From Steinernema hermaphroditum (Eukaryota; Nematoda; Chromadorea; Rhabditida; Steinernematidae): a stretch of DNA of 64,000 nt. This document shows, in pieces, positions 1 to 64,000 of this stretch; within the stretch, counting starts at the first letter, position 1, and every line of letters starts with the position of its first letter. The notes under the pieces were generated by a model. It was not told where the DNA came from. It made no database searches and saw only the letters and a list, made by a program, of their open reading frames with translations. The stretch spans positions 16,678,001-16,742,000 of the forward strand of contig CM059622.1 in assembly GCA_030435675.1 (NCBI GenBank). Reading direction: 5' to 3'. Both the position numbers and the translations under genes were made by a program.

Positions 1-841
1 TATTCATTATTCTTATGTACAACTCCAGCCCATTTTGTGAACAAGAGGCGGATGCCGCGTTCGTAGAATATGTGTGGGTTAAAATCGAAAAATTTTATGG
101 CCCAATTTTCGACCACTTTATCTCATTGTGAGTAGTTTCCTCTGATATCGTCATTTACGGATGGGCTCAGGTAAGATCAGGAGCAAAGAAAGATCGTTCA
201 AAATGCGATCGCTCAAACAGGAATCTTTCTGCTCAAAATGGAAAGTCATTGCGGAGGTCCGCTTCTTAACATGCGGTCTCTGGCAGTCGTATGCTTTGAG
301 AACCTTAGGGTTATCGTTTCCACATTTCGCCTCTGTTTCCGTAAAGTAGAAATGGACTCGTGGAGTCGCTATACGATCTGTTAAAGTGCCAGATTGAGGA
401 CTGTCGTGACAGAATAGGCCTTTAGGAAATCAGGACGAATGTAATGGACAAGGAGCAAATAACATGTGGGATGAGAGTTCACTGCAGCCATGCGCATTGT
501 GAAATGATAGCATGTTTATATCATTGGCCATTTTCAATGCATACATTGACGCAATATTAAGTTAGTGGCCAAATAAAAGAGCCCGAAAGAAGGCGAATGA
601 AAGCCCATTTGTACGATGACAGGAGCAGACAACATTACCACATATGCCACATCTAAAATGTTTCTGCAAAGACATAATGCCAGGGACCCTAGGCTCTTTT
701 GCTGGAGCTTAACTGTGCATCCAATGATAACCTGCTATGTTGATATTCCACGATTTAAAATCGTCATTTAAAATATTCCGAAAAAAATAGAAGACACGTA
801 TGAACTATGAATCAAATAACAAGAAAAAAATACAAAACTTT
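1..841. other. No gene seen
   Basis: AT-rich non-coding sequence. The only open frames are short and lack splice-consistent partners, family motifs or a promoter with a matching start. I see no RNA gene or repeat with clear ends here. Confidence 0.6.
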
Positions 842-912
842 TGCATCGGCCGGGAATCGAACCCGGGCCGCCCGCGTGGCAGGCGAGCATTCTACCACTG
901 AACCACCGATGC
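842..912 (-). tRNA. tRNA-Gly (GCC)
   Basis: The reverse strand folds as a full cloverleaf. The acceptor stem GCATCGG pairs with CCGATGC, the anticodon loop is CTGCCAC (anticodon GCC) and the T loop is TTCGATT. The discriminator base is A at 842. The gene body is identical to the copy at 3887-3957. No intron and no CCA are encoded. Confidence 0.95.
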
Positions 913-1995
913 TCCGCAACTTCTCGCGCTGTATTTACATAAGCGTCAGTGAGTCACTACCTTCCAAAAATAAGGGACTAATCACATATCAACTTTTCAT
1001 CTTCATTGTTGACGAAATAAAAGTTCGACCAGCTCGACCATAGGTCCAGCTATCACGAACTGATACTTTACATGCGTATCTTGCTTTTTAGAACTGCAAA
1101 ACAGAGGTGGGCTTATGTCAGTAATCGCAAGAACATGCAGCAACCTAAAGCTGCTTCGGCGCCTTCCGCAAGCACTACAACGTCGAAGCACACCAAATGC
1201 AACACCACATCTCAAACTATCATATAAGCAAACAATGCCAATTCGTCTAAAATTCCAAAATCGGCGCATGACCGCTACATTCACATAAAGGCGACATTTT
1301 CCGCCAGAATTCATCTCAATCACAGGATGCCACAGATGAAGTCGCATGGGTGCATTACGATAATTAAAAGGGCAACCCGTGAGTCGGCGCGCTTTACAAA
1401 GCTGACGAGATTTGTGCATCAACAGGAACTTGGCGAGACAGACGACTGTCTAGACAGATTACTAACAGTGTCTGTGTTCGCCACCCTCAAGTCATCAGTG
1501 TCTAGAGGTGCACCTGCGGACGATCTCCACTGGTGCTGTAGGCAGACACGACACACACCCTGATCATCTAGGTGTAGGAAAGAAACAGTGAAAACGGCCA
1601 AGATTAACGTTTTTGTGGAACATTGACATAGCTGTCACCACCTCGATAGGCCCTAACAATGAAGGACATGAAGGAAATAATAACATCCGAAGTTTGACGT
1701 ATGAACTTAATTAATCGTTTTTGTCTTAGGAACACAAGCTTACCACGGCTAGATTAGATTACCCAGGTATAATTCTCTTTTTCTTCATGTTTTTGGTATA
1801 TGCGAAAATATAAATTAGTATATGTATCAGAGGTGCCGATGAGTCTGAAAACTCTGCCACTTGGAAGACCACTTGGTAAATGACTTGTGAAAATGGTGAC
1901 ACCATACTCCGACAATATTAATCCACAGGTTAATATGATCGAAAAGCCAAGTTATATAACTTAAATTGGTAGACATGAACTGACACCGTTATCTA
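913..1995. other. No gene seen
   Basis: Overlapping short frames on both strands between 1003 and 1601 have no recognisable domain or exon partners. A half-site of the CAGAGATGCCGACGAG-type MITE family appears at about 1828 without its other end. Nothing else is supported. Confidence 0.55.
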
Positions 1996-2935
1996 TTAGG
2001 TTGATGCAAAAGAAATGTCGATTTTTGTTAAAAAGAAAATTGATCATGAAAGTATAATAATCAAAAGCTGAACCCAAAAGACATTCATCATTAGTATTCA
2101 CGAGTTGTCGCCTATGTCCACGTAGAGAGTGAATGCCTTACTGAACGAATTCATAGTGGTTTGGACTTGAAAAAGTTTGTGACTCAAATTTTGACTTCCT
2201 CACATCTTTTGATTTTTTTTTCTGCCAACTACTACTGCATCGACAGGAATAAGTGACAGTCAGGTGGAGCGATGTCTGTGCTATAAGGCGGTCAAACAAC
2301 TATCCTTGATATTGCGAAGGAGGATTCCAATCATAGTGATTGTTGTTGATTTTTTGTACATTTTGCCCCCTGATTTCCACTACCATTTTCGGGCCATCTG
2401 ACTACAACGACCCTTTTTTCACACCTATTGATCTTTCAAATGGCATACAAGCGTCTCATAGTGGTTGATTAATTAACGTTCACAAACGTTGTCGTGAGTT
2501 CTCGAGCAGGTTGCTTTCGGATTCAGCTCAACAACCTCTTTTAATGCTGCGTCACCCAAAAATTTGGGACGTTTTCCATGTGCTTCGTCTTTAAAGCACT
2601 TATCTCCATCTCAGAATCGCTGAACCCACCACTCGCACATGCATTCGGATGGGACATCTTCTTCCAGCACTTAACACGGGCTACTGTGACATTAGGCAGG
2701 AAACTTGCTTTGTTTGAAGTTGTGTGGTATGCAAATCCGCACTGGGCACTTTTTCTCGATCATGTTTAACGTAAAATTTTATTTTAATTAGAAAGGGCCA
2801 GCGGGACGGAATATATATCAAACGATGCGCGAGTGCAAGCTCTACAAGAACTATTAATCAGGTCATACAGAAACTTATTATAATGAAAGAAAGAACAAAA
2901 TCAACATGATCGACATTTCTTTTGCATCAACCTAA
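1996..2935 (-). mobile_element. Degenerate mariner transposon
   Basis: The 940-base element is bounded by near-perfect inverted repeats. Each end starts TTAGGTTGATGCAAAAGAAA on its own strand, and identity runs about 26 bases. It is flanked by TA on both sides (1994-1995 and 2936-2937), the target duplication of Tc1/mariner elements. The reverse strand between the ends holds fragments of a mariner transposase. A full mariner is about 1.3 kb, so this copy has an internal deletion. Confidence 0.85.
2200..2768 (-). pseudogene. Mariner transposase remnant
   Basis: The reverse strand reads from about 2767 as a mariner-like N-terminus (around EKKCPVRICIPHNF). It then gives a helix-turn-helix stretch containing WVQRF, KDEAHGKRPK and LKEVVELNPKATCS, matching the mariner pattern 'RPP...LKELVE.NPRQTT'. 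Near 2275 it reads APPDCHLFLSM, a decayed form of the 'SPDLAPSDYHLF' motif. Several stop codons and frame changes interrupt it, and most of the catalytic core between these blocks is missing. It cannot encode an active enzyme. Confidence 0.8.
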
Positions 2936-2982
2936 TACGTTCCCTCTTCGTACTTTCTCATAGATTTTTGTTCGACCCGTCA

Positions 2983-3160
2983 CAGAGATGCCGACGAGAC
3001 TCGTTTGTCCAGACTAGGGCTGTACGAAACTCAAAACTCGGATGCCAAAACTCAAAACTTTTTTGACGATCCCAAATAAAAACCAAAAATACCCTCAAAA
3101 CTTGCACAGCCCTGTCCGGACTCGTATTTGTTTGGATTTCGGACTCGCTCGACATCATTG
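2983..3160. mobile_element. hAT-like MITE (outer)
   Basis: It starts CAGAGATGCCGACGAG and ends GACATCATTG. The two ends are imperfect inverted repeats of the same type as the clearer element at 19989-20070. The flanking 8-mers no longer match, so it is probably old. A second element sits inside it. Confidence 0.55.
3015..3113. mobile_element. hAT-like MITE (nested)
   Basis: The 99-base element begins TAGGGCTGT and ends ACAGCCCT. It is flanked by gtccagac (3007-3014) and gtccggac (3114-3121), an 8-base target duplication with one mismatch. Eight-base duplications and TAGGG-type ends are typical of hAT elements. It inserted into the older MITE at 2983-3160. It has no coding capacity. Confidence 0.7.
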
Positions 3161-3886
3161 ATACGTATATTTCACTGCTGATACGTTTCGGAGAATGTTG
3201 AATGAAACAAATACAACACTGCAAGATATGATCGGTTCGTCAGGCACAAATTTCGAAAAACACGAAAAACGAGATGTGATGATTCGAAAAACAAAAGCAC
3301 TAACAAGCATGCACATAAATTCGACAATGCAAACATCACAAATTAGCTCTTCAATTCATTAGTTGTTTACCTATGGACGAGCTAGTTATCCTATTTTTGT
3401 TGTTTTTGTTTGTTTTTGGAGGAGTTTGTTGAGAGAGTTCATGCGCGCTGTCTTCAAATTGAACTTGATGATAGTAGCATAATTGCACCTTCAACGTATG
3501 TCATATTGGTTTTGTCAAGTCGATCCGAACTCTTTATTTCATATCTCTGTGTTTCCCACATTTCTGCACTTTAGTTACTGTATAGCTTATGCTAGGGACA
3601 TGTATATGTCGCCATCAACAGACTCTGGTTTGAACTAGAGCTGTCGTTTTCGGCTTCGATTTCGGATGATCTGACGATGAGCGACCAGCGCTCTGACTGC
3701 TTTTAATCAGCGTGAATCATCATTTATTGACTAACACACATCACGGTCGATGAGCACCCAACACATTTGTAAATAAATAACTTTGCTTGCTGAATCATAT
3801 GAGGAGATAGTAAAAACTGTGAGAAATGTAGTGGGTGTCACGGATTGCTACAAACAGCTTCTAGAAAAGAAAGAGAGGAAAAGTTT
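3161..3886. other. No gene seen
   Basis: AT-rich sequence between a MITE and a tRNA gene. No frame with family resemblance or splice structure was found. Confidence 0.55.
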
Positions 3887-3957
3887 TGCATCGGCCGGGA
3901 ATCGAACCCGGGCCGCCCGCGTGGCAGGCGAGCATTCTACCACTGAACCACCGATGC
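3887..3957 (-). tRNA. tRNA-Gly (GCC)
   Basis: The gene body is identical to the copy at 842-912: same cloverleaf, anticodon GCC and discriminator A at 3887. The flanks differ beyond a few bases (a shared 'aaaaCTTTTGCAT'-like edge), so this is a dispersed copy and not a recent tandem duplicate. Confidence 0.95.
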
Positions 3958-4250
3958 TGCATCTTCGATGCCCACCGCTGTTTTATATCCCTTAGTCCAA
4001 AACGCTGCTTTGCATCTGCTTTGCTCTTTTCCATAGCATTTTGCCAATACACTCATCGATTCTGTTTGTTGATACTACTTTCGCCTACAATCAGAATCCT
4101 AGAGTACAGTGCACAATTGTCTCAGCAATCGATCTTTCCCCCTAAATGCATAAATCACTATCGATTCTGCAGCGTCCCCCTTGTTGTGGTTCATCAATCA
4201 CTTCAACTAGATGTTTGAATCATTTATTACTCACTTCCAGCGCGTCTTTA

Positions 4251-4707
4251 TCACTCACAGCAATCAGGTCTCCGTTTCGAATAGGGAGCCTCGTCGTAGG
4301 CTGGCGGAGGCTGTTCATAGCGATCGGCCGGTTCTATATCGGATACATGGGTGCTTGGATACATGGACGGAGGCGGCGGAGGATGGTGTTCGCCATGGGT
4401 TGGGTTGGCAGCAGGTTGATGGACGTGCTGATCGACGATGATTACGGTGTTGTGATGATGGTCGCGGCACTGGACACAGTCGTCTTCGCGTATGAAACAG
4501 AACCAGAAGGCGTGGAAAATGCCGAGGATTCCGAAGGAGAGGATGTTGAGAAGCCAGTTGATCAGGACGTCGGCGCAGCACTCGCCCTGGTGAACCCAAA
4601 TGGCTATGGGCTGTAAGGATTCACATTGGTTACAAAAAGGACGGCCTTACCGGCAAGAAAAAGGCCAAGCAGCCTTCGAGGCACGCGCTGTGCTCGTGTT
4701 GCACCAT
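4251..4707 (-). CDS. Pmp3/UPF0057 membrane proteolipid with Pro-rich tail
   Basis: Two exons (4651-4707 and 4251-4610, intron GTAAGG...TTACAG, phase 0) give 138 residues. The first exon ends in AFFLP and the second opens PIAIWVHQGECCADVLINWL, recreating the Pmp3/UPF0057 core: 'FLPP.AV', a short loop, then a second membrane helix around residues 37-58. Yeast and plant members are about 52-residue plasma-membrane proteolipids linked to membrane potential and salt tolerance; nematode versions have extra tails. Here roughly 75 further residues are His-, Pro- and Tyr-rich, with PPPPP and PPPAYDEAPY, which could bind SH3 or WW domains (inference). The stop at 4251 overlaps a possible GTGAGT donor, so a further 3' exon is not excluded. 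Confidence 0.8.
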
Positions 4708-5385
4708 TTTCCAAGGAGACGAGTTAGCACGCTCACTGGTAAGAAATGGCGGTCTGCGCTGACAGTCGTGAGCAAACACGAACAACTGATTCGCTCTGAT
4801 AAGGCGAGCGGTGAAAACACGCCTGTACATTCATCTGTCGTGACGTGGGCCACTCATGAAGTGCATGAGCTGTATTTTGGTCAGTTTAAGAGAAAAACGG
4901 ATGGCTAATCCGAGGCTAGTGCATATCAGTAGTGAAGCACAGTGATACAAGGTGTCTCTTTTCGGTCTCAGCTTTGGATGCTGTCGGAAATGACTTCGCA
5001 GACTTCTGTCTAAAGTGCCTTTTTTGGGAGGCTTTGTACTTCCGGTGGGATCATCGACAGTTTGGTTCCTAATGTCGAATGATGATGTCATTATTTTGCA
5101 TGTTAATCATTTAATCAGAGTCATGCATTTGCTATTCAACATGGTGACCCCGTAATCCGTCTTAAATATCTATATTGAAAATATTTTTTTTTATTTTTGG
5201 TGACGTGTTAAATTAGACTTGTCATCAATATTGTTCTTCAAGGGTTAGCTTAGCGCGACGGTTAGCTCCTGATACCGTAAGTTTTAAAATTTGAGGTTCA
5301 ATGAAAAGGCCGGTGTCTACTAAACAAATACCACTAGGTAACATCAAGTGAGACAAAGAGCGGTCTAGTGCAAATTTAGACAGCT
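4708..5385. other. No gene seen
   Basis: Upstream region of the Pmp3-like gene, followed by AT-rich DNA up to the tRNA-Arg. A tRNA-like stretch near 5239-5315 was considered and rejected. No other supported feature. Confidence 0.5.
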
Positions 5386-5458
5386 GGCCTCGTGGCGCAA
5401 TGGATAACGCGTCGGTCTACGGAACCGAAGATTGCAGGTTCGAATCCTGCCGAGGTCG
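5386..5458 (+). tRNA. tRNA-Arg (ACG)
   Basis: 73-base cloverleaf. The acceptor GGCCTCG pairs with CGAGGTC, the anticodon loop is CTACGGA (anticodon ACG), the T loop is TTCGAAT and the discriminator is G. It reads CGN arginine codons after A34-to-inosine editing. Three related copies occur at 20439, 21991 (broken) and 25066. The five bases before the gene (CAGCT) are shared with the 25066 copy. Confidence 0.95.
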
Positions 5459-5674
5459 AAATTTTTTTCTCTTCTGCCATCCTTCTTTCAGAGTTCTTGT
5501 GTTTCGGTGATGGATAATGGGCTGCTTCCAAAATATAAGCTGTAAGACGTCTCCCCATGATTCATACAGACCACAGGTTTCACAAACTCTCTTAGATATC
5601 TTAAATTATCACAGTCTTGTGAACATAAAAATTCTCGAAAGTGAACGAGGCCCGCTCATCTAATCGTTCTTCTT

Positions 5675-7386
5675 CTAGCACCGCTGGACAAGGATCGCTG
5701 TTGCTTCGCCTCCTCCGTTGCAGATGGCTGCGACTCCAAATTCGCCTTCCTTCAACTGGTGCACCAAGGTGACGACGATTCGCGCTCCGGACATTCTAGA
5801 ACATTCACATAAGCTGATCTACGGTTACAAGAAGCGCTTACCCAAGTGGGTGACCAAGGGCAACTGCACCTCCGCGGGTGTTGACCTTGTCCTCAGTGAG
5901 TCCGAGATCGCGGATGAAGCTCAGAATGGTGACGGCAAAAGCTTCGTTCACTTCCCACTTCGCAATCTGGTCCTTCGAAATTCCGGTCTTCTTGAGGAGC
6001 CTCTGAACGGCGAAAACGGGAGCGATAGTGAAGTCAACGTGGTCGCAGCCGGCTTCGGCGAATCCGATGATCTTCGCGAGAGGCTTGGCAGTTCCGTTGA
6101 CCTTCAAGTAGTCTCCGGAGACGAGGACAAGAGCAGCGGCTCCGTCGTTCATGGAAGACGCATTGGCGGGGGTGATGGTGCCAGTTCCATCGTTGATGAA
6201 CACCGGCCGCAGCGAGGGAACCTTATCTTCCAAAAGTTTCTTGTACTCTTCGTCTTCAGAGATTACGATATCGGCGCCTCGACGCTGCTTCACAGTGACT
6301 GGGACAACTTCTTCTTTTAGCGCTCCCGACTTCCAGGCTTCCGCGGCGCGATGATAGCTCTGAATCGCGTATCTGTCCTGCTCTTCGCGGGTCAGCTTGT
6401 AATCTTTGACGGTCTTCTCGGCTAAAACGCCCATCAACTGCCCGAGCTCAGCGTCTTTCAGTCCATCCTTCTGAATTCCGTCAGCCATCGATACGTCACC
6501 GTAGACGAGATCACTGCGTTGCATGTAGAAAGGCACTTGGGACATGCTTTCGGTGCCAGCGGCGACGACCACTTGGCCATTTCCGAGCTGGATCGTCTGA
6601 GAGCCGAGAATGACGGCCTTCAAACCCGATGAGCACACTTTGTTGACAGTGAAAGCGACGGAAGTGTTCGGGATACCTGGAAAACTACATAACGCAAATA
6701 TCGGTATTGAGTGAATTACCGGATTTGACGGCGATTTGACGGGCAACGTTCTGTCCATGGCCGGCGGTCAACACGCTGCCGACGATGGTTTCGTCGACGG
6801 CTTCGGGCTTCACTCCAGAGCGTTTCAGGGCTTCAGACACGGCGACTTGGCCAAGATCGACGGAGGAGAGCGTTGAGAAGGAGCCGCGGAAGGAGGCGAT
6901 TGGCGTGCGGACGCCGGAGACGATGTAGACATCCTGGAAAGAATGGGGTTAGAAGGTGAACTGAAGTACATGTGAAGAGCGCAGCGATTTAGGGAGACAG
7001 CTCGATGTAAAATAGGATTTTTTGGTTACTTATTCATATTACAAACAAGCCGGATTCTTCAGGATAGCATATTTCAAGAAAAAGAACTGAAATTCAACTG
7101 TGAATTGAATACGGACTGATTCCTGGCGCGAATCTGGCCAGAATGCGCTTAAAATCGCCAATATCAGGCCGGAATCTTCACTAAAACAGCATCGGGAAGC
7201 GTATAATAGCTATCAACTTCATCGTGATCAGAATGAGCGCGAAAATTTAGGCAATATTGGACATCCAAACATTAACGGACAGCATGCACAAATCTACTCA
7301 CATAATTGGCACTTTCCAAGTTGAAAGCAGTCCACTGTCAAGAAAAATAAGAAAGCTAAACTCACAGGGACTTCGATGGCGGGCAT
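5675..7386 (-). CDS. Acetyl-CoA acetyltransferase (thiolase, ACAT2-like)
   Basis: Four exons (7366-7386, 6720-6933, 5842-6676, 5675-5795) join in frame to 396 residues, the usual length of cytosolic ACAT2. The enzyme condenses two acetyl-CoA to acetoacetyl-CoA, the first step of the mevalonate pathway, or runs in reverse for ketone use. The nucleophile is Cys93 in NKVCSSG. The catalytic His is about residue 354 in GHPLGMSGAR, and the second Cys is about residue 382 in CNGGGEA. NEAFA is also present. The start [19 protein letters not shown] has no transit peptide, and the C-terminus ILVQRC is not a peroxisomal SKL signal, so a cytosolic location is inferred. Intron 1 is 432 bases, long compared with the 43-46 base introns 2 and 3. 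C. elegans relatives are kat-1 and the T02G5 thiolases; I cannot say which is the orthologue. Confidence 0.95.
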
Positions 7387-7853
7387 CTTCGACGTTCGCA
7401 CTCCGAAAAATCGATACCTGAAACGAAGTCAGCTCAAACGTCACCATCCCGAACATCTCGCGTGAAAACACGACCGCTCGCTCTTGTTTCAGCAACAAAA
7501 ATGAACACAAGAGGGTGCAAAAGAGAGAGAATGGACTCTCTCCCCTGGCAGTGGCAGCGACTACAAGGCGATCACGCCATCGGCGCGGCTGAAGGTCGTC
7601 CTTCGAGCGGCGAGCGAGTGTCGCCACGTGCGAGAGGAGCGTTTTTCCGCTGAATTATGACCGATCGACCTTTGGACTTCTATTCTGGTTGCTTTGATCA
7701 GATGATTGGCGTTATGTATCATATGACCTCATGATACGGAAGAACACTTTGCACAGAGGAAAAACCGTTGCTGTCGCCTGATCTGAACATGAGTTGATCC
7801 ATGTCCATAGTGATGCAACTTTATTCCATTTTACCATTCACTTTTTAACAACA
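7387..7853. other. Intergenic: thiolase 5' side, peptidase 3' side
   Basis: The two minus-strand genes are separated by 467 bases. An acceptor-like site (CGTTTCAG at about 7420) just before the thiolase ATG suggests a 5' noncoding exon or spliced-leader addition. No separate gene is visible. Confidence 0.45.
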
Positions 7854-10220
7854 TCAATCAAAGAGCCTACACTGCTTCTTCCTGTGATCCAACCTGTTTC
7901 CGTTCTTATCCTTAGCGTTCTTTCTGACTTTCTTCGGCAGCACATACATGCGGTCCTTCGGTCGGCAGCCAAACGCATTCGTAAACTCGTCCAACTGCTG
8001 CACCCACGCGTTCATCCTGATAGTGGGCCGTGGATGCGCTCCGTTCTTGGTGTGCACGTAATCCTCGAGGGGAGATCGTTCGTGTCCACAAGTCATCATC
8101 AAGCCGCCAATGAAGAACCACTGCTCGTTGCTGAAGCTACTCTTGTCGTGATACAACGCCGATTTGAACACCGGCGAGCGGAAAAGGGTTGCCATCACCA
8201 CTCGAAAGGCCACTCTAGCGCCTTCCACGTCGCAGAAACCCTCCCTCCGGACGGATTCTTTGTCTTGGTAGAGGGACGTTCCATTGGGTGCCGCTACGGT
8301 AAACGATTCGTAGTAGTCTTTGTAGCACTGGAATGTGTCGTCGTATCTGGCCAAGCCGATGAGCTCGTTGGCTGCTTTCTTCACCGACGCTCGATTGATG
8401 ATCTTGCTGTCCAGAGAGTGGAATATTTCATGAGCAAGCGTTTGTGCGATTTGGCCGTAGATGAAGCCGGTCGGCATGTTTTTGTTGATGTAGTAGGACA
8501 GAGCAGGCCAGATCATCTAAGACAAGGATAAGGTGACTCTCATGACTCAGAGTGGTCAACTTACCACTGTATCGTACTCATTCACAGCGTTGAAGACGTA
8601 TAGACCGTATTGCGTGTTGTCCACAGTCCAGATGTCGACATATTCTTTTGTGCCTTCGTATGCTGCCCTGTATCGATTCATGGCTTGAACGATAACTCCT
8701 CTTGTCTTCTTGAGAATGCCCTGGCTTCTGAAAGGGGGACTCAATATGATTGGGTTTGATGTTCCGGTCAGGGCTGTGCACAGTCCTGATTCGCGGACTT
8801 TTGGAGGGTTGTTGGCCTTTCAACTACAGACTCTCGACAAATGGGCGAGAATGGTCTTGGTCCCACCACGAAAATACTGAACTTATCTCATGAAAACACT
8901 GTATGGACGATTTTCCTAGTTGCTACCATTTACTCGTGGTCACTGTGATGTTAATCGTTTCGAGACCCGAGTCCTACTCCGTTTGGACCTCGAGTCTAGG
9001 AAGGATGAACTCAGACTCGATGCAAAAGGAGGAAAGCATGCGAGATTACATGGCGGATTACAAAAGCATCCAAAATCGCTACTTTTGCCTAGCCGTGGTT
9101 CCAGCGCGATATCATTGCTAACCAGGGATGGGAGCGAAATCGAGTCAAGGAAACCAGAAGAACAAAACTTACTCATTCATCACCTTCCTCAACATCTGCT
9201 CATTCTTCTCAAATTGCTCAGTGTAGAAGGACATAGCCTTCTTTATGTTAGTCAGATTTCTGGCCGATTGAGGAAAGGACAGTATCGTGTTGATGTTTTG
9301 GATTGAGTCGGCGACGTGCTTCCTCGTTTCGCTAGGAATCCATTTCTGCCTCTAAAGCAGGGCTCACTGCTCCCATAAGCATCTCATCTACCTACCATAA
9401 TGGTTCGAACCGTTTCGCTTTTGAGGTCTTTCGAAAATTTCTCGAAATTCTCCTCTATGTCTTTCGGCAACCAGAGATCGTTTTCCGTTGCAACTTTGGC
9501 CGTTATCAGGTTGAGGTAGGGCGCAAAGGCGTCTTTATAGGTAAGGTTGAAGACGGCTTCGTCGATCTGATCCATGGTCACAGACGCTTCCACTTCTCTG
9601 TATTTTGCCACGATCTTGTACGTTTTTTCGTCGAATCTGTTCGACAAATCGATGAACTCATTGTATCCGTCGACGACTCCCTTGATGTAGGAAGGACAGA
9701 AATCATAGGAGCACTCAATCGATGTGTATTCTGGAAAGACGACCATATGCTTTGTGTGGCCCTGTGTACCTGTGACATAGGAGTCCACGAATTTGAGGAC
9801 CTTGGTTTTGTGGTCCACCACAATGGATGCATAGATCTTGTACTTCCCATTCGTTCCACGGGAGATATCCGATGCAAATCGTTTTCCCATTTCAAAAAGT
9901 TTTTTCTCAAAGTGGTCGCGTTTGACGATCTGATGCATTACGGTAAATCAACCTAATTACTCTTCACTAACCTCACGGAAGAAGTCCAAAACAGGGTCGG
10001 AATAGTTGTTCACATGTTTCCGGATCTCTTTGTTGTAGGCCTGCTTCATGTTATACATGAAAGAGTCATTCCCATTTCCGTGGTTGTTGCAGACGAATTC
10101 GTAGAAGTCGTCACATGGCTTGACCGTTTCGGAGAAGAGGTGATCGAGTTCAAAGTGGTTGTTATAGGCCGATACGACCATAGAAGAGGCCGCCAAATAT
10201 AAGGCGACGAGCCGAAACAT
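7854..10220 (-). CDS. Neprilysin-like M13 zinc metallopeptidase, short, secreted
   Basis: Five exons (9972-10220, 9396-9929, 9173-9351, 8565-8727, 7854-8516) join in frame to 595 residues. A signal peptide (MFRLVALYLAASSMVVSA) is followed by PCDDFYEFVC, the hallmark M13 N-terminal motif. The zinc motif HEIFH is at about 404-408. The third ligand Glu (about 467, in REGFCD) lies 63 residues after the first His, exactly the neprilysin spacing, with the supporting Asp four residues later. The neprilysin His711 and Arg717 equivalents are present in HPRPTIR. The end QCRLFD replaces the usual CxxW. Typical members are about 700-770 residues and often membrane anchored; this one lacks a transmembrane anchor and about 100-150 residues. 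A secreted enzyme cleaving small peptides is inferred. The catalytic residues look intact. The last residue change Trp to Phe plus one extra residue is unusual. Confidence 0.93.
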
Positions 10221-10293
10221 CGTAAGACGATGGATGCGTGACCGTTGAGTCGCTTTTATGAAGGGAATCCTTTCATGAAGGGACGAGACAGAA

Positions 10294-10531
10294 TTAATTT
10301 TTCTCCAGACGGTGGGCGAGGTGGATTAGCCGATGATCAATGATTACAAGACCACGTACGTTCATGATTTTCATCATGCCATTAGGGAGAACAATTAAAC
10401 TTTTGACATCTTCAAAGAGGACATCAACAGAATAGCTGGCTAGCCCAGTTAGTTTATCTACTTGTGGAACGACGATAGCCCCAATCGTGACCGCAAAACC
10501 ATAGGACGCTGTCAACTTGCTGCTTCCATCC
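10294..10531 (-). CDS. Possible exon, unknown protein
   Basis: An open frame of about 79 codons follows a good acceptor (GCTTTTAG) near 10532. It encodes an even mix of residues with a hydrophobic stretch (FAVTIGAIVVPQ) and ends at a stop at 10294, with a possible donor at MKIMN/GTACGT. It lies between the peptidase start and the 3' end of the next gene on the same strand. No family is recognised. It may be a 3' exon, an unrelated gene fragment or chance. Confidence 0.25.
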
Positions 10532-10620
10532 CACTAAAAGCGCATAAAAGTTATTATTCTCATCGAACACCAGTACAAAATAAAGAGAGGCAAAAAAGAA
10601 ATACATTCTAAACGACACAG

Positions 10621-11437
10621 TCACTTATAACAAAAGAAAGAAATAGTTTTGCCTCGAATGCAGACGTGCATCAAGACTTCGCCATTCTTGTAGACCATAC
10701 GTCGAGCGATTCGATGGCGGCGCGAAGGAGAGTCATCACGCGCATATTGAACAGGAGGCGCCAGGTTGAGCAGCTCCTCACGAAGCTGTAGCAGGTCGTT
10801 CGCTGACCACATGTCGCTTCTGATGGAGCCAGAGGTAAATCGGAATGGGTGAACACGGGCGATCCAGCTCTTGACGAAGTTCTTGACGTGCTTAACTGTG
10901 ATTCCGGTGTGCTCGTAGAGGACGAATTTTCCGAATGAGTTGTGCTCGTCGAGCAGCAGCTGGAACACGTCGGAAGGGGTAACTGGAGCACCGTCGTTAC
11001 GTGTGACATTCTCAATGGTGAGATCCTGAAAAAGACCGGTCAGTATGGATCGGAGTCGGGTAACCTACCATGAGCGTTCCAGATTGGAGAAAACGTCTGA
11101 GCAGATGGGTTACCGAACACGGCACATTCCGCAAATCTCTCAGCGTGAGTTGCTGAGTGGTGCGCGAGACTGACGAAACGAACAGTTCGACGAAGAGATT
11201 CTGGTGAACATGTTCAAAGTCCAAATTCCAGAACTTGACGTCATCGTCCAGTTGCTCATCGTGCGAACGCTTCCTCACGATCCACTCCATTGCGTCGTCG
11301 TTATCAGGAATTCTTTTCTTCTGACCCATCATGAAGATATGCCTGGAGCCCTGAGCAGCTGAGATTCGAGAGACAATGTGTTTGAGTTCCTGGTCCCAAG
11401 TTTCCATTGAGGCGGGGCGACGCAGTGCGAGGTCCAT
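10621..11437 (-). CDS. F-box-associated-like protein, unknown function
   Basis: Two exons (11069-11437 and 10621-11025, intron GTAGGT...TTTCAG, phase 0) give 257 residues. There is no signal peptide or membrane segment. The second half (VTPSDVFQLLLDEH ... VKNFVKSWIARVHPF ... FTSGSIRSD) resembles the FBA_2/DUF38 region of nematode F-box proteins, in which a Leu-rich stretch is followed by 'F.K.W'. The first half does not show a clear F-box. Expansion of F-box substrate adaptors is known in nematodes, but the assignment here is by pattern only. A TATA box lies 83 bases upstream of the ATG. It is similar in size to the MDTVP-family genes at 51778 and 60749; a distant relation is possible. Confidence 0.6.
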
Positions 11438-11519
11438 GCTTCACGGTTCTCTGCTTGTTGTGCGACCACCGCTTGCTTCTATGAATGCCGACAACATCTG
11501 AGATGACCATCTGTAGTCC

Positions 11520-11526
11520 TTATATA
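11520..11526 (-). promoter_or_regulatory. TATA box (TATATAA)
   Basis: The reverse strand reads GGCTATATAAGG, 83 bases upstream of the ATG at 11437. Inferred core promoter of the F-box-associated-like gene. Confidence 0.5.
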
Positions 11527-11823
11527 GCCTCGCCTCCGCGAATCAGACTGTCTCGGTCTGCATTTGCACGCTCGTCGCGTTGCACTTTGGCACGTCTGCC
11601 TTGGAGAATCGCTACAACAGTGAGCGACCGACACAGGATGAACAATACAATCATAACCCCACATGGAATATCTCAGCAACACGCATCGCCCGCACAACTA
11701 CCATACATGAACATCAAGGAGAAAACCATTGACAGAGCAACCAAAGAGGCAACACACAAACGACAATACAATTTACTTGTGTTGATATTCACAACAATGT
11801 TCCGACGGTTTCTTGACGCTCCG

Positions 11824-12275
11824 TCAATAGTTAGCAAGATTTGGCCAAGCGAAGTCTTCGCTCATCTCTAGGCAATCCAAATGCGGTATAAGCTCCGTCA
11901 TTCCTTCAGCCAGCAAGATTTCTCTGCATGTTGCCTGAAAGAACATCGGATGAAATCTATTAACCCAAAACTAATACTCACTTTTAGCTCCTGAAAGTAC
12001 TTGACATCTCCTTTTTCTTCTTCTTTTTCTTCTTCCTGTTCTTCTTTCTTTGGTTTCTTGGCCTTCTTGGCAGCGGGTTGGTTCGCCTTTTGCGGTTTCT
12101 CCATTTTAGGCTTCTTCTTCCTGCACTCCCGGCAAAAAAATGTCTCCGCTTCCATCGATTCTTTGAATCGAATACAGCGGCAATGGAACCATTCGTTACA
12201 GCCGTCGCATGCGATCATCTTGGATCCGTCATCGGGTCCCTGGCAAATGCAGTACAATTTCTCTTTTTGGGTCAT
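11824..12275 (-). CDS. Small PHD-finger protein (H3K4me reader type)
   Basis: Two exons (11982-12275 and 11824-11934, intron GTGAGT...TTTCAG, phase 0) give 134 residues. Residues 8-53 form one complete PHD finger with C4HC3 ligands in YCIC, CDGC, WFHCRC and FCREC. The first Tyr, Met (SKMIACD) and Trp (NEWFH) match the aromatic cage that binds trimethylated H3K4 in CFP1- and BPTF-type fingers. A Lys/Pro-rich then Glu-rich linker (about 54-98) follows, and the C-terminal 36 residues have no known fold. The protein is much shorter than CFP1, so it is probably an adaptor within a chromatin complex (inference). The ATG lies just after a TTTTTTTTAG acceptor, consistent with spliced-leader addition or a noncoding first exon. 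Confidence 0.85.
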
Positions 12276-12389
12276 GTCGACTAAAAAAAAGACGAAGTTA
12301 AGCAAGGATCACAATGTTGGTTACAATCACACAAACACGAAAACACTGTTTTCACAACCAAAATCCAAACGGCGGCTGACGCAAGAACT

Positions 12390-13320
12390 GAAGCGCCAGA
12401 TTGCAAAACAAAGATTCAAACAGCGCGCCTGAACACGAATACTGTCCGTACAAGCAGTAACAAAATCCAGAGCACCAAGACTAGAATGATAGTCAGCCGC
12501 GTCTAAACCGTTCAAAATTAAAACAAATGCCGCCAGACCGTAGCTTTCAAAACCGAACAAAGCTTCACTCTCATCAGACCGGAGCGAATTGAAGTGCCGG
12601 ACTGCCGCTCAGGAAAATGAGCCGAAATTCAGAGCGCATTTGCAACACGAACCAGTGTGAATGAAGCGACAGAAAATGGTAAGGGCTCCCAGTCCAGTAA
12701 TCCTAACGAATCCGAACTTGGTCGGTCATCATCTAGCAAGTCAAAAATTTTGCACGCAACAAACAGCAGATATTGAACAGAAAATACAAACACACTAAGA
12801 TGATGAAAGCGTATCTCTGCGCCAAATTACAAAACAAGGCTTCAAACAGCGCCAATTAGGTCCGAACAGGCAGTAGGCGAATCCAGAGCACCCAAAATGA
12901 TAGTCAGCCGCTTTTACCGTTAAAAATTAAAGCACCGACCGCGAGACCGTAGTTTTCAAAATCAAACAAAGGTTCACGCTCGGAAGTAACTGAAGCGAAC
13001 ATCAAATACCAACTGCTCGGCAAATGAGCTGAAATTCACAGCGCGTTCAGAGCCAACACAAGTGAAGACGAACTGAACAAAGCTTCCCCTCTTCATACCG
13101 GAAAGAACTGAAGTGCAGAACTGCTGCTCAGGAAACGAGCTGAAATTCGAATCACATTTGCAATAGGAACCAGTGTGACTTACGTGACAGGAAATAGAAA
13201 AGACTCCTAGTCCAGCGATCCTAACGAGTTCGGACTTATTCAGTCAGTCGTCGAAGATTTCAGAAGCCACAAGCAGCAAATACTTGACACGAAGTACCAG
13301 ACAAATGCAAACACACCGAT
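12390..13320. repeat. Diverged tandem repeat, about 430-base unit
   Basis: Three blocks share an order of recognisable words: 12390-12800, 12820-13050 (first half only) and 13070-13320 (second half only). Shared words include caaaacaaagattcaaacag, tgatagtcagccgc, agaccgtag, tgagctgaaattc, gaaccagtgtga and agtccagcgatcctaacga. Identity looks like 75-85 percent by eye. No reading frame is kept. It lies directly upstream of the PHD gene. Confidence 0.65.
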
Positions 13321-14059
13321 GGCGAAGCGCATCTCTGCTCACACAAAGCAATCCAACTTTTGGCCCAACCGAAAAGGAAAAGATTGAAGAAATCACCAAT
13401 TCCCTAAATTCTCAAACGGCGAGCAAAAATCTGATTTCTGGAGAACCAAAAGTAAATACGCATTCGGAAACTCTGGCAACGACGGAAAGATAAACTGAGA
13501 GCGGTGGCGAAGAGTAACAACAAACGGAAAGTTGATTCCGCGGTTCAATGCGAGTTGCGTGCTACATGACTTAAACGGCTAAACTCATCAGAATTTGTTT
13601 CTTAATGGCGGAGTTGCACGAAACTGAATACGAAAGCTCCGGATATTCTAAATCCACCATCACTGATCGCCAATCACGTGCATAACTCCCCTAAAACAAC
13701 AAAAGAGCGCGAAGGAAAGAAAGAAACATTCAGAGCTAGATGGAAACGAATGAAAAATGCGTCGAATACTACTCCTTCATTGTTCAGTCAGGGAAGTCGC
13801 GGGATGTTCTTGCGCAAACAACAATGTGTGCGATGTGGAACTAAATCCTTGCCACGCAAATGAGCTGGTGCCGTCTAAAGCTTCTTATGCCACCGAGAAC
13901 TACCGGCGTTTATTTCAAGTTTATCCACAGAAATTGCATGAATTCACGGAAAATGAACCTTGGAAGCTTTAATTTGATTCATGATCGTACAGCGATAAGA
14001 ACATTCGAGTCGAAAACGGGCAAGGTTCAGAAATGCAGAAACGCAAACGATCATCATCT
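13321..14059. other. No gene seen
   Basis: Short frames at 13284-13493 and 13678-14075 show no family or splice support. The last 60 bases are the 3' flank of the peptide gene at 14060 and repeat the 3' flank of its paralogue. Confidence 0.5.
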
Positions 14060-14333
14060 TCATTTTCTTCCATAGTAGCCGTATCCGAAGCCATAACTTC
14101 GTACATAACATCCGTCGAATAGAATGCAGTCAATCTTTGTTTTAGTGCGTTTGCTAGAGCGATCTAATTAGAATAATTTTAAACACTGAAACCTACTCGA
14201 TTTTCCCTGCATGCTCTGTAGTGTTGCCTATATCACGAGGGTCTACGGCTAATTGCGTTTTATTCCTCGAGTCTTCGGCTAATATGGCTAGAGAGAGCAG
14301 CAGCAATAGTGGAATATAGCGGTAAGCATACAT
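14060..14333 (-). CDS. Small secreted Gly/Tyr peptide precursor, copy 2
   Basis: Two exons (14197-14333 and 14060-14153, phase 2) give 76 residues. A signal peptide (MYAYRYIPLLLLLSLAILA) is followed by an acidic propeptide with one N-glycosylation sequon and a KR site in the join IEDKR. The predicted mature part is basic, has two cysteines five residues apart (CILFDGC), then a short Gly/aromatic stretch ending YYGRK. Gly followed by basic residues at the end is an amidation signal, so a Tyr-amide is possible (inference). The layout resembles nematode nlp/cnc antimicrobial-type precursors (YGGYG peptides), but the sequence is not one I know. It is a tandem paralogue of 14603-15036, sharing promoter and 3' flank. 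The TATA box is 41 bases before the ATG. Confidence 0.8.
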
Positions 14334-14373
14334 CTCCAAGGAAGTAACTGTAGAGATTGTGTTCACTTGTGGC

Positions 14374-14380
14374 TTTTATA
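14374..14380 (-). promoter_or_regulatory. TATA box (TATAAAA)
   Basis: Reverse strand ACTATAAAAGCC, 41 bases before the ATG at 14333. The matching box in the paralogue is at 15079-15085 in a homologous promoter. Confidence 0.7.
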
Positions 14381-14602
14381 GTAATCTGTGCAAACTTGTA
14401 CTTTTTCGCCCAACCCTTTTCGCCAAATTCGATCAGGTTGTACTTCGAGCGATCTTCTGCTCTTTTTCGCCAAACAAACGTGCGTAATTGCATTTTAAAC
14501 GGGCGTAAATAAAGGAAGTGGGTGCAGAAAGACCTGTTCTCAGAGGTCGATAAATGTTTTACTCTGAATAGATACATTTTACATCGCGAACGATCATCAT
14601 CT

Positions 14603-15036
14603 TCATTTTCTACCGTAGTAGTAGCCGTAGCCGTAATTTCCGTAGCCGTACCCATATCCGTAGCCGTAACCGTACCCATATCTAGGGTTGTCGAATACTT
14701 AAAAATCCTGCAATTTCAATTCGACAACCCTACCCATATCCGTAGCCATATCCGTAGCCATATCCGTAGCCGTAGCCGTATCCGTACCCATAACTTCGCA
14801 CATAACATCCATAGAACAGAATGCAGTGAATCTTTATTTTACGTTTGCTAGAATGACCCGACTAAAAGAAGGCTTAACACTGGAACCTACTCGATCTTCC
14901 CTGTATGCTCTGTAGTGTTGCCTATATCACCTTTGTCAAGAAGGTCTACGGCTGACTGCGTTTCATTCCTCGAGTCTTCGGCCAATACGGCCAGAGAGAG
15001 CAGCAGCAATAGTGGAATATAGCGACAGAAATACAT
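14603..15036 (-). CDS. Small secreted Gly/Tyr-repeat peptide precursor, copy 1
   Basis: Three exons (14891-15036, 14734-14847, 14603-14681; phases 2 and 2) give 112 residues. A signal peptide (MYFCRYIPLLLLLSLAVLA), acidic propeptide with an N-glycosylation sequon, and KR site are followed by a basic two-cysteine segment (CILFYGC). Then come about 20 Tyr-Gly units and the end YYYGRK. The second intron (14682-14733) is absent from the paralogue at 14060 and has transposon-like ends. Without splicing, the frame stops at a TAG four bases into the intron. The shared YYGRK ending of the paralogue supports the spliced form. Secreted epidermal antimicrobial or structural peptide is the likely role by analogy with nematode YGG-type peptides; neuropeptide is the alternative. 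Confidence 0.8.
14683..14732 (-). mobile_element. Introner-like 50-base element forming an intron
   Basis: The intron at 14682-14733 starts and ends with a perfect 14-base inverted repeat (TAGGGTTGTCGAAT and ATTCGACAACCCTA). Directly flanking are two identical 8-mers, GATATGGG on the reverse strand (14733-14740 and 14675-14682), a hAT-style target duplication. The donor GT and acceptor AG are built from the duplication's G plus the element ends. Splicing removes 52 of the 58 added bases and leaves +6, one extra Gly-Tyr pair, in frame. The surrounding exon is itself a GGNTAY repeat, so the 8-mer match alone is weaker evidence than the inverted repeat. Confidence 0.7.
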
Positions 15037-15078
15037 TTCCAATGGGAAGTGATTGTAGAGATTGTGCTTATTCCTGGT

Positions 15079-15085
15079 TTTTATA
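15079..15085 (-). promoter_or_regulatory. TATA box (TATAAAA)
   Basis: Reverse strand ACTATAAAAACC, 43 bases before the ATG at 15036. The homologous promoter stretch continues to about 15250, with TTCGCCAAATTCGATCA and CCAAACAAACGTGCGTA also present upstream of the copy at 14333. Confidence 0.7.
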
Positions 15086-15265
15086 GTAGTCTGCTCGAAC
15101 TTGTGACGCGTAGACAACCCTTTTCGCCAAATTCGATCATGTTGTATTTCGAATATTTGTCTGTCAGTGATCTTCTACTCTTTTTGGCCAAACAAACGTG
15201 CGTAGTTGCACTTGAAGTGGGCGTAAACAAAGGAAGCGGCCACAGAAAAACCCGATCGAGAGTTC

Positions 15266-16060
15266 GATAAGGCAAGCGAATTATGGAAGTAGGGCGAAGT
15301 GCGAACCTTGTTTTGAGCGTAAGGTGTGGTTCTGAAAACGACAGAAAATCAACCGCAATTTGGTGAACTTTTGAGGAGGACATTTGAGGCACCTTGAAGG
15401 CCACTGGCAGGACTGTTAAGACGAGCATAATCGCTTGGATGTGAGAAGTCAGTGCCTTCAGAGCTCATCGTAATGAATATTCCCGCTTTCATTGGGTTGC
15501 TGCACTGAAAATGACTTCCTTGTCTTATTTTAAATGCTAATATCGTTGTCCACTGTTATCGTTCTGAGTGGAAAGGGACAACTGAGGATCATACAAAAAA
15601 AGAAGAACGTCCAACATACCCTGCGAAGAAGAGCGCCTTTGCTTAAAATAGAAGGCTGCTGTAGGGATGAATTTCAAAACATACGGCCTTGAATGGATTC
15701 ATGATTCATAATGGATTCAGATGGATTCATGGAGTCGCTATGTGGATATGGTGGATGTGAGTGTCACGCACATCCTCATGACTACAGGCCTGTAGGCAAA
15801 CCTTAGCTTGGCTTAGGCCCCGCTGCCTGAACGTACTTACCCATACCGGCTTGGCGGGTGTTACTGTTATAGCACCTCTTTTTCTCATACCCCATTGGTT
15901 TCAGTTCATCCATTTGCACATGGAATGTAAATTTATTGAGTAAAGCCCTGTAAATAATATAAACACACACTGAAATGTCCATCTCAACAGTTGAGAATAG
16001 ACGACATGTTCAGCACAAATGCTTGAAGATGAAAGGCACGAGCAGAGAAGGACTAGAACT
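15266..16060. other. No gene seen
   Basis: AT-rich sequence between the peptide genes and the 3' end of the dynein light chain-like gene. It contains a short ATGGATTCA-type direct repetition near 15695-15740. Nothing else is supported. Confidence 0.5.
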
Positions 16061-18881
16061 TTACATAACCGTGCATCGACTGCGCTTACGATAGACGGTG
16101 AAGTCGTGGCCGTCGAGAGTGAGATAAATGAAATGCTCCATGTGGAAGCACTTGTTGAACGTGTCGACGTTATCGCCGGCACAGCACACCCAGGCAGAGC
16201 CATACGACTCGTTCATGTTCATGAAGACCGTTTGGCAGATGTCGAACACGCGAAATTCTTCGAACGAGTTCGCTGGGCGCTCTTTGGTCAGTCCCATACG
16301 GAAGTACTTGGCGACGCTGACCAGCATCTCTTCGGAGAAGTTGTAGTTGAAGCGGACATGGAGCTCCTTTACTTCGTCCTCTGCTGAAAAGCACATTGTC
16401 AGTCGGTTAGGCCACAACAATAAAAATCGCTAATTTCTCGTAATAATACTTCAGAATGCATCAGTTAACGGTATCCGCAGCTCAAATTGATGCTCACGGC
16501 CACTTTAGAGCCTCTAGTTCGGTTGTTTACTTATCGGATCAACAAACTGGGCCAAACACGCAAATTCATCTCAAAAGCGACCAAAAACCATATCATTCCC
16601 ATAGTATCACTCTATCCAATCCTTTTTCGCAAATCATTTGATCAATCGAGACACGTAGAAAGGTCACCTCTGCTGTCAGTTTTGCGTTATTCAGTTTTAT
16701 TTCGCTTTAGGTAGAGCCAGAGAGGGGAATCGGTTCAGCCATGTAACTGTCAGCCGGCTCACGGATCGGCTGAAAAGCTAGCCGATCCGTTCGTGCATAT
16801 CTCTTGTTAGGTCAGACCTGTCCACAGTCCGGCGAGCGGCATAATCATGTTTAGGTTATAAACCATCCTTGCTTCTGATGGTGAAAGTCAATCCTACTTT
16901 GAGAGGCTACATTTTTTCACCTTGTGATCACACCAGGTATGTGTCTCACCAAGCTATTGCCCTAAACCCGAATGAACTCTTGCTGCTCAAGGTTTGTTTA
17001 CTGAACCGAGACGTAACCAAAACAAAGTTTCCCCGATCGGAGACGAGAAAAAAAGCTTCCGGGTTTCACGGTTGTTGTTTTGGAGTAATTATAAAAGATC
17101 AACATAGGTAACCCTATCTGTTTTGAACGCCGCAATGAGACCTTTGTGCCATTAAGTCTTTTTGGGTCACTAAAACCATTTGCCTTCCAGGATCAACTGT
17201 ACCAATTTCAGGCTTTCATTTTGGGCTGTCCAATCGCTCTCCCGTTCGATCGCCTTTCGTGTCTGCTCTGTTTGTGCCATGATAGGTGTCTCGCATGGTT
17301 CCCTCCTACCCTTGATGGACTCCTCATTACCCTGAGCGTCCCTCAGATCATAAGAAGAACTTCGTGTTTTGCTACGTGCAGACTGACGAAAAAGCGAGTG
17401 GTCCTCAGAATGATCGATTTGAGCGTTCGTTCAGCTGTCGGCAGAGTAAACAAAAGGAGGAAGGACCTACTTCTAGCAAACTAGTACTGCACCACTTGTT
17501 TTTCAGCCTTTGATTTCTAGTAATTGATCGAAAACAGATGCGCAATATGCGTTTGTGTTTATGTTTTAGGCTTGAGATAGAAGGCAGATTAACACGGGAT
17601 AATCTTTCACTATTCTTATTGAGTTCATTATTTTTGGAACTGATGATACAATATCAAGCTTTTCAAAGGTTCATCTTAAAGTTTGCGAGCCATGTTAATT
17701 GCCAATTAAAGACTCTTCTCCTATGGGATCTTCGTTTAGTTCAATAAATATGGTATAACACCTTGTTAGAATCTTCTCACATGTGATCAGACGGGCAGGA
17801 TTGGTGCTATTACTGAAACTAGGACTGACCTCCGGCCTCCACGGAAGTTAATAGGAACCTGGGATCCGTTTCACAAACACTACACCTCCACCACAATTGT
17901 GCCTCATTTCAAAGCACAAACTGCAACAAACAACACAATCTGAACTGGGCAGAATCCAGTTTTGTGGCATTGGTATCGATCTGTTGAAGCACTGTACATC
18001 ATAGATCTCTACTTTACCAACTGATTCGAAGACGTTGCCATTGAATTAGGGAACGATCGATCATTGAACGATCATGGTTTTCTTGCCTTGCGAAATTGAA
18101 ATGGCACTAGAGCTGCAGAATCTGATTACATTGTCGGATTGGATATTTCTCACAAATAAGTTTGAATATTAGCGACAACTAGTGGCCCTGAAATTTTATT
18201 ATGTAGTGCTGGTGTCCTTTATGGATGTTATTTGGCTTTTTCTGTTTATGTGTGTATTGTGGCCATCTGTTAGCTAGCGGCAGTTTTGTTGTTGCGATTA
18301 CCTATTTTTGGGAACTCTGAAACACATAGCCGAAATACTGACCCGAGCCGTCGGGTCCAGGCTTAGTTGGCGTTTAGTTGGCATCTCTCTGTCCGCAATG
18401 CATAGTCCAAGGTGACTCATGTCTAAATTCAAGGGCAATATGAATGTCAACGGCCCACTTCCCATCCAAGTGACACAATCTGCGCTCTATGGAAGCAGGT
18501 TATGCCCACCTGACGCTCATACATTGCTGCATATCTGAACAGCAGTTTCGTTTATAAATAGATTTGTGTCCGAAATATTTTGGGAATTTCAAAGTTTCAG
18601 ATAAACGCTAATGTTTATCAAGCCGCATTCCTTCGCATCCGATAGAAAACACTTACAGTCAACAATGTGGAAAGTGCGAAGAATCTTCGTGGGCCGAACA
18701 GGGAAAGGGCGCTCTTTCTTCTTCTCTTCGTCGCGGTGGTGGATGCTTTCCTCAAAAGAGTCCTGATTCTAAAATACACAGCCTTTTCTAAGCTTCTTCA
18801 GAGTAGTCAACTAACGGTAAAAAGAAACTTCTCATTGGCTTGAGCCTCCTTGAAAGAGGCCGTCGAAATCTTGTGCTCCAT
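16061..18881 (-). CDS. Divergent dynein light chain (LC8-like) protein
   Basis: Three exons (18816-18881, 18657-18768, 16061-16383; phases 0 and 1) give 166 residues. The last 100 or so match the LC8/DYNLL fold. NYNFSEEMLVSVAKYF corresponds to the 'MSEEMQ' helix, WVCCAGDNV to 'WHCIVGRNF', and EHFIYLTLDGHDFTVYR to 'KHFIYFYLGQVAILLF'. LC8 is a homodimeric hub that binds short linear motifs on dynein intermediate chain and many other proteins. This copy carries an extra N-terminal 60 residues rich in charged residues (HHRDEEKKKER) and many substitutions, so partner specificity is probably changed. Intron 2 is 2,273 bases and holds no convincing gene. It contains a decayed repeat near 16745-16830. 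Confidence 0.7.
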
Positions 18882-19988
18882 AGTCGATGGAGATCGTTCT
18901 GAACGAGACGAAGATGAGCTGTCGGCGCAGAAAGTTGGAGCGCGCCACACTACAAAAACAAATTGAAGGGTATGTGCCGCGGCGACCGCCGATGAGGATG
19001 TCGCTGGCAAACAGTCGCGTTTGTCACGCGCGATGAGGAAGGCGGCGCCGCGCTAAGGCCCTTTAGTGTTGGCTATAAATTCGTCGGAAGATCGCCCTGT
19101 ATCTGTTGGATGATCTGATCTGTGATCAAGAACGACGCACTTTTCAGTGTTGAAATTCCCTTTCAATAGCCGCGATGTGATCGTTAGGAAGTGTGAGGGT
19201 TAGCATAGGGTGGGAAAGACAATCTCTTTGGTTGGATGGATGCCCATAGAACTTGCACGATGCAGTAGCATAGGATTTGAATTAGGTTGATATGCTGACA
19301 GAAGGAATACAAAAGACGTGAGCGCCATCTGACTCATCGGGAATGCTTCATAGAGCTCGATACGCCTTTTCATTTTTTCCATCTCTATGGTCAATGGATG
19401 GTGTTCAAAGACAGCTTATAAATAGGCCGAACACGTATTAGACGACTACTCGAAATCTCTGACCTTCAGAGAGCACAATATGAAGTGCGGGGCTGTCACA
19501 TTCCTCGTGTTAGCTTGATCAATAAGTGATAAATAAGACTAGAAATCGAGGCAGACTACCTGCTAAACGTTTTGGGATAAAGCTGAAAGAACACGACCAT
19601 ATGCTGGACCGATATGAGGAAGAAAGAAAGGACTAAAATCCAAATACCACTGTCGCCGATGAACTATGTGATTTCTTTTCGACGCGAGTTTTGCCCAGCC
19701 TGAGTGTGAGATGAGGGAACTGTTGGGTACAGCTGGTGTGCTCCATAGTGCACGAAGAGAAACAGATAAATCTTGTCGGCCTTGGTTGGATGTGACACCT
19801 TCGACGCAACCGAACGCGAATGAAAGAAGGAATCCCCGAAGTGCAAATATGCAAATGAGTTGACCCCCTACGATGGTCCCTTGCGAGTTTTTTATAGAAA
19901 ACATTTGACGGAAAATTGAAAGTACGTCTGAAATTCCTTCCAAACTGCAGTTTGCACCGGAAATGGCCACTGGGTCCGTTTATAGGTA
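18882..19988. other. No firm gene; small secreted-peptide-like frames
   Basis: Two minus-strand frames (19200-19394 and within 19563-19970) contain hydrophobic starts and may be decayed small secreted-protein genes. A plus-strand TATAAAT at 19418 precedes an ATG at 19481 whose frame closes after 12 codons (MKCGAVTFLVLA), like a truncated signal peptide. None has supported exon structure, so I do not call genes. Confidence 0.3.
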
Positions 19989-20070
19989 CAGAGATGCCGA
20001 CGAGTCTGAAAAAAGGTTCGGACTTGAGTCCCAGACTCGGACTGGATTTCGGACTCGATCGGCATCATTG
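19989..20070. mobile_element. 82-base hAT-like MITE
   Basis: It starts CAGAGATGCCGACGAGTC and its other end, read inverted, is CAATGATGCCGATCGAGTC. Flanking 8-mers are tataggta (19981-19988) and tacaggta (20071-20078), matching at 7 of 8 positions. Related ends occur at about 1828, 2983, 41030, 44583 and 63880. It is non-coding. Confidence 0.7.
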
Positions 20071-20438
20071 TACAGGTATCCTTTATGTAGAGATGTGGCC
20101 GACACAAGGGAACAAAAGGAGAACCATTTAGTAGACCACAATAGCTCGAGATGACACATGAACCACGAGAATTCCGCCCCGTTTTTTCAATGGGTCAGGG
20201 TAATCGCGGCGGGACCAATTCGCCACCAGTCGCCACGGCGAAAATGTATTCGAATTGCACTGGCTACAACTGCACCGTACATCCGCTAGCGAGTAGATAC
20301 AGCTAGACAACTAGGGACGGTAGTAGACACGTACGCCGCTCACTCCTTTACACTTAATATCTCGCACTGTTCCATTTTTAAGATCATTAGTGAAAGTCGG
20401 CCTCGATTATATAGAATTTGAGTGGTTTTGAACAACGT

Positions 20439-20511
20439 GGCCTCGTGGCGCAATGGATAACGCGTCGGTCTACGGAACCGAAGATTGCAGGTTCGAATCC
20501 TGCCGAGGTCG
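20439..20511 (+). tRNA. tRNA-Arg (ACG)
   Basis: Identical over 73 bases to the copy at 5386-5458: intact acceptor, anticodon ACG and T loop, with discriminator G. The flanks are unrelated. Confidence 0.95.
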
Positions 20512-20881
20512 GGAATTTTTCTTTTCTCAGAATTTTCCATTTAGCCCAATCGCCTACAGCAGAAGGTACTCGTACATCGCGCAAATCCAGTTCAACGATC
20601 GCTCCCGACACAAGTAAAAGACAAAATATAATCGGGTATAAATAAGTGAAAAACCGCACTGAAAAACAACGATGTGATGTTTGCAAATGTGGGCTTAACT
20701 CAGTTTTACTCTGTTTCTAATGTCACTCCTAATAAACTACATCGTGACTAAAAAGTACAGTACAGTACACCGAATCAGTACGACACCATGTACAAGAGTA
20801 CACATGGCTATCAAATTATGATAATTTCAAACCTAAGGATACATGACAACAACATGTCATAGTGCATTGGAATAAACACCC

Positions 20882-20888
20882 TATAAAA
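20882..20888 (+). promoter_or_regulatory. TATA box (TATAAAA)
   Basis: CCCTATAAAAAG lies 42 bases before the ATG at 20924. The spacing is nearly the same as for the two peptide genes at 14333 and 15036. Confidence 0.6.
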
Positions 20889-20923
20889 AGTGAAGAATGC
20901 GTTCTTATAGTTAATCGGAAATC

Positions 20924-21938
20924 ATGTCGCTTGACATGGAGACGTTTTATAACACTTCCTATAATGTCATTGTGCCCCCGAAGATCATAACATATCTCTT
21001 AACATTTTACATAATCTCCACAAACACCCCCCATTCTATGAGAACGTTCTCTAGATTCTTGTGGAACATTCTACTCTGGGACTTCCTTATCCATGTTCTG
21101 TGGCTTGGACTGCACCCCTTTCCGATGATGCCTCTGGTGTGCTTCCGTCTAGATGGCTACCTCGCTTCTTATTTCTTTTCTGAAAGCTTCGCTCATATCT
21201 TCTCAGCAGCCTATCTTACATGTTGCATGAATGAAGGAATCGCAATATTTCTGTCCTTTCAATTTCGACTATTTACCTCGAAATATGGCTCATGGTCTTG
21301 CTCAAAAATATACGTATACGCTTACTGTATTGCTCTACACATGCTACTGTCTTCCGTATTTGTGTGGCTGAACGCCTCTTGGTCCATTCCTGTCGAACAC
21401 TACCCAGAACCTATAGAGCCATCGGAGCGAAGAAACCTATTCTGCTATAAGCCCAGGACACATGAATTCCAGTATTTCCTACTGTATTTCGCTGCTTTTC
21501 TGGTACTAGCTCTCTGTGGGATTACAATCTTGGTCGTCCTCTCCTTCAGGGAGGTGAACAAGAACCGGCACTTGGCTGGCGAGAAAACCGCTCAAATGCA
21601 GGCCAGCTTCCTGAGAAGTCAGGTGCTTCTTTCATGTAATATCCGAACATGGATACCTTATCTAAATATTTATTTTAGGTGTACCGACAATCTTCGGTTC
21701 TGTACCGTATATAATCATCACATCGATGTTACATTTCCCGGACACCTCCCATGCTCGGATAATCGTTATTATTTGCCTGCTTATCGCATCCGTCTACGGT
21801 CCAATCATGTGCACTTTCGCTATGATACTCTTCAAGCCGTATCGGAGAGCTGTTCTCCGGATTCTGAAGAATGCCACCAATGCTGTGCCATTTTCGCTGA
21901 AGACGAAACATTCGGTCATTGCGGTTCAGAAATTGTGA
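20924..21938 (+). CDS. Serpentine chemoreceptor, Srh/Str-like
   Basis: Two exons (20924-21635 and 21679-21938, phase 1) give 323 residues. Seven hydrophobic segments are visible, starting about residues 15-35. The tail pattern fits the Srh/Str superfamily: a charged intracellular loop 3 with Gln/Leu (AQMQASFLRSQVLL), then VPTIFGSVPYII, LLIASVYGPIMCTFAMI, and KPYRRAVLRIL after TM7. These are nematode G-protein-coupled receptors, mostly for odorants in ciliated sensory neurons. I chose the donor T/GTAATA, not the nearer CAG/GTGCTT, because only it keeps the frame across to VPTIFGS. A broken tRNA-Arg follows 52 bases after the stop. Confidence 0.85.
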
Positions 21939-21990
21939 ATACGGATGGAATGAACAATGATATGGCGGATCTGTGGGGTAGAATGCAAGT

Positions 21991-22057
21991 GGCCTCGTGG
22001 CGCAATGGATAACGCGTCGGTCTACGGAACCGAAGATTGCAGGCCCTGCCGAGGTCG
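21991..22057 (+). pseudogene. Broken tRNA-Arg, T loop deleted
   Basis: 67 bases match the tRNA-Arg(ACG) genes perfectly except that the T arm reads GCAGG-C-CCTGC. The seven-base T loop TTCGAAT has been replaced by a single C. This destroys the B box needed for TFIIIC binding and the T loop itself, so the gene should be silent. Acceptor, D and anticodon arms are otherwise unchanged, suggesting a recent event. Confidence 0.9.
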
Positions 22058-22339
22058 AGACTTTTTCTTGTCTCAGAATTTTCCATTGGACGCGAACTAC
22101 GGTAGAAGAAGCTCACCCATCGCGCAACTCGAGTTCATGAGACCGTTTCCTCTTCCTCGATAATGTCGGGGCGATCATAGCCGCCAGTCGGCACCGGGAA
22201 GCCCTATTCGTTCCAGAGGATGTGACCATCCTAGCACAAGGTCAGTGAGAGTTTCCTCTGGGATATTTCCATTGGCATGAACGTTTCAACCGACATTTAC
22301 TGAAGATATTTTATTCAATGGTGCAAGATATACAAAAAG

Positions 22340-23068
22340 TTACAAGGAACCACACATGAACGCATCTACTTCTTCAATTCGGCAGGATCTGGGCAGTCTG
22401 GAGAAGTTCTTCTGGTTCCGCTTGATGTCTTCTCTTAAAAGTTCCTTTCCTTGTTCGGACATCTGATTGAAGTCGATTGAGAAGTTCTTGAGTTGAAGAA
22501 GACGGTAGAGATGCGCACAGTTGGATTGCCATCGCGATTGGGAGACGGATTCGAGGGTGATGTTCAGTTCCGAAAGAAGAAGCACTATCTGGGCAGGGAC
22601 GGGACATACAGAGAAGAAGTAGTGAGAAAGGCTGAGATACTTGAAATTCCGGGCTTTCTCGTAGTAGCGAGCGTTGGAAACAGGAACGGTCTGGCCATAA
22701 TCGAACAGGTCGGCGAAGTACTTTCCGAAAGGGTTGCGGTCCATGATCTGCTCCTTCTGAGTTGCACTGTATTGTTTCCACAGTTCTTCGAGCCGTGAGA
22801 CGTAGCCTGCAGCGAGATAGTACTGGAACATTACCAAAGGGTCCAGGATCTTCTCGGCATTTCGGAGGGTTCTTTCGGCGTTGACAAAGAAATCAGGCTT
22901 GAAGACGAAGCATTCATCGGGAATCTCGGGGAACTTTGCAAAGTGGCGCTTGAAGGCGTTAAGATGCTCATATTTCTGGATGCGGTTGAAAATCGGCTTG
23001 GGGAGAGTCTCAACCAGCTTCTTGTTCTTGGCGATCTTCCCAGCAGCGATCTTGAAAAGCGACTTCAT
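22340..23068 (-). CDS. Unknown 242-residue protein
   Basis: Single open frame from MKSLFKIAAGKIAKNKK to a stop at 22340, without introns. It is rich in Tyr, Phe, Leu and Arg, has no signal peptide and no clear membrane span, and looks largely helical. Cys residues cluster near the end (SCRIEEVDAFMCGSL). Codon use and length support a real gene. The short 5' flank and absence of introns could mean a retrocopy. I recognise no family. Confidence 0.6.
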   Translation of the reverse strand: MKSLFKIAAGKIAKNKKLVETLPKPIFNRIQKYEHLNAFKRHFAKFPEIPDECFVFKPDFFVNAERTLRNAEKILDPLVMFQYYLAAGYVSRLEELWKQYSATQKEQIMDRNPFGKYFADLFDYGQTVPVSNARYYEKARNFKYLSLSHYFFSVCPVPAQIVLLLSELNITLESVSQSRWQSNCAHLYRLLQLKNFSIDFNQMSEQGKELLREDIKRNQKNFSRLPRSCRIEEVDAFMCGSL

Positions 23069-23414
23069 GGTGACAAGTGTTGTCTGTTAGTGGCTATTTC
23101 TTAAACTCGTCAAAAGCGATGCAAAATGCGATGCATGGTGAAACTGGTTCTCATCTTCGCGTCACTGCATTGCTTTTGTTGAATTTTGAAAAATGACGAA
23201 CAGATCGTGTCAGGACCAGTCTTATTGCTCGGCTATTCGGTCTCAGTGCTGCTAATGAGAATAAGACGTGAGTCGTTTCCAATTTAAAGGGCTTCAATGA
23301 ATATTTCATGGACAAACAGTGCGGTATTTGGACCAAAATAAGTCTTCAGCTAGGAAGCCTAGACCTAGATTTATATACCTGTCCTATACCAGATGCAATG
23401 GTACACCACTACGC
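23069..23414. other. No gene seen
   Basis: Intergenic region before the tRNA group. No supported feature. Confidence 0.5.
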
Positions 23415-23486
23415 GCGTCTGTGGTGTAATGGTCAGCATGGTTGCCTTCCAAGCAATCGACAGGGGTTCGATTCCCCTCAGACGCA
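23415..23486 (+). tRNA. tRNA-Gly (TCC)
   Basis: 72-base cloverleaf. The acceptor GCGTCTG pairs with CAGACGC, the anticodon loop is CTTCCAA (anticodon TCC) and the T loop is TTCGATT, with discriminator A. It is identical to the inverted copy at 23735-23806. Confidence 0.95.
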
Positions 23487-23734
23487 TGATTTTTTTCTTG
23501 GTTTGTTCTGATTTTCTGATGTTTTCAACAAAATACGATTTTTGTCGGAAATATCAGATAATAAACAAAATAAACAATATGCAACGTATGCATAAAAATG
23601 TTTTCGAGAATGCTCGAATTCTTCCTTACCGTTTACTCTTATGCGTACGCCATCGGCCGTTGTTGTGCTGCCCCAACGACCTAATTATGTTGATGCAATC
23701 ACACTCGCACAGAACCAATCAACAAAAAAAGATA

Positions 23735-23806
23735 TGCGTCTGAGGGGAATCGAACCCCTGTCGATTGCTTGGAAGGCAACCATGCTGACCATTACACCAC
23801 AGACGC
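23735..23806 (-). tRNA. tRNA-Gly (TCC)
   Basis: Identical to 23415-23486 but on the opposite strand, 248 bases away, so the pair forms an inverted repeat with 72-base arms facing each other. Confidence 0.95.
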
Positions 23807-23980
23807 GCTTTTCAGAACCCACATGCTCGTCGGATGTGTTCCCGAGATATTACACCGTCCGTTAAATTTATGTTTCTTTTTTGCTTTTTTTTTTACCAAT
23901 TTCAGAGTCGTACTTCGGAAGATAAACTGGTTCTTGATAATCACTGTGCAAAAGACATAGTTCGGACTGAAATGTATTCA

Positions 23981-24052
23981 TGGGGTATAGCTCAGGGGTA
24001 GAGCGCTCGCTTAGCATGCGAGAGGGCTGGGGTTCGAATCCCCATACCTCCA
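23981..24052 (+). tRNA. tRNA-Ala (AGC)
   Basis: The cloverleaf has anticodon loop TTAGCAT (anticodon AGC), D stem GCTC/GAGC, and T stem TGGGG/CCCCA with loop TTCGAAT. The acceptor TGGGGTA faces TACCTCC with discriminator A. The alanine identity pair G3:T70 is kept, but position 1 is T opposite C72, where other nematode copies normally have G1. The unpaired end may lower function. Confidence 0.88.
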
Positions 24053-24202
24053 GAAACATTTTAGTGCATGCATTTTATGAACTGTGTATAATATGAGAAA
24101 GTGTTAGATTAGCTTGAACTAAGTTTCTAATTCAAACACTCTGTTTTATTTCACGTTTCTTCTTTATATACAAATAATCAAGCAAGAGTGCGATGAGCCT
24201 CT

Positions 24203-26185
24203 CTAAAAGTTCTGAGTAATGTTATCCGTAGGGTCAACAAGAAAGTCCTCCACTGGCTGAAATTCGTCTTGTAATCGATCTTTCAAAGCTTCAAAGAACT
24301 CTGGCCCATCGAAGGGATTTTCCTTGAAGAGTACGTACTGTCTAATATAATCTGGAATGGTTTCTGGTACAACCAAATCATCGTCTAGTAGAGCTGACGA
24401 TCTGAGACCATTTCGATAGGCGACGCGACTTAGGGACATCAAGGTTGGAATCTAAAAATCCGGGTTGTCAAGCTGATATAACACTTCAGAGAACCTGAGT
24501 TTTGCATCCAGTTTCTTCTTTGCACTTATCGCATAAGCTAAGAACACTGCAGAATGGGATGATGATGCGGAGAAGGCCGCGGAATCTTGCTAGTTCACAG
24601 CATACGGAATCTTTGAATTTACGCTGTAATTATTGTACATAAGTGACAATTACGATCAGAACTTACAGAGCCATTCTTTACTACTCCCACAACAGTTGGT
24701 TTCATGACGATTTTCATACCACCCAGCATCAAGATCATTGGGATCATGCTGTGGTTTGCGTAGATAGCCACAAATAGGGCGTCCGGGATTTGAAGCTGGT
24801 TAGTCAGTGATATAACACCGAAGTCGGCATCGTTCTTGGCCATTCGTCTTATCACTTCGATGCAGTCTTTGTAGTGAAGAGCCAGCAGGAGTGGCGAGTT
24901 TTTGCCCAGAGGTGTTGGCTAAAAAAGGATAGAGATTACATTGTGAAGTGTAGTCCATGGATCACTGCCAAATATAAAATTTTTTAACTCGGTAAGAGCT
25001 ATAATAAATGAGAAAAGTAAAGGATACCACCTATGACATTTTATATGAGCGTGCTTTAAACAGCTGGCCTCGTGGCGCAATGGATAACGCGTTGGTCTAC
25101 GGAACCGAAGATTACAGGTTCGAATCCTGCCGAGGTCGATAATTTTTGCAAAGTTTTTTTCGGTTCAATATAATAAAATATTTTTAATATTTCTCAAAAC
25201 TCGTCAGGTCATCGAGAGGTATATACTCTGCTCAGAAAGGCCATAACCAATTATCTGTGTGCCCCTATTGGATAGTTGCTGTTTAGAGGTCCGATTCACT
25301 CACATCACAGCCTGCATCCATTAGCATCTGAACGACACCGAGTTCCTTTTCGTCGTTAAGTCCGCTCGCTTCGCTGATGTAGTGCCCAAGCAGGTTAGTG
25401 GAGGAATAGCTGAAAACGCCTTTGCAGATAGGAAAACCGTAGCAGTTGTAGTGATCCATGACGATTCGACAAAAATGGGGTCCTGTATCCATGAAGCTCT
25501 GACCGCTCAGATACTTGAGTCCATCTACATAGCCATGTTCGGCCAGCCATAGGATCAGTTGTCCCTGAATATGAAACGTTTCTTTTTCAGGAATATCGAC
25601 TGTACTACCTTTGTCGGAGCGATTTTCTTGATCTTCACAGGGTGGGCTTTTGCTGTGTTTGCTCTGCGGTTTCTTTGCCTTCTGCTTTCGCATTCGTTGT
25701 TTGCAAAGTCCAGCTTTTTGATGTAAGGCTTAAGAACCTCACCGAGCAGATAAGTGTCCCGCGTGCTTTGACAGATGTTGGTGATGAGCGTTTTGATTCC
25801 GTCAAACGCTGAAAGGGAGGAGTGAATGAAGATAACATTTAAAGAACAAAGTAAGAGGGTAGGATGTTCTTGGGCTGCATTTCCTCAATCAGTTTGACAT
25901 CAGCTGTATTCGTTTTCGACGTAAAAAACATATAGCATGTTGTCCATTACAGTTATTTTATGAAGGAAGGTACTTATCTCTTTGCGCTCTTCAGTAGCAT
26001 AAACCAAAGAACTCACTTGACAGCGGTGGTTCTCTATCGACAACGTCCCTAATCTCAGGAATCTCGGCCGTTCGGTAGATGTCCGCCAATCGCATTTCTA
26101 GTGAGTCGAGCCATTTTTCTTCATCGTCTTCTTTATGATTGTAATGCCAGCTGGGAGGGACATCAACGGCTTCGTCCAGGACCAT
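24203..26185 (-). CDS. Ankyrin-repeat-like protein
   Basis: Five exons (26017-26185, 25609-25808, 25304-25564, 24667-24918, 24203-24451) join in frame to 376 residues with consensus splice sites. Ankyrin-type helices are visible. One is in exon 3 (GQLILWLAEHGYVDGLKYL and VVQMLMDAGCDV). The exon 3/4 join continues PTPLGKNSPLLLALHYKDC and VIRRMAKNDADF, followed by VAIYANHSMIPMILMLGG. The repeats are diverged, probably three to five in number. Exon 2 ends in a Lys/Arg-rich stretch. A tRNA-Arg lies antisense in the 385-base intron 3. Function is unknown; protein-protein interaction is the general role of the fold. Confidence 0.75.
25066..25138 (+). tRNA. tRNA-Arg (ACG), variant, inside an intron
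   Basis: Matches the tRNA-Arg at 5386 except for two changes: C to T in the anticodon stem (a T:G pair, still stable) and G to A at the base of the T stem, giving an A-C mismatch. The A and B boxes and anticodon are intact. The five bases before it (CAGCT) and about 10 more are shared with the 5386 copy. It lies antisense in intron 3 of the ankyrin-like gene. Confidence 0.85.
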
Positions 26186-26898
26186 TCTTTTTGAAACTGA
26201 ATGGTAAACAAGAAGCTTGTAACGGCGATGGCGCGCAAAAATATACGTTTCGTAATTTTCAAACGCTCGGTCACCGTGAGTATTGTTTCTTAAAACTGAA
26301 AAGCACAGGGTGATACGTTAAATACTGGAACATTGACAAGTCTTAAAAATCGACTAATCTCTAAACATCGCCGAGTAGAGAAAGAACAGCTCCTTCTTCA
26401 GACCTGAGGTGAGTTTCTAGTCGCTGCAAGCCAATGCTCTCTGGGAACTTTGGCAGTTAAACTGTATTAAACGGGGAAGCGACTCCAAGCGACGATCGTA
26501 TTACATGATATACAACATAGTATAAACAAAATGGAGAGGAATGTGTGACTGATTATTGTGAAGAGCTGATGGTTACACCCTTGGCATGCGACTGTTACAT
26601 ACGCGGCTGATTGTCTTTATCTGAAGGCAATCTAAGTCACTTCTTATCTTCATAAACAGTTTGGGTTTACGAGTTAGACACATGGCGTAAGATAATCTGC
26701 AGAGAGAGGCACTGTTCCCTTTTGCTAAGTTAAATTAAATTGAATTAAATTTTTACGTCGTTTTCCTAACATGCGGTGACTTATGGCCTACGTTCCTATC
26801 CAAGCTTCCTTCAGAGTGCTTTTGAGACTGAAGCAAATATCCCACAGATACAAGAAATGTTCCTTTATGCTAAGCAGAGATAGTCAACGGGAACTTTT
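26186..26898. other. No gene seen
   Basis: 5' flank of the ankyrin-like gene and AT-rich spacer before the U5 promoter. No supported feature. Confidence 0.5.
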
Positions 26899-26932
26899 TC
26901 TCTGCCTTCTCTGCCGTAGACACGTCACACCG
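26899..26932 (+). promoter_or_regulatory. snRNA proximal element (U5)
   Basis: TCTCTGCCTTCTCTGCCGTA plus 14 bases, beginning exactly 86 bases upstream of the inferred U5 start. The same 34-base block, about 80-90 percent identical, lies 86 bases upstream of both U1 genes, so it is probably the SNAPc-binding proximal sequence element. Confidence 0.7.
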
Positions 26933-26984
26933 CCCCGTAGCGACCGTCGCAGTTGGATGGCGTCGATCGGAGAGGAGCGTTCGT

Positions 26985-27106
26985 TAGTCTCTGGAGTCGA
27001 CGCAGTTAACCGAGAAATTCTTTCGCCTTTTACTAAAGAATTCCGTGCGTCGACTCACTTTATGAGTTTATCTCAATTTTTGGACTCCCGATCGCAAGAG
27101 AGGGAT
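26985..27106 (+). ncRNA. U5 spliceosomal snRNA
   Basis: It contains the near-invariant U5 loop 1, CGCCTTTTACTAAAG (27024-27038), closed by the stem AATTCTTT/AAAGAATT. An outer perfect stem GGAGTCGACGCA/TGCGTCGACTC flanks this. The Sm site AATTTTTGG is at 27075-27083, followed by a short 3' hairpin (CTCCCG...GAGGG). U5 aligns exon ends in the spliceosome by contact with loop 1. The 5' end is set from the ACTCTGG-like start and the 86-base spacing to the promoter element; ends are accurate to a few bases. An open reading frame across it is spurious. Confidence 0.92.
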
Positions 27107-27567
27107 AATAAGTTATACAATGAGCAACTGGTCGTTGGAAAGAAAAGTGTATACACTGTCCATCTTTCTACACGATAATAAGCACAGCATGCTTCCGATA
27201 GTTTGCGAAATATGTTTATAGGGGGTTATATGTTATATAGGCTCGGACGAAGATTCCACAACAGAAGTGCTTTCAAGGCTCAGAGCGAGATTGAATTTCA
27301 TTTTACCGTGAAATAGGATGATAGTGGAATTGAGGAAACTATGAGCAAATCCTGCAAAATTCGCTGCTGTTAAAATCATTTAAATCTCCTAAAGGCTCTC
27401 CCTCTACCAAAAAAAAAAAATGGCGGGAAACAGACAATTGCGTCGGGCAAAACGCGTTTTTCTTATCACCTCTTTTTGTCGATCGATAGCGTTGTACAAT
27501 AAGTCACAACACGATAAGAAGAGCGCGTCAAATCGATACACTTCACTCTCACTCTCATCGATCAGTC
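27107..27567. other. No gene seen
   Basis: AT-rich spacer between U5 and the next protein gene. No supported feature. Confidence 0.45.
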
Positions 27568-28218
27568 ATGTTCCTGTTCACGCTGTTTTGTGGTTTCTTC
27601 ATTCCCACTGTATACTTCTTGTACACGTGCCTGTTTGATCGTCAAGAGCCGGAAGTCATCGACGCCGCTCCCGAGCAGGTTTATGATGTCTTGCGGACGT
27701 TCACCTTAAGTCCGGAAACGCTAGAAATCTTCAAGAATGCCGACGAAGAAGAGCTTCTTAAGATCAAGGACGAGATCTCAGCTCTTCCTTCCTGGGTCGA
27801 CCTCGGACTTCTGATGGAAGTGGCCACCGTTGTTTTCCACTACGCATGTGAGGTCTGCGCTGAGAACGAGATCCTCTGTCCGGCCAATCAGTGGCTCCAG
27901 GCATTTATTTTCGTGAAGGCAAGAGCGAGTCTCTACTTCGAAGAAGAAGACCGAACATATGATCTATTTGTGGGGTCTGTCGAAGAGTTTCGAGAAGCCG
28001 TTTTGGACGATATGGGCAATATCACTGCTGCTCTACGCGTCTATATCAAAGGCATCAATCCCTATAGAGAACTTGGTTTACTGTACTTTTGCCGCATGTA
28101 TGTTCAGTTTGGAGCGCCTCGAGCGGTGGGAATTGTGCAGTATCGGAAAAGGATCAACAGGATGATGAAGGCGATTGTTCATGAAGACCTCGAATACAGA
28201 GAAGCCGCTAGATATTGA
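27568..28218 (+). CDS. Unknown membrane-anchored acidic protein
   Basis: Single-exon frame of 216 residues. The N-terminus (FTLFCGFFIPTVYFLYTCLF) is one strong membrane helix or uncleaved signal anchor. The rest is soluble, Glu/Asp-rich and mostly helical, with two Cys in ACEVCAENEILC. The end is basic (YRKRINRMMKAIVHED). No family is recognised. Uniform codon use and a strong hydrophobic start favour a real gene. An upstream ATG at 27420 is in another frame. Confidence 0.6.
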   Translation: MFLFTLFCGFFIPTVYFLYTCLFDRQEPEVIDAAPEQVYDVLRTFTLSPETLEIFKNADEEELLKIKDEISALPSWVDLGLLMEVATVVFHYACEVCAENEILCPANQWLQAFIFVKARASLYFEEEDRTYDLFVGSVEEFREAVLDDMGNITAALRVYIKGINPYRELGLLYFCRMYVQFGAPRAVGIVQYRKRINRMMKAIVHEDLEYREAARY

Positions 28219-28459
28219 GCTTAATGTCTACTTGGTTATAAACCTTTGTTTTGTTTTGATCTCAATATTGTAATAAAGACATTACGATTAGTATAAAGTG
28301 TGAAAATCAAAGAGGTTACAGTACGATCCATGTAATAGTCAACAGATTCTGGTACAAGAAGCTAACACAAGCGAAAATGGTTTTGCGGTAGGAGACAAAG
28401 AGGAAATGTTCACATTGACCAATGTAGAACTATAACAAGATGTTAACAATATCAAAATT
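28219..28459. other. Spacer
   Basis: 3' flank of the preceding gene, with ATAATAAAG-like polyadenylation sequence near 28270, and upstream DNA of U1. No other feature. Confidence 0.4.
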
Positions 28460-28493
28460 TCTCTGCCTTCTCTGACGTAGACGCGTCGCACTG
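28460..28493 (+). promoter_or_regulatory. snRNA proximal element (U1 copy 1)
   Basis: TCTCTGCCTTCTCTGACGTA and following bases, starting 86 bases before the U1 5' end. See the U5 element for the shared block. Confidence 0.7.
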
Positions 28494-28545
28494 ATGTGAC
28501 GAGACGGTTGAATCCGAAGGAAGAAGTCGGCGATGGACGGCTCAT

Positions 28546-28708
28546 AAACTTACCTGGCTGGGATCTCCCCGCGATCACCAAGGCGGGGAATCCATGGCGA
28601 GGCTGGGACATTGCACTTTCGCTCCCGGCTGACCCGTGTGGCAGCTCCGAGTTGGAGTTGGCCAACAGCTAAATTTTTGCGTCAGGGGACAGCGTTCGCG
28701 CTTCCCCG
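28546..28708 (+). ncRNA. U1 spliceosomal snRNA, copy 1
   Basis: 163 bases starting AAACTTACCTG, the 5' splice-site pairing sequence in the form used by nematodes. Stem-loop 1 has GCGATCACCAAGGCGGGGA, stem-loop 2 has CATTGCACTTTCGCTCC, and stem-loop 3 has GAGTTGGAGTTGG. The Sm site AAATTTTTG is at 28671-28679. The 3' hairpin GTCAGGGGACAGCGTTCGCG matches the conserved U1 end GGACUGCGUUCGCGCUUUCCCC. A second copy in inverted orientation lies at 60074-60236. Confidence 0.95.
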
Positions 28709-28897
28709 TATAAATCTGTCGTCTGCTCATGGCTGGTATACAAACATGGATGCAACATTATAAAAGACATACAAATATAAAAGACAGATACATTGTCTAC
28801 ATATGTATCTGTCTTTAACCTGACCCGAATTTCGAAAAGCCGATTGAGTTACACTCTCTCCGGGTCGTCTTTGGACGAAAAGACACAAATATTTTAC

Positions 28898-29164
28898 TCA
28901 TCCACTACGGTAATTTCCAATCTTGGACATTAAATGAATCATCAAAGCGGAATCGGGCGCAGCAGCCGAAGCCGCTCCACTGGCGCTTGGCTCCAAGGTG
29001 TCCGAGGGTCGTTGTTGTGGGTTCTGTGATGACGGCGTGCTGAAGACGGTAGATGAGTAAACGGGGAAGAAGGAGCTGATTTCAAAGATCTCATGCTTTC
29101 TAATTTGAGCATCGACCAGGTAAAGTTCCCGCTTTGTGTTTCGAACCTCCAAGCCATAACGCAT
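28898..29164 (-). CDS. Possible unknown protein, 88 residues
   Basis: A frame from MRYGLEVRNTKRELYLVDAQ to a stop at 28898 has coding-like composition, with a Ser/Ala/Pro-rich second half. In the inverted copy of this region (near 59840-59900) the same ATG is followed by only seven in-frame codons, so the frame is not conserved there. It may be a gene fragment or insertion unique to this copy. Confidence 0.25.
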   Translation of the reverse strand: MRYGLEVRNTKRELYLVDAQIRKHEIFEISSFFPVYSSTVFSTPSSQNPQQRPSDTLEPSASGAASAAAPDSALMIHLMSKIGNYRSG

Positions 29165-29211
29165 TACGTCTGCACTAACTTTGCACTTTCAACGTCGCAA
29201 GATCAGCTCTC

Positions 29212-29412
29212 ATGATCGCAAATATGCAAATCTTTGCCCGAGCATCAAACGGAATGCCGAACCATAAAAATTCGAAAGTCTGTCGCGACAAAAAGATACG
29301 CGCCAAAAGCGAAAGCGCATTCTTTCGATCAGCGACGACGACTTTCCCCTCCCAGCATGCAGATGTTTTGCCGCCGGACGGCACTGTTTACGATTTCTTC
29401 TTTTTGGGATAG
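29212..29412 (+). CDS. Duplicated 66-residue frame, function unknown
   Basis: Encodes MIANMQIFARASNGMPNHKN and so on, ending YDFFFLG. The inverted copy at 59596-59796 keeps the same length with three residue changes. However, the other frames are equally conserved because the DNA is about 97 percent identical, so conservation does not prove coding. It contains an ATGCAAAT octamer at the start. It could instead be part of a non-coding RNA or of the U1 repeat unit. Confidence 0.3.
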   Translation: MIANMQIFARASNGMPNHKNSKVCRDKKIRAKSESAFFRSATTTFPSQHADVLPPDGTVYDFFFLG

Positions 29413-29629
29413 ACGGGCGCTTTGCTTTCTTCACTCATCGTGTATGTCGCTTTGCTGGTTCCTCGAGGATGAAGCTTTCCGACCTAAATTCTTCGTAAAA
29501 ACGTTTCATCAGAGGCGTCAAGACTTTGGTAAACGTCATGCAGGTTTATCTTTTTTTTTGAATATAAAAATGTTAGGCTAGCCCATTGAAATAGTTTCAG
29601 CCACCACTGCCTAAGACTGTGCCAGTTAT

Positions 29630-29810
29630 TAGGGTTGGCGTTCGAATCAGAAACGCCAAGTCATTGAGCCGAGTCGAGTCGAATTGTGTCGATTCATGAA
29701 TGGTCGAGGCAGCTATTAGGGTTGGCATGAAGTTGCCGAGTCGGGTCGGGCTTTGCGAGTCAATTGCTCAAACTCCACCAAACGATCAATCATAGTCGAA
29801 TGTAGTCGAA
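29630..29810. mobile_element. hAT-like ends (TAGGGTTGGC)
   Basis: Two direct copies of TAGGGTTGGC start at 29630 and 29717, each followed by CGAGTCGAGTCGA-type sequence. The opposite end, GCCAACCCTA, appears at 34770-34779 after a similar ACTCGACTCGACTCG stretch. These look like fragments of one MITE family, and not telomere repeats. Confidence 0.45.
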
Positions 29811-29904
29811 AGACAATTTTTTTCATTTGTTGACTACCGTACATACGCTAATACGAGGACTGTGTACATAGACACAATTCCCAAGTCGCGGCCCCTTTGC
29901 TAAT

Positions 29905-30255
29905 TTAACGATCCAAATAGAACGGATTATGACGGGCAGGAGTAACCTTGTGACGACAGCGAAAGCCGATAATTGCATTGTCACGTGGGTTTTCGAAATG
30001 CACCGCAGTCATGAAGCAGTCGGCCAAATGAACATTGACAGTACGCACGAGTTCAAAAGTAGGCTCGAGATTCATAACCCCATGTCTGCAATGACCATCT
30101 CCGTGATGGCACCCACATTTGGCCATGTCTTCATCTCTTTTGTCACATTTTCCATCGCCGTTTTCGGCATGGCCTGGTCCCTTTAACTCAAACGCTGAAC
30201 ATGACCTCGTACTCGTACTCGTCAACCTTTCGCTTTTCGTTACGATGCGCAACAT
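29905..30255 (-). CDS. Unknown 116-residue protein
   Basis: Single frame, Cys/His-rich in the middle (KCGCHHGDGHCRHG), with a conserved-looking end (FENPRDNAIIGFRCRHKV ... NPFYLDR). A related stretch occurs at 47371-47493 on the plus strand with the same FEN..RDNAIIGFR.RH.V pattern, which argues that this segment is or was coding. The family is not recognised. It is divergent with the RING-CH gene at 30413. Confidence 0.45.
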   Translation of the reverse strand: MLRIVTKSERLTSTSTRSCSAFELKGPGHAENGDGKCDKRDEDMAKCGCHHGDGHCRHGVMNLEPTFELVRTVNVHLADCFMTAVHFENPRDNAIIGFRCRHKVTPARHNPFYLDR

Positions 30256-30412
30256 CGAAACTCTTGAAACTGCTCATCTAGCTTTCCAGTACCATGGTAA
30301 CCTCCTGCGTGCCGCTCCCCTTTTCAGCCCTAAGGGCTCATTATCTCTCATTTCCATTTCACTATCGCGCCATCCTTTTCGCTGACTAACTAGAACCCTT
30401 TTCAGGTTTCCA

Positions 30413-33400
30413 ATGGGTGATACTAAAGCCACAGATGAAGACGAAAAGGTTCAGAAGAGTTGCCGAATCTGCTACCAAGAGGACGACCTAGTCAGCCCGT
30501 GCTTATGCCGCGGAACATTGGGATATGTTCATTCGTCTTGCTTAACCCTTTGGCTGAAGAAGAAAGGCACGGGAGAAATGAGGTGCGACGTGTGCCGGCA
30601 CATGCTCCAAATGGCGGAGAAGGAGGTCGCCAGTGGAACTATTCCGTCAAGAGTTCTATATCGAGGTAATTTTTAACTACGGTAGAAAATGTTCAGGCTA
30701 AAAAAACTCCTTTGCAATGTGTGCGTGTTGTCAGGCCTATGGGCAACGCGCATTATTTGGCGATGACATGCGCGTAGCCATGACGACAAGTGGATGCTGA
30801 TGCGCAGAGACAATTTTACGGTAGCTCAGCGATATAGTAGAGAGAAGGGGTCCCCGATCGACGAGACGTCGGATGTATGTCTTTTGGGAGCCTGGGCGAT
30901 CATTGTAGGCTACACGAAAGGCTGAGAACGACTGATTTTTGAGAGAATGAATGGAGGGACATCACCGCAACTGATCATATGGACAAATGGTCTCAGTTCG
31001 ACCGTCCCCTTTGGAATCAGCCGGGATTTCGACCATCCCCAGATGTGTCACTCACTGCCGAGCTGCCGCGTCGCACCGGCATCCCTAGAGCTAAAGAAGT
31101 AGGTGCAATGTTCAGCGGAATTGTACCAGAGGACACAATGCGTGGAAGGCGGGTGAAATGGTTGAAAAAAAATCATTCCAGGCGGTTCAGATTTCAGAGG
31201 GACGGTTCAAATACCACAGGGTACGGTTCAAATCCTCAAAAACGAAGGATGGAGACGGCTCAAAACGCAAAAAGGGGGTTGAAACGGCGTTATGCCGATC
31301 TCGGAAAGGCAAAGTAACTATCAGATAGAGCTAGGGGGAGCTCCTTGTTAAATGATTGAAATAACCCATCACCCAGATCTCTGTGTGCGCCTAAAGTCAC
31401 GATTTTTCAGCTCTGTTCATGTACGCAGCCGTCGCATTCCTGAAATATACCAAATACGTCCCGCTCCTCATCGCAATGACCACTATCATCGTCTCCGGAT
31501 TCATCTCCTTGTGGACACCCGTCCTCTTCTGCATTCTCCTGTTCGTCGCGACAACGAATCTAAACTGTGACCACTACTGCTTCGACTCTAAGAACCCGCT
31601 ACCGATCATTGGAGCTCATGAAGACGAAAAACGAATCCGAGATGTCACCTGGCGGAAATTCGCCGTTTTTGCCGGATGGCTTTCGGTCAGGAACCTGTTG
31701 AATATTATCGTCTCCTCGTCGGTCATCTTCTTCGTTACTCAAATGGACCAACAACCTGCTGATTCTGCGATGCCTGAGGCGGCTGAGCCCGAAGATGGCG
31801 ACGCAAACTGGGACTTTTTCTGGGCAGTCTTAAAGAAGCACTGGTGGGAGCTGCTCACTGTGACTGTTTCACTTGCGGCGGCCATCTTGGATGGGTACGT
31901 CTGGACACTTAGAAAACACAAATATATATGAGGCTTGTTTAGGAAGAGGTTCTATATTAGAACTGGCATATTCGCATACCTTCTAACTCTTCAATTGGGG
32001 ATCGCAGGCGCCATAATCTACGGCATCAAAGTGAGTGAGATGTGGACCATATGCCATACATTACTGACTTTTAGAATCACTGCGCTGGCTTCTTCGAGGG
32101 ATTTGAGTTCACTACCAGCTCGACCATTGTCGATGGGACGGTGGCTGTTCTAGGAGTAACCACCTTGGGGGGCCTCATCTTGCATCTTGTACTGCACCCC
32201 GCCCTCGTTCATCATGTGATATACGTCACAGGACATTTTGACTGGCACTGGCACAGTTTTGGAGTTTTCAGGACGACGGTATATCGTCGCTGTTTCCATG
32301 TTATATACGCGGAAGTTTAGTTTTCTTACTTCTACATACTGATGACCATGTGGGTGGTTCCGCTGTCGCTCATCTCCCACTTCGGCCTCGGCCCACTACG
32401 ACTTGGAGAACCCGTGGAATTTGTCGTTAACTTCACAACAATGCGAGAAGAAATAACCATTGAGGACGTCGTAAACCTGCCATGGCACTCAGCCGTCGTT
32501 TATGCAACATATGGTCTCGGAATGGTGACACCTATACTCTCATTTTCTATCCATAACGCTTTGTAATTTTCAGTATTTTGTCTTCGCCATCGCTCTTCCA
32601 GTAAAACCTCTACATAAGATGGTCTTTGCGATAAGGGAAAAGTACTGCAGAAAGATGGGTGTTACAGGTAAGTGTTGGTAATAGAGACATTAATGTACAT
32701 AGTTTAATTCAGGAGAGAGCAGTCTTTTTCATAAGGTTTTCGTTGTTTTCGGGATTCAAGCTTTTTTGATGGCCGTCGTCTATCAGATCTTCTTCATCTC
32801 CTCGCGTAAGTACCTGTTTATACTGTCGTCCATGGACAAGACTCACTCAAAACGGCAGGCAAAAATCGCCGGTATCCTTACAAGGAGAGATTTCAAACTG
32901 CCCCAAATTTGGCTGAGAGCTAGATACAACAGGTGTAGCAAAACCTGATACACTCTGTTGTATCTATCTCTCAACCAAATTTCAGCCCAATTAGCGTGGG
33001 ACTGTTTTGAAACTTCCCTTGTTAGATCTACCGGTCTACGCCAAGTTCAAATCGGAAAGGGGTTGTCTAACAGGCAATTTATAAGCTTCCAGAGGCCTCG
33101 CTTACCTGACCCCATAGAGGATTGCGAGTTCCATGACCTCCCAGTAAACTGCCCCTTTTGCACTTTCCATTTTAGTACTGTTTGGTCGTTTCATCACAAA
33201 CATGGGAGGCAACTACGACAACAGTAACGACCTCATCAATCTGCTCGTCTCATTTGCCTTCGTCCGGCTGCTTATCTCCAGCTTTTCTGCAATCCTGGCG
33301 GCCTTCATGGCCACTGTCCGAATAGCCCTGTTCCTCATGGCTCCAGTGACCTTTTACCGTAGCGTACAACTCCTCGTTTCTATGATATACGAACACAGTG

Positions 33401-34272
33401 GACAAGAAGTTCCGCGTGCTTGCAGCCTCGAATACCTCATGGTTTACTGCATTTCGCTCTGCATCGTCCTTTTCGAGTTCTTCTATGTGGTGACCTAATC
33501 AAATCAATGACCGTAATCAGTCCTATTTTAGGAAGGGGTCACGTTTGTGAAAATCGCAGAAGAAATGAATTTGTTTGGGAACTGCCTTCTTAATACTATG
33601 CCTCCTGTAGTTTGTTTTCTGCCGGCTGTCCTGTTGAAAGGTCTGTTTCGTGTTAGTTCGAGTTTTTGAACGCATCGTCTAGATCTGTCGTACATCGAAT
33701 ACGTTATGGCCGCAGTTATCCTTACGTATTTGGCTATCGCTGCTTGGAATGGATACGTGAATACTTTGGCTATCCACTACATGCTCCGAAAGGAATAGTA
33801 AGTTCAAAAAGTAGACGCAAAACGACATTCTATGTGAAGTCCCTGTAGTATGGATGCACCAAGTGCATTCATATCCTGTACCTCTATGAAAAGGCCCATG
33901 TATGGCCCATTATCGTGTAAGGCCCATTATCGCAGCGCTGACAGTTATTTCAAATAGTGGGCGGGTGCCTCTGTTTCAAGTCAGTTCTGGGGAACCGGGA
34001 AAGATCACTTTTGTCTAACTTTATCTATCCGCTGCTAACCTATCTCTTTTTCTTGTTTTAGTGACGAGATCCGGTTCCGGTTCCTAAACCTCGATGAACA
34101 AGAAGAATACCACCCTAGCCTGCCCGAAAGATTGGACATCTTCTGGCCAACAATTTCCAGCCGTAGCATCGCAGGAAGTGCCACCTCTTTCATTATGAAG
34201 ATGTTTCAAACCCTTCGAGCGAGCTTCATAGAAATGCAGAGCCTATATCGGGAGGCGAAGAAAGAGGCTTAA
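30413..34272 (+). CDS. MARCH6/Doa10-like ER ubiquitin ligase A
   Basis: Eleven exons (30413-30665, 31411-31894, 31943-32030, 32075-32278, 32321-32524, 32574-32667, 32713-32805, 33176-33489, 33532-33640, 33683-33797, 34062-34272) join in frame to 722 residues. Residues 17-61 are a complete RING-CH (C4HC3: CRIC, SPCLC, YVHSSC, RCDVC). At least ten hydrophobic segments follow. The C-terminal half tracks MARCH6: GLGPLRLGEPVE for 'APLRVPLDQ', then HKVFVVFGIQAF, and the cytosolic end RKEYDEIRFRFLN for 'KNDKYLVGQRLVN', the element needed for ligase function. MARCH6/TEB4/Doa10 ubiquitinates misfolded and sterol-pathway proteins at the ER. Human MARCH6 is about 910 residues, so this is a compact form. 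The ATG follows a TTTTCAG acceptor, suggesting spliced-leader addition. Confidence 0.88.
32888..33014. repeat. Intronic foldback hairpin
   Basis: In intron 7 of gene A, the arms 32902-32937 and 32949-32985 are inverted repeats of about 36 bases with four or so mismatches (arm core TAGATACAACAG, loop under 15 bases). The similarity extends outward less well. It could be a MITE or a microRNA-like hairpin. Confidence 0.6.
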
Positions 34273-35745
34273 AAATTTATTGATTTTTATGATTGATCTC
34301 TTTCTGTATCATGTTCTCAGAAATGATTATGTTATCCGAAAAAAAGTGAACATTTCATTGATGTTCGGGAAGAAAACATCCTTAAAACATTCAAAACCTT
34401 CGAATATCGTTATGGTATGGTCGTAATCGATAGTCGGTGCTATCGAAGGTGCCTATATGCTACCAGTGGTCCTCTACCGAAATAGAGTCGTTTAAAGTGG
34501 GCACTACATGCGTTTGCCGACGCAGCAGTTCCTTGGACACATGGACATGTCAAAAGAGTGGAAAGCGAATGGGAATAGTTTCAGTGGTGATACGCTATCG
34601 ACACCGGTTTCAATTGCGCTGGCACGCCGTTATGTGTTAGATCGAATTACGGGTCTCAGCACGCCGTGATTGATCGCTTTTGTGGATTTCGAAAAAGTCG
34701 CTTTGAGTCGAGTCGGCCTTCGTCGACTGGAGTCGAAAAAGACGACTTGAACTCGACTCGACTCGAAGTGCCAACCCTAATCGTAAGCGATAGTTGGTGC
34801 TATAGGAAGACCTATATGGAAATAGAGTCGTTTGAAGTGGGCACTACATTCGTTCGCCGATGTAGCAGCTCTTCGGACACACGAAAACGTCAAAAGAGTG
34901 GTGACCAGGAAAGTGAACGGAACAATTTAAGTGGTCAAACGCTACCGCAAGAAACGCAGAGTCATAGCATATGGGCCATAACTCAACCCATTGACGGTAA
35001 ACCTCGGAAATTTCGGCCTCCCGATGTCATTTTCAAAATCGTATTTCGGCCATAGGTCCAAGGCCGCCTGCCGGGTATGTCTCACTGCCATATCTCCGGT
35101 AAAGATGAAGCATACTCCGCACGGTATTTCAAAAATTTCCGAAAAGTATTCAATTCAAAATCTTCGAATATTCAACAAATGTACCCATATATCTCGTAGA
35201 TGGGAAACCTCGGAAATTTCAGCCTCACTGTGATACAATATCAGCCAGTTTCGAAATTCGAACGGCATCACATTCCCCACTTTGAAATATGCTTTGATCA
35301 CATCGAGATCGAGAAGAAGGCACCGCTAATGAGTTGGCCACGAGGTGTGACAGGTGCTAATAGCGCGCGGCACGGGATGAGCGCAAACGAGGACGCGCGG
35401 TCCCAAAGCGGATTAGCACTCGTCATTAGCCTTTATTAAAAGGGGGTGTTGATGCACGGAAGCGGCAGGTTAGCCGAATCTAGCAGCATCAGCAGCTGCC
35501 TAGCAGCCAGTCGAGTATCACTGGCACCGCTTATTAGTCTCCATTGAATCTGAAATTCTTTCCGGACGTGCAAAAAACAAAGCGAAAAGTGATCGGAATT
35601 TTGTTTGCGCGTGTTACACTTCAAATTATGAACATCCCATTGCACTTCGCTGTCTGGAGATATCCATCTTATAACATGAAACGTCGCGGAACCCCGCATT
35701 TTCGCGCCGTTCTCAGTTGTTTTCTCTCCGCGTTTCAGCTGCAAC
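34273..35745. repeat. Spacer with direct repeats and MITE fragments
   Basis: Two direct copies (34425-34575 and 34785-34905) share AAATAGAGTCGTTT, GTGGGCACTACAT and CAAAAGAGTGG. Between them lies a CGAGTCGAGTCG-rich MITE end (34660-34779). A CTCGGAAATTTC(G/A)GCCTC motif repeats at about 35003 and 35208. No gene is supported. Confidence 0.55.
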
Positions 35746-38306
35746 ATGGCCGAAACGGTGCACTACGGTGTGGCTGCCATCAACCTTTGTGGCCTAACAG
35801 TATTCCTTCCGTGTAATCTTCTAATGGCTTGGGTAATCACTCTTTTGAGACACCTATTTCGATTCGCTTCTTAGGCAATTTACAAACGAAGCGATCTATG
35901 GGAGCAGTGGTCACTCAAGATTCTCCTTAACATCAACATCGCTGGAGCCGTCTATCTTCTGCCTACCGCCATAGCTGCGGCATTTAGCGTTGCCGGAATG
36001 GCCTTTTCCGACTATCTTCCATTGGTAAGTGGCGATAGATAACAGGCTGGATGGTAAAGAACCTCGTCTAGTTGGCCTTTTTGGATCTGGAAACAATGCC
36101 TGTGATCCAAGGACTTCTCTGTTTGACGCTTGCATTCAATCGATTCGTCGTTTTCGGTCGATGGAGCCACTTGGATAGGAAGGAGATATATAGAGTAAGT
36201 CAGGGATTGTTTTTGACGGGTACGACCTTCATGGAAAGCCGTCTTATTTCCATAAAAGCCTTAGCATATCTACAAATGACATTTGCTCAGGTACCTGCAT
36301 CCCTAAAGCGGATGATCGTAGATTATCCGCTACATAACGCGCGTCTCAAAACATCAAATCGTATGAATCTCTCCAACGCTTTCGATTACTTCCAGAGATG
36401 GAATGCCACACACAGCGAATAGTGCTAAAATAAGCAGTAATTTCGGAATGTATATGAGAATTCTGCAGCGCGCATCGTATCGATTTGATTTCTGACTGAT
36501 TTCAAGCAGAATTCGGGAAGAAAGCGGTTGAATGGATTCAGATGGCCTGATCGGATCGGATGGCCTGCCGATTGGATTCAGTTGATTGAGTTTTTCTGAA
36601 TTATAGATCAAATATTTATAGTCATTTGTACGTGCAAGCTGGCAAAGGTTCTTCCAGTGAAGCTTGCGATATTCATGTTTGTTTTGTCATTGTTTGCTCC
36701 AATCGCTGCACGCAGCATTTCATGTCTGGCCGTATTGAAGTAGCCACCCGTTCCGGGCGAGCTGTGGTGACGACCTTCTTGGTGCGATGATGGAACTAAG
36801 GCTGTTTCATGGCGTCATCGCAACTGATCCCAAGACAACTGATCCCAGGACAACTGATCCCAGGTAACCGATCCCAAGACAACTGATCCCACGATGTCCA
36901 AATAGCTTTCGACGGTGTACCGACAGTTGCGCGAAAAATAATTCGTGGCCGGATAGGTGGTTGTGATCGGCATAGGTACTATGGCCGGTTTATTACCGGT
37001 ACTATCAGATAGCGCATAGGCTTAGACTAAGTTACGCCCAAGAGTGGGTTTAGCTACGAAAAAATAGTTGCGTTAGCATTGTACCCTCTGAGAGAGACAA
37101 TCAATCTTTGATTCCTATAGACATGTTAGTAAGGCTAAAGGAACATGCCTACAAAATTTAGGCTCCGGGAGATCCACAGGCGAGCTCTTTATTCATTTTT
37201 TTCGAAGGGGGCCTAACATCCATGCTTGGCTTAGGCTCCTGCTTTAACTTAAGCCCATTTATTTTAAGCAAGCCCTTTAGTCTTGGATTCATTTTGCATG
37301 TAGCATCATTCCATTCGTTTCGTCCCAAAGAGCACATAGGCCCTCTTAGACCCGGCCCACGGTTAGGAAGGCCAGATTGATAAGAGACGGGTTTTTGCAC
37401 AAGTATTTTTCGCGCAACTGTCGGTACACCGTCGAAAGCTATTTGGACATCGTGGGATCAGTTGTCCGTGGGATCAGTTGTCTTGGGATCAGTTGTACTC
37501 GACCCCTATTTCATGCCTAATAAATCGCATCAGAAGATCGTACCCAGAGATGCAAAATGAGCCTGAGCATCCGAGCCGGAGCCGGCTCTGGCTCGGATTG
37601 CGAAATCAACTCGAGTTGGTTGCTCTGATCGTACCTTTTATCGTAGTGCAGCAACGTTTGTATAGCTAAGATTACTTACCTTTAGATCTGCCTTACCGTC
37701 TCTTGGTGTTGCGGTGTATTCTGGCTCCTCGTTTACCTGTGCACTCTAAAGTCGTCGTTCTACTACAACTTCGACAAGCACACATTCGAAATGGAAACTA
37801 TCGTTGACGACTTCTCCGAAGCGATCACTCACCGCGACATTTACAACATCAAAAGTATCCTCTGCGCCGTGTGGTTCGGACTTATCGTCCTGTGCGCTGC
37901 CTTCAGTTTGGCCATTCTTTGTTTGGTAAGTTGGGCGGCCGATTCGATCAGCGACATCATGTCTTTAGAGTTCACACGAAATAAAGAACGAGGAGGTGGG
38001 CATCTTCTACCAAACGCTCATTCCGGTGGCCTTCTTGATCGCATCCGTCATCGCCGACCACTACAGTGTGTTCTTCATCAGGAACTTCGGAAAGACGTTA
38101 GGTCCAATGGTTGGCGTCTTCATGTTTCGCGTCATGCCAGCATCTATTCACGCCATCGTCATGATGATAGTCAACAAGTGAGGATGAATGGAGGACCATC
38201 ATACAAGCGCTTTTTCAGAAAAATACGTCGAGCGGTCATCGCCATCTTCACCAAGAAGAACCCAATCGACATTCCAACTAGCCACTACGCCATCACTGCG
38301 TTTTGA
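35746..38306 (+). CDS. Serpentine chemoreceptor, Srx/Srt-like, copy 1
   Basis: Six exons (35746-35832, 35875-36024, 36072-36194, 37686-37925, 37969-38177, 38219-38306) join in frame to 298 residues with seven hydrophobic segments. TM3 ends LTLAFNRFVVFGR, an NRF motif in place of DRY as in nematode Srx/Srt-type receptors. The basic end is KKIRRAVIAIFTKKN. The paralogue at 53525 has the same intron positions, and exons 2 and 5 have identical lengths (150 and 209). The ATG follows a CGTTTCAG acceptor. Intron 3 (1,491 bases) carries a large foldback element. The ligand is unknown. Confidence 0.82.
36821..37498. mobile_element. Foldback element with AACTGATCCCA subrepeats
   Basis: Long inverted arms (36821-36939 and 37404-37498) share ATCGTGGGATCAGTTGT and TGTCGGTACACCGTCGAAAG, plus three to five copies of a 14-base subrepeat containing AACTGATCCCA. 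The centre (about 465 bases) is non-coding. It is inserted in intron 3 of the receptor gene. I could not define a target duplication. Confidence 0.75.
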
Positions 38307-39322
38307 TCAAAATATAGCCATACACTGCGTATTTATACATACATCAACAGTGTAATACGTTCTATTACCACATAAACAGCGTTGTCCTAGATAATATGAT
38401 GGACCACAGAGCTGTATGCTGGACTGAGGCCTTTACGACCTTTTGAAATAGAGAGTTATCTCAAAAAAGGCATTTTGAAGACCAAGTCCTTGGACCTACA
38501 ACTGCAACTTGACGAACATTGTTGTCCGGCTCCTAAGCAGAGCTGGGCAATCTCAATCTCAGCCTCGGAACTCTCGGTCTTTTGCCAGCCTTTTGTCTCG
38601 TCTCGGAAGTCTCCATCTCTCGGCCAGATGTGATATTCGATCCCCATGGATTCCATTTCAGAACGCATGGTAATTACGGCAAACGGTCAGATAAGGAGGA
38701 AGCTTCCCTCTCTTACGGTATCCTCGGCGATTGTAAGTTCTTTCGCGACCGTATGTCTTTCCTGTCGGAATAAGAGTTCTCGGAAAGACGATAATACAAG
38801 TGGATTTTCGAAGTTTCGTTACGGCGAGATTCTAAATGTGGTCTCGCTCGCGATTTTTCAAAGTCTCGGTTCGATCTGGTCCCAAAGCGCTCAGGCACAT
38901 TTTTCCGGGCTTTTTGACGTTTCTACTTCGGATGGCACATACGAAAACGATACGATACAGCAGGCGTTCTTCAGACATCTCGATTTGTGCAAATGTCATC
39001 GTTATGTTGTGGGGTACACTTTAATATAATTAGCCGTTACGGATGAACACACATTGAAAAGACAGACATGGAAAGTTAGATAAAACCGACTAATGGTTGA
39101 ACACAGGGTTTCAATGCAGCAACAACGGTAAGGAGGAGATGGGGAATGGGAGAGAAGCGCAAGCTAACCAAGGTCAGGTACAAACATCGAGAGGAAGGAT
39201 AAATCGAGATGGCAAAGGTCAATAATTACTTCTAAATGCCACGATCGACATAATAAGGAACAAAATCAGAAAACGAGCGGTTAAAAAAGGAGATACAGTA
39301 GATGGCAAACATCCAATCCTCT
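38307..39322. other. Spacer between convergent genes
   Basis: Contains CTCGG/TCTCGG-rich repeat-like DNA (38525-38900) resembling degenerate MITE sequence starting GAGCTGGGCAATCTC. The frames at 38456-39029 have no support. No gene is called. Confidence 0.45.
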
Positions 39323-42300
39323 TCAAACTGCCGCGTGTGTGGCTCCTTCGCCTCCCTTTCCAGCTTCTCCTTGAATCTGTTCGCCTTCCACATTTCCTAC
39401 ACGAGCCCGATTTGTAGCTTGTCTCCACTGTTGCCACTGAGAACCGATGCTGTCCTTGACTAAGGAAGCAACAGTAATGTTCTTGATCTTCCCCAATTTC
39501 GCGTCCAAACTTTCAATGCGCTCTTTCATTGTCGGATCCGGCTTCTTCTGATCCTTGTAGTTGACCAGTACAGTTCGGATTTCATCGCTGAAACTGGCAC
39601 CGTAGAGTTCGAATTGCTAGATTACGCACAATTCAAATCGAAGCATCCGATAGATAGCTGGTATCTTCCATATGCCATAGACGATTCTGATGACTACCAC
39701 GACTGCTACCTGATACATTGAGCCGTAGAGGGGGGTGAAGTACGACAAATCTGAACAAATTAATGAGAATCGAATCTGCGCAGACTGACTTTTCGAGCTC
39801 TTATCATTAACCTACTGGAATAAGATATACAGTGTCTCCTTCTTATGTTTGATAGTGAATCAGAGATCGAATAGACTTGGCACTATCATGTAGTCTATAA
39901 CCGTGCGATTTTTTATCTTTTTCTTCAGAATCTAGCTATCACTTGGGATCGTAATTATAAATATGCCTGGGCAAGCAATCCAATCCAAAAAAGCCAAAAA
40001 ACCGTGTGTCACCTTCTTTGGGATAGCACCTTACCGGCCACAAATGCGATGATTGCAGGGTAAAGAAGAATGAGAAAGTAGCAAATCCACAGTCCCACCC
40101 ACGCTCTAACTTCCTCTTCTGTCCGCTTGAAGGTGATCCACGTCTGAAAAGAGTAAAAAATAAATGAAACCGATGGATATGCTCATACTCCACTGAATAC
40201 AGTCAACATTGGTAGAAGATAGCACAAAAGGAAGTAGAATCCGTGGAGTTCCTCGAGAATTCCCAACTGATAAAGGACGACCAAGAGAGCCGCAGCCGGC
40301 ACTCCGAAGAAAAACGCTCTCATTTGGGACAACACAATGTGGAGGTAGAAGTCGACATTCGAGGTAAGGAGTCGGATGATCATCAGCGATGTTCCTATAT
40401 TGACCAAATCGTTGGAGTGTCCTACCATGAATCGTCCGATAGCCACTTAAATAAAGGTATTAACCCTTAGAAATGCGGATTTTGCTCACAGATCGATATG
40501 ATGTAGAGTGGAAAGGAGATGGCAAGCAGAAGGAACTGTCCAAAGACGATGGCGATCTTGTGCCTAAGCTTGCTCCGTGCTGAAAAATGGAGGCTGTGAA
40601 GCATAGATGCGGAAAAGAGTCAGAGCAGAGCCGCAGCTGGGGCCCGGCAGTATATAATCGATGCGAAATTCTGACCGTTCGCGATGATTGGTAGCAGGCG
40701 ACGAGAGAAAATCGGATGCCCTTGTCTCTGGTCGTCTGCGCTCCTTGTACCGATCCCCGTGAACGGTCGGAATTTTCCCTTTTTCGCTATATATTACACT
40801 CTGTTTTTTTGATCACGATCATCCAACGCGTTGAAAACGACGAACGAACATGCGAACTTCATGCGCTCGTTTCGTCGTTTTCAATGCATCTGGATCAGAT
40901 ATTTGGGTCCCACAACGAGATGATTGAAGGCCGCTTTCGCGAACGAAAAAAAAACAGAGTATATGTATTGGTGCGGCCGGGAGCCGGCTTCGATTGCAAA
41001 ATCAACCCGAGTCGGCATCTCTGGCTTGAAGTTGACGATATGGAGACTCACACTTGATTTTCAGTCGCTTGCAAACCTTCAGTCGAATGACAAGGATGAC
41101 CTTGCAGATCGGAGTGAAATTGACGGCTGTGCAAAGGGTGAAGTACTGAAAGGAGGATTTATACATTGCTCCACTTCACTAACCGTCAGAATCGCATAAT
41201 TAGCGCTTTCGATGAGTCCATTCCAGGGAATATCAAAGTGATCTTCTTCGGAAGTAGTATTGAAAGTTAGATTCACATGTACATTCAGCGGCTCTCCAAA
41301 ACGTATGGGCGTCAGACCCATCTCAGTCACTATGATCAACGGTATGACGAAGATGAATGCGATGAGCAGATTCATGAAGACCTGCAAGAATTATAATTCC
41401 ATAAAGTTCGCCTAGGCCAGCCATACGATGAGAAAAAGAGTGGGGACCTTCAGCCAATCTTTGTCGAACTGATTCCGGGTGTGGTCGGTATGGTACCGGA
41501 TGCCGGATTGTAGAAATTTGTGGAACACGACGTAGCCGATGATGTAGAGTCCGCAAAGCTGTGCGACCAGGTAGAAGTTGTCGTAGTCGGTGGTCAACAT
41601 GAAACCATTGAAGAAGCCGGTTGTATATTTCTATGATGAGAACGTCGAAATCGTTTTTAGGACACGAATAGTCTCACGTTAAAGAGGAAAACCATGACGA
41701 ACCCCATTTGGACTTTGGCGATGAAGCCGAGGACGTAGGATCCGAATGCGTTGAGGAAGAGTCGTCTAAATGGGTCAAATCATCGGCTAGAAGGACCCGT
41801 TTTTCGATTTGAATGAACGTGAATAGAAAAAGAGAGTTCAGGATCGGATAGAGGTTGAGTTGGGAAATGGAACACACCTGAACTCATCTTCTGAAAAGCG
41901 GACAACTCTCACAGAACAAGGCTACGCAATATGAAATGTTATTGGGTGGTCAAGCTTATCGTGCCGGGACCAACGTACCTTGATCTCACTCAGATTTTTC
42001 TCTAAGGTTAGTCTTTACACAAGGGGTAATCTTAGAGCTATCGTGGTGTGAGTTGCCCAGAACCCGTCGGTCGAATCGAATCACACTAATATAGAACCTC
42101 CTGACTGGTCCCAACACGACATTCCTGATCTATCACGAACATCGTCGATTATTGGGTAAAGAGTGAAATATACGGTACTCATGTCGGGGTCCAGCGCTTC
42201 CGCGCTTCTGGAGTCTGGCTATGAAAGGCGGCAGTTCTCGGGCAGATAGTACCAACCCAACTTTCTACTCACCGGCAGAGAGTTGGCGGCATCCTTTCCT

Positions 42301-44957
42301 CATACCTAACTACCACCCGATGTAGTAAAGGTTTGCTTTAATCAGAGCCACAACCATGGAACACTAGGAATCAAAATCCCCATTTTGGGCTAACTAGGTA
42401 TCATATAGGAACAGCAGGGTTGTCCTTTGTCCCTTGGTATTAACAATTCTGATCCCTTTAAAAGTCTCAACTAAAGCCAAACTTGGATCACTGGTCCAAA
42501 CTAACTAGTAAAATCAGATCTGGGGTACGTGTTGCATAGACCTACCCTTTAATGATCGTCGCAGCAACAAAGGCAATAGCCGCATATGCTTCCAGCCAGT
42601 GGAGCTGAAGGTAATGTGACATAGTGCGCAATATACGCACGACAACACCTTCGCCGTCTTTGTCCGTAGAGCTATCCAAGGCTGTGCCATTTGCAGCTGA
42701 TCCATCTAAATAGCACGTTCCATACAAGTCCCGCAATTCGATCATACCATGCACAGGAAGAATGAGGAAGATTCCGACAGCGATACCGGAGTAGATGACC
42801 ACAATGAGAAGTTGAGACGCTAGCAATAAGAGGATGCATCGCAGTTTAACATCTCGAATTCTTTTGAGACTGTACGAATTTCCAATTTTCGGGAGAACAT
42901 AGAGTTCAGGGTGTGCTTGGTTCAACGTGTCGTCACTGTGGTCCCACGTCGCTGAGCAGAGGTAGATGAGGAGCAAAATAACAGAATAGAAGATGTTCCA
43001 GAAGAGAGACGATCCGAAAGTGCAAATAACAACGAAGATGGCCAGCAGTGGAAGGTACTTCATCAGGCGCAGGGTTGAGTGCGCCGAATACATGCAGATT
43101 GCTGAAATCAGTTGTTTCATTTGTGTTGGTTATGGTAGGAAAATGGAAGAATTCAATAGGTTACACTAACATCTGATGATAACGATTAGCCCAATGAGAT
43201 TCATGTTCGTCTTGACCGTTTGGAGCGAGCTTGGGGAGCGGAAGTGAACGATGAAAAGGCAGTTTTCAGGCACACTTATGCTCTTCGAGAGTAGCTTTCA
43301 GAGATCAGTAAAGCCGCCCTTATCCAAGCCGATTTAGCCACTTTGGTGTCCACGCAATTGCGCATCTCCTTGGATCACCGATCCAAAGGACTTCCTCAAA
43401 ACTAACAAAGTCTTCCCCTACCGTACTTTTCGATGTCACACGACTCGACGTTGCTATGGAGACAGCTGCTCTCTTTTCAAAATAAAAAACATCTGCGCGT
43501 GTTTTCATTATCCACCACGTTCTACCGTATAGCAGAGTGTCAAACGTTACCTTTCCAGAAAGCCGACGGCGGAATCGTTAATTCAGCCACTTCTTCCTCT
43601 CGGAACTCGATCTTCGCCTTGCAGATCTCGCATGTCTTCGCCACGTTTTCCCTTGTCTTCATCCATTGCTCCAAACAGGACTGGTGCACGTGCTCGAGGC
43701 TTCCAGCACAGAGACATGGCGAGTAAAGATCCCCATCGGTGAAGCATATCCGACATATCGGACCTTGCACGCTGTATGTGTCTTCTGTGGTCTGTTCGCT
43801 AGAGTCGGGCTCCTTCTGTTCTTCCTGGCCTAACTCGATTTGGATTTCTTTCGGACTCGAACAGTCGACTTCTTCTGTTGGAATCGTCGCCAGCGCTGGG
43901 TCCTGAACTTGGCCGTCATCGACGGCTCCTTCAGCTGGAAAAACTCTATGTTACTATCGATTTTGGCCTTGTTTCATTTGATGGATTGTACAGGCACAGA
44001 GATATTTGCATGGCCTGGTGATTCCCCTGGTGGTCTAGTATCAGGGTAATCACTATTCTACCGTATCACCAGTAATCAATCAGTTCATTATCCGTGTTCT
44101 CGTCAAAGAGGCTGTCTATGTTGACTAGCTTTTTGACTTTAACGTCCACTTTTCACCGACTCTTTGCTATGACTATTCCCATTCCCATCGCCACGATCTC
44201 ACTCACCGTGGCGAGCGGTCGGTTCTTCACTCCATCACAGGAATGAAGCCGGCTGCAAGTGATATCCTCTGTTTGTCTAATTCGGTGTCATGAGTGTAGT
44301 AATGCCTTTGATTCACGAAATGAAGTCAAAGTCAAGGTATCATCGCCACGCACACCCTTTTCACTAGTGTGTAAAGCTCTTCCCTCATGCACATAGAGGC
44401 ATAACTTAGGTTTAACTCAAAGTGGCTAAGGGAGCCCAAAAGATGAGCTCATCCACGCTGATTACTGTGGGGTCTCATTGTGGCCTGGAGACTGTCTACC
44501 CGTAAGCATCTTGGTGTGTGTAGCGCACGACTCGAAAATCCAAACGAGCCCAAGTCTCGGTTTTTGGACTCGTCGGCATCTCTGGTCTAGGCGGTTTCTG
44601 GCCCCCTAGAAAAGATCCCTATTGCGATCCGTACCTAGTTTGCCATTGAAAATTCTACCGTAATATTCATCTGCACAGCTGACGCGTTTGTCCCTAACGA
44701 CTTTTACCGATGCGAATTTAATTAAGCGTTAGGTTTATCTTTAAAGGCTTACGTTGATTTCCATCGAATTCCTCTTCCATCAACACCTTTCCACCATCAG
44801 ATGGATCTTGTGGTGAGTATCGGACACTCTCCTTGCCGGTCGCTCCAATATTCTCCATCTCGATCGCGACACTCTCGTCACCGGCCATCTTCTTAACCAC
44901 GATTGTTCTGGGCACTGGTGGACCCACCGGCGGTGGCAGTTCGTCCATCGGCTCCAT
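39323..44957 (-). CDS. MARCH6/Doa10-like ER ubiquitin ligase B
   Basis: Twelve exons (44753-44957, 43551-43934, 42546-43101, 41678-41765, 41427-41630, 41184-41381, 41052-41145, 40490-40579, 40189-40445, 40035-40143, 39630-39750, 39323-39587) join in frame to 856 residues. About 128 acidic and Pro-rich residues precede a complete RING-CH at about 129-171 (CRIC, SPCLC, HVHQSC, TCEIC). Later segments align with gene A exon by exon; four exons have equal length (88, 204, 94, 109). LTPIRFGEPLNV and the cytosolic end RFEFDEIRTVLVNYKD match the MARCH6 C-terminal element. The tail of about 85 residues is unique and charged. The acceptor before exon 9 is TTTAAG. The first exon may begin after a TTGCAG acceptor. 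Confidence 0.86.
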
Positions 44958-46860
44958 GGTTAAATACTGCAATTACCTGCAAAAAGAGTAACGGAAAATG
45001 TAGCCTAACACGCGCTACAAATGAAACACGAGGCGGACGTCGCGTGAGCTGCTTGCTAATGAAAGCCACCTCGCAACTTGTCCCTCCAGCATACTCCCCT
45101 TAAGTCGCTAATGTAATGTTCCGTACTCTTTTCGTCGTGAGAGGAAAATGAGATTAGGAATACGGAACATGTCTCAGAGAAGTAAATCACGTAGCGTTTA
45201 ACTTTTTGGCACGTAAACTGCAGATCAGTGAATAATCAATGGAGGGATAGAGACCATTCACATAGGGGATCGTTGGGGGAGGATGAGTGAAACTTCCCTA
45301 TGAAGAGAACTGAAGATGAGTGCAGCCTTTCGCATTAGTTGGAAAGCTTCCTACCATAAGACAGGGCTCTCTCATAAACGAAGAGGGTTGGTTTGGGAGC
45401 AAAACTCTCATATACGAAGATCAGCGACCCCGACAGAGTTAGGAGCAAAACCCATAAAGAATAGAAAGATCTAAGACTGTGCGTTAGCGCTGAACGCCTT
45501 CAGAAAAATAATGAGTTTCGAAATTAAAAGTAATGGTTATCCTAACTTCTAACGCTGGGGACAAAACTAGATGAACTTCTCGCGTCCAGCAAGCGAAAGA
45601 GATTTTTCGATAAATGGACGGTTTGCGCGTCGCGTGATCTCAGTGATTCACCACTTTCCGTCCATCGTCGTCCTCCAGATCAGTGAATAATAAACGGAGG
45701 GAAGAGGCCTGTGGATAGAGACCATTCATATAGAGGATCGTCCGGGAAGGATGAGTGAAACGAAGAGAACTGAAGATGAGGGCAGCGTTTCGAGTTGAGT
45801 CGGTTGTCATGGAATCCACAATTTACCCATGAGAAAAGCATCACTTTTACATAGTATGTTAAGGGAGAGTGTATAGAGATGGAAAGTCGAAGAACGCTAT
45901 GCTCCCGAGCCTTTTATACATGTAACTTTACTCTCTTGTTGTTGAGCAAAGGGAGAAGCAAGCGGAAGAGTCAAAATCCATCTCCGAAAGGCTGATCGAT
46001 CGGTGGAGGACACGTCCAAAAGCTATCATTTCCAGCAACCATGGGAAAGCGACAGTAAATGGTGAGAAAGGCAATCTCTTCCTGCATTTTCCCACACCTT
46101 TCTTCGTACCTTCATTTGAATGATCGAAGAAAGCATCAGAGGGACCTGCAGACTATGATGTGTGGGTACCATCTAGGGTTTGGCGTTTAATCTGGCAGTC
46201 GTCCATAGATAAATCTTCTCAGCCTCCTATGATTGTGAGGCACCTTGAACAAGCGGAAGTTCTGGGGTCACAATACATTTCCGAAAGGACGGTGGAAAGA
46301 TCGGCGGAGAACGCGCCTAAAAGCTATCGCTTCCAGCAACCATGGGAAAGCGACAGTAAATGGTGAGAAAGGCAATCTCTTCCTGTGTTTTCCCACACTT
46401 TTCCCACACTTTCTTCGCGCAGAGGGAATCTTTTGAATCTGACAATCGTCCACAGATCAACCCCTCTATGAATCTGAGGCACTCGGAATCTATATGATCT
46501 ATATTTTGATGATCTACATTTTAGAATTGCACTTAAACGTTCAATCAATGTATAATTGAGTTTATTCTTGAATACAGTAGTCGGTGTCCCTTTCATCTAA
46601 CTACCCTCCCAGCCTTCCTTCACAATTATGCAAATCAATCGCAGCGTACGGCAGATAGGCTGCCTTCATTGTGACGCTGGCGTGTGTGCAAAAGAGAGGA
46701 AAGGAAAACGAATTGAAAGGGACAGGGAGGAGGCCAACTGCGACGACCCACTTTGGTTGCTTTCGAAGGCCCAGTTAGGTATGAGGTAGGGGTTAAAAAT
46801 GAGAGATTAGAGACAAACAAGTCGGATGATTTAGAACAAAGTCTCAATTATGAAAAATTG
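44958..46860. repeat. Two local direct duplications
   Basis: Pair one is about 45218-45325 and 45676-45795, sharing CAGATCAGTGAATAAT, GATAGAGACCATTCA and GAAGAGAACTGAAGATGAG. Pair two is about 45957-46110 and 46252-46400, sharing AACCATGGGAAAGCGACAGT and AAATGGTGAGAAAGGCAATC. Pair two is nearly identical over about 70 bases. No protein gene is supported in this stretch. Confidence 0.7.
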
Positions 46861-46869
46861 TTACCGTAG

Positions 46870-47015
46870 CCGAGAATTTTGTTAAAAATTTGACCGAGCA
46901 AGGTGGCGAAGTTATCTCTGTCGCTAAAAGGAAACGGCAGCACTATCAACGAAACATGGTCTGTACCCTGAATCTGACGCACAAGGACGATCGCGGCGGG
47001 ATCCAACATTTTATG
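46870..47015 (-). CDS. Possible 5' exon, unknown protein
   Basis: The reverse strand from 47010 reads MLDPAAIVLVRQIQGTDHVS and on to a possible donor at GGCTACG/GTAACA. A related sequence, KMLDPAANALARQVQAG, lies on the opposite strand at about 47145-47200, so the segment exists as an inverted pair. A TTTATATAT stretch lies about 15 bases before the ATG. The downstream exon was not found. Confidence 0.25.
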
Positions 47016-47370
47016 GCGATATATAAAGCTTATCTTTGTCCTTCTGCCATATTTTGATGTTACATGGGGCTAGATGGGGAGAAAAACGCAAATGCACACC
47101 AGTTTACCGATGAACCTCATGTAAATGATTCATTAAAGGTTCCATCGAAAATGTTGGACCCTGCCGCGAACGCCCTTGCGCGCCAAGTTCAGGCGGGTGT
47201 TTCGTTGTCGTTTCTTTTCAGTTATCTCTCTGTCACATACACTTTGCCTTCCATTCGACCGCCCCATCGAACTGAAGGTTCATCGGAGAGATGAACTCCC
47301 TTTTAAACTCAAAACTTTCGAACGTTTACACACGAAGAGTAAGTATGCTTAACTGACCACGTCATAACTC

Positions 47371-47493
47371 AAGCTGCGGTGTGGTGCGTTTCGAAAACAT
47401 CATCTCACGTGACAACGCAATTATCGGCTTTCGCAATCGTCACGAGGTTATTCTTGCCCGGCGTAATCCGTTTGATGCGGGTGTATCGTTCAA
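47371..47493 (+). pseudogene. Fragment related to the 29905-30255 protein
   Basis: Frame reading VVRFENIISRDNAIIGFRNR and on to NPFDAG, closed by a stop near 47493. It matches the C-terminal 35 residues of the minus-strand frame at 29905 with three inserted bases. No matching upstream part was found, so it looks like a partial copy or the last exon of an undetected gene. Confidence 0.4.
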
Positions 47494-47854
47494 TTAGCCG
47501 AGGGACCGTGTGTTTCTTGACTTTACATCTGGACATAAAGAAGGAATGGATGTAGTTCAGCTATCACCAAGGGTTAACCTAGTTTCCATTGGAATCGCTA
47601 CACACAGAGGTAGTCAGATGCATAAAAGCAGATCTGAGCAAAAGCAAGCTCGCTTTCATGGTTTCCAACAATGCGGTCAAGGCAAGTCTTATCAGCACCA
47701 ATCTGCTTTGTGGACTGCTCAAGCTCCAGTCATTGTTCAGTTCGAACGCCGAGACCGCAAATCAGTAGAACTGCGTTCCCTCAATCCCTTCTTTGAATTC
47801 GACGGAAAGCAGATACTATTTAAAGCCCTTTTATTACGAGAAATAATGGCACCT

Positions 47855-48082
47855 CTAAGCAAACAGGGCTGCTTTAGCGAATTTGCAATCACGCTTCCAC
47901 GAGCGCTTCTTTTTTTTATTGGGCTTGATGACAGTCTTCTTTCTCTTCCTTTTCCCTTCGCATTTTTCGCTCTTCTTGACAATCGGCTTTCGACAGGAGC
48001 CACTCTGAACTCTGCTCCTTCTACGCATTCTCTTCTTCCGCAGTCCACTTCTGGATGAAGAAGTTGATCTCCGAGACGCCAT
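47855..48082 (-). CDS. Small Lys/Arg/Ser-rich protein, nuclear basic type
   Basis: 75-residue single-exon frame, MASRRSTSSSRSGLRKKRMR at the start. More than 40 percent of residues are Lys or Arg, and five Ser-Arg/Arg-Ser steps occur early. Only three Cys are present. Size and composition resemble sperm nuclear basic proteins of nematodes (SPCH type) or a ribosomal/nucleolar tail. DNA or RNA binding is inferred. The same stretch read on the plus strand gives a larger but less plausible frame. Confidence 0.5.
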   Translation of the reverse strand: MASRRSTSSSRSGLRKKRMRRRSRVQSGSCRKPIVKKSEKCEGKRKRKKTVIKPNKKKKRSWKRDCKFAKAALFA

Positions 48083-48419
48083 TGTTTCTCTGGATCAATG
48101 GATTTCCGAGTCTTTTATCGACAAAAAGCAGTGCTAACCAGAGTCAGGAACGATGAAAAGCAATGCTCCTTTGTGGGAATTTACGAAATAGTCCCGACCA
48201 GATCGCGGCAAGCTCATCAGAATCCCCACCCACCCGCAAAATCATCCCGATTTTGGTCCAATCAACTAACTGAAAGATCGCGATAAAATTTTACACATAA
48301 TCGACATACAACCCATAAGTTAATTTACAGTGACATCACATTGACCATCAATCATCAAAATAAATATAGCGCGCCCATCATTTGCGATTAAACGAAGAAA
48401 GAATTGCGATTGTATTTGT

Positions 48420-49434
<1,015 letters not shown>

Positions 49435-49659
49435 TCACGCCAACGCCCTCATAATGATCTGATACAAAAGACGCCTATCGAGGAATACAACTGCCATTGA
49501 TAAAATGCACGTAATGATCATCCATGATGCACAGAACATATAAAATAAACCGCTGAAATGAAGTATGCATACTGGACATGTCTGCGACTTACCTTCAGAC
49601 TTTGTATCACATCGATTGTCGTCTAGACAACATTTGTAATCGTTGCGATACAAAACCAC
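49435..49659 (-). CDS. Possible Ly-6/ET-module protein, 3' part
   Basis: The frame contains KCCLDDNRC, like the CC...D.C end of three-finger (Ly-6/ET) domains, followed by a strong membrane helix (FYMFCASWMIITCILSMAVV). The frame opens without an ATG at its start and no good upstream exon was found. A GTAAGT inside would shift the frame if spliced. It may be the last exon of a gene or a decayed copy. Confidence 0.3.
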   Translation of the reverse strand: MVLYRNDYKCCLDDNRCDTKSEGKSQTCPVCILHFSGLFYMFCASWMIITCILSMAVVFLDRRLLYQIIMRALA

Positions 49660-50229
49660 ACACTCAAGGGACAGAATTGTCGTTGATATGCATCATCGAC
49701 AAATAAGCTGCCGTAATCATAACAGGATGATAGAACATCGCGATCAACATCATATAATGGACTTCATTGGAGTTTATCCGTTTCCAGCTTTTGTATCATA
49801 TCGCGCCGCGACGAATCGTGGATCTGCGTGGTGCACCAAATAATAGGATCGCCTCCCACTCACGAATCGGCGCACCAATTATGTCGCGCCGTTGGTAAGG
49901 GTTACGGAACTTGAATGGAACCTGAAGCTGCATGGAAAGAGGACAGGGATACTGGCAAGGAAACCTGAAAAAAGTGCCAGTGGTTCTATGGTTAATATCC
50001 ACTCATGAACCGTCAGCTTCTTAGGAATTTTGGGCACAAAACAATGAGCTATTTATTTAAAAAAGCGGCTAGTTTTCATGGCTATGCTCCACGTCAGAAC
50101 TGGATGACCACACGCAGCGATTGAAACGGTTATGGACGCTGTGTGTGGTCGCCCAGCTCTGCTCATGACCCAAATTTTCACGAAATCTGAGGAGGACATG
50201 TTTGACGTTTCTCTGGTCACTGTCAGAAC

Positions 50230-51168
50230 CAGAGTTGTCCGGGTACCCGAAAGTCCGGGTACCCGAAAGTTCGGGTACCCGACCCGAAAACCCGAACCCG
50301 AAAACCCGAACCCGAAAACCCGAACCCGAAACCCGAACCCGAAAACCCGAACCCGAAAACCCGAACCCGAACCCGAAAACCCGGCCCAAGAATTTAGGGC
50401 ATTGGTATAACAATCGTTTTATGACCAGTAACAACATGAAACAAATGTAAAAAACCTAGACGAGAAGCTCTTCTTCTTCGTCTAGTGCTGATAATCTTGG
50501 TGCTAGTGCTGATAATCTTGGTAGTTTCGCAGTATTCGACTTCCAATACTTCAACACTTCGTTGCTGTTGTCCAGGCTTGGCGTTGGAGCAGTTAATCTG
50601 TTGTCACGGCGGTAATTTCAAGTTCTTCGGCGATCGAATCGTTTGCTGAAGTTGACGACGAGCCTAGTTCGTGCTTCCTCCTAAAACATTCTTATCATGA
50701 ACAATCCAGACCCGATTCTGCTTACCATGAGTCATAGACTCGAATTCGAGTTTCTTCTGCTTCTTCTGAGGAGCACCTTTTTCAGCCCGATCATGCGTTT
50801 GTTTCTGACGCAGCAGCGCCGGCGTCGAGCGATCGCTGGACTTCTTCATCAGGGTGCCGCATATCTTGGTGCCGCACAACTGTGCGGACACGCAAATGTT
50901 GAATCAAAAGCATTCGCTTCGGGATCACCAGAACTCGGTGAAAACCCGAAACCCGAACCCGAAACCCGAACCCGACCCGAACCCGAAAGTTCGGGTACCC
51001 GAACCCGAAACCCGAACCCGAACCCGAAATTTTCGGGTACCCGAACCCGAAAACCCGAAACCCAAACCCGACCCGAAAACCCGAAAAACCCGACCCGAAA
51101 ACCCGAAACCCAAACCCGACCCGAAAACCCGAAAAACCCGACCCGAAAACCCGAACCCGCCAACTCTG
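50230..51168. mobile_element. hAT-type non-autonomous element, 939 bases
   Basis: Ends CAGAGTTGTCCGGGT and, inverted, CAGAGTTGGCGGGT. It is flanked by a perfect 8-base duplication, gtcagaac (50222-50229 and 51169-51176). Inside each end is an array of CCCGAA/ACCCGAAA units (50240-50392 and 50940-51165). The middle 540 bases include, on the reverse strand, a frame (50664-50891) with CGTKICGTLM ... LLRQKQTH, which looks like a decayed BED zinc finger with the first His changed to Gln. BED fingers are found at the N-terminus of hAT transposases. No catalytic domain remains. Confidence 0.82.
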
Positions 51169-51176
51169 GTCAGAAC

Positions 51177-51777
51177 CCGCCGCCACAAATGGAGGGTCTC
51201 CCAAAATGTCCCCTTAGAAATAGCTCATTGTTCAGTGCCCAAAATTCATACCAGAGCTTGAGCAACGGCATCGACGACCTCTTCTGAGCTGAAATGTGGT
51301 TGAGTGGATAGAGATTGGCCTGGTGAGTCGAACACACAGAAATTCAGTTCCATGAAATCAAATTTGCCATGGTGAAAAGGTTCGTGGTCAATCAGGCATG
51401 TCATGGCAGGACCTACGAACAGTTTACGTTCCAGAACGACCCTTGACTGTACGATCCAGCTTCCACTCACGGTTACATTGTCGTGACTCTAGGTGACGTC
51501 TAGGACTCAGAGGCTATCAAGACCATCGCGAGAACGTGTTTTTTTTTCGTGTTTTACGGATAGGAACAATAGGAGCAGAAGAAGCATGGCAGCTCAGAAA
51601 CTGTCGGCAGTTGTTTCGCACAGGCTACCAATACCGTATAAAGACAATAGGTAGCCTCCATTCAGGATCTGTTGAAAAGGTGTGAATGGTCAAACAATGC
51701 TAAATTTGCACCGCTTTCACTTATTTATATCCGAAAAAAAATACAAAAAAAAACATTGCATTCGAATCAGCATTTCG
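51177..51777. other. Spacer; TATA box at 51637-51643
   Basis: TATAAAG at 51637 probably serves the following gene. A conserved stretch, ATTTGCACCGCTTTCAC, at about 51702 is repeated before the paralogue at 61507. No separate gene. Confidence 0.4.
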
Positions 51778-52539
51778 ATGGATACCGTACCACAATGCTT
51801 CGTAGATGAGGTTCTGTCCTACATTGCATGCGCCTCTTTAAAGCGAATGAAGCGACTGGAAGGCCAGTACGGTGGTCTCGTACAGGTTCACAGCGATAAA
51901 CGATACAAGTACGCCGTTACCGCTGAAAAGGTCGAAATCAAAAGGACCGCCACTACCGAGACTAAAGGCCAAAATCTGCTCGAATGTGAACCGATGTATT
52001 GCAACACTCTTATCCTGATGATCAACGATGATGCGCTTCTCAACACAGGCGTACTCAAGGAGCTGAAACGTCTTCAGGTCTACGCCAAGTACATCCATGT
52101 GGGACTGAAGCAGAGCAAGCTTCGACGAGAAGTTGTTGATTTCATCAAAGCGCTTCGACTGACCGTTTTCGTTTTGACGAATGCTCGCTTAGAAGAAGAC
52201 GCTCTGGAGATCTTCAATCACCAGCTGGAGAAGAAGTGCCTCACTACTGCAGGCATCTGTTCAGAAGTGGTGGATTTCGCTCAGATGAAGCGTGTTCTTC
52301 CTGTGCTGATTCAGCCCCAGTTCCAGGCGCTTTCCCTCCGTGTCGGCAGGAGACTGTTCAACGCGACTGCAGTACAAGTACGCGAATTTGTGCGACTTCA
52401 CAGAGGTCCAATGAAAGGCAAGCTCGTTATATTCAACGACGCTCTGAACGGTGTCCGTGATCGGGAAGAGCAGAAGACGTTGAAGTCGCTGGGACGTATC
52501 TGCCGAACGACGACTATGGAAGGCGTCTACAAATTCTAA
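51778..52539 (+). CDS. MDTVP-family protein, copy 1
   Basis: Single exon, 253 residues from MDTVPQCFVDEVLSYIA. The MD.VP..F...V start is typical of several nematode-expanded families that carry degenerate F-box-like N-termini. The rest has alternating helices and strands (LILMINDDALL, YIHVGLKQSK), without signal peptide or membrane segment. The paralogue at 60749-61507 aligns end to end. An in-frame ATG upstream at 51697 would add LHRFH, which is also conserved before the paralogue, so the true start could be there. Substrate adaptor of a cullin ligase is only a guess. Confidence 0.65.
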   Translation: MDTVPQCFVDEVLSYIACASLKRMKRLEGQYGGLVQVHSDKRYKYAVTAEKVEIKRTATTETKGQNLLECEPMYCNTLILMINDDALLNTGVLKELKRLQVYAKYIHVGLKQSKLRREVVDFIKALRLTVFVLTNARLEEDALEIFNHQLEKKCLTTAGICSEVVDFAQMKRVLPVLIQPQFQALSLRVGRRLFNATAVQVREFVRLHRGPMKGKLVIFNDALNGVRDREEQKTLKSLGRICRTTTMEGVYKF

Positions 52540-53524
52540 CGATAGTCTATGCAGTTTGTAATGTTTGTAATCTTTGATAAAATAATAATAATTATATATC
52601 TTCATTGCCCGCGCCAACTTCGAAGTCTGGGCCTGCAACCGACCCGACGATTCCGTTTGGTCTTGCCCTCTGAGCCGTTGCGCCACTTCCGGATGCGGCC
52701 TCGATCGACAGGACTATCTCCGACGTCATGTCCTGCGCCGAAGAAGGAAGGAAAGGATTCAGCTGATCTACGGTTTTTTGTTGCGCATTATGAGATATCC
52801 CGCATGGATAATGAGGGTCATGGTTTATCTAGAATTTCGCTGTAAATGAACGGAGAGCCGGTTGGTTTGTGTGCGGCTCCTCTCTGCGGAGAACCAATTT
52901 TGTGACATGCGGATCATGTCTTCCAAACGCACGTTTCAAAAGACGTAAGATCACAAAAGTCGCACACCCAAAGGGCACTTTGGACGCACTGTTAGACAAG
53001 GCCTCTGATCGCCGTTTTGCATAAATCGATAGATCCAAACACCCATAGGAGCCGTTTGGTTTGCGTGTTCAATTATGTTCTGTTTGATCCTGATTCTTTC
53101 GTGCTAACGCTAATTCATAGTCACAAGGAACTGCCCACACCGATGCGGCTGAAACTTCTGCATCCATCATTTTGAACCTCATTTTATGGTATCGGCTACT
53201 AACGCCTCCATGTGAAAGGTTTAGACCCTTCAAAGTCATGGTCATCACCGGTTAACTGCTAGGATGAGGGCAGGACGGAATGTTCTCTTGTCTGTGTGTG
53301 CTTCTGTGACTCTTGTTTTTTCAATAGGCAGTGAATAGCCTCAGTTTTCGGGTGGTCTTCCCGTGTCCGTGCCCACAACCTTCAGTGAATGAATTTCCGT
53401 TCTCGAAGGAATTCACGCAATGTGTTTACTGGACTCCGCACGCAACGTGGATTTATGTGTTTATTCAAGATGTCTGTCATCTGGGAGGTGGGGATCAATT
53501 GCTCGCTTTCCTTAAGCACCTATC
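52540..53524. other. No gene seen
   Basis: Short frames (52549-52845, 52829-53038) show no family. Upstream region of the receptor gene. No supported feature. Confidence 0.45.
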
Positions 53525-54631
53525 ATGGCCCATCATATTGCTGTGGCTCTCATAGACTTACTGATTTTCACGATATGCTTCGCTCTTACTTTACATATTT
53601 TATGGGTAATCCCACTTTTACTATATGCCATATAAATCTTTACTCTAGATGATCAAAACACGGAAGAGATTCTGGCACTCGTGGACGTACAAAATCATCT
53701 TTCACATGGGAATCGTTGACCTTGTCGGTCTCCTGCCATGCTTTACCAGTTCGATTGCCAACTTTACAGGTTCCGATCTACAATTTTTGGCCAAAATTGT
53801 ATGTAAACTACAATCAAGCTATAGATTAATGATGAGCGCTCTAGATTGTCAATGTGATGTCCATATTTGATGTACAAGCCTTGTTGGTTGTGGTCCTAGC
53901 CCTAAACCGAATGCTCATAGTCACAAGAATAACGTCTCTTGACAGGCCTATCGTCTACAAGGTATATGCAAAATGCAAAATGACACAATCTCTCAGTTCC
54001 TTTAAGACTTTGATCACCCTCTGCTGGATGATGGGCATTGTCTTTCTATCCCTGAGCGTTTCAACGACTTTACTGGCCGAAGAGATCCGCTACAGTCACA
54101 AAAGTCACTTCTTCTCAGTATACTACTCCGTCAAGAAATCGAGGCTTCATGACGTTCAGGAATTTTCATACTACGCTTTGAAAGTGTTCAGCGCTTCCTC
54201 TATTATCTTCTACTTGGTCATATTCATCTATGTAGTCAAACAAGTTGGTTCTGGCCAATGAGCAATACGACTTATTTACGGTATTTAGCAAAAAGCACGA
54301 TCGATCCTTTTCCGTCGCGAATTCCTTATTCTGCTACCGGGCTTGGAAACGTTGATCTGGAACGTGTCCCTGGCCTTGTTTAGCAGTTTCTCTACCGAAA
54401 TCAAAGAGGCCGTCGGAGATGGATACTTTTTAATATACAAATTCATTTTGTTCACTCATCCAGCGGTCCATTTTGTTGTGTACCTTACTTGTAACAGGTG
54501 GGAACCTTTGACCTATAACCCCTAATCTATAATGTATTTGCTACAGTCAGCTGCGGAAAGAAGTGAAGAAGTTGTTCATTAGGAAGAAGGTCACGACCTC
54601 CGGTGGAATAACCGTGACTACGTGGATTTGA
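53525..54631 (+). CDS. Serpentine chemoreceptor, Srx/Srt-like, copy 2
   Basis: Six exons (53525-53605, 53649-53798, 53845-53961, 54007-54243, 54289-54497, 54547-54631) join in frame to 292 residues. TM3 ends LVVVLALNRMLIVTR. Loop 2 and TM5 follow, then TM6-7 (LETLIWNVSLALFSSF ... FVVYLTCN) and a basic tail (QLRKEVKKLFIRKK). Exon layout equals that of the copy at 35746. Intron 3 must end at TTTAAG: the nearer CTCTCAG would break the frame. The 45-base segment is also open in frame, so intron retention would still give a protein with 15 extra residues. The start in exon 1 is the first ATG in frame with TM1. Confidence 0.78.
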
Positions 54632-55052
54632 AAACGTTGTGGGAGCCAAGCTGAAGTTCTTTCTTCAGATTGCTTCCTGCTATCTTCTGCCGTTGTATTG
54701 GTATATGTTATGGATCAAAAAAAAAGATCAAATAGTGCAATTGCGTCTTTGGCAATCAACAGAATACGCATTTCTTTTTATTATCATGCAGCAGACTTGA
54801 CAGAGGGAGATCGACCCTTGGGACAGAATAGGAAGGCACACAACATATTGATACACAAGGAGTAGACACTAGCCTAGGGAACTGGCGGTAGACGGATGGT
54901 TTTGCACGGATCAGCTTATGGTCGCCACCCAACACATTTCTTAATACAATGCGGTCAACATCACCGATGTGAGTAGATAAAATGGTTAAAACGAAGACAG
55001 GGTTAAAGGTCTCTCTTATTATGGTACTTAAGCGCTTTTCCATTTCCTTTCT
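54632..55052. other. Spacer between convergent genes
   Basis: 3' flanks of the receptor and ligase C. An antisense frame (54756-55043) has no support. Confidence 0.45.
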
Positions 55053-58000
55053 CTACTCTTCTTTTCTATCCCCCAACAGGAAGTTCCTCACTTTGAGCAA
55101 CAGCGCTTCGAAGACACTCCAATCGCCCCATTTGTTGACAACTTTGTCAACAGCGTTCTTCAGTGGCGAAGTTTTTTGGTCAACTTCGGATGCATCATAG
55201 TTCATAAGCTCTTTGACGATTTCGCAACTAAACACATTCGATTTAACCTCGACGGATTGTCATTCAATCTCTTACTATTCATCTTCCAACTGTAACTTCA
55301 GATTGCGAATAAAGTTAAGGAGAGAATTGGCGACAATACCAGTTATACAGGTGGCCACTATGAAGAAACCGATGGGTCCCATGCAAACGCCAAGAATGTG
55401 AGGAATTCCTGCAAAGACATGTAATTTTCGACTACATAGGGATATATGAAGCTGCGCGGCAGGCTAACATTTGTCGAAGAATTTTTGAAAAAGTGTAAGA
55501 AGCATCTAAAGAGACATTTCTACAGGCTCGCTTCGCTCGTCCGCAACCTGCCTTCCTCTCACACAGGCGAATCGTGTCGAGACCCACAAACCTCGATTTC
55601 GCCGACCTCTGATCCAAATTACTTGTTTGGTTAATTTATCGAGATCTAAGGCGAATTTCAAAAATCAAATGGATAAGTTTGATAGGGAATTTACTGAGCT
55701 TTTGATTGATGCCAAGCTTACGCGGATCAAACGGAAATCCAGAGTGGAGTAGGAGTGGGAAAATGTGTCGTTTGAAAATGTACAAAACATTTTTTATCTT
55801 TTTTTTTTATTTTTTTTTTTACGAAAATCGAACATTTCTTTTTTCAGAAAGCATATCACAAATTTTCCGCTCTTCAAAATGAGCCTATGCACGTGCGCGC
55901 AAAATTTTCCCACAAATTTATGTTGAATTTTTGTGCAAAAACTACAAAATCGGGCCTATCTCGGTGTACGATGCTTACCGTAGTTGTCTCTCAGTAAGTA
56001 CCATGCGACAGCAACCGGCAGTCCAGCCAAACCACCAAGAAGAAGCCGTTTCGATGTGTCGAAAATTACCTCCTCATTTTGAAACTAAAACCATCATTCA
56101 CCTTATTTTGCAAGCTCATCGAACCGACCTGGTCGAAATAGTACATCGAAACCAGCATGAACACAGTTTCCGGGAGAATTGGAGTATAACGAATATCGCA
56201 GAAAAAGGCGTAGTAACTGCAGGCAATTGACAAACATCCAACGATCATGTCTCCATGTTTAACAGCGCGTGGCGCGGTTTCGACCAGTACTTTGCAGAAG
56301 CAAAATCCTATGGTCAGATGCATGAACACATCGTCCTGATAGTGTTGGGGGATGAGATTGGCGGTCAAGTAGAGCGTCGATCGACCGATGAACACTGAGA
56401 AACAGGCATACAATGTAGCTTTGATACTATGTTATGCTAGGTTACCGATAGTCCAGTAGTAAAGTGTAATGACAATGGACAACATGGGAGATGCGAGTAG
56501 GAATTCCACTGTAGCCGTAATTGCCGTTATTTGCTTATCTAGAAAGGTGGTTTATCTCAAAAATACGAGCCTTTCGCTAAGGTGGAGCTTTGGGTGCTAA
56601 GTTACAATTAGCGTAGAATTACGATCAGCTTCCGCTAATCAACTTGTGGATAAGTTGAAATGTGCCCATAGAATGCTGGACTGACAGTGACATAAAAAAG
56701 AGATTGGTTGTGGACCATCTTGTTTTGAAAAAACAATCCCAATGAATCCCTGGGTTTTTTCTCTCGGGGTCTTTTTTTGCTCACATAATCTCGTTAACCT
56801 ACTATGAGTATTGAGCATTCTGTGGATGACAGTTCGTAGAAGGTCAAGTGACCAATATAGTGGTAGCATACAGGAAACGTAGTCGATCAAGAACGCCTAA
56901 ACGACTACGTGTTCAACATCGAATATCCACATGCTTACCATCTTAGCGAGAGAATTCAGCCCAGCCAGCGTGGAGGACAGGAAGTCCACTTTTTCTTGCA
57001 TAGCAGAATCAGAGAACAGATCGCCGTAGGAAGGTCGAAGACATTCACCCGCATTCAGCCAATTTGGGAAGAAGTAGTAGGTGACGATAACGGGCACAAA
57101 GAGATGCGTTACTAAGAAAAGAAGGGACCAGATCTAAACATATGGACAGGGCATAATGATAGGCGTTTTCTCTGATATGTCACAGTCCATTTCTGGACTG
57201 CCCATTACTAAGAGCTCCAGATTCAGATTCACCTACCGGTCCCAACACCACTGCAGTCATGCACATCCACTTGTCTCCATAAAGAAAGGGCCATTCGAAA
57301 AAGAGCAGTTCCGGTACAAAATGCTTGAGGCTATATATATAGAACAGCGCGATGAGCTTATCACAGCAGAAGTAGCCAACCGCCGTATCCCAGACCAACT
57401 GAGCAGCTAGCGACGTTGACGAAAAGGGAAGATAGCCGGTGAACCAAGCCTATAAACCACCTCAAAAGTTGCTAATTTTCACCGGTTGACCGACCGCCAA
57501 AAACGAGTTCACCAGTCGACCGACGCACATTCTATGTAGAGTACGGTGAACAAAGCAGGCAGCTGGGCGTTGGCTCCTCCTGAATGTTACAGCGGTTCTG
57601 GCCGCATTTGAGCTCAAGTTCTTACATAGAGATAAGGCGGTAGGTGTAGTCAGCCGACTTGTACGCGACACACACTGTGTATAGCGTGCTGACATGGAAA
57701 AGAGAATGTGTCGCGGTCGTTTCTGCCGGAGGAACTGAAAAGTTAATCTTTTGTTTAGTCTAAATTTCAACTTTGATGCACAGGATGACGCTTAAGAACA
57801 GATATGGGCCTTTATCCGGTTGGTAGGCCGACTCAACCGGTCCTTGAGCCGATTGACGGCTCATCCTATCCGATCCGTTCCTGCCCATCTCTACTCTTGA
57901 ATCCTAGCGCATAATGATATATCATTTGAAAGTGTCTGCTCTTTGTTATGTTTGCATTTGATCAGAGATTGCCGAGCACTCATGTTAGAGAATTCGTGAC

Positions 58001-59180
58001 CCGAGTTCTAATTATCGTTAACCTTTATTGCTACCAGGTTATGAATGGAATTCAGGATAGTATGGGGCATAGGAACGAGACTGATGGTAGTTGGCAGAGG
58101 AGTCCCGTCAGAACTGCCTTGGAGAGGGAAAAGTTGGTGCAGCTCTCTGTTGGTGAATGGTCGGCGGTTACCTTTTATGGTCAGTTTCTAATAGTGCGGA
58201 AGCACATCTGGGCTTCACAAACACTCCGGCCTCGGCGATCTTTTGGCGGGCCGATTTAAGTCGGGACAAAGTTGAGGAACAATATTAGGGATGTTCTGAG
58301 TTAGATGACATGGTATAGTGGTAGCCGATCAGAGGTATTGTGGGATATTTAATATTTCGAATAGTGTGGAAAAAGAAGTGAGTGCGGAAAAGTTAAAAGC
58401 CCTCAAAGCATTGATGATTTTCGTGGTCTTTTTACGCCTCAGATCTAGCTCAGACAATCCACGTGATCCAAATTTTCTCGGCAAACTTCAAATGCCAACA
58501 CATTGCGGAATCTTTGTTACAAGTGGTCATAGAAAAACATCAACTTACAGAACTTGAGGAGCTCCTTCACCATCAAGCACGCTGCCCAAGCGAAGGTCAA
58601 GAATACAGTAGTAAAAGCCACTCCTTCTTTGAGCACTTGGCTGTATTCCACCATCCGGATCATGCCATTTTTACCCATCGCACTCTTTCCAGTGAAGGTC
58701 GGAAGTCTATTTTTCAAGAACTGATATCCGAATAGATCAACGCTCAGTTTGATCCGCGAGCAAATGCCCTTGACGATGATCGCCTGAATGCTTAAACAGG
58801 CTGTGCGACTCCACGGCGATGGTTCGTCCCAGAGCAACAAAATGGGGAAGTACAAACTTCCTAGCAGGATCAAACGGAAAAGGCCAGAAAGCGCGTACAT
58901 TTCGAGTGCTGAATATGGATTTTTATGCGGGAGATTGGGGGTACTGCATACCATCGAGATAGATTTCTGTCGTTACTCGGGAGTCTATCTTCTTAACAAC
59001 AAATTTGCACTCATAGCCACAAACATTGCATTCTGGATTACAGTGGCCATACTTCGCAGCACGCGCCCAGCAGGACTGGTGTATGTACTTGAGAGATCCT
59101 GAGCATCGACAGGGCGAGAAAAGTGGCCCATCGCTTTCGTCGCCATAGCACACGCGGCAAGAAGGACCGTCGTCGTTCAT
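55053..59180 (-). CDS. MARCH6/Doa10-like ER ubiquitin ligase C
   Basis: Twelve exons (58952-59180, 58549-58908, 57626-57734, 57495-57579, 57237-57449, 56939-57133, 56803-56896, 56446-56538, 56129-56394, 55979-56084, 55276-55408, 55053-55227) join in frame to 685 residues. The RING-CH lies at about 8-52 (CRVC, SPCRC, YIHQSC, ECNVC), directly at the N-terminus. The membrane part aligns with genes A and B; exons of 94 and 93 match A. The C-terminal element is EDEYCEIVKELMNYD, with the phase-2 splice in the same place as A (TA/T). Two introns use GTCGGT donors; that of exon 4 is chosen by length and phase and is the least certain. C and D form one subfamily (GLFRLIL after the RING), A and B another. 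Confidence 0.84.
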
Positions 59181-59595
59181 TCTGAAAGTGCGCAAGGATC
59201 GATCGTCTGTGATATAAAAGAGAGCAAGACGATCGGGCGAGGCAATCGAAAAATGAACAATGTCCTCTGCGAAAAGTGCAGAGGAGAAAGGCGCTGGCAC
59301 GGTTGAGATTGGGCGTGATGATATGAGACGGAATGGGACAAAGCGGGCGCGGATGGAACGATTGCGGGCGGGCCCTCTGCCTACAGTCTGGACGGTGAGC
59401 CACGCCTACGGAAATGAATAACTAACTAACTAAGAAGTTTGTGGAAATCGGTCCGAATTTTATAGTCGCCAATTCTAATAGCTGCCACAGTCAGGCCGTA
59501 GTGGCCAAAACAATTTCAATAGGGTAGCCTAATACTTAGATTCAGAAAAGGCAAATCAGCAGTATAAAAGAGCAGTAAGGTGGCACAGCGCCCGT
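59181..59595. other. Ligase C 5' flank
   Basis: Probable promoter of gene C, with no TATA recognised. No separate gene. Confidence 0.4.
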
Positions 59596-59796
59596 CTATC
59601 CCAAAAAGAAGAAATCGTAAACAGTGCCGTCCGGCGGCAAAACATCTGCATGCTGGGAGGGGAAAGTCGTCGTCGCTGATCGAAAGAATGTGCTTTCGCT
59701 TTTGGCGCGTATCTTTTTGTCGCGACAGACGTTCGAATTTTTATGGTTCGGCATTCCGTTTGATGCTCGGGCAAAGATTTGCATATTTGTGATCAT
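59596..59796 (-). CDS. Duplicated 66-residue frame, copy 2
   Basis: The same frame as 29212-29412 with three residue differences, in inverted orientation. See that entry for why coding status is uncertain. Confidence 0.3.
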   Translation of the reverse strand: MITNMQIFARASNGMPNHKNSNVCRDKKIRAKSESTFFRSATTTFPSQHADVLPPDGTVYDFFFLG

Positions 59797-60073
59797 GAGA
59801 GCTGATCTTGCGACGGTGAAAGTGCAAAGTTAGTGCAGACGTAATGCGTTATGGCTTGGAGGAAGGTGTTTGAAGGACTTCACAACGAAGCGGCATCACA
59901 TTGATGATTCGTTTAATGTCTTAGATTGGAAATTACTGTAGTGGATGAGTTGAATAGAATGGAAGCATTTCTATTTTGTGTCTTTTCGTCCAAAGACAGC
60001 TCGAGAGAGCTCGATCGATCTTTTTAAATGAGTGTTAGTTGTGTTCATGTCTCTAACAAGCTACAGATTTATA

Positions 60074-60236
60074 CGGGGAAGCGCGAACGCTGTCCCCTGA
60101 CGCAAAAATTTAGCTGTTGGCCAACTCCAACTCGGAGCTGCCACACGGGTCAGCCGGGAGCGTAAGTGCAATGTCCCAGCCTCGCCATGGATTCTCCGCC
60201 TTGCTGATCACAGGGAGATCCCAGCCAGGTAAGTTT
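60074..60236 (-). ncRNA. U1 spliceosomal snRNA, copy 2
   Basis: 163 bases on the reverse strand starting AAACTTACCTG, with the same Sm site and 3' hairpin as copy 1. Substitutions in stem-loop 1 (GCTGATCACAGGG side) and elsewhere partly change pairing: CTGTGATCAGCAAGGCGGAG replaces CCGCGATCACCAAGGCGGGG, which may be a variant or a decaying gene. The promoter block and the 86-base spacing are kept. Confidence 0.9.
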
Positions 60237-60288
60237 ATGAGCCGTCTATGGTCGACCTTTCCCTTCGGATTCGACCGTCTTTTCGCAG

Positions 60289-60322
60289 CGGTGCGATGCG
60301 CCCACGGCAGAGAAGGCAGAGA
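60289..60322 (-). promoter_or_regulatory. snRNA proximal element (U1 copy 2)
   Basis: Reverse strand TCTCTGCCTTCTCTGCCGTG and following bases, starting 86 bases before the U1 5' end. The spacing is identical to U5 and U1 copy 1. Confidence 0.7.
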
Positions 60323-60330
60323 AAAAATGT

Positions 60331-60748
60331 TGATGAATGATACAATGGATCAAAGAGAGGTCCTTCATTTCATACCCATCAGACCTTAATCACATCGGTC
60401 TACCCAACGAAGGGATTTTCCACAGAGCACTCTGTTGATAAACGCTTGCGCACACTACATTGTAGGTGCCTTTATAGCTCTTATGAAACGCTCATGAAAT
60501 TGTCGTCAAAGCAGAGATGGTGGATTTTGGATTCAGATTTCCGGTAGGTCTGATCAAATGTTTTACGTGGATTTGAACCTTTGAAAAAATGTCACTTTGC
60601 TGACCCACATTGGGTTTTTCCCATGACAACACGCTCCAACTGCTTCCAAGAATCCGACCTTGGGTGGTTCCCTCATTAGAGATGGTGTGGACATTGCAAA
60701 TTAAATTATTAATACAGTTTATCGCTTGAAGAAACATCACAATTACCA
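60331..60748. other. No gene seen
   Basis: Spacer between U1 copy 2 and the next gene. No supported feature. Confidence 0.45.
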
Positions 60749-61507
60749 CTAAAATATGAAAAAACGTTCTCCTCTTCGTTGTTTACATATGTCATCAAGT
60801 GGCTTCAAGACCTCAAGTTCTTCTTCCTGGAGTTTCATAAACAAAGGTGATTGGAAATAGATAACTTTGTCGACCATTAGATGACTGTGAAGTCTCACAA
60901 ACTCGGCTATCTCTCTGGCTATGGGGATGAAAACTCGTCTGCCTACATGCAGGGCCAGTTCGTAGAATTGAGGCTGGATTAGCGCAGGAAGACAAAGCTT
61001 AATTTGCTCGAAGTCAACTTGAGTTTCACAGACAGTTAGGTACTGGAGGGTTCTCCTCTCGACTTGGTTTCTAAGGACTTCCAATATGCCTTCTCCTAAA
61101 CCGGTGCTAATGAGCGCCAAATTCGTCAATCGGATTTGATTTATACAATCAACAACCTCCCGTCGAGGTTCGGTGGTTTGTAGTTCCACAAAGACTTTCT
61201 CGGCATATACTTGTAGTCGAATCAGCTCCTTGAGGATGGTTCTGCTAAGGGGAACATCATCTTTAATCACTACAGTAACGGATGTACAGTATTTCGGTTC
61301 GCATTGGAGCAACGGCTGGCGATCCCCGCCAACGGCAAACCTTTCGAGTTTCAGCTTCTGAGCCGTAAGGGTGTATTTGTATCGCTCCTTGTCTAGAACG
61401 TCTGCCAGGCTACCAAAGTGTCCCGACAGACACATTGCTAGCCATAGTTGTACCATGTCAAACGAAGACAGAACTTCTTCGACGAAAGAGTGTGGAACCG
61501 TATCCAT
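60749..61507 (-). CDS. MDTVP-family protein, copy 2
   Basis: Single exon, 252 residues from MDTVPHSFVEEVLSSFD, aligned end to end with the copy at 51778. Shared stretches include QCEPKYC/ECEPMYC, LKELIRLQVYAE/LKELKRLQVYAK and PALIQPQF/PVLIQPQF. The two genes are on opposite strands 9 kb apart. No membrane span or signal. Conserved upstream bases (LHRFH if translated) suggest a longer 5' coding part or shared leader. Function unknown. Confidence 0.65.
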   Translation of the reverse strand: MDTVPHSFVEEVLSSFDMVQLWLAMCLSGHFGSLADVLDKERYKYTLTAQKLKLERFAVGGDRQPLLQCEPKYCTSVTVVIKDDVPLSRTILKELIRLQVYAEKVFVELQTTEPRREVVDCINQIRLTNLALISTGLGEGILEVLRNQVERRTLQYLTVCETQVDFEQIKLCLPALIQPQFYELALHVGRRVFIPIAREIAEFVRLHSHLMVDKVIYFQSPLFMKLQEEELEVLKPLDDICKQRRGERFFIF

Positions 61508-62865
61508 TGAAATTTTTGATTTTGCCGCAAGGTTCGCATCCTGTGAATATACGGCCGAGTGGATGTGAAAGCGATGCAAATTGACAAATTTTTCATGCTG
61601 CTGAATCAGACAACCGAGAAGTATGTTTCGCCCGAAAAAAAAACTTGAGTGGTCATGCCCGACACACAGTTGGAAACTCGCAACATGGAAAGTTCTGCGC
61701 TCTACGTTCTTTTTTTACTGCGTTCTACACCATGGATGCTCTTGTCTCCCTTATGGACTCGGACCTGTTCGGTTTTCAATGCCGATTGGGATCACTGTCC
61801 TATAATGATTTAGTTTTGCATCGGGTCTGCCCTCTTCCAAACGGTCTTACTGGGCTATTTCCATTCGCCTTCATTCCTCGTACGTCCACTTTCACGCTCA
61901 GAGTTCGTTTGCATTTGTCCCTAACCTTCAGGACGCCTCGAAGCTAGTCGTTAGACTTAGACTGTCTACTAGGCGCCCCATTCGTCGTTTAGTGGTCTAA
62001 GGCCGACTTTGTAAGAGGCAGGTTTCGGGCCCATAGCAGAAGGAAGGGACGGCGCACAAGCCGAACAAAAAAAATCGAATAACCGTCTCCCGGCACAGTG
62101 TCTGGCTCCGGCTCAATCCACTTTACTGCTCTGCGCCCTTTGATTTACTTCTCTTGGTCTTTACTTGGACTTCGTATCCGACAAAAGTGGAAGACGGATG
62201 TGACTGGATCAAGTTTTCTCGCATTCGGTTGATTAGTGGCTTCTTCCGTCGTCATTTTAGCCGCTGCCATGCCAGCTTCCGTTGTGTAGGGTCATAGTGA
62301 AAAGCAAAGTGCAGTTTCGATCATGTTTCCTACTTTACAATCAGAAATAAGAGTTGATTTTGGACACTGAGGACTCAAATTGAATGCAACATATGGGGCA
62401 AAAACCATTTCCTTCATTTTCGAAAAGGCCATTTACACGAATTCCCATAGAACATCGTTAAAGCGTATGTTCTTTTTGCGATAGTTTCCGCACGCTATGA
62501 GTGTCTGCCCATTTTAGTGTTCTTTGAGAAGTTGTTCTGTCAAAATTTCATACTTAATATTTTGCGCGATTTACATAGTTATTTCGGCGTGCTAGCATCT
62601 GTGCGCTCAGGCTGCATATCACATGAGCAACGGACCTTTCCTTACTCAAATCGATTCACATAAGCTGGCTGCATCGGCGTGGCCGAATGTGCGAGCTTTA
62701 TCGCTGAGAACTAGGCGCGAAAACGCGTCCACCCCCTTGTCACCATGGCCACAACATCTGATATTTACGACATGCATTACATTAGCGTTGGCATATAATT
62801 AGTTCCTGGACTTGGGTAGCCATTCAGTCGAGCGCCAGCGTCTTGCCTTCCGCGTCTCCCGCGCT
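61508..62865. other. No gene seen
   Basis: Short frames (61623-61947) without support; upstream region of ligase D. No RNA gene seen. Confidence 0.45.
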
Positions 62866-63496
62866 ATGGATCTCGACGCATCCACCTGCCGGATCTGCTA
62901 TGGCGGCGGAGAAGAACCTCTGTTTTCGCCATGTAAGTGCACAGGATCCGTCAAATATATTCATCAGTCCTGCTGGGATCGACTATGCGAACACAAGCCC
63001 GCAGATTGGGACCAAAAATGTGAAGTTTGTCTCTATAAAATCAAATCACAAGAAATCACGAAACCAGATGGGATGGTCACATGGGTTGTCTACTTCAATG
63101 GTCAGTTGACCCTTTCATTTTTGATGTTATCGTTCGCTGTTATAGCCCTAGGCATGTACTTGACAGTCGGTCTCTTTCGGCTAATCCTCATATGCACCAC
63201 ATCCTTCCCTTTGCTCATCGTCAGGGACGAATCGAAGCAGTGGAACAACGTCGTCTGCTTCGTCGTTCAGCTAATCACTTTTATGTTGATTTTCAACCGG
63301 GACACGATAGGCAAGCGGGTGTTTGGACCGGACTTTGCTCAGCATCGACTCCCCGCCATCGGCGAGATTAGGGAGAAGGAGAAGATTAAGGAGATGGACT
63401 ACAAGAAGATTATCGGTTTCGAAGGACCCTACGCGCTCATATTCATTGGTTTTACGATGATTGTTAACTGGATCGTCCATGGATTCATGTTTTTCA
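62866..63496 (+). CDS. MARCH6/Doa10-like ER ubiquitin ligase D (partial)
   Basis: Two exons (62866-63100, 63146-63496; phase 1 at both ends) encode the first 195 residues. The RING-CH begins at residue 8 (CRIC, SPCKC, YIHQSC, KCEVC) and is followed by LGMYLTVGLFRLIL and further membrane segments. Alignment with gene C is close over both exons, including both splice phases. The second exon ends at a GTAAGT donor (63497), and later exons must lie past a repeat-filled intron beyond the window end. An ATG upstream at 62812 is in frame and would add 18 residues, but the MD... start matches gene C better. Confidence 0.85.
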
Positions 63497-63822
63497 GTAA
63501 GTTGCTTTGTTCTCAATGATCTCATTTTTCAAAGGGATGTGCCAAATGTGAGGTTTAAGCAGAAAATCGCTATGACCATCCTGTTTAAATTCTCAAAAAA
63601 AAACAAGTTATAGACTAGGATGCACGCATTTCGAGCCCCGGACCTACTGACCAGAGATGAAAACTAAGCTGGAGTCTCTGAGAGAAGCTGGAACCAGCTC
63701 GGCTCGGTGCTGTTCGTGTTTCATGGTTTTGCATTAGGGGGGCATCCGCTACAAACAGAGCAATATATACCAGGAAAATTCAAACCGTTCGTGGGTACAA
63801 AGGACGCAGACGACGAGAGAAG

Positions 63823-63912
63823 ATAGGATACCGGAACCGAGACGGAACCGGCTCCGATTGCAAAATCAATCAGCGTCGGCATCTCGGTTCCGTCTCGGTT
63901 CCGGTATCCTAT
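63823..63912. repeat. Perfect 28-base palindrome arms
   Basis: Arms 63823-63850 and 63885-63912 are exact inverted repeats (ATAGGATACCGGAACCGAGA plus eight bases), with a 34-base loop holding GATTGCAAAATCAATC. The loop motif also occurs near 37600 and 40995. It is probably a MITE and sits in the intron after exon 2 of ligase D. Confidence 0.75.
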
Positions 63913-64000
63913 TCTGAATGATTCCGGTCTCGAACCGGGTGCCCGAATATAAAGTCATGAAATACAAACACAACCGACTATTTTTCTCACTTTTCGGTAA

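What the first reader, a model, noticed from the sequence alone, without database searches (positions are those of the whole stretch)
14675..14740. A 52-base intron that looks like a freshly inserted transposon (introner)
The second intron of the Gly/Tyr peptide gene has a perfect 14-base terminal inverted repeat and an 8-base direct duplication on both sides, as hAT-type elements leave. The splice GT and AG come from the element ends plus one duplicated base. Removing the intron leaves six extra bases, so the frame and Tyr-Gly rhythm survive. The tandem paralogue at 14060 lacks this intron, giving a natural 'before' state. Introners that create introns are known in some algae, fungi and animals; I know of none described for this kind of nematode peptide gene.
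Basis: partly seen in the sequence, partly recalled or inferred. Interest (0 to 1): 0.88.

Follow-up and report, generated by a model that had tools for sequence, protein, structure and literature searches.

The report
Jumping gene turned intron in worm
A 50-base hAT-type jumping element sits inside a glycine/tyrosine-rich peptide gene of what is likely a nematode worm, and its ends plus one duplicated base on each side spell GT and AG, so it is likely spliced out as a new intron that would add just two amino acids; two more genes with the same kind of repeat carry related copies in the same arrangement.

Summary
Window 14683-14732 is a 50-bp element with perfect 14-bp terminal inverted repeats between identical copies of CCCATATC. 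The genome holds 138 exact copies of its end, grouped into 100 insertions. Of 20 complete copies first read, 17 have exact 8-bp duplications, and a 4603-bp copy carries a hAT dimerisation domain (PF05699, E 3.5e-14). On the gene's strand the octamer is GATATGGG: its bordering G joins the element's terminal TA to make GT and AG. Any copy on a G......G octamer would thus give an intron of element+2 nt and exactly two extra codons. I found two further cases (807 and 1883 bp), both in Gly/Tyr repeat genes, both with G......G octamers and frame kept; one has the donor GTAAGG. The claimed 'before' paralogue is not one: it lacks the whole repeat. Splicing could not be tested; the C-rich acceptor and a predicted hairpin across both splice sites speak against it. 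Best reading: a small hAT introner family, likely spliced. The kind is known; I saw no nematode introner.

The parts
14683..14732 (-). 50-bp non-autonomous hAT element with perfect 14-bp terminal inverted repeats
14675..14682 (-). 8-bp target-site duplication, right copy in gene sense (GATATGGG); its first G (14682) completes the acceptor AG
14733..14740 (-). 8-bp target-site duplication, left copy in gene sense (GATATGGG); its last G (14733) begins the donor GT
14682..14733 (-). predicted intron 2, 52 nt, GTAGGG...CCCTAG (splicing inferred, not shown)
   Evidence: 112 aa spliced, 87 aa if kept
14891..15036 (-). predicted exon 1 (start codon, hydrophobic leader)
14848..14890 (-). predicted intron 1, 43 nt, GTAGGT...TTCTAG
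   Evidence: same structure in the paralogue
14734..14847 (-). predicted exon 2 (Lys-Arg site and first part of the Gly/Tyr repeat)
14603..14681 (-). predicted exon 3 (rest of the Gly/Tyr repeat, YYYGRK, stop)
14060..14333 (-). tandem paralogue (predicted 76 aa, one 43-nt intron) that lacks the long Gly/Tyr repeat; not an empty site

Best explanation
A non-autonomous hAT element of 50 bp lies in a Gly/Tyr coding repeat between two copies of the octamer GATATGGG and is likely removed as a 52-nt spliceosomal intron. Shown by sequence: the element, its family, the duplications, the GT and AG formed by the octamer's bordering G plus the element's terminal TA, and the open frame on both sides. By arithmetic: for any copy whose duplicated octamer reads G......G on the coding strand, the intron is element+2 nt and the mRNA gains 8-2=6 nt, two codons, whatever the element's length. 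Inferred: that the spliceosome uses these sites, and that the copies of 807 and 1883 bp in two other Gly/Tyr genes are spliced the same way, the latter with its donor changed from GTAGGG to GTAAGG and a T-rich stretch with CTAAC motifs gained before the acceptor.
For: Family: 223 hits against 14 in the control; 138 exact ends in 100 insertions; 17 of 20 complete copies first read with exact 8-bp duplications; PF05699 in the 4603-bp copy. Need for splicing: without it the frame ends at the element's own TAG, and the C-terminal GRK shared with the paralogue is lost. Same geometry in two more Gly/Tyr genes: octamers GGCTACGG/GGCTACGG and GACTACGG/GGCTACGG, frames 99 aa spliced against 76 kept, and (partial) 163 against 135. 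Octamers G......G make up 0.145 of each tract, so two such hits have chance 0.021 and three 0.003. Two of 100 exact-ended insertions lie in Gly/Tyr tracts: P(>=2) 2e-6, 6e-5 or 1.5e-3 for assumed tract totals of 2, 10 or 50 kb. The donor pairs with this genome's own U1 5' end (two U1 genes in the window) at 7 Watson-Crick positions, as does intron 1 of the same gene; the third case has 8.
Against: No RNA evidence. The acceptor CAACCCTAG is C-rich. The inverted repeats are predicted to pair across both splice sites (-26.4 kcal/mol; shuffles -17.3, z -3.0, 1 of 200 as good). TTTTTAAG inside the element could compete as acceptor and would break the frame. The second and third cases may be one insertion followed by gene duplication. 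Four other intact G......G copies show sense ORFs of 60-122 aa, within the random range. One 1321-bp copy cuts an Srh chemoreceptor frame with an octamer that cannot splice by this rule.
Confidence: 0.75

Rival explanations
1. The element is an ordinary unspliced insertion: the mRNA keeps it and the gene makes an 87-aa peptide cut short inside the repeat, or is on its way to a pseudogene.
For: Kept, the frame stops at once and still leaves a Gly/Tyr peptide of 87 aa; predicted hairpin over both splice sites; C-rich acceptor; other copies of the family are plain insertions, one of them inside an Srh receptor frame.
Against: Three Gly/Tyr-gene copies all have octamers G......G and open frames on both sides; in the oldest-looking copy the downstream repeat exon is intact although the element has decayed and its donor is nearer to consensus.
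Confidence: 0.2
2. An ordinary old intron or a chance hairpin within the repeat, not a transposon.
For: Equal octamers are not rare inside the tract (0.015 for two random octamers); intron 1 of this gene and of the paralogue is also short, 43 nt.
Against: 138 exact copies of the same 14-nt end in the genome, 8-bp duplications on complete copies, and a transposase-bearing copy.
Confidence: 0.01
3. The insertion is spliced only part of the time, so the gene makes two products, a long one (112 aa) and a short one (87 aa).
For: Donor of middling fit (7 of 11 Watson-Crick positions to U1), weak acceptor and hairpin.
Against: No RNA evidence either way; a special case of the best explanation.
Confidence: 0.04

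Closest known systems
Introners of the DNA-transposon type (PMC9860276, passages read)
   Same: Non-autonomous DNA elements with inverted repeats and target duplications that supply all or part of the splice sites; some add whole codons (Aureococcus, with an 8-bp duplication, adds 12 bp).
   Different: Here only three intron-shaped members were found, below the four that survey required of a family; the host is likely a nematode, while the survey's introners in animals were in two groups only (835 animal and land plant genomes); splicing is untested here.
Maize Ds elements spliced as introns (Dennis 1988, Wessler 1991, Giroux 1994: titles seen in reference lists; not read)
   Same: hAT elements in exons removed as introns.
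   Different: Those are mutant alleles in a plant; here the copies lie in the reference genome of an animal, with both splice dinucleotides completed by the duplicated octamer.
Splicing of Tc1 out of C. elegans transcripts (recalled; only a search listing was seen)
   Same: A nematode spliceosome removing a DNA transposon from mRNA.
   Different: Tc1 is a mariner-type element with a TA duplication and is removed mostly at cryptic sites, often imprecisely (recalled).

Membership tests
hAT superfamily | 8-bp target-site duplication | tested here: met
   window copy exact; 17 of 20 complete copies first read exact, three with 1-2 mismatches
hAT superfamily | Short terminal inverted repeats shared by the family | tested here: met
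   138 exact 14-nt ends
hAT superfamily | Transposase with hAT dimerisation domain in a full-length copy | tested here: met
   PF05699 E 3.5e-14, above cut-off, in the 4603-bp copy; the gene was scanned in pieces; other pieces had no hit above cut-off
hAT superfamily | Usual octamer with T at position 2 and A at position 7 (preference recalled) | tested here: inconclusive
   Family: T2 in 89 and A7 in 88 of 127 ends read. The window octamer and the two other Gly/Tyr octamers do not follow it.
Introner | Transposon copy lying in coding sequence with GT...AG borders and frame kept | tested here: met
   three genes
Introner | Several introns from one family (four or more in PMC9860276) | tested here: not met
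   three intron-shaped copies found, possibly two insertions; two searches for further short copies did not complete (and repeats)
Introner | Removal from mRNA by splicing | not testable with these tools
   no RNA data
Introner | Presence/absence among strains or sister species | not testable with these tools
   no relatives of G000 are held; the in-window paralogue lacks the repeat

The most novel reading that the evidence does not exclude
A hAT family in a land-living nematode is a working introner that favours Gly/Tyr coding repeats: each landing on G......G makes a ready in-frame intron that adds two codons, and the copies in this genome show the road from raw insertion (GTAGGG, hairpin intact) to tuned intron (GTAAGG, hairpin broken, T-rich acceptor). 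It would be the first introner family known from nematodes.
Probability: 0.38. Interest if true: 0.82.

Novelty: new member of a known kind. Interest (0 to 1): 0.63.

Why it matters
Where new introns come from is an old question; a 2022 survey of nematode introns discusses why source sequences of gained introns are not found (PMC9169325, passages). Here the source family, the target duplication, the splice geometry and possible later stages lie in one genome, and the window copy still has perfect ends. The arithmetic rule (8-bp duplication with G at both edges gives +6) predicts which insertions can survive in coding sequence and is testable with RNA. In the large introner survey nearly all carriers outside ascomycetes were aquatic, and among 835 animal and land plant genomes only two groups, both animals, had introners (PMC9860276, passages); a land-living worm would be an outlier.

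Tried and rejected
Homologues of the spliced peptide (residues 1-68 scored) in the large protein collection: 3 candidates, none at E 0.001 or better. Four other intact G......G copies tested for coding context: longest sense ORF at the empty site 60, 78, 101 and 122 aa, within the random range (median 76, 95% point 167); one antisense ORF of 184 aa exceeds it, but on that strand the splice rule is not met. Stretches at three TAYGGNTAGGGTTG hits and two GGNTAYGGTAGGGTTGTCG hits were read and look unrelated. The idea that intronic copies lost a strong internal acceptor TTTTTCAG by selection was weakened: 10 of 29 ACT-type ends, window copy included, have the ACTT form that lacks it. The idea that cases two and three are surely independent was dropped: they share a repeat beside the 3' end, but pieces of it stand next to hAT-like sequence in L037 and L124 too, so both readings stand. 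Papers: no nematode introner seen in the listings or in passages of PMC9169325 and PMC9860276; the library is partial and supplements were not open. Coding context was examined for 24 intact copies only (which kept copies with at most one mismatch in the duplication).

Full report
WHAT IS THERE. On the + strand, window 14683-14732 reads TAGGGTTGTCGAAT, 22 bases, ATTCGACAACCCTA: a 50-bp element with perfect 14-bp terminal inverted repeats. On both sides stands CCCATATC (14675-14682 and 14733-14740). The gene runs on the - strand. Its predicted parts are exon 1 15036-14891, intron 1 14890-14848 (43 nt, GTAGGT...TTCTAG), exon 2 14847-14734, intron 2 14733-14682 (52 nt, GTAGGG...CCCTAG) and exon 3 14681-14603 with the stop. 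Spliced, it encodes 112 aa: a hydrophobic leader, a Lys-Arg site, a long run of Gly-Tyr units and YYYGRK. With intron 2 kept, the frame stops at the element's own TAG after 87 aa. The modelled empty site gives 110 aa, so insertion plus splicing adds two codons.

IT IS A hAT FAMILY. The 14-nt end occurs 223 times at up to one mismatch in the 90.6-Mb genome, against 14 for the reversed control. Exact ends number 138: 44 preceded by G and 94 by another base (list joined). They group into 100 insertions if a + end followed by a - end within 5.2 kb is taken as one; 38 have both ends exact. Of 20 complete elements first read, window copy included, 17 have identical 8-bp duplications and three have one or two mismatches; lengths run from 50 to 4603 bp. 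Of 127 distinct ends read (of 138; the rest were not fetched or not distinct), 89 have T at position 2 and 88 have A at position 7 of the octamer. The 4603-bp copy has the hAT dimerisation domain (PF05699, E 3.5e-14, above cut-off). The window copy is the only place in the genome with both 14-nt ends exact and a spacer of 30 nt or less. Two other very short copies with worn ends, 37 and 55 bp, are seen in L048 and L058.

THE SPLICE RULE. The element begins and ends with TA on either strand. If the duplicated octamer on the coding strand is G......G, the last G of the left copy plus T gives GT, and A plus the first G of the right copy gives AG. The intron is then element+2 nt and the mRNA gains 8-2=6 nt, in frame, whatever the length. 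The window octamer in sense is GATATGGG. This is arithmetic on the sequence; use of the sites is inference.

TWO MORE CASES. C1:4836320-4837126 is an 807-bp copy between two copies of GGCTACGG in another Gly/Tyr gene (right inverted repeat with one mismatch). Spliced as GTAGGG...CCCTAG (809 nt) the gene gives 99 aa; kept, 76 aa. C1:4813381-4815263 is an 1883-bp copy, with long sequence between the hAT-like ends, between GACTACGG and GGCTACGG. The predicted intron is GTAAGG...CTAACCCTAG, 1885 nt; the partial ORF is 163 aa spliced and 135 aa kept. There the donor is one step nearer consensus, and a T-rich stretch with CTAAC motifs stands between GACAA and CCCTA, which breaks the terminal pairing. 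As far as the remaining subterminal sequence shows, all three lie in the same orientation to their gene. The last two genes lie 23 kb apart, so one insertion followed by gene duplication is possible. A shared repeat next to the 3' end does not decide, because pieces of it stand beside hAT-like sequence in L037 and L124 as well.

HOW STRONG. Octamers G......G make up 0.145 of each of the three tracts, so two such hits have chance 0.021 and three 0.003. The strict Gly/Tyr motif has 144 places against 3 in the control; the 100 listed places cover 1006 bases, about 1.4 kb when scaled. Two of 100 exact-ended insertions fall in such tracts: P(>=2) is 2e-6, 6e-5 or 1.5e-3 if the tracts are taken as 2, 10 or 50 kb (the three sizes are my assumptions). 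So the family is over-represented there, by target choice, by survival, or both; my data do not separate these. The donor pairs with this genome's own U1 start (AAACUUACCUG, two U1 genes in the window) at 7 Watson-Crick positions, as does the gene's own intron 1; the second case has 7, the third 8 and the paralogue's intron 1 also 8.

AGAINST. No RNA is at hand. The acceptor CAACCCTAG is C-rich. The inverted repeats are predicted to pair across both splice sites (-26.4 kcal/mol against -17.3 for shuffles, z -3.0, 1 of 200 as good). TTTTTAAG within the element could compete as acceptor and would break the frame. Four other intact G......G copies show no sense ORF beyond the random range. Of 24 intact copies examined for frames, one of 1321 bp cuts an Srh chemoreceptor frame with an octamer that cannot splice by this rule. 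So the copies looked at are otherwise ordinary transposon insertions, and only the Gly/Tyr cases look like introns; the coding context of the rest was not examined. The paralogue at 14333-14060 is not an empty site, because it lacks the long repeat.

WHAT WORM. No call names the species. An Srh chemoreceptor frame in the window (PF10318, E 2.6e-13) points to a nematode (that Srh is nematode-specific is general knowledge). Five contigs of 16.7-18.4 Mb and 90.6 Mb in all are like Steinernema hermaphroditum (recalled, untested).

COMPARED WITH WHAT IS KNOWN. Introners that are DNA transposons with inverted repeats and duplications, that take splice bases wholly or partly from the duplication, and that may add whole codons are known (PMC9860276, passages). 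hAT elements acting as introns are known from maize Ds (titles in reference lists; a review table counts transposon-made introns in Oryza, Drosophila, Oikopleura and Zea). So the mechanism is of a known kind. New, as far as searches show, are the host group and the concentration in one class of coding repeat. Three intron-shaped members are fewer than the four that the 2022 survey required, which could explain why such a case was missed.

VERDICT. The hAT insertion I regard as settled; splicing as likely (0.75) but untested; the family as a small introner in a new host group.

Noticed in passing
window 28546-28709 (+), 60073-60236 (-), 26986-27106 (+): Two U1 and one U5 spliceosomal RNA genes by Rfam; both U1 copies start AAACTTACCTG.
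   Followed up: partly
window 842-25138, nine places: Nine tRNA genes by Rfam, several close together around 20.4-25.1 kb.
   Followed up: no
window 20915-22009 (+): Frame with an Srh chemoreceptor domain (PF10318, E 2.6e-13), pointing to a nematode genome.
   Followed up: partly
window 7854-8516 (-): Frame with a Peptidase M13 domain (PF01431, E 1.5e-17).
   Followed up: no
window 50277-51159: Tandem arrays of AACCCG-type units, period 6 to 48.
   Followed up: no
L003 (C1:1643026, element 1321 bp): A copy of the same hAT family cuts an Srh chemoreceptor frame; its octamer TTTTCTCA in gene sense cannot make GT...AG by the G......G rule, so the gene is probably broken.
   Followed up: partly
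L048 and L058: Two very short relatives, 37 and 55 bp with worn ends, also bordered by G on both sides but with no clear coding context.
   Followed up: partly
C3:15011587, C3:15027541, C25:13281, C25:29268, C50:4582 (G000): Five pairs of exact ends about 4.6 kb apart, probably full-length copies; only the first was read. The small contigs may repeat the same locus.
   Followed up: no
own genome: Words like GGTTACGGTAGGG are far commoner than their reversed control (248 against 85 at up to 3 mismatches); of the best-scoring places two were read and look unrelated to this family.
   Followed up: partly
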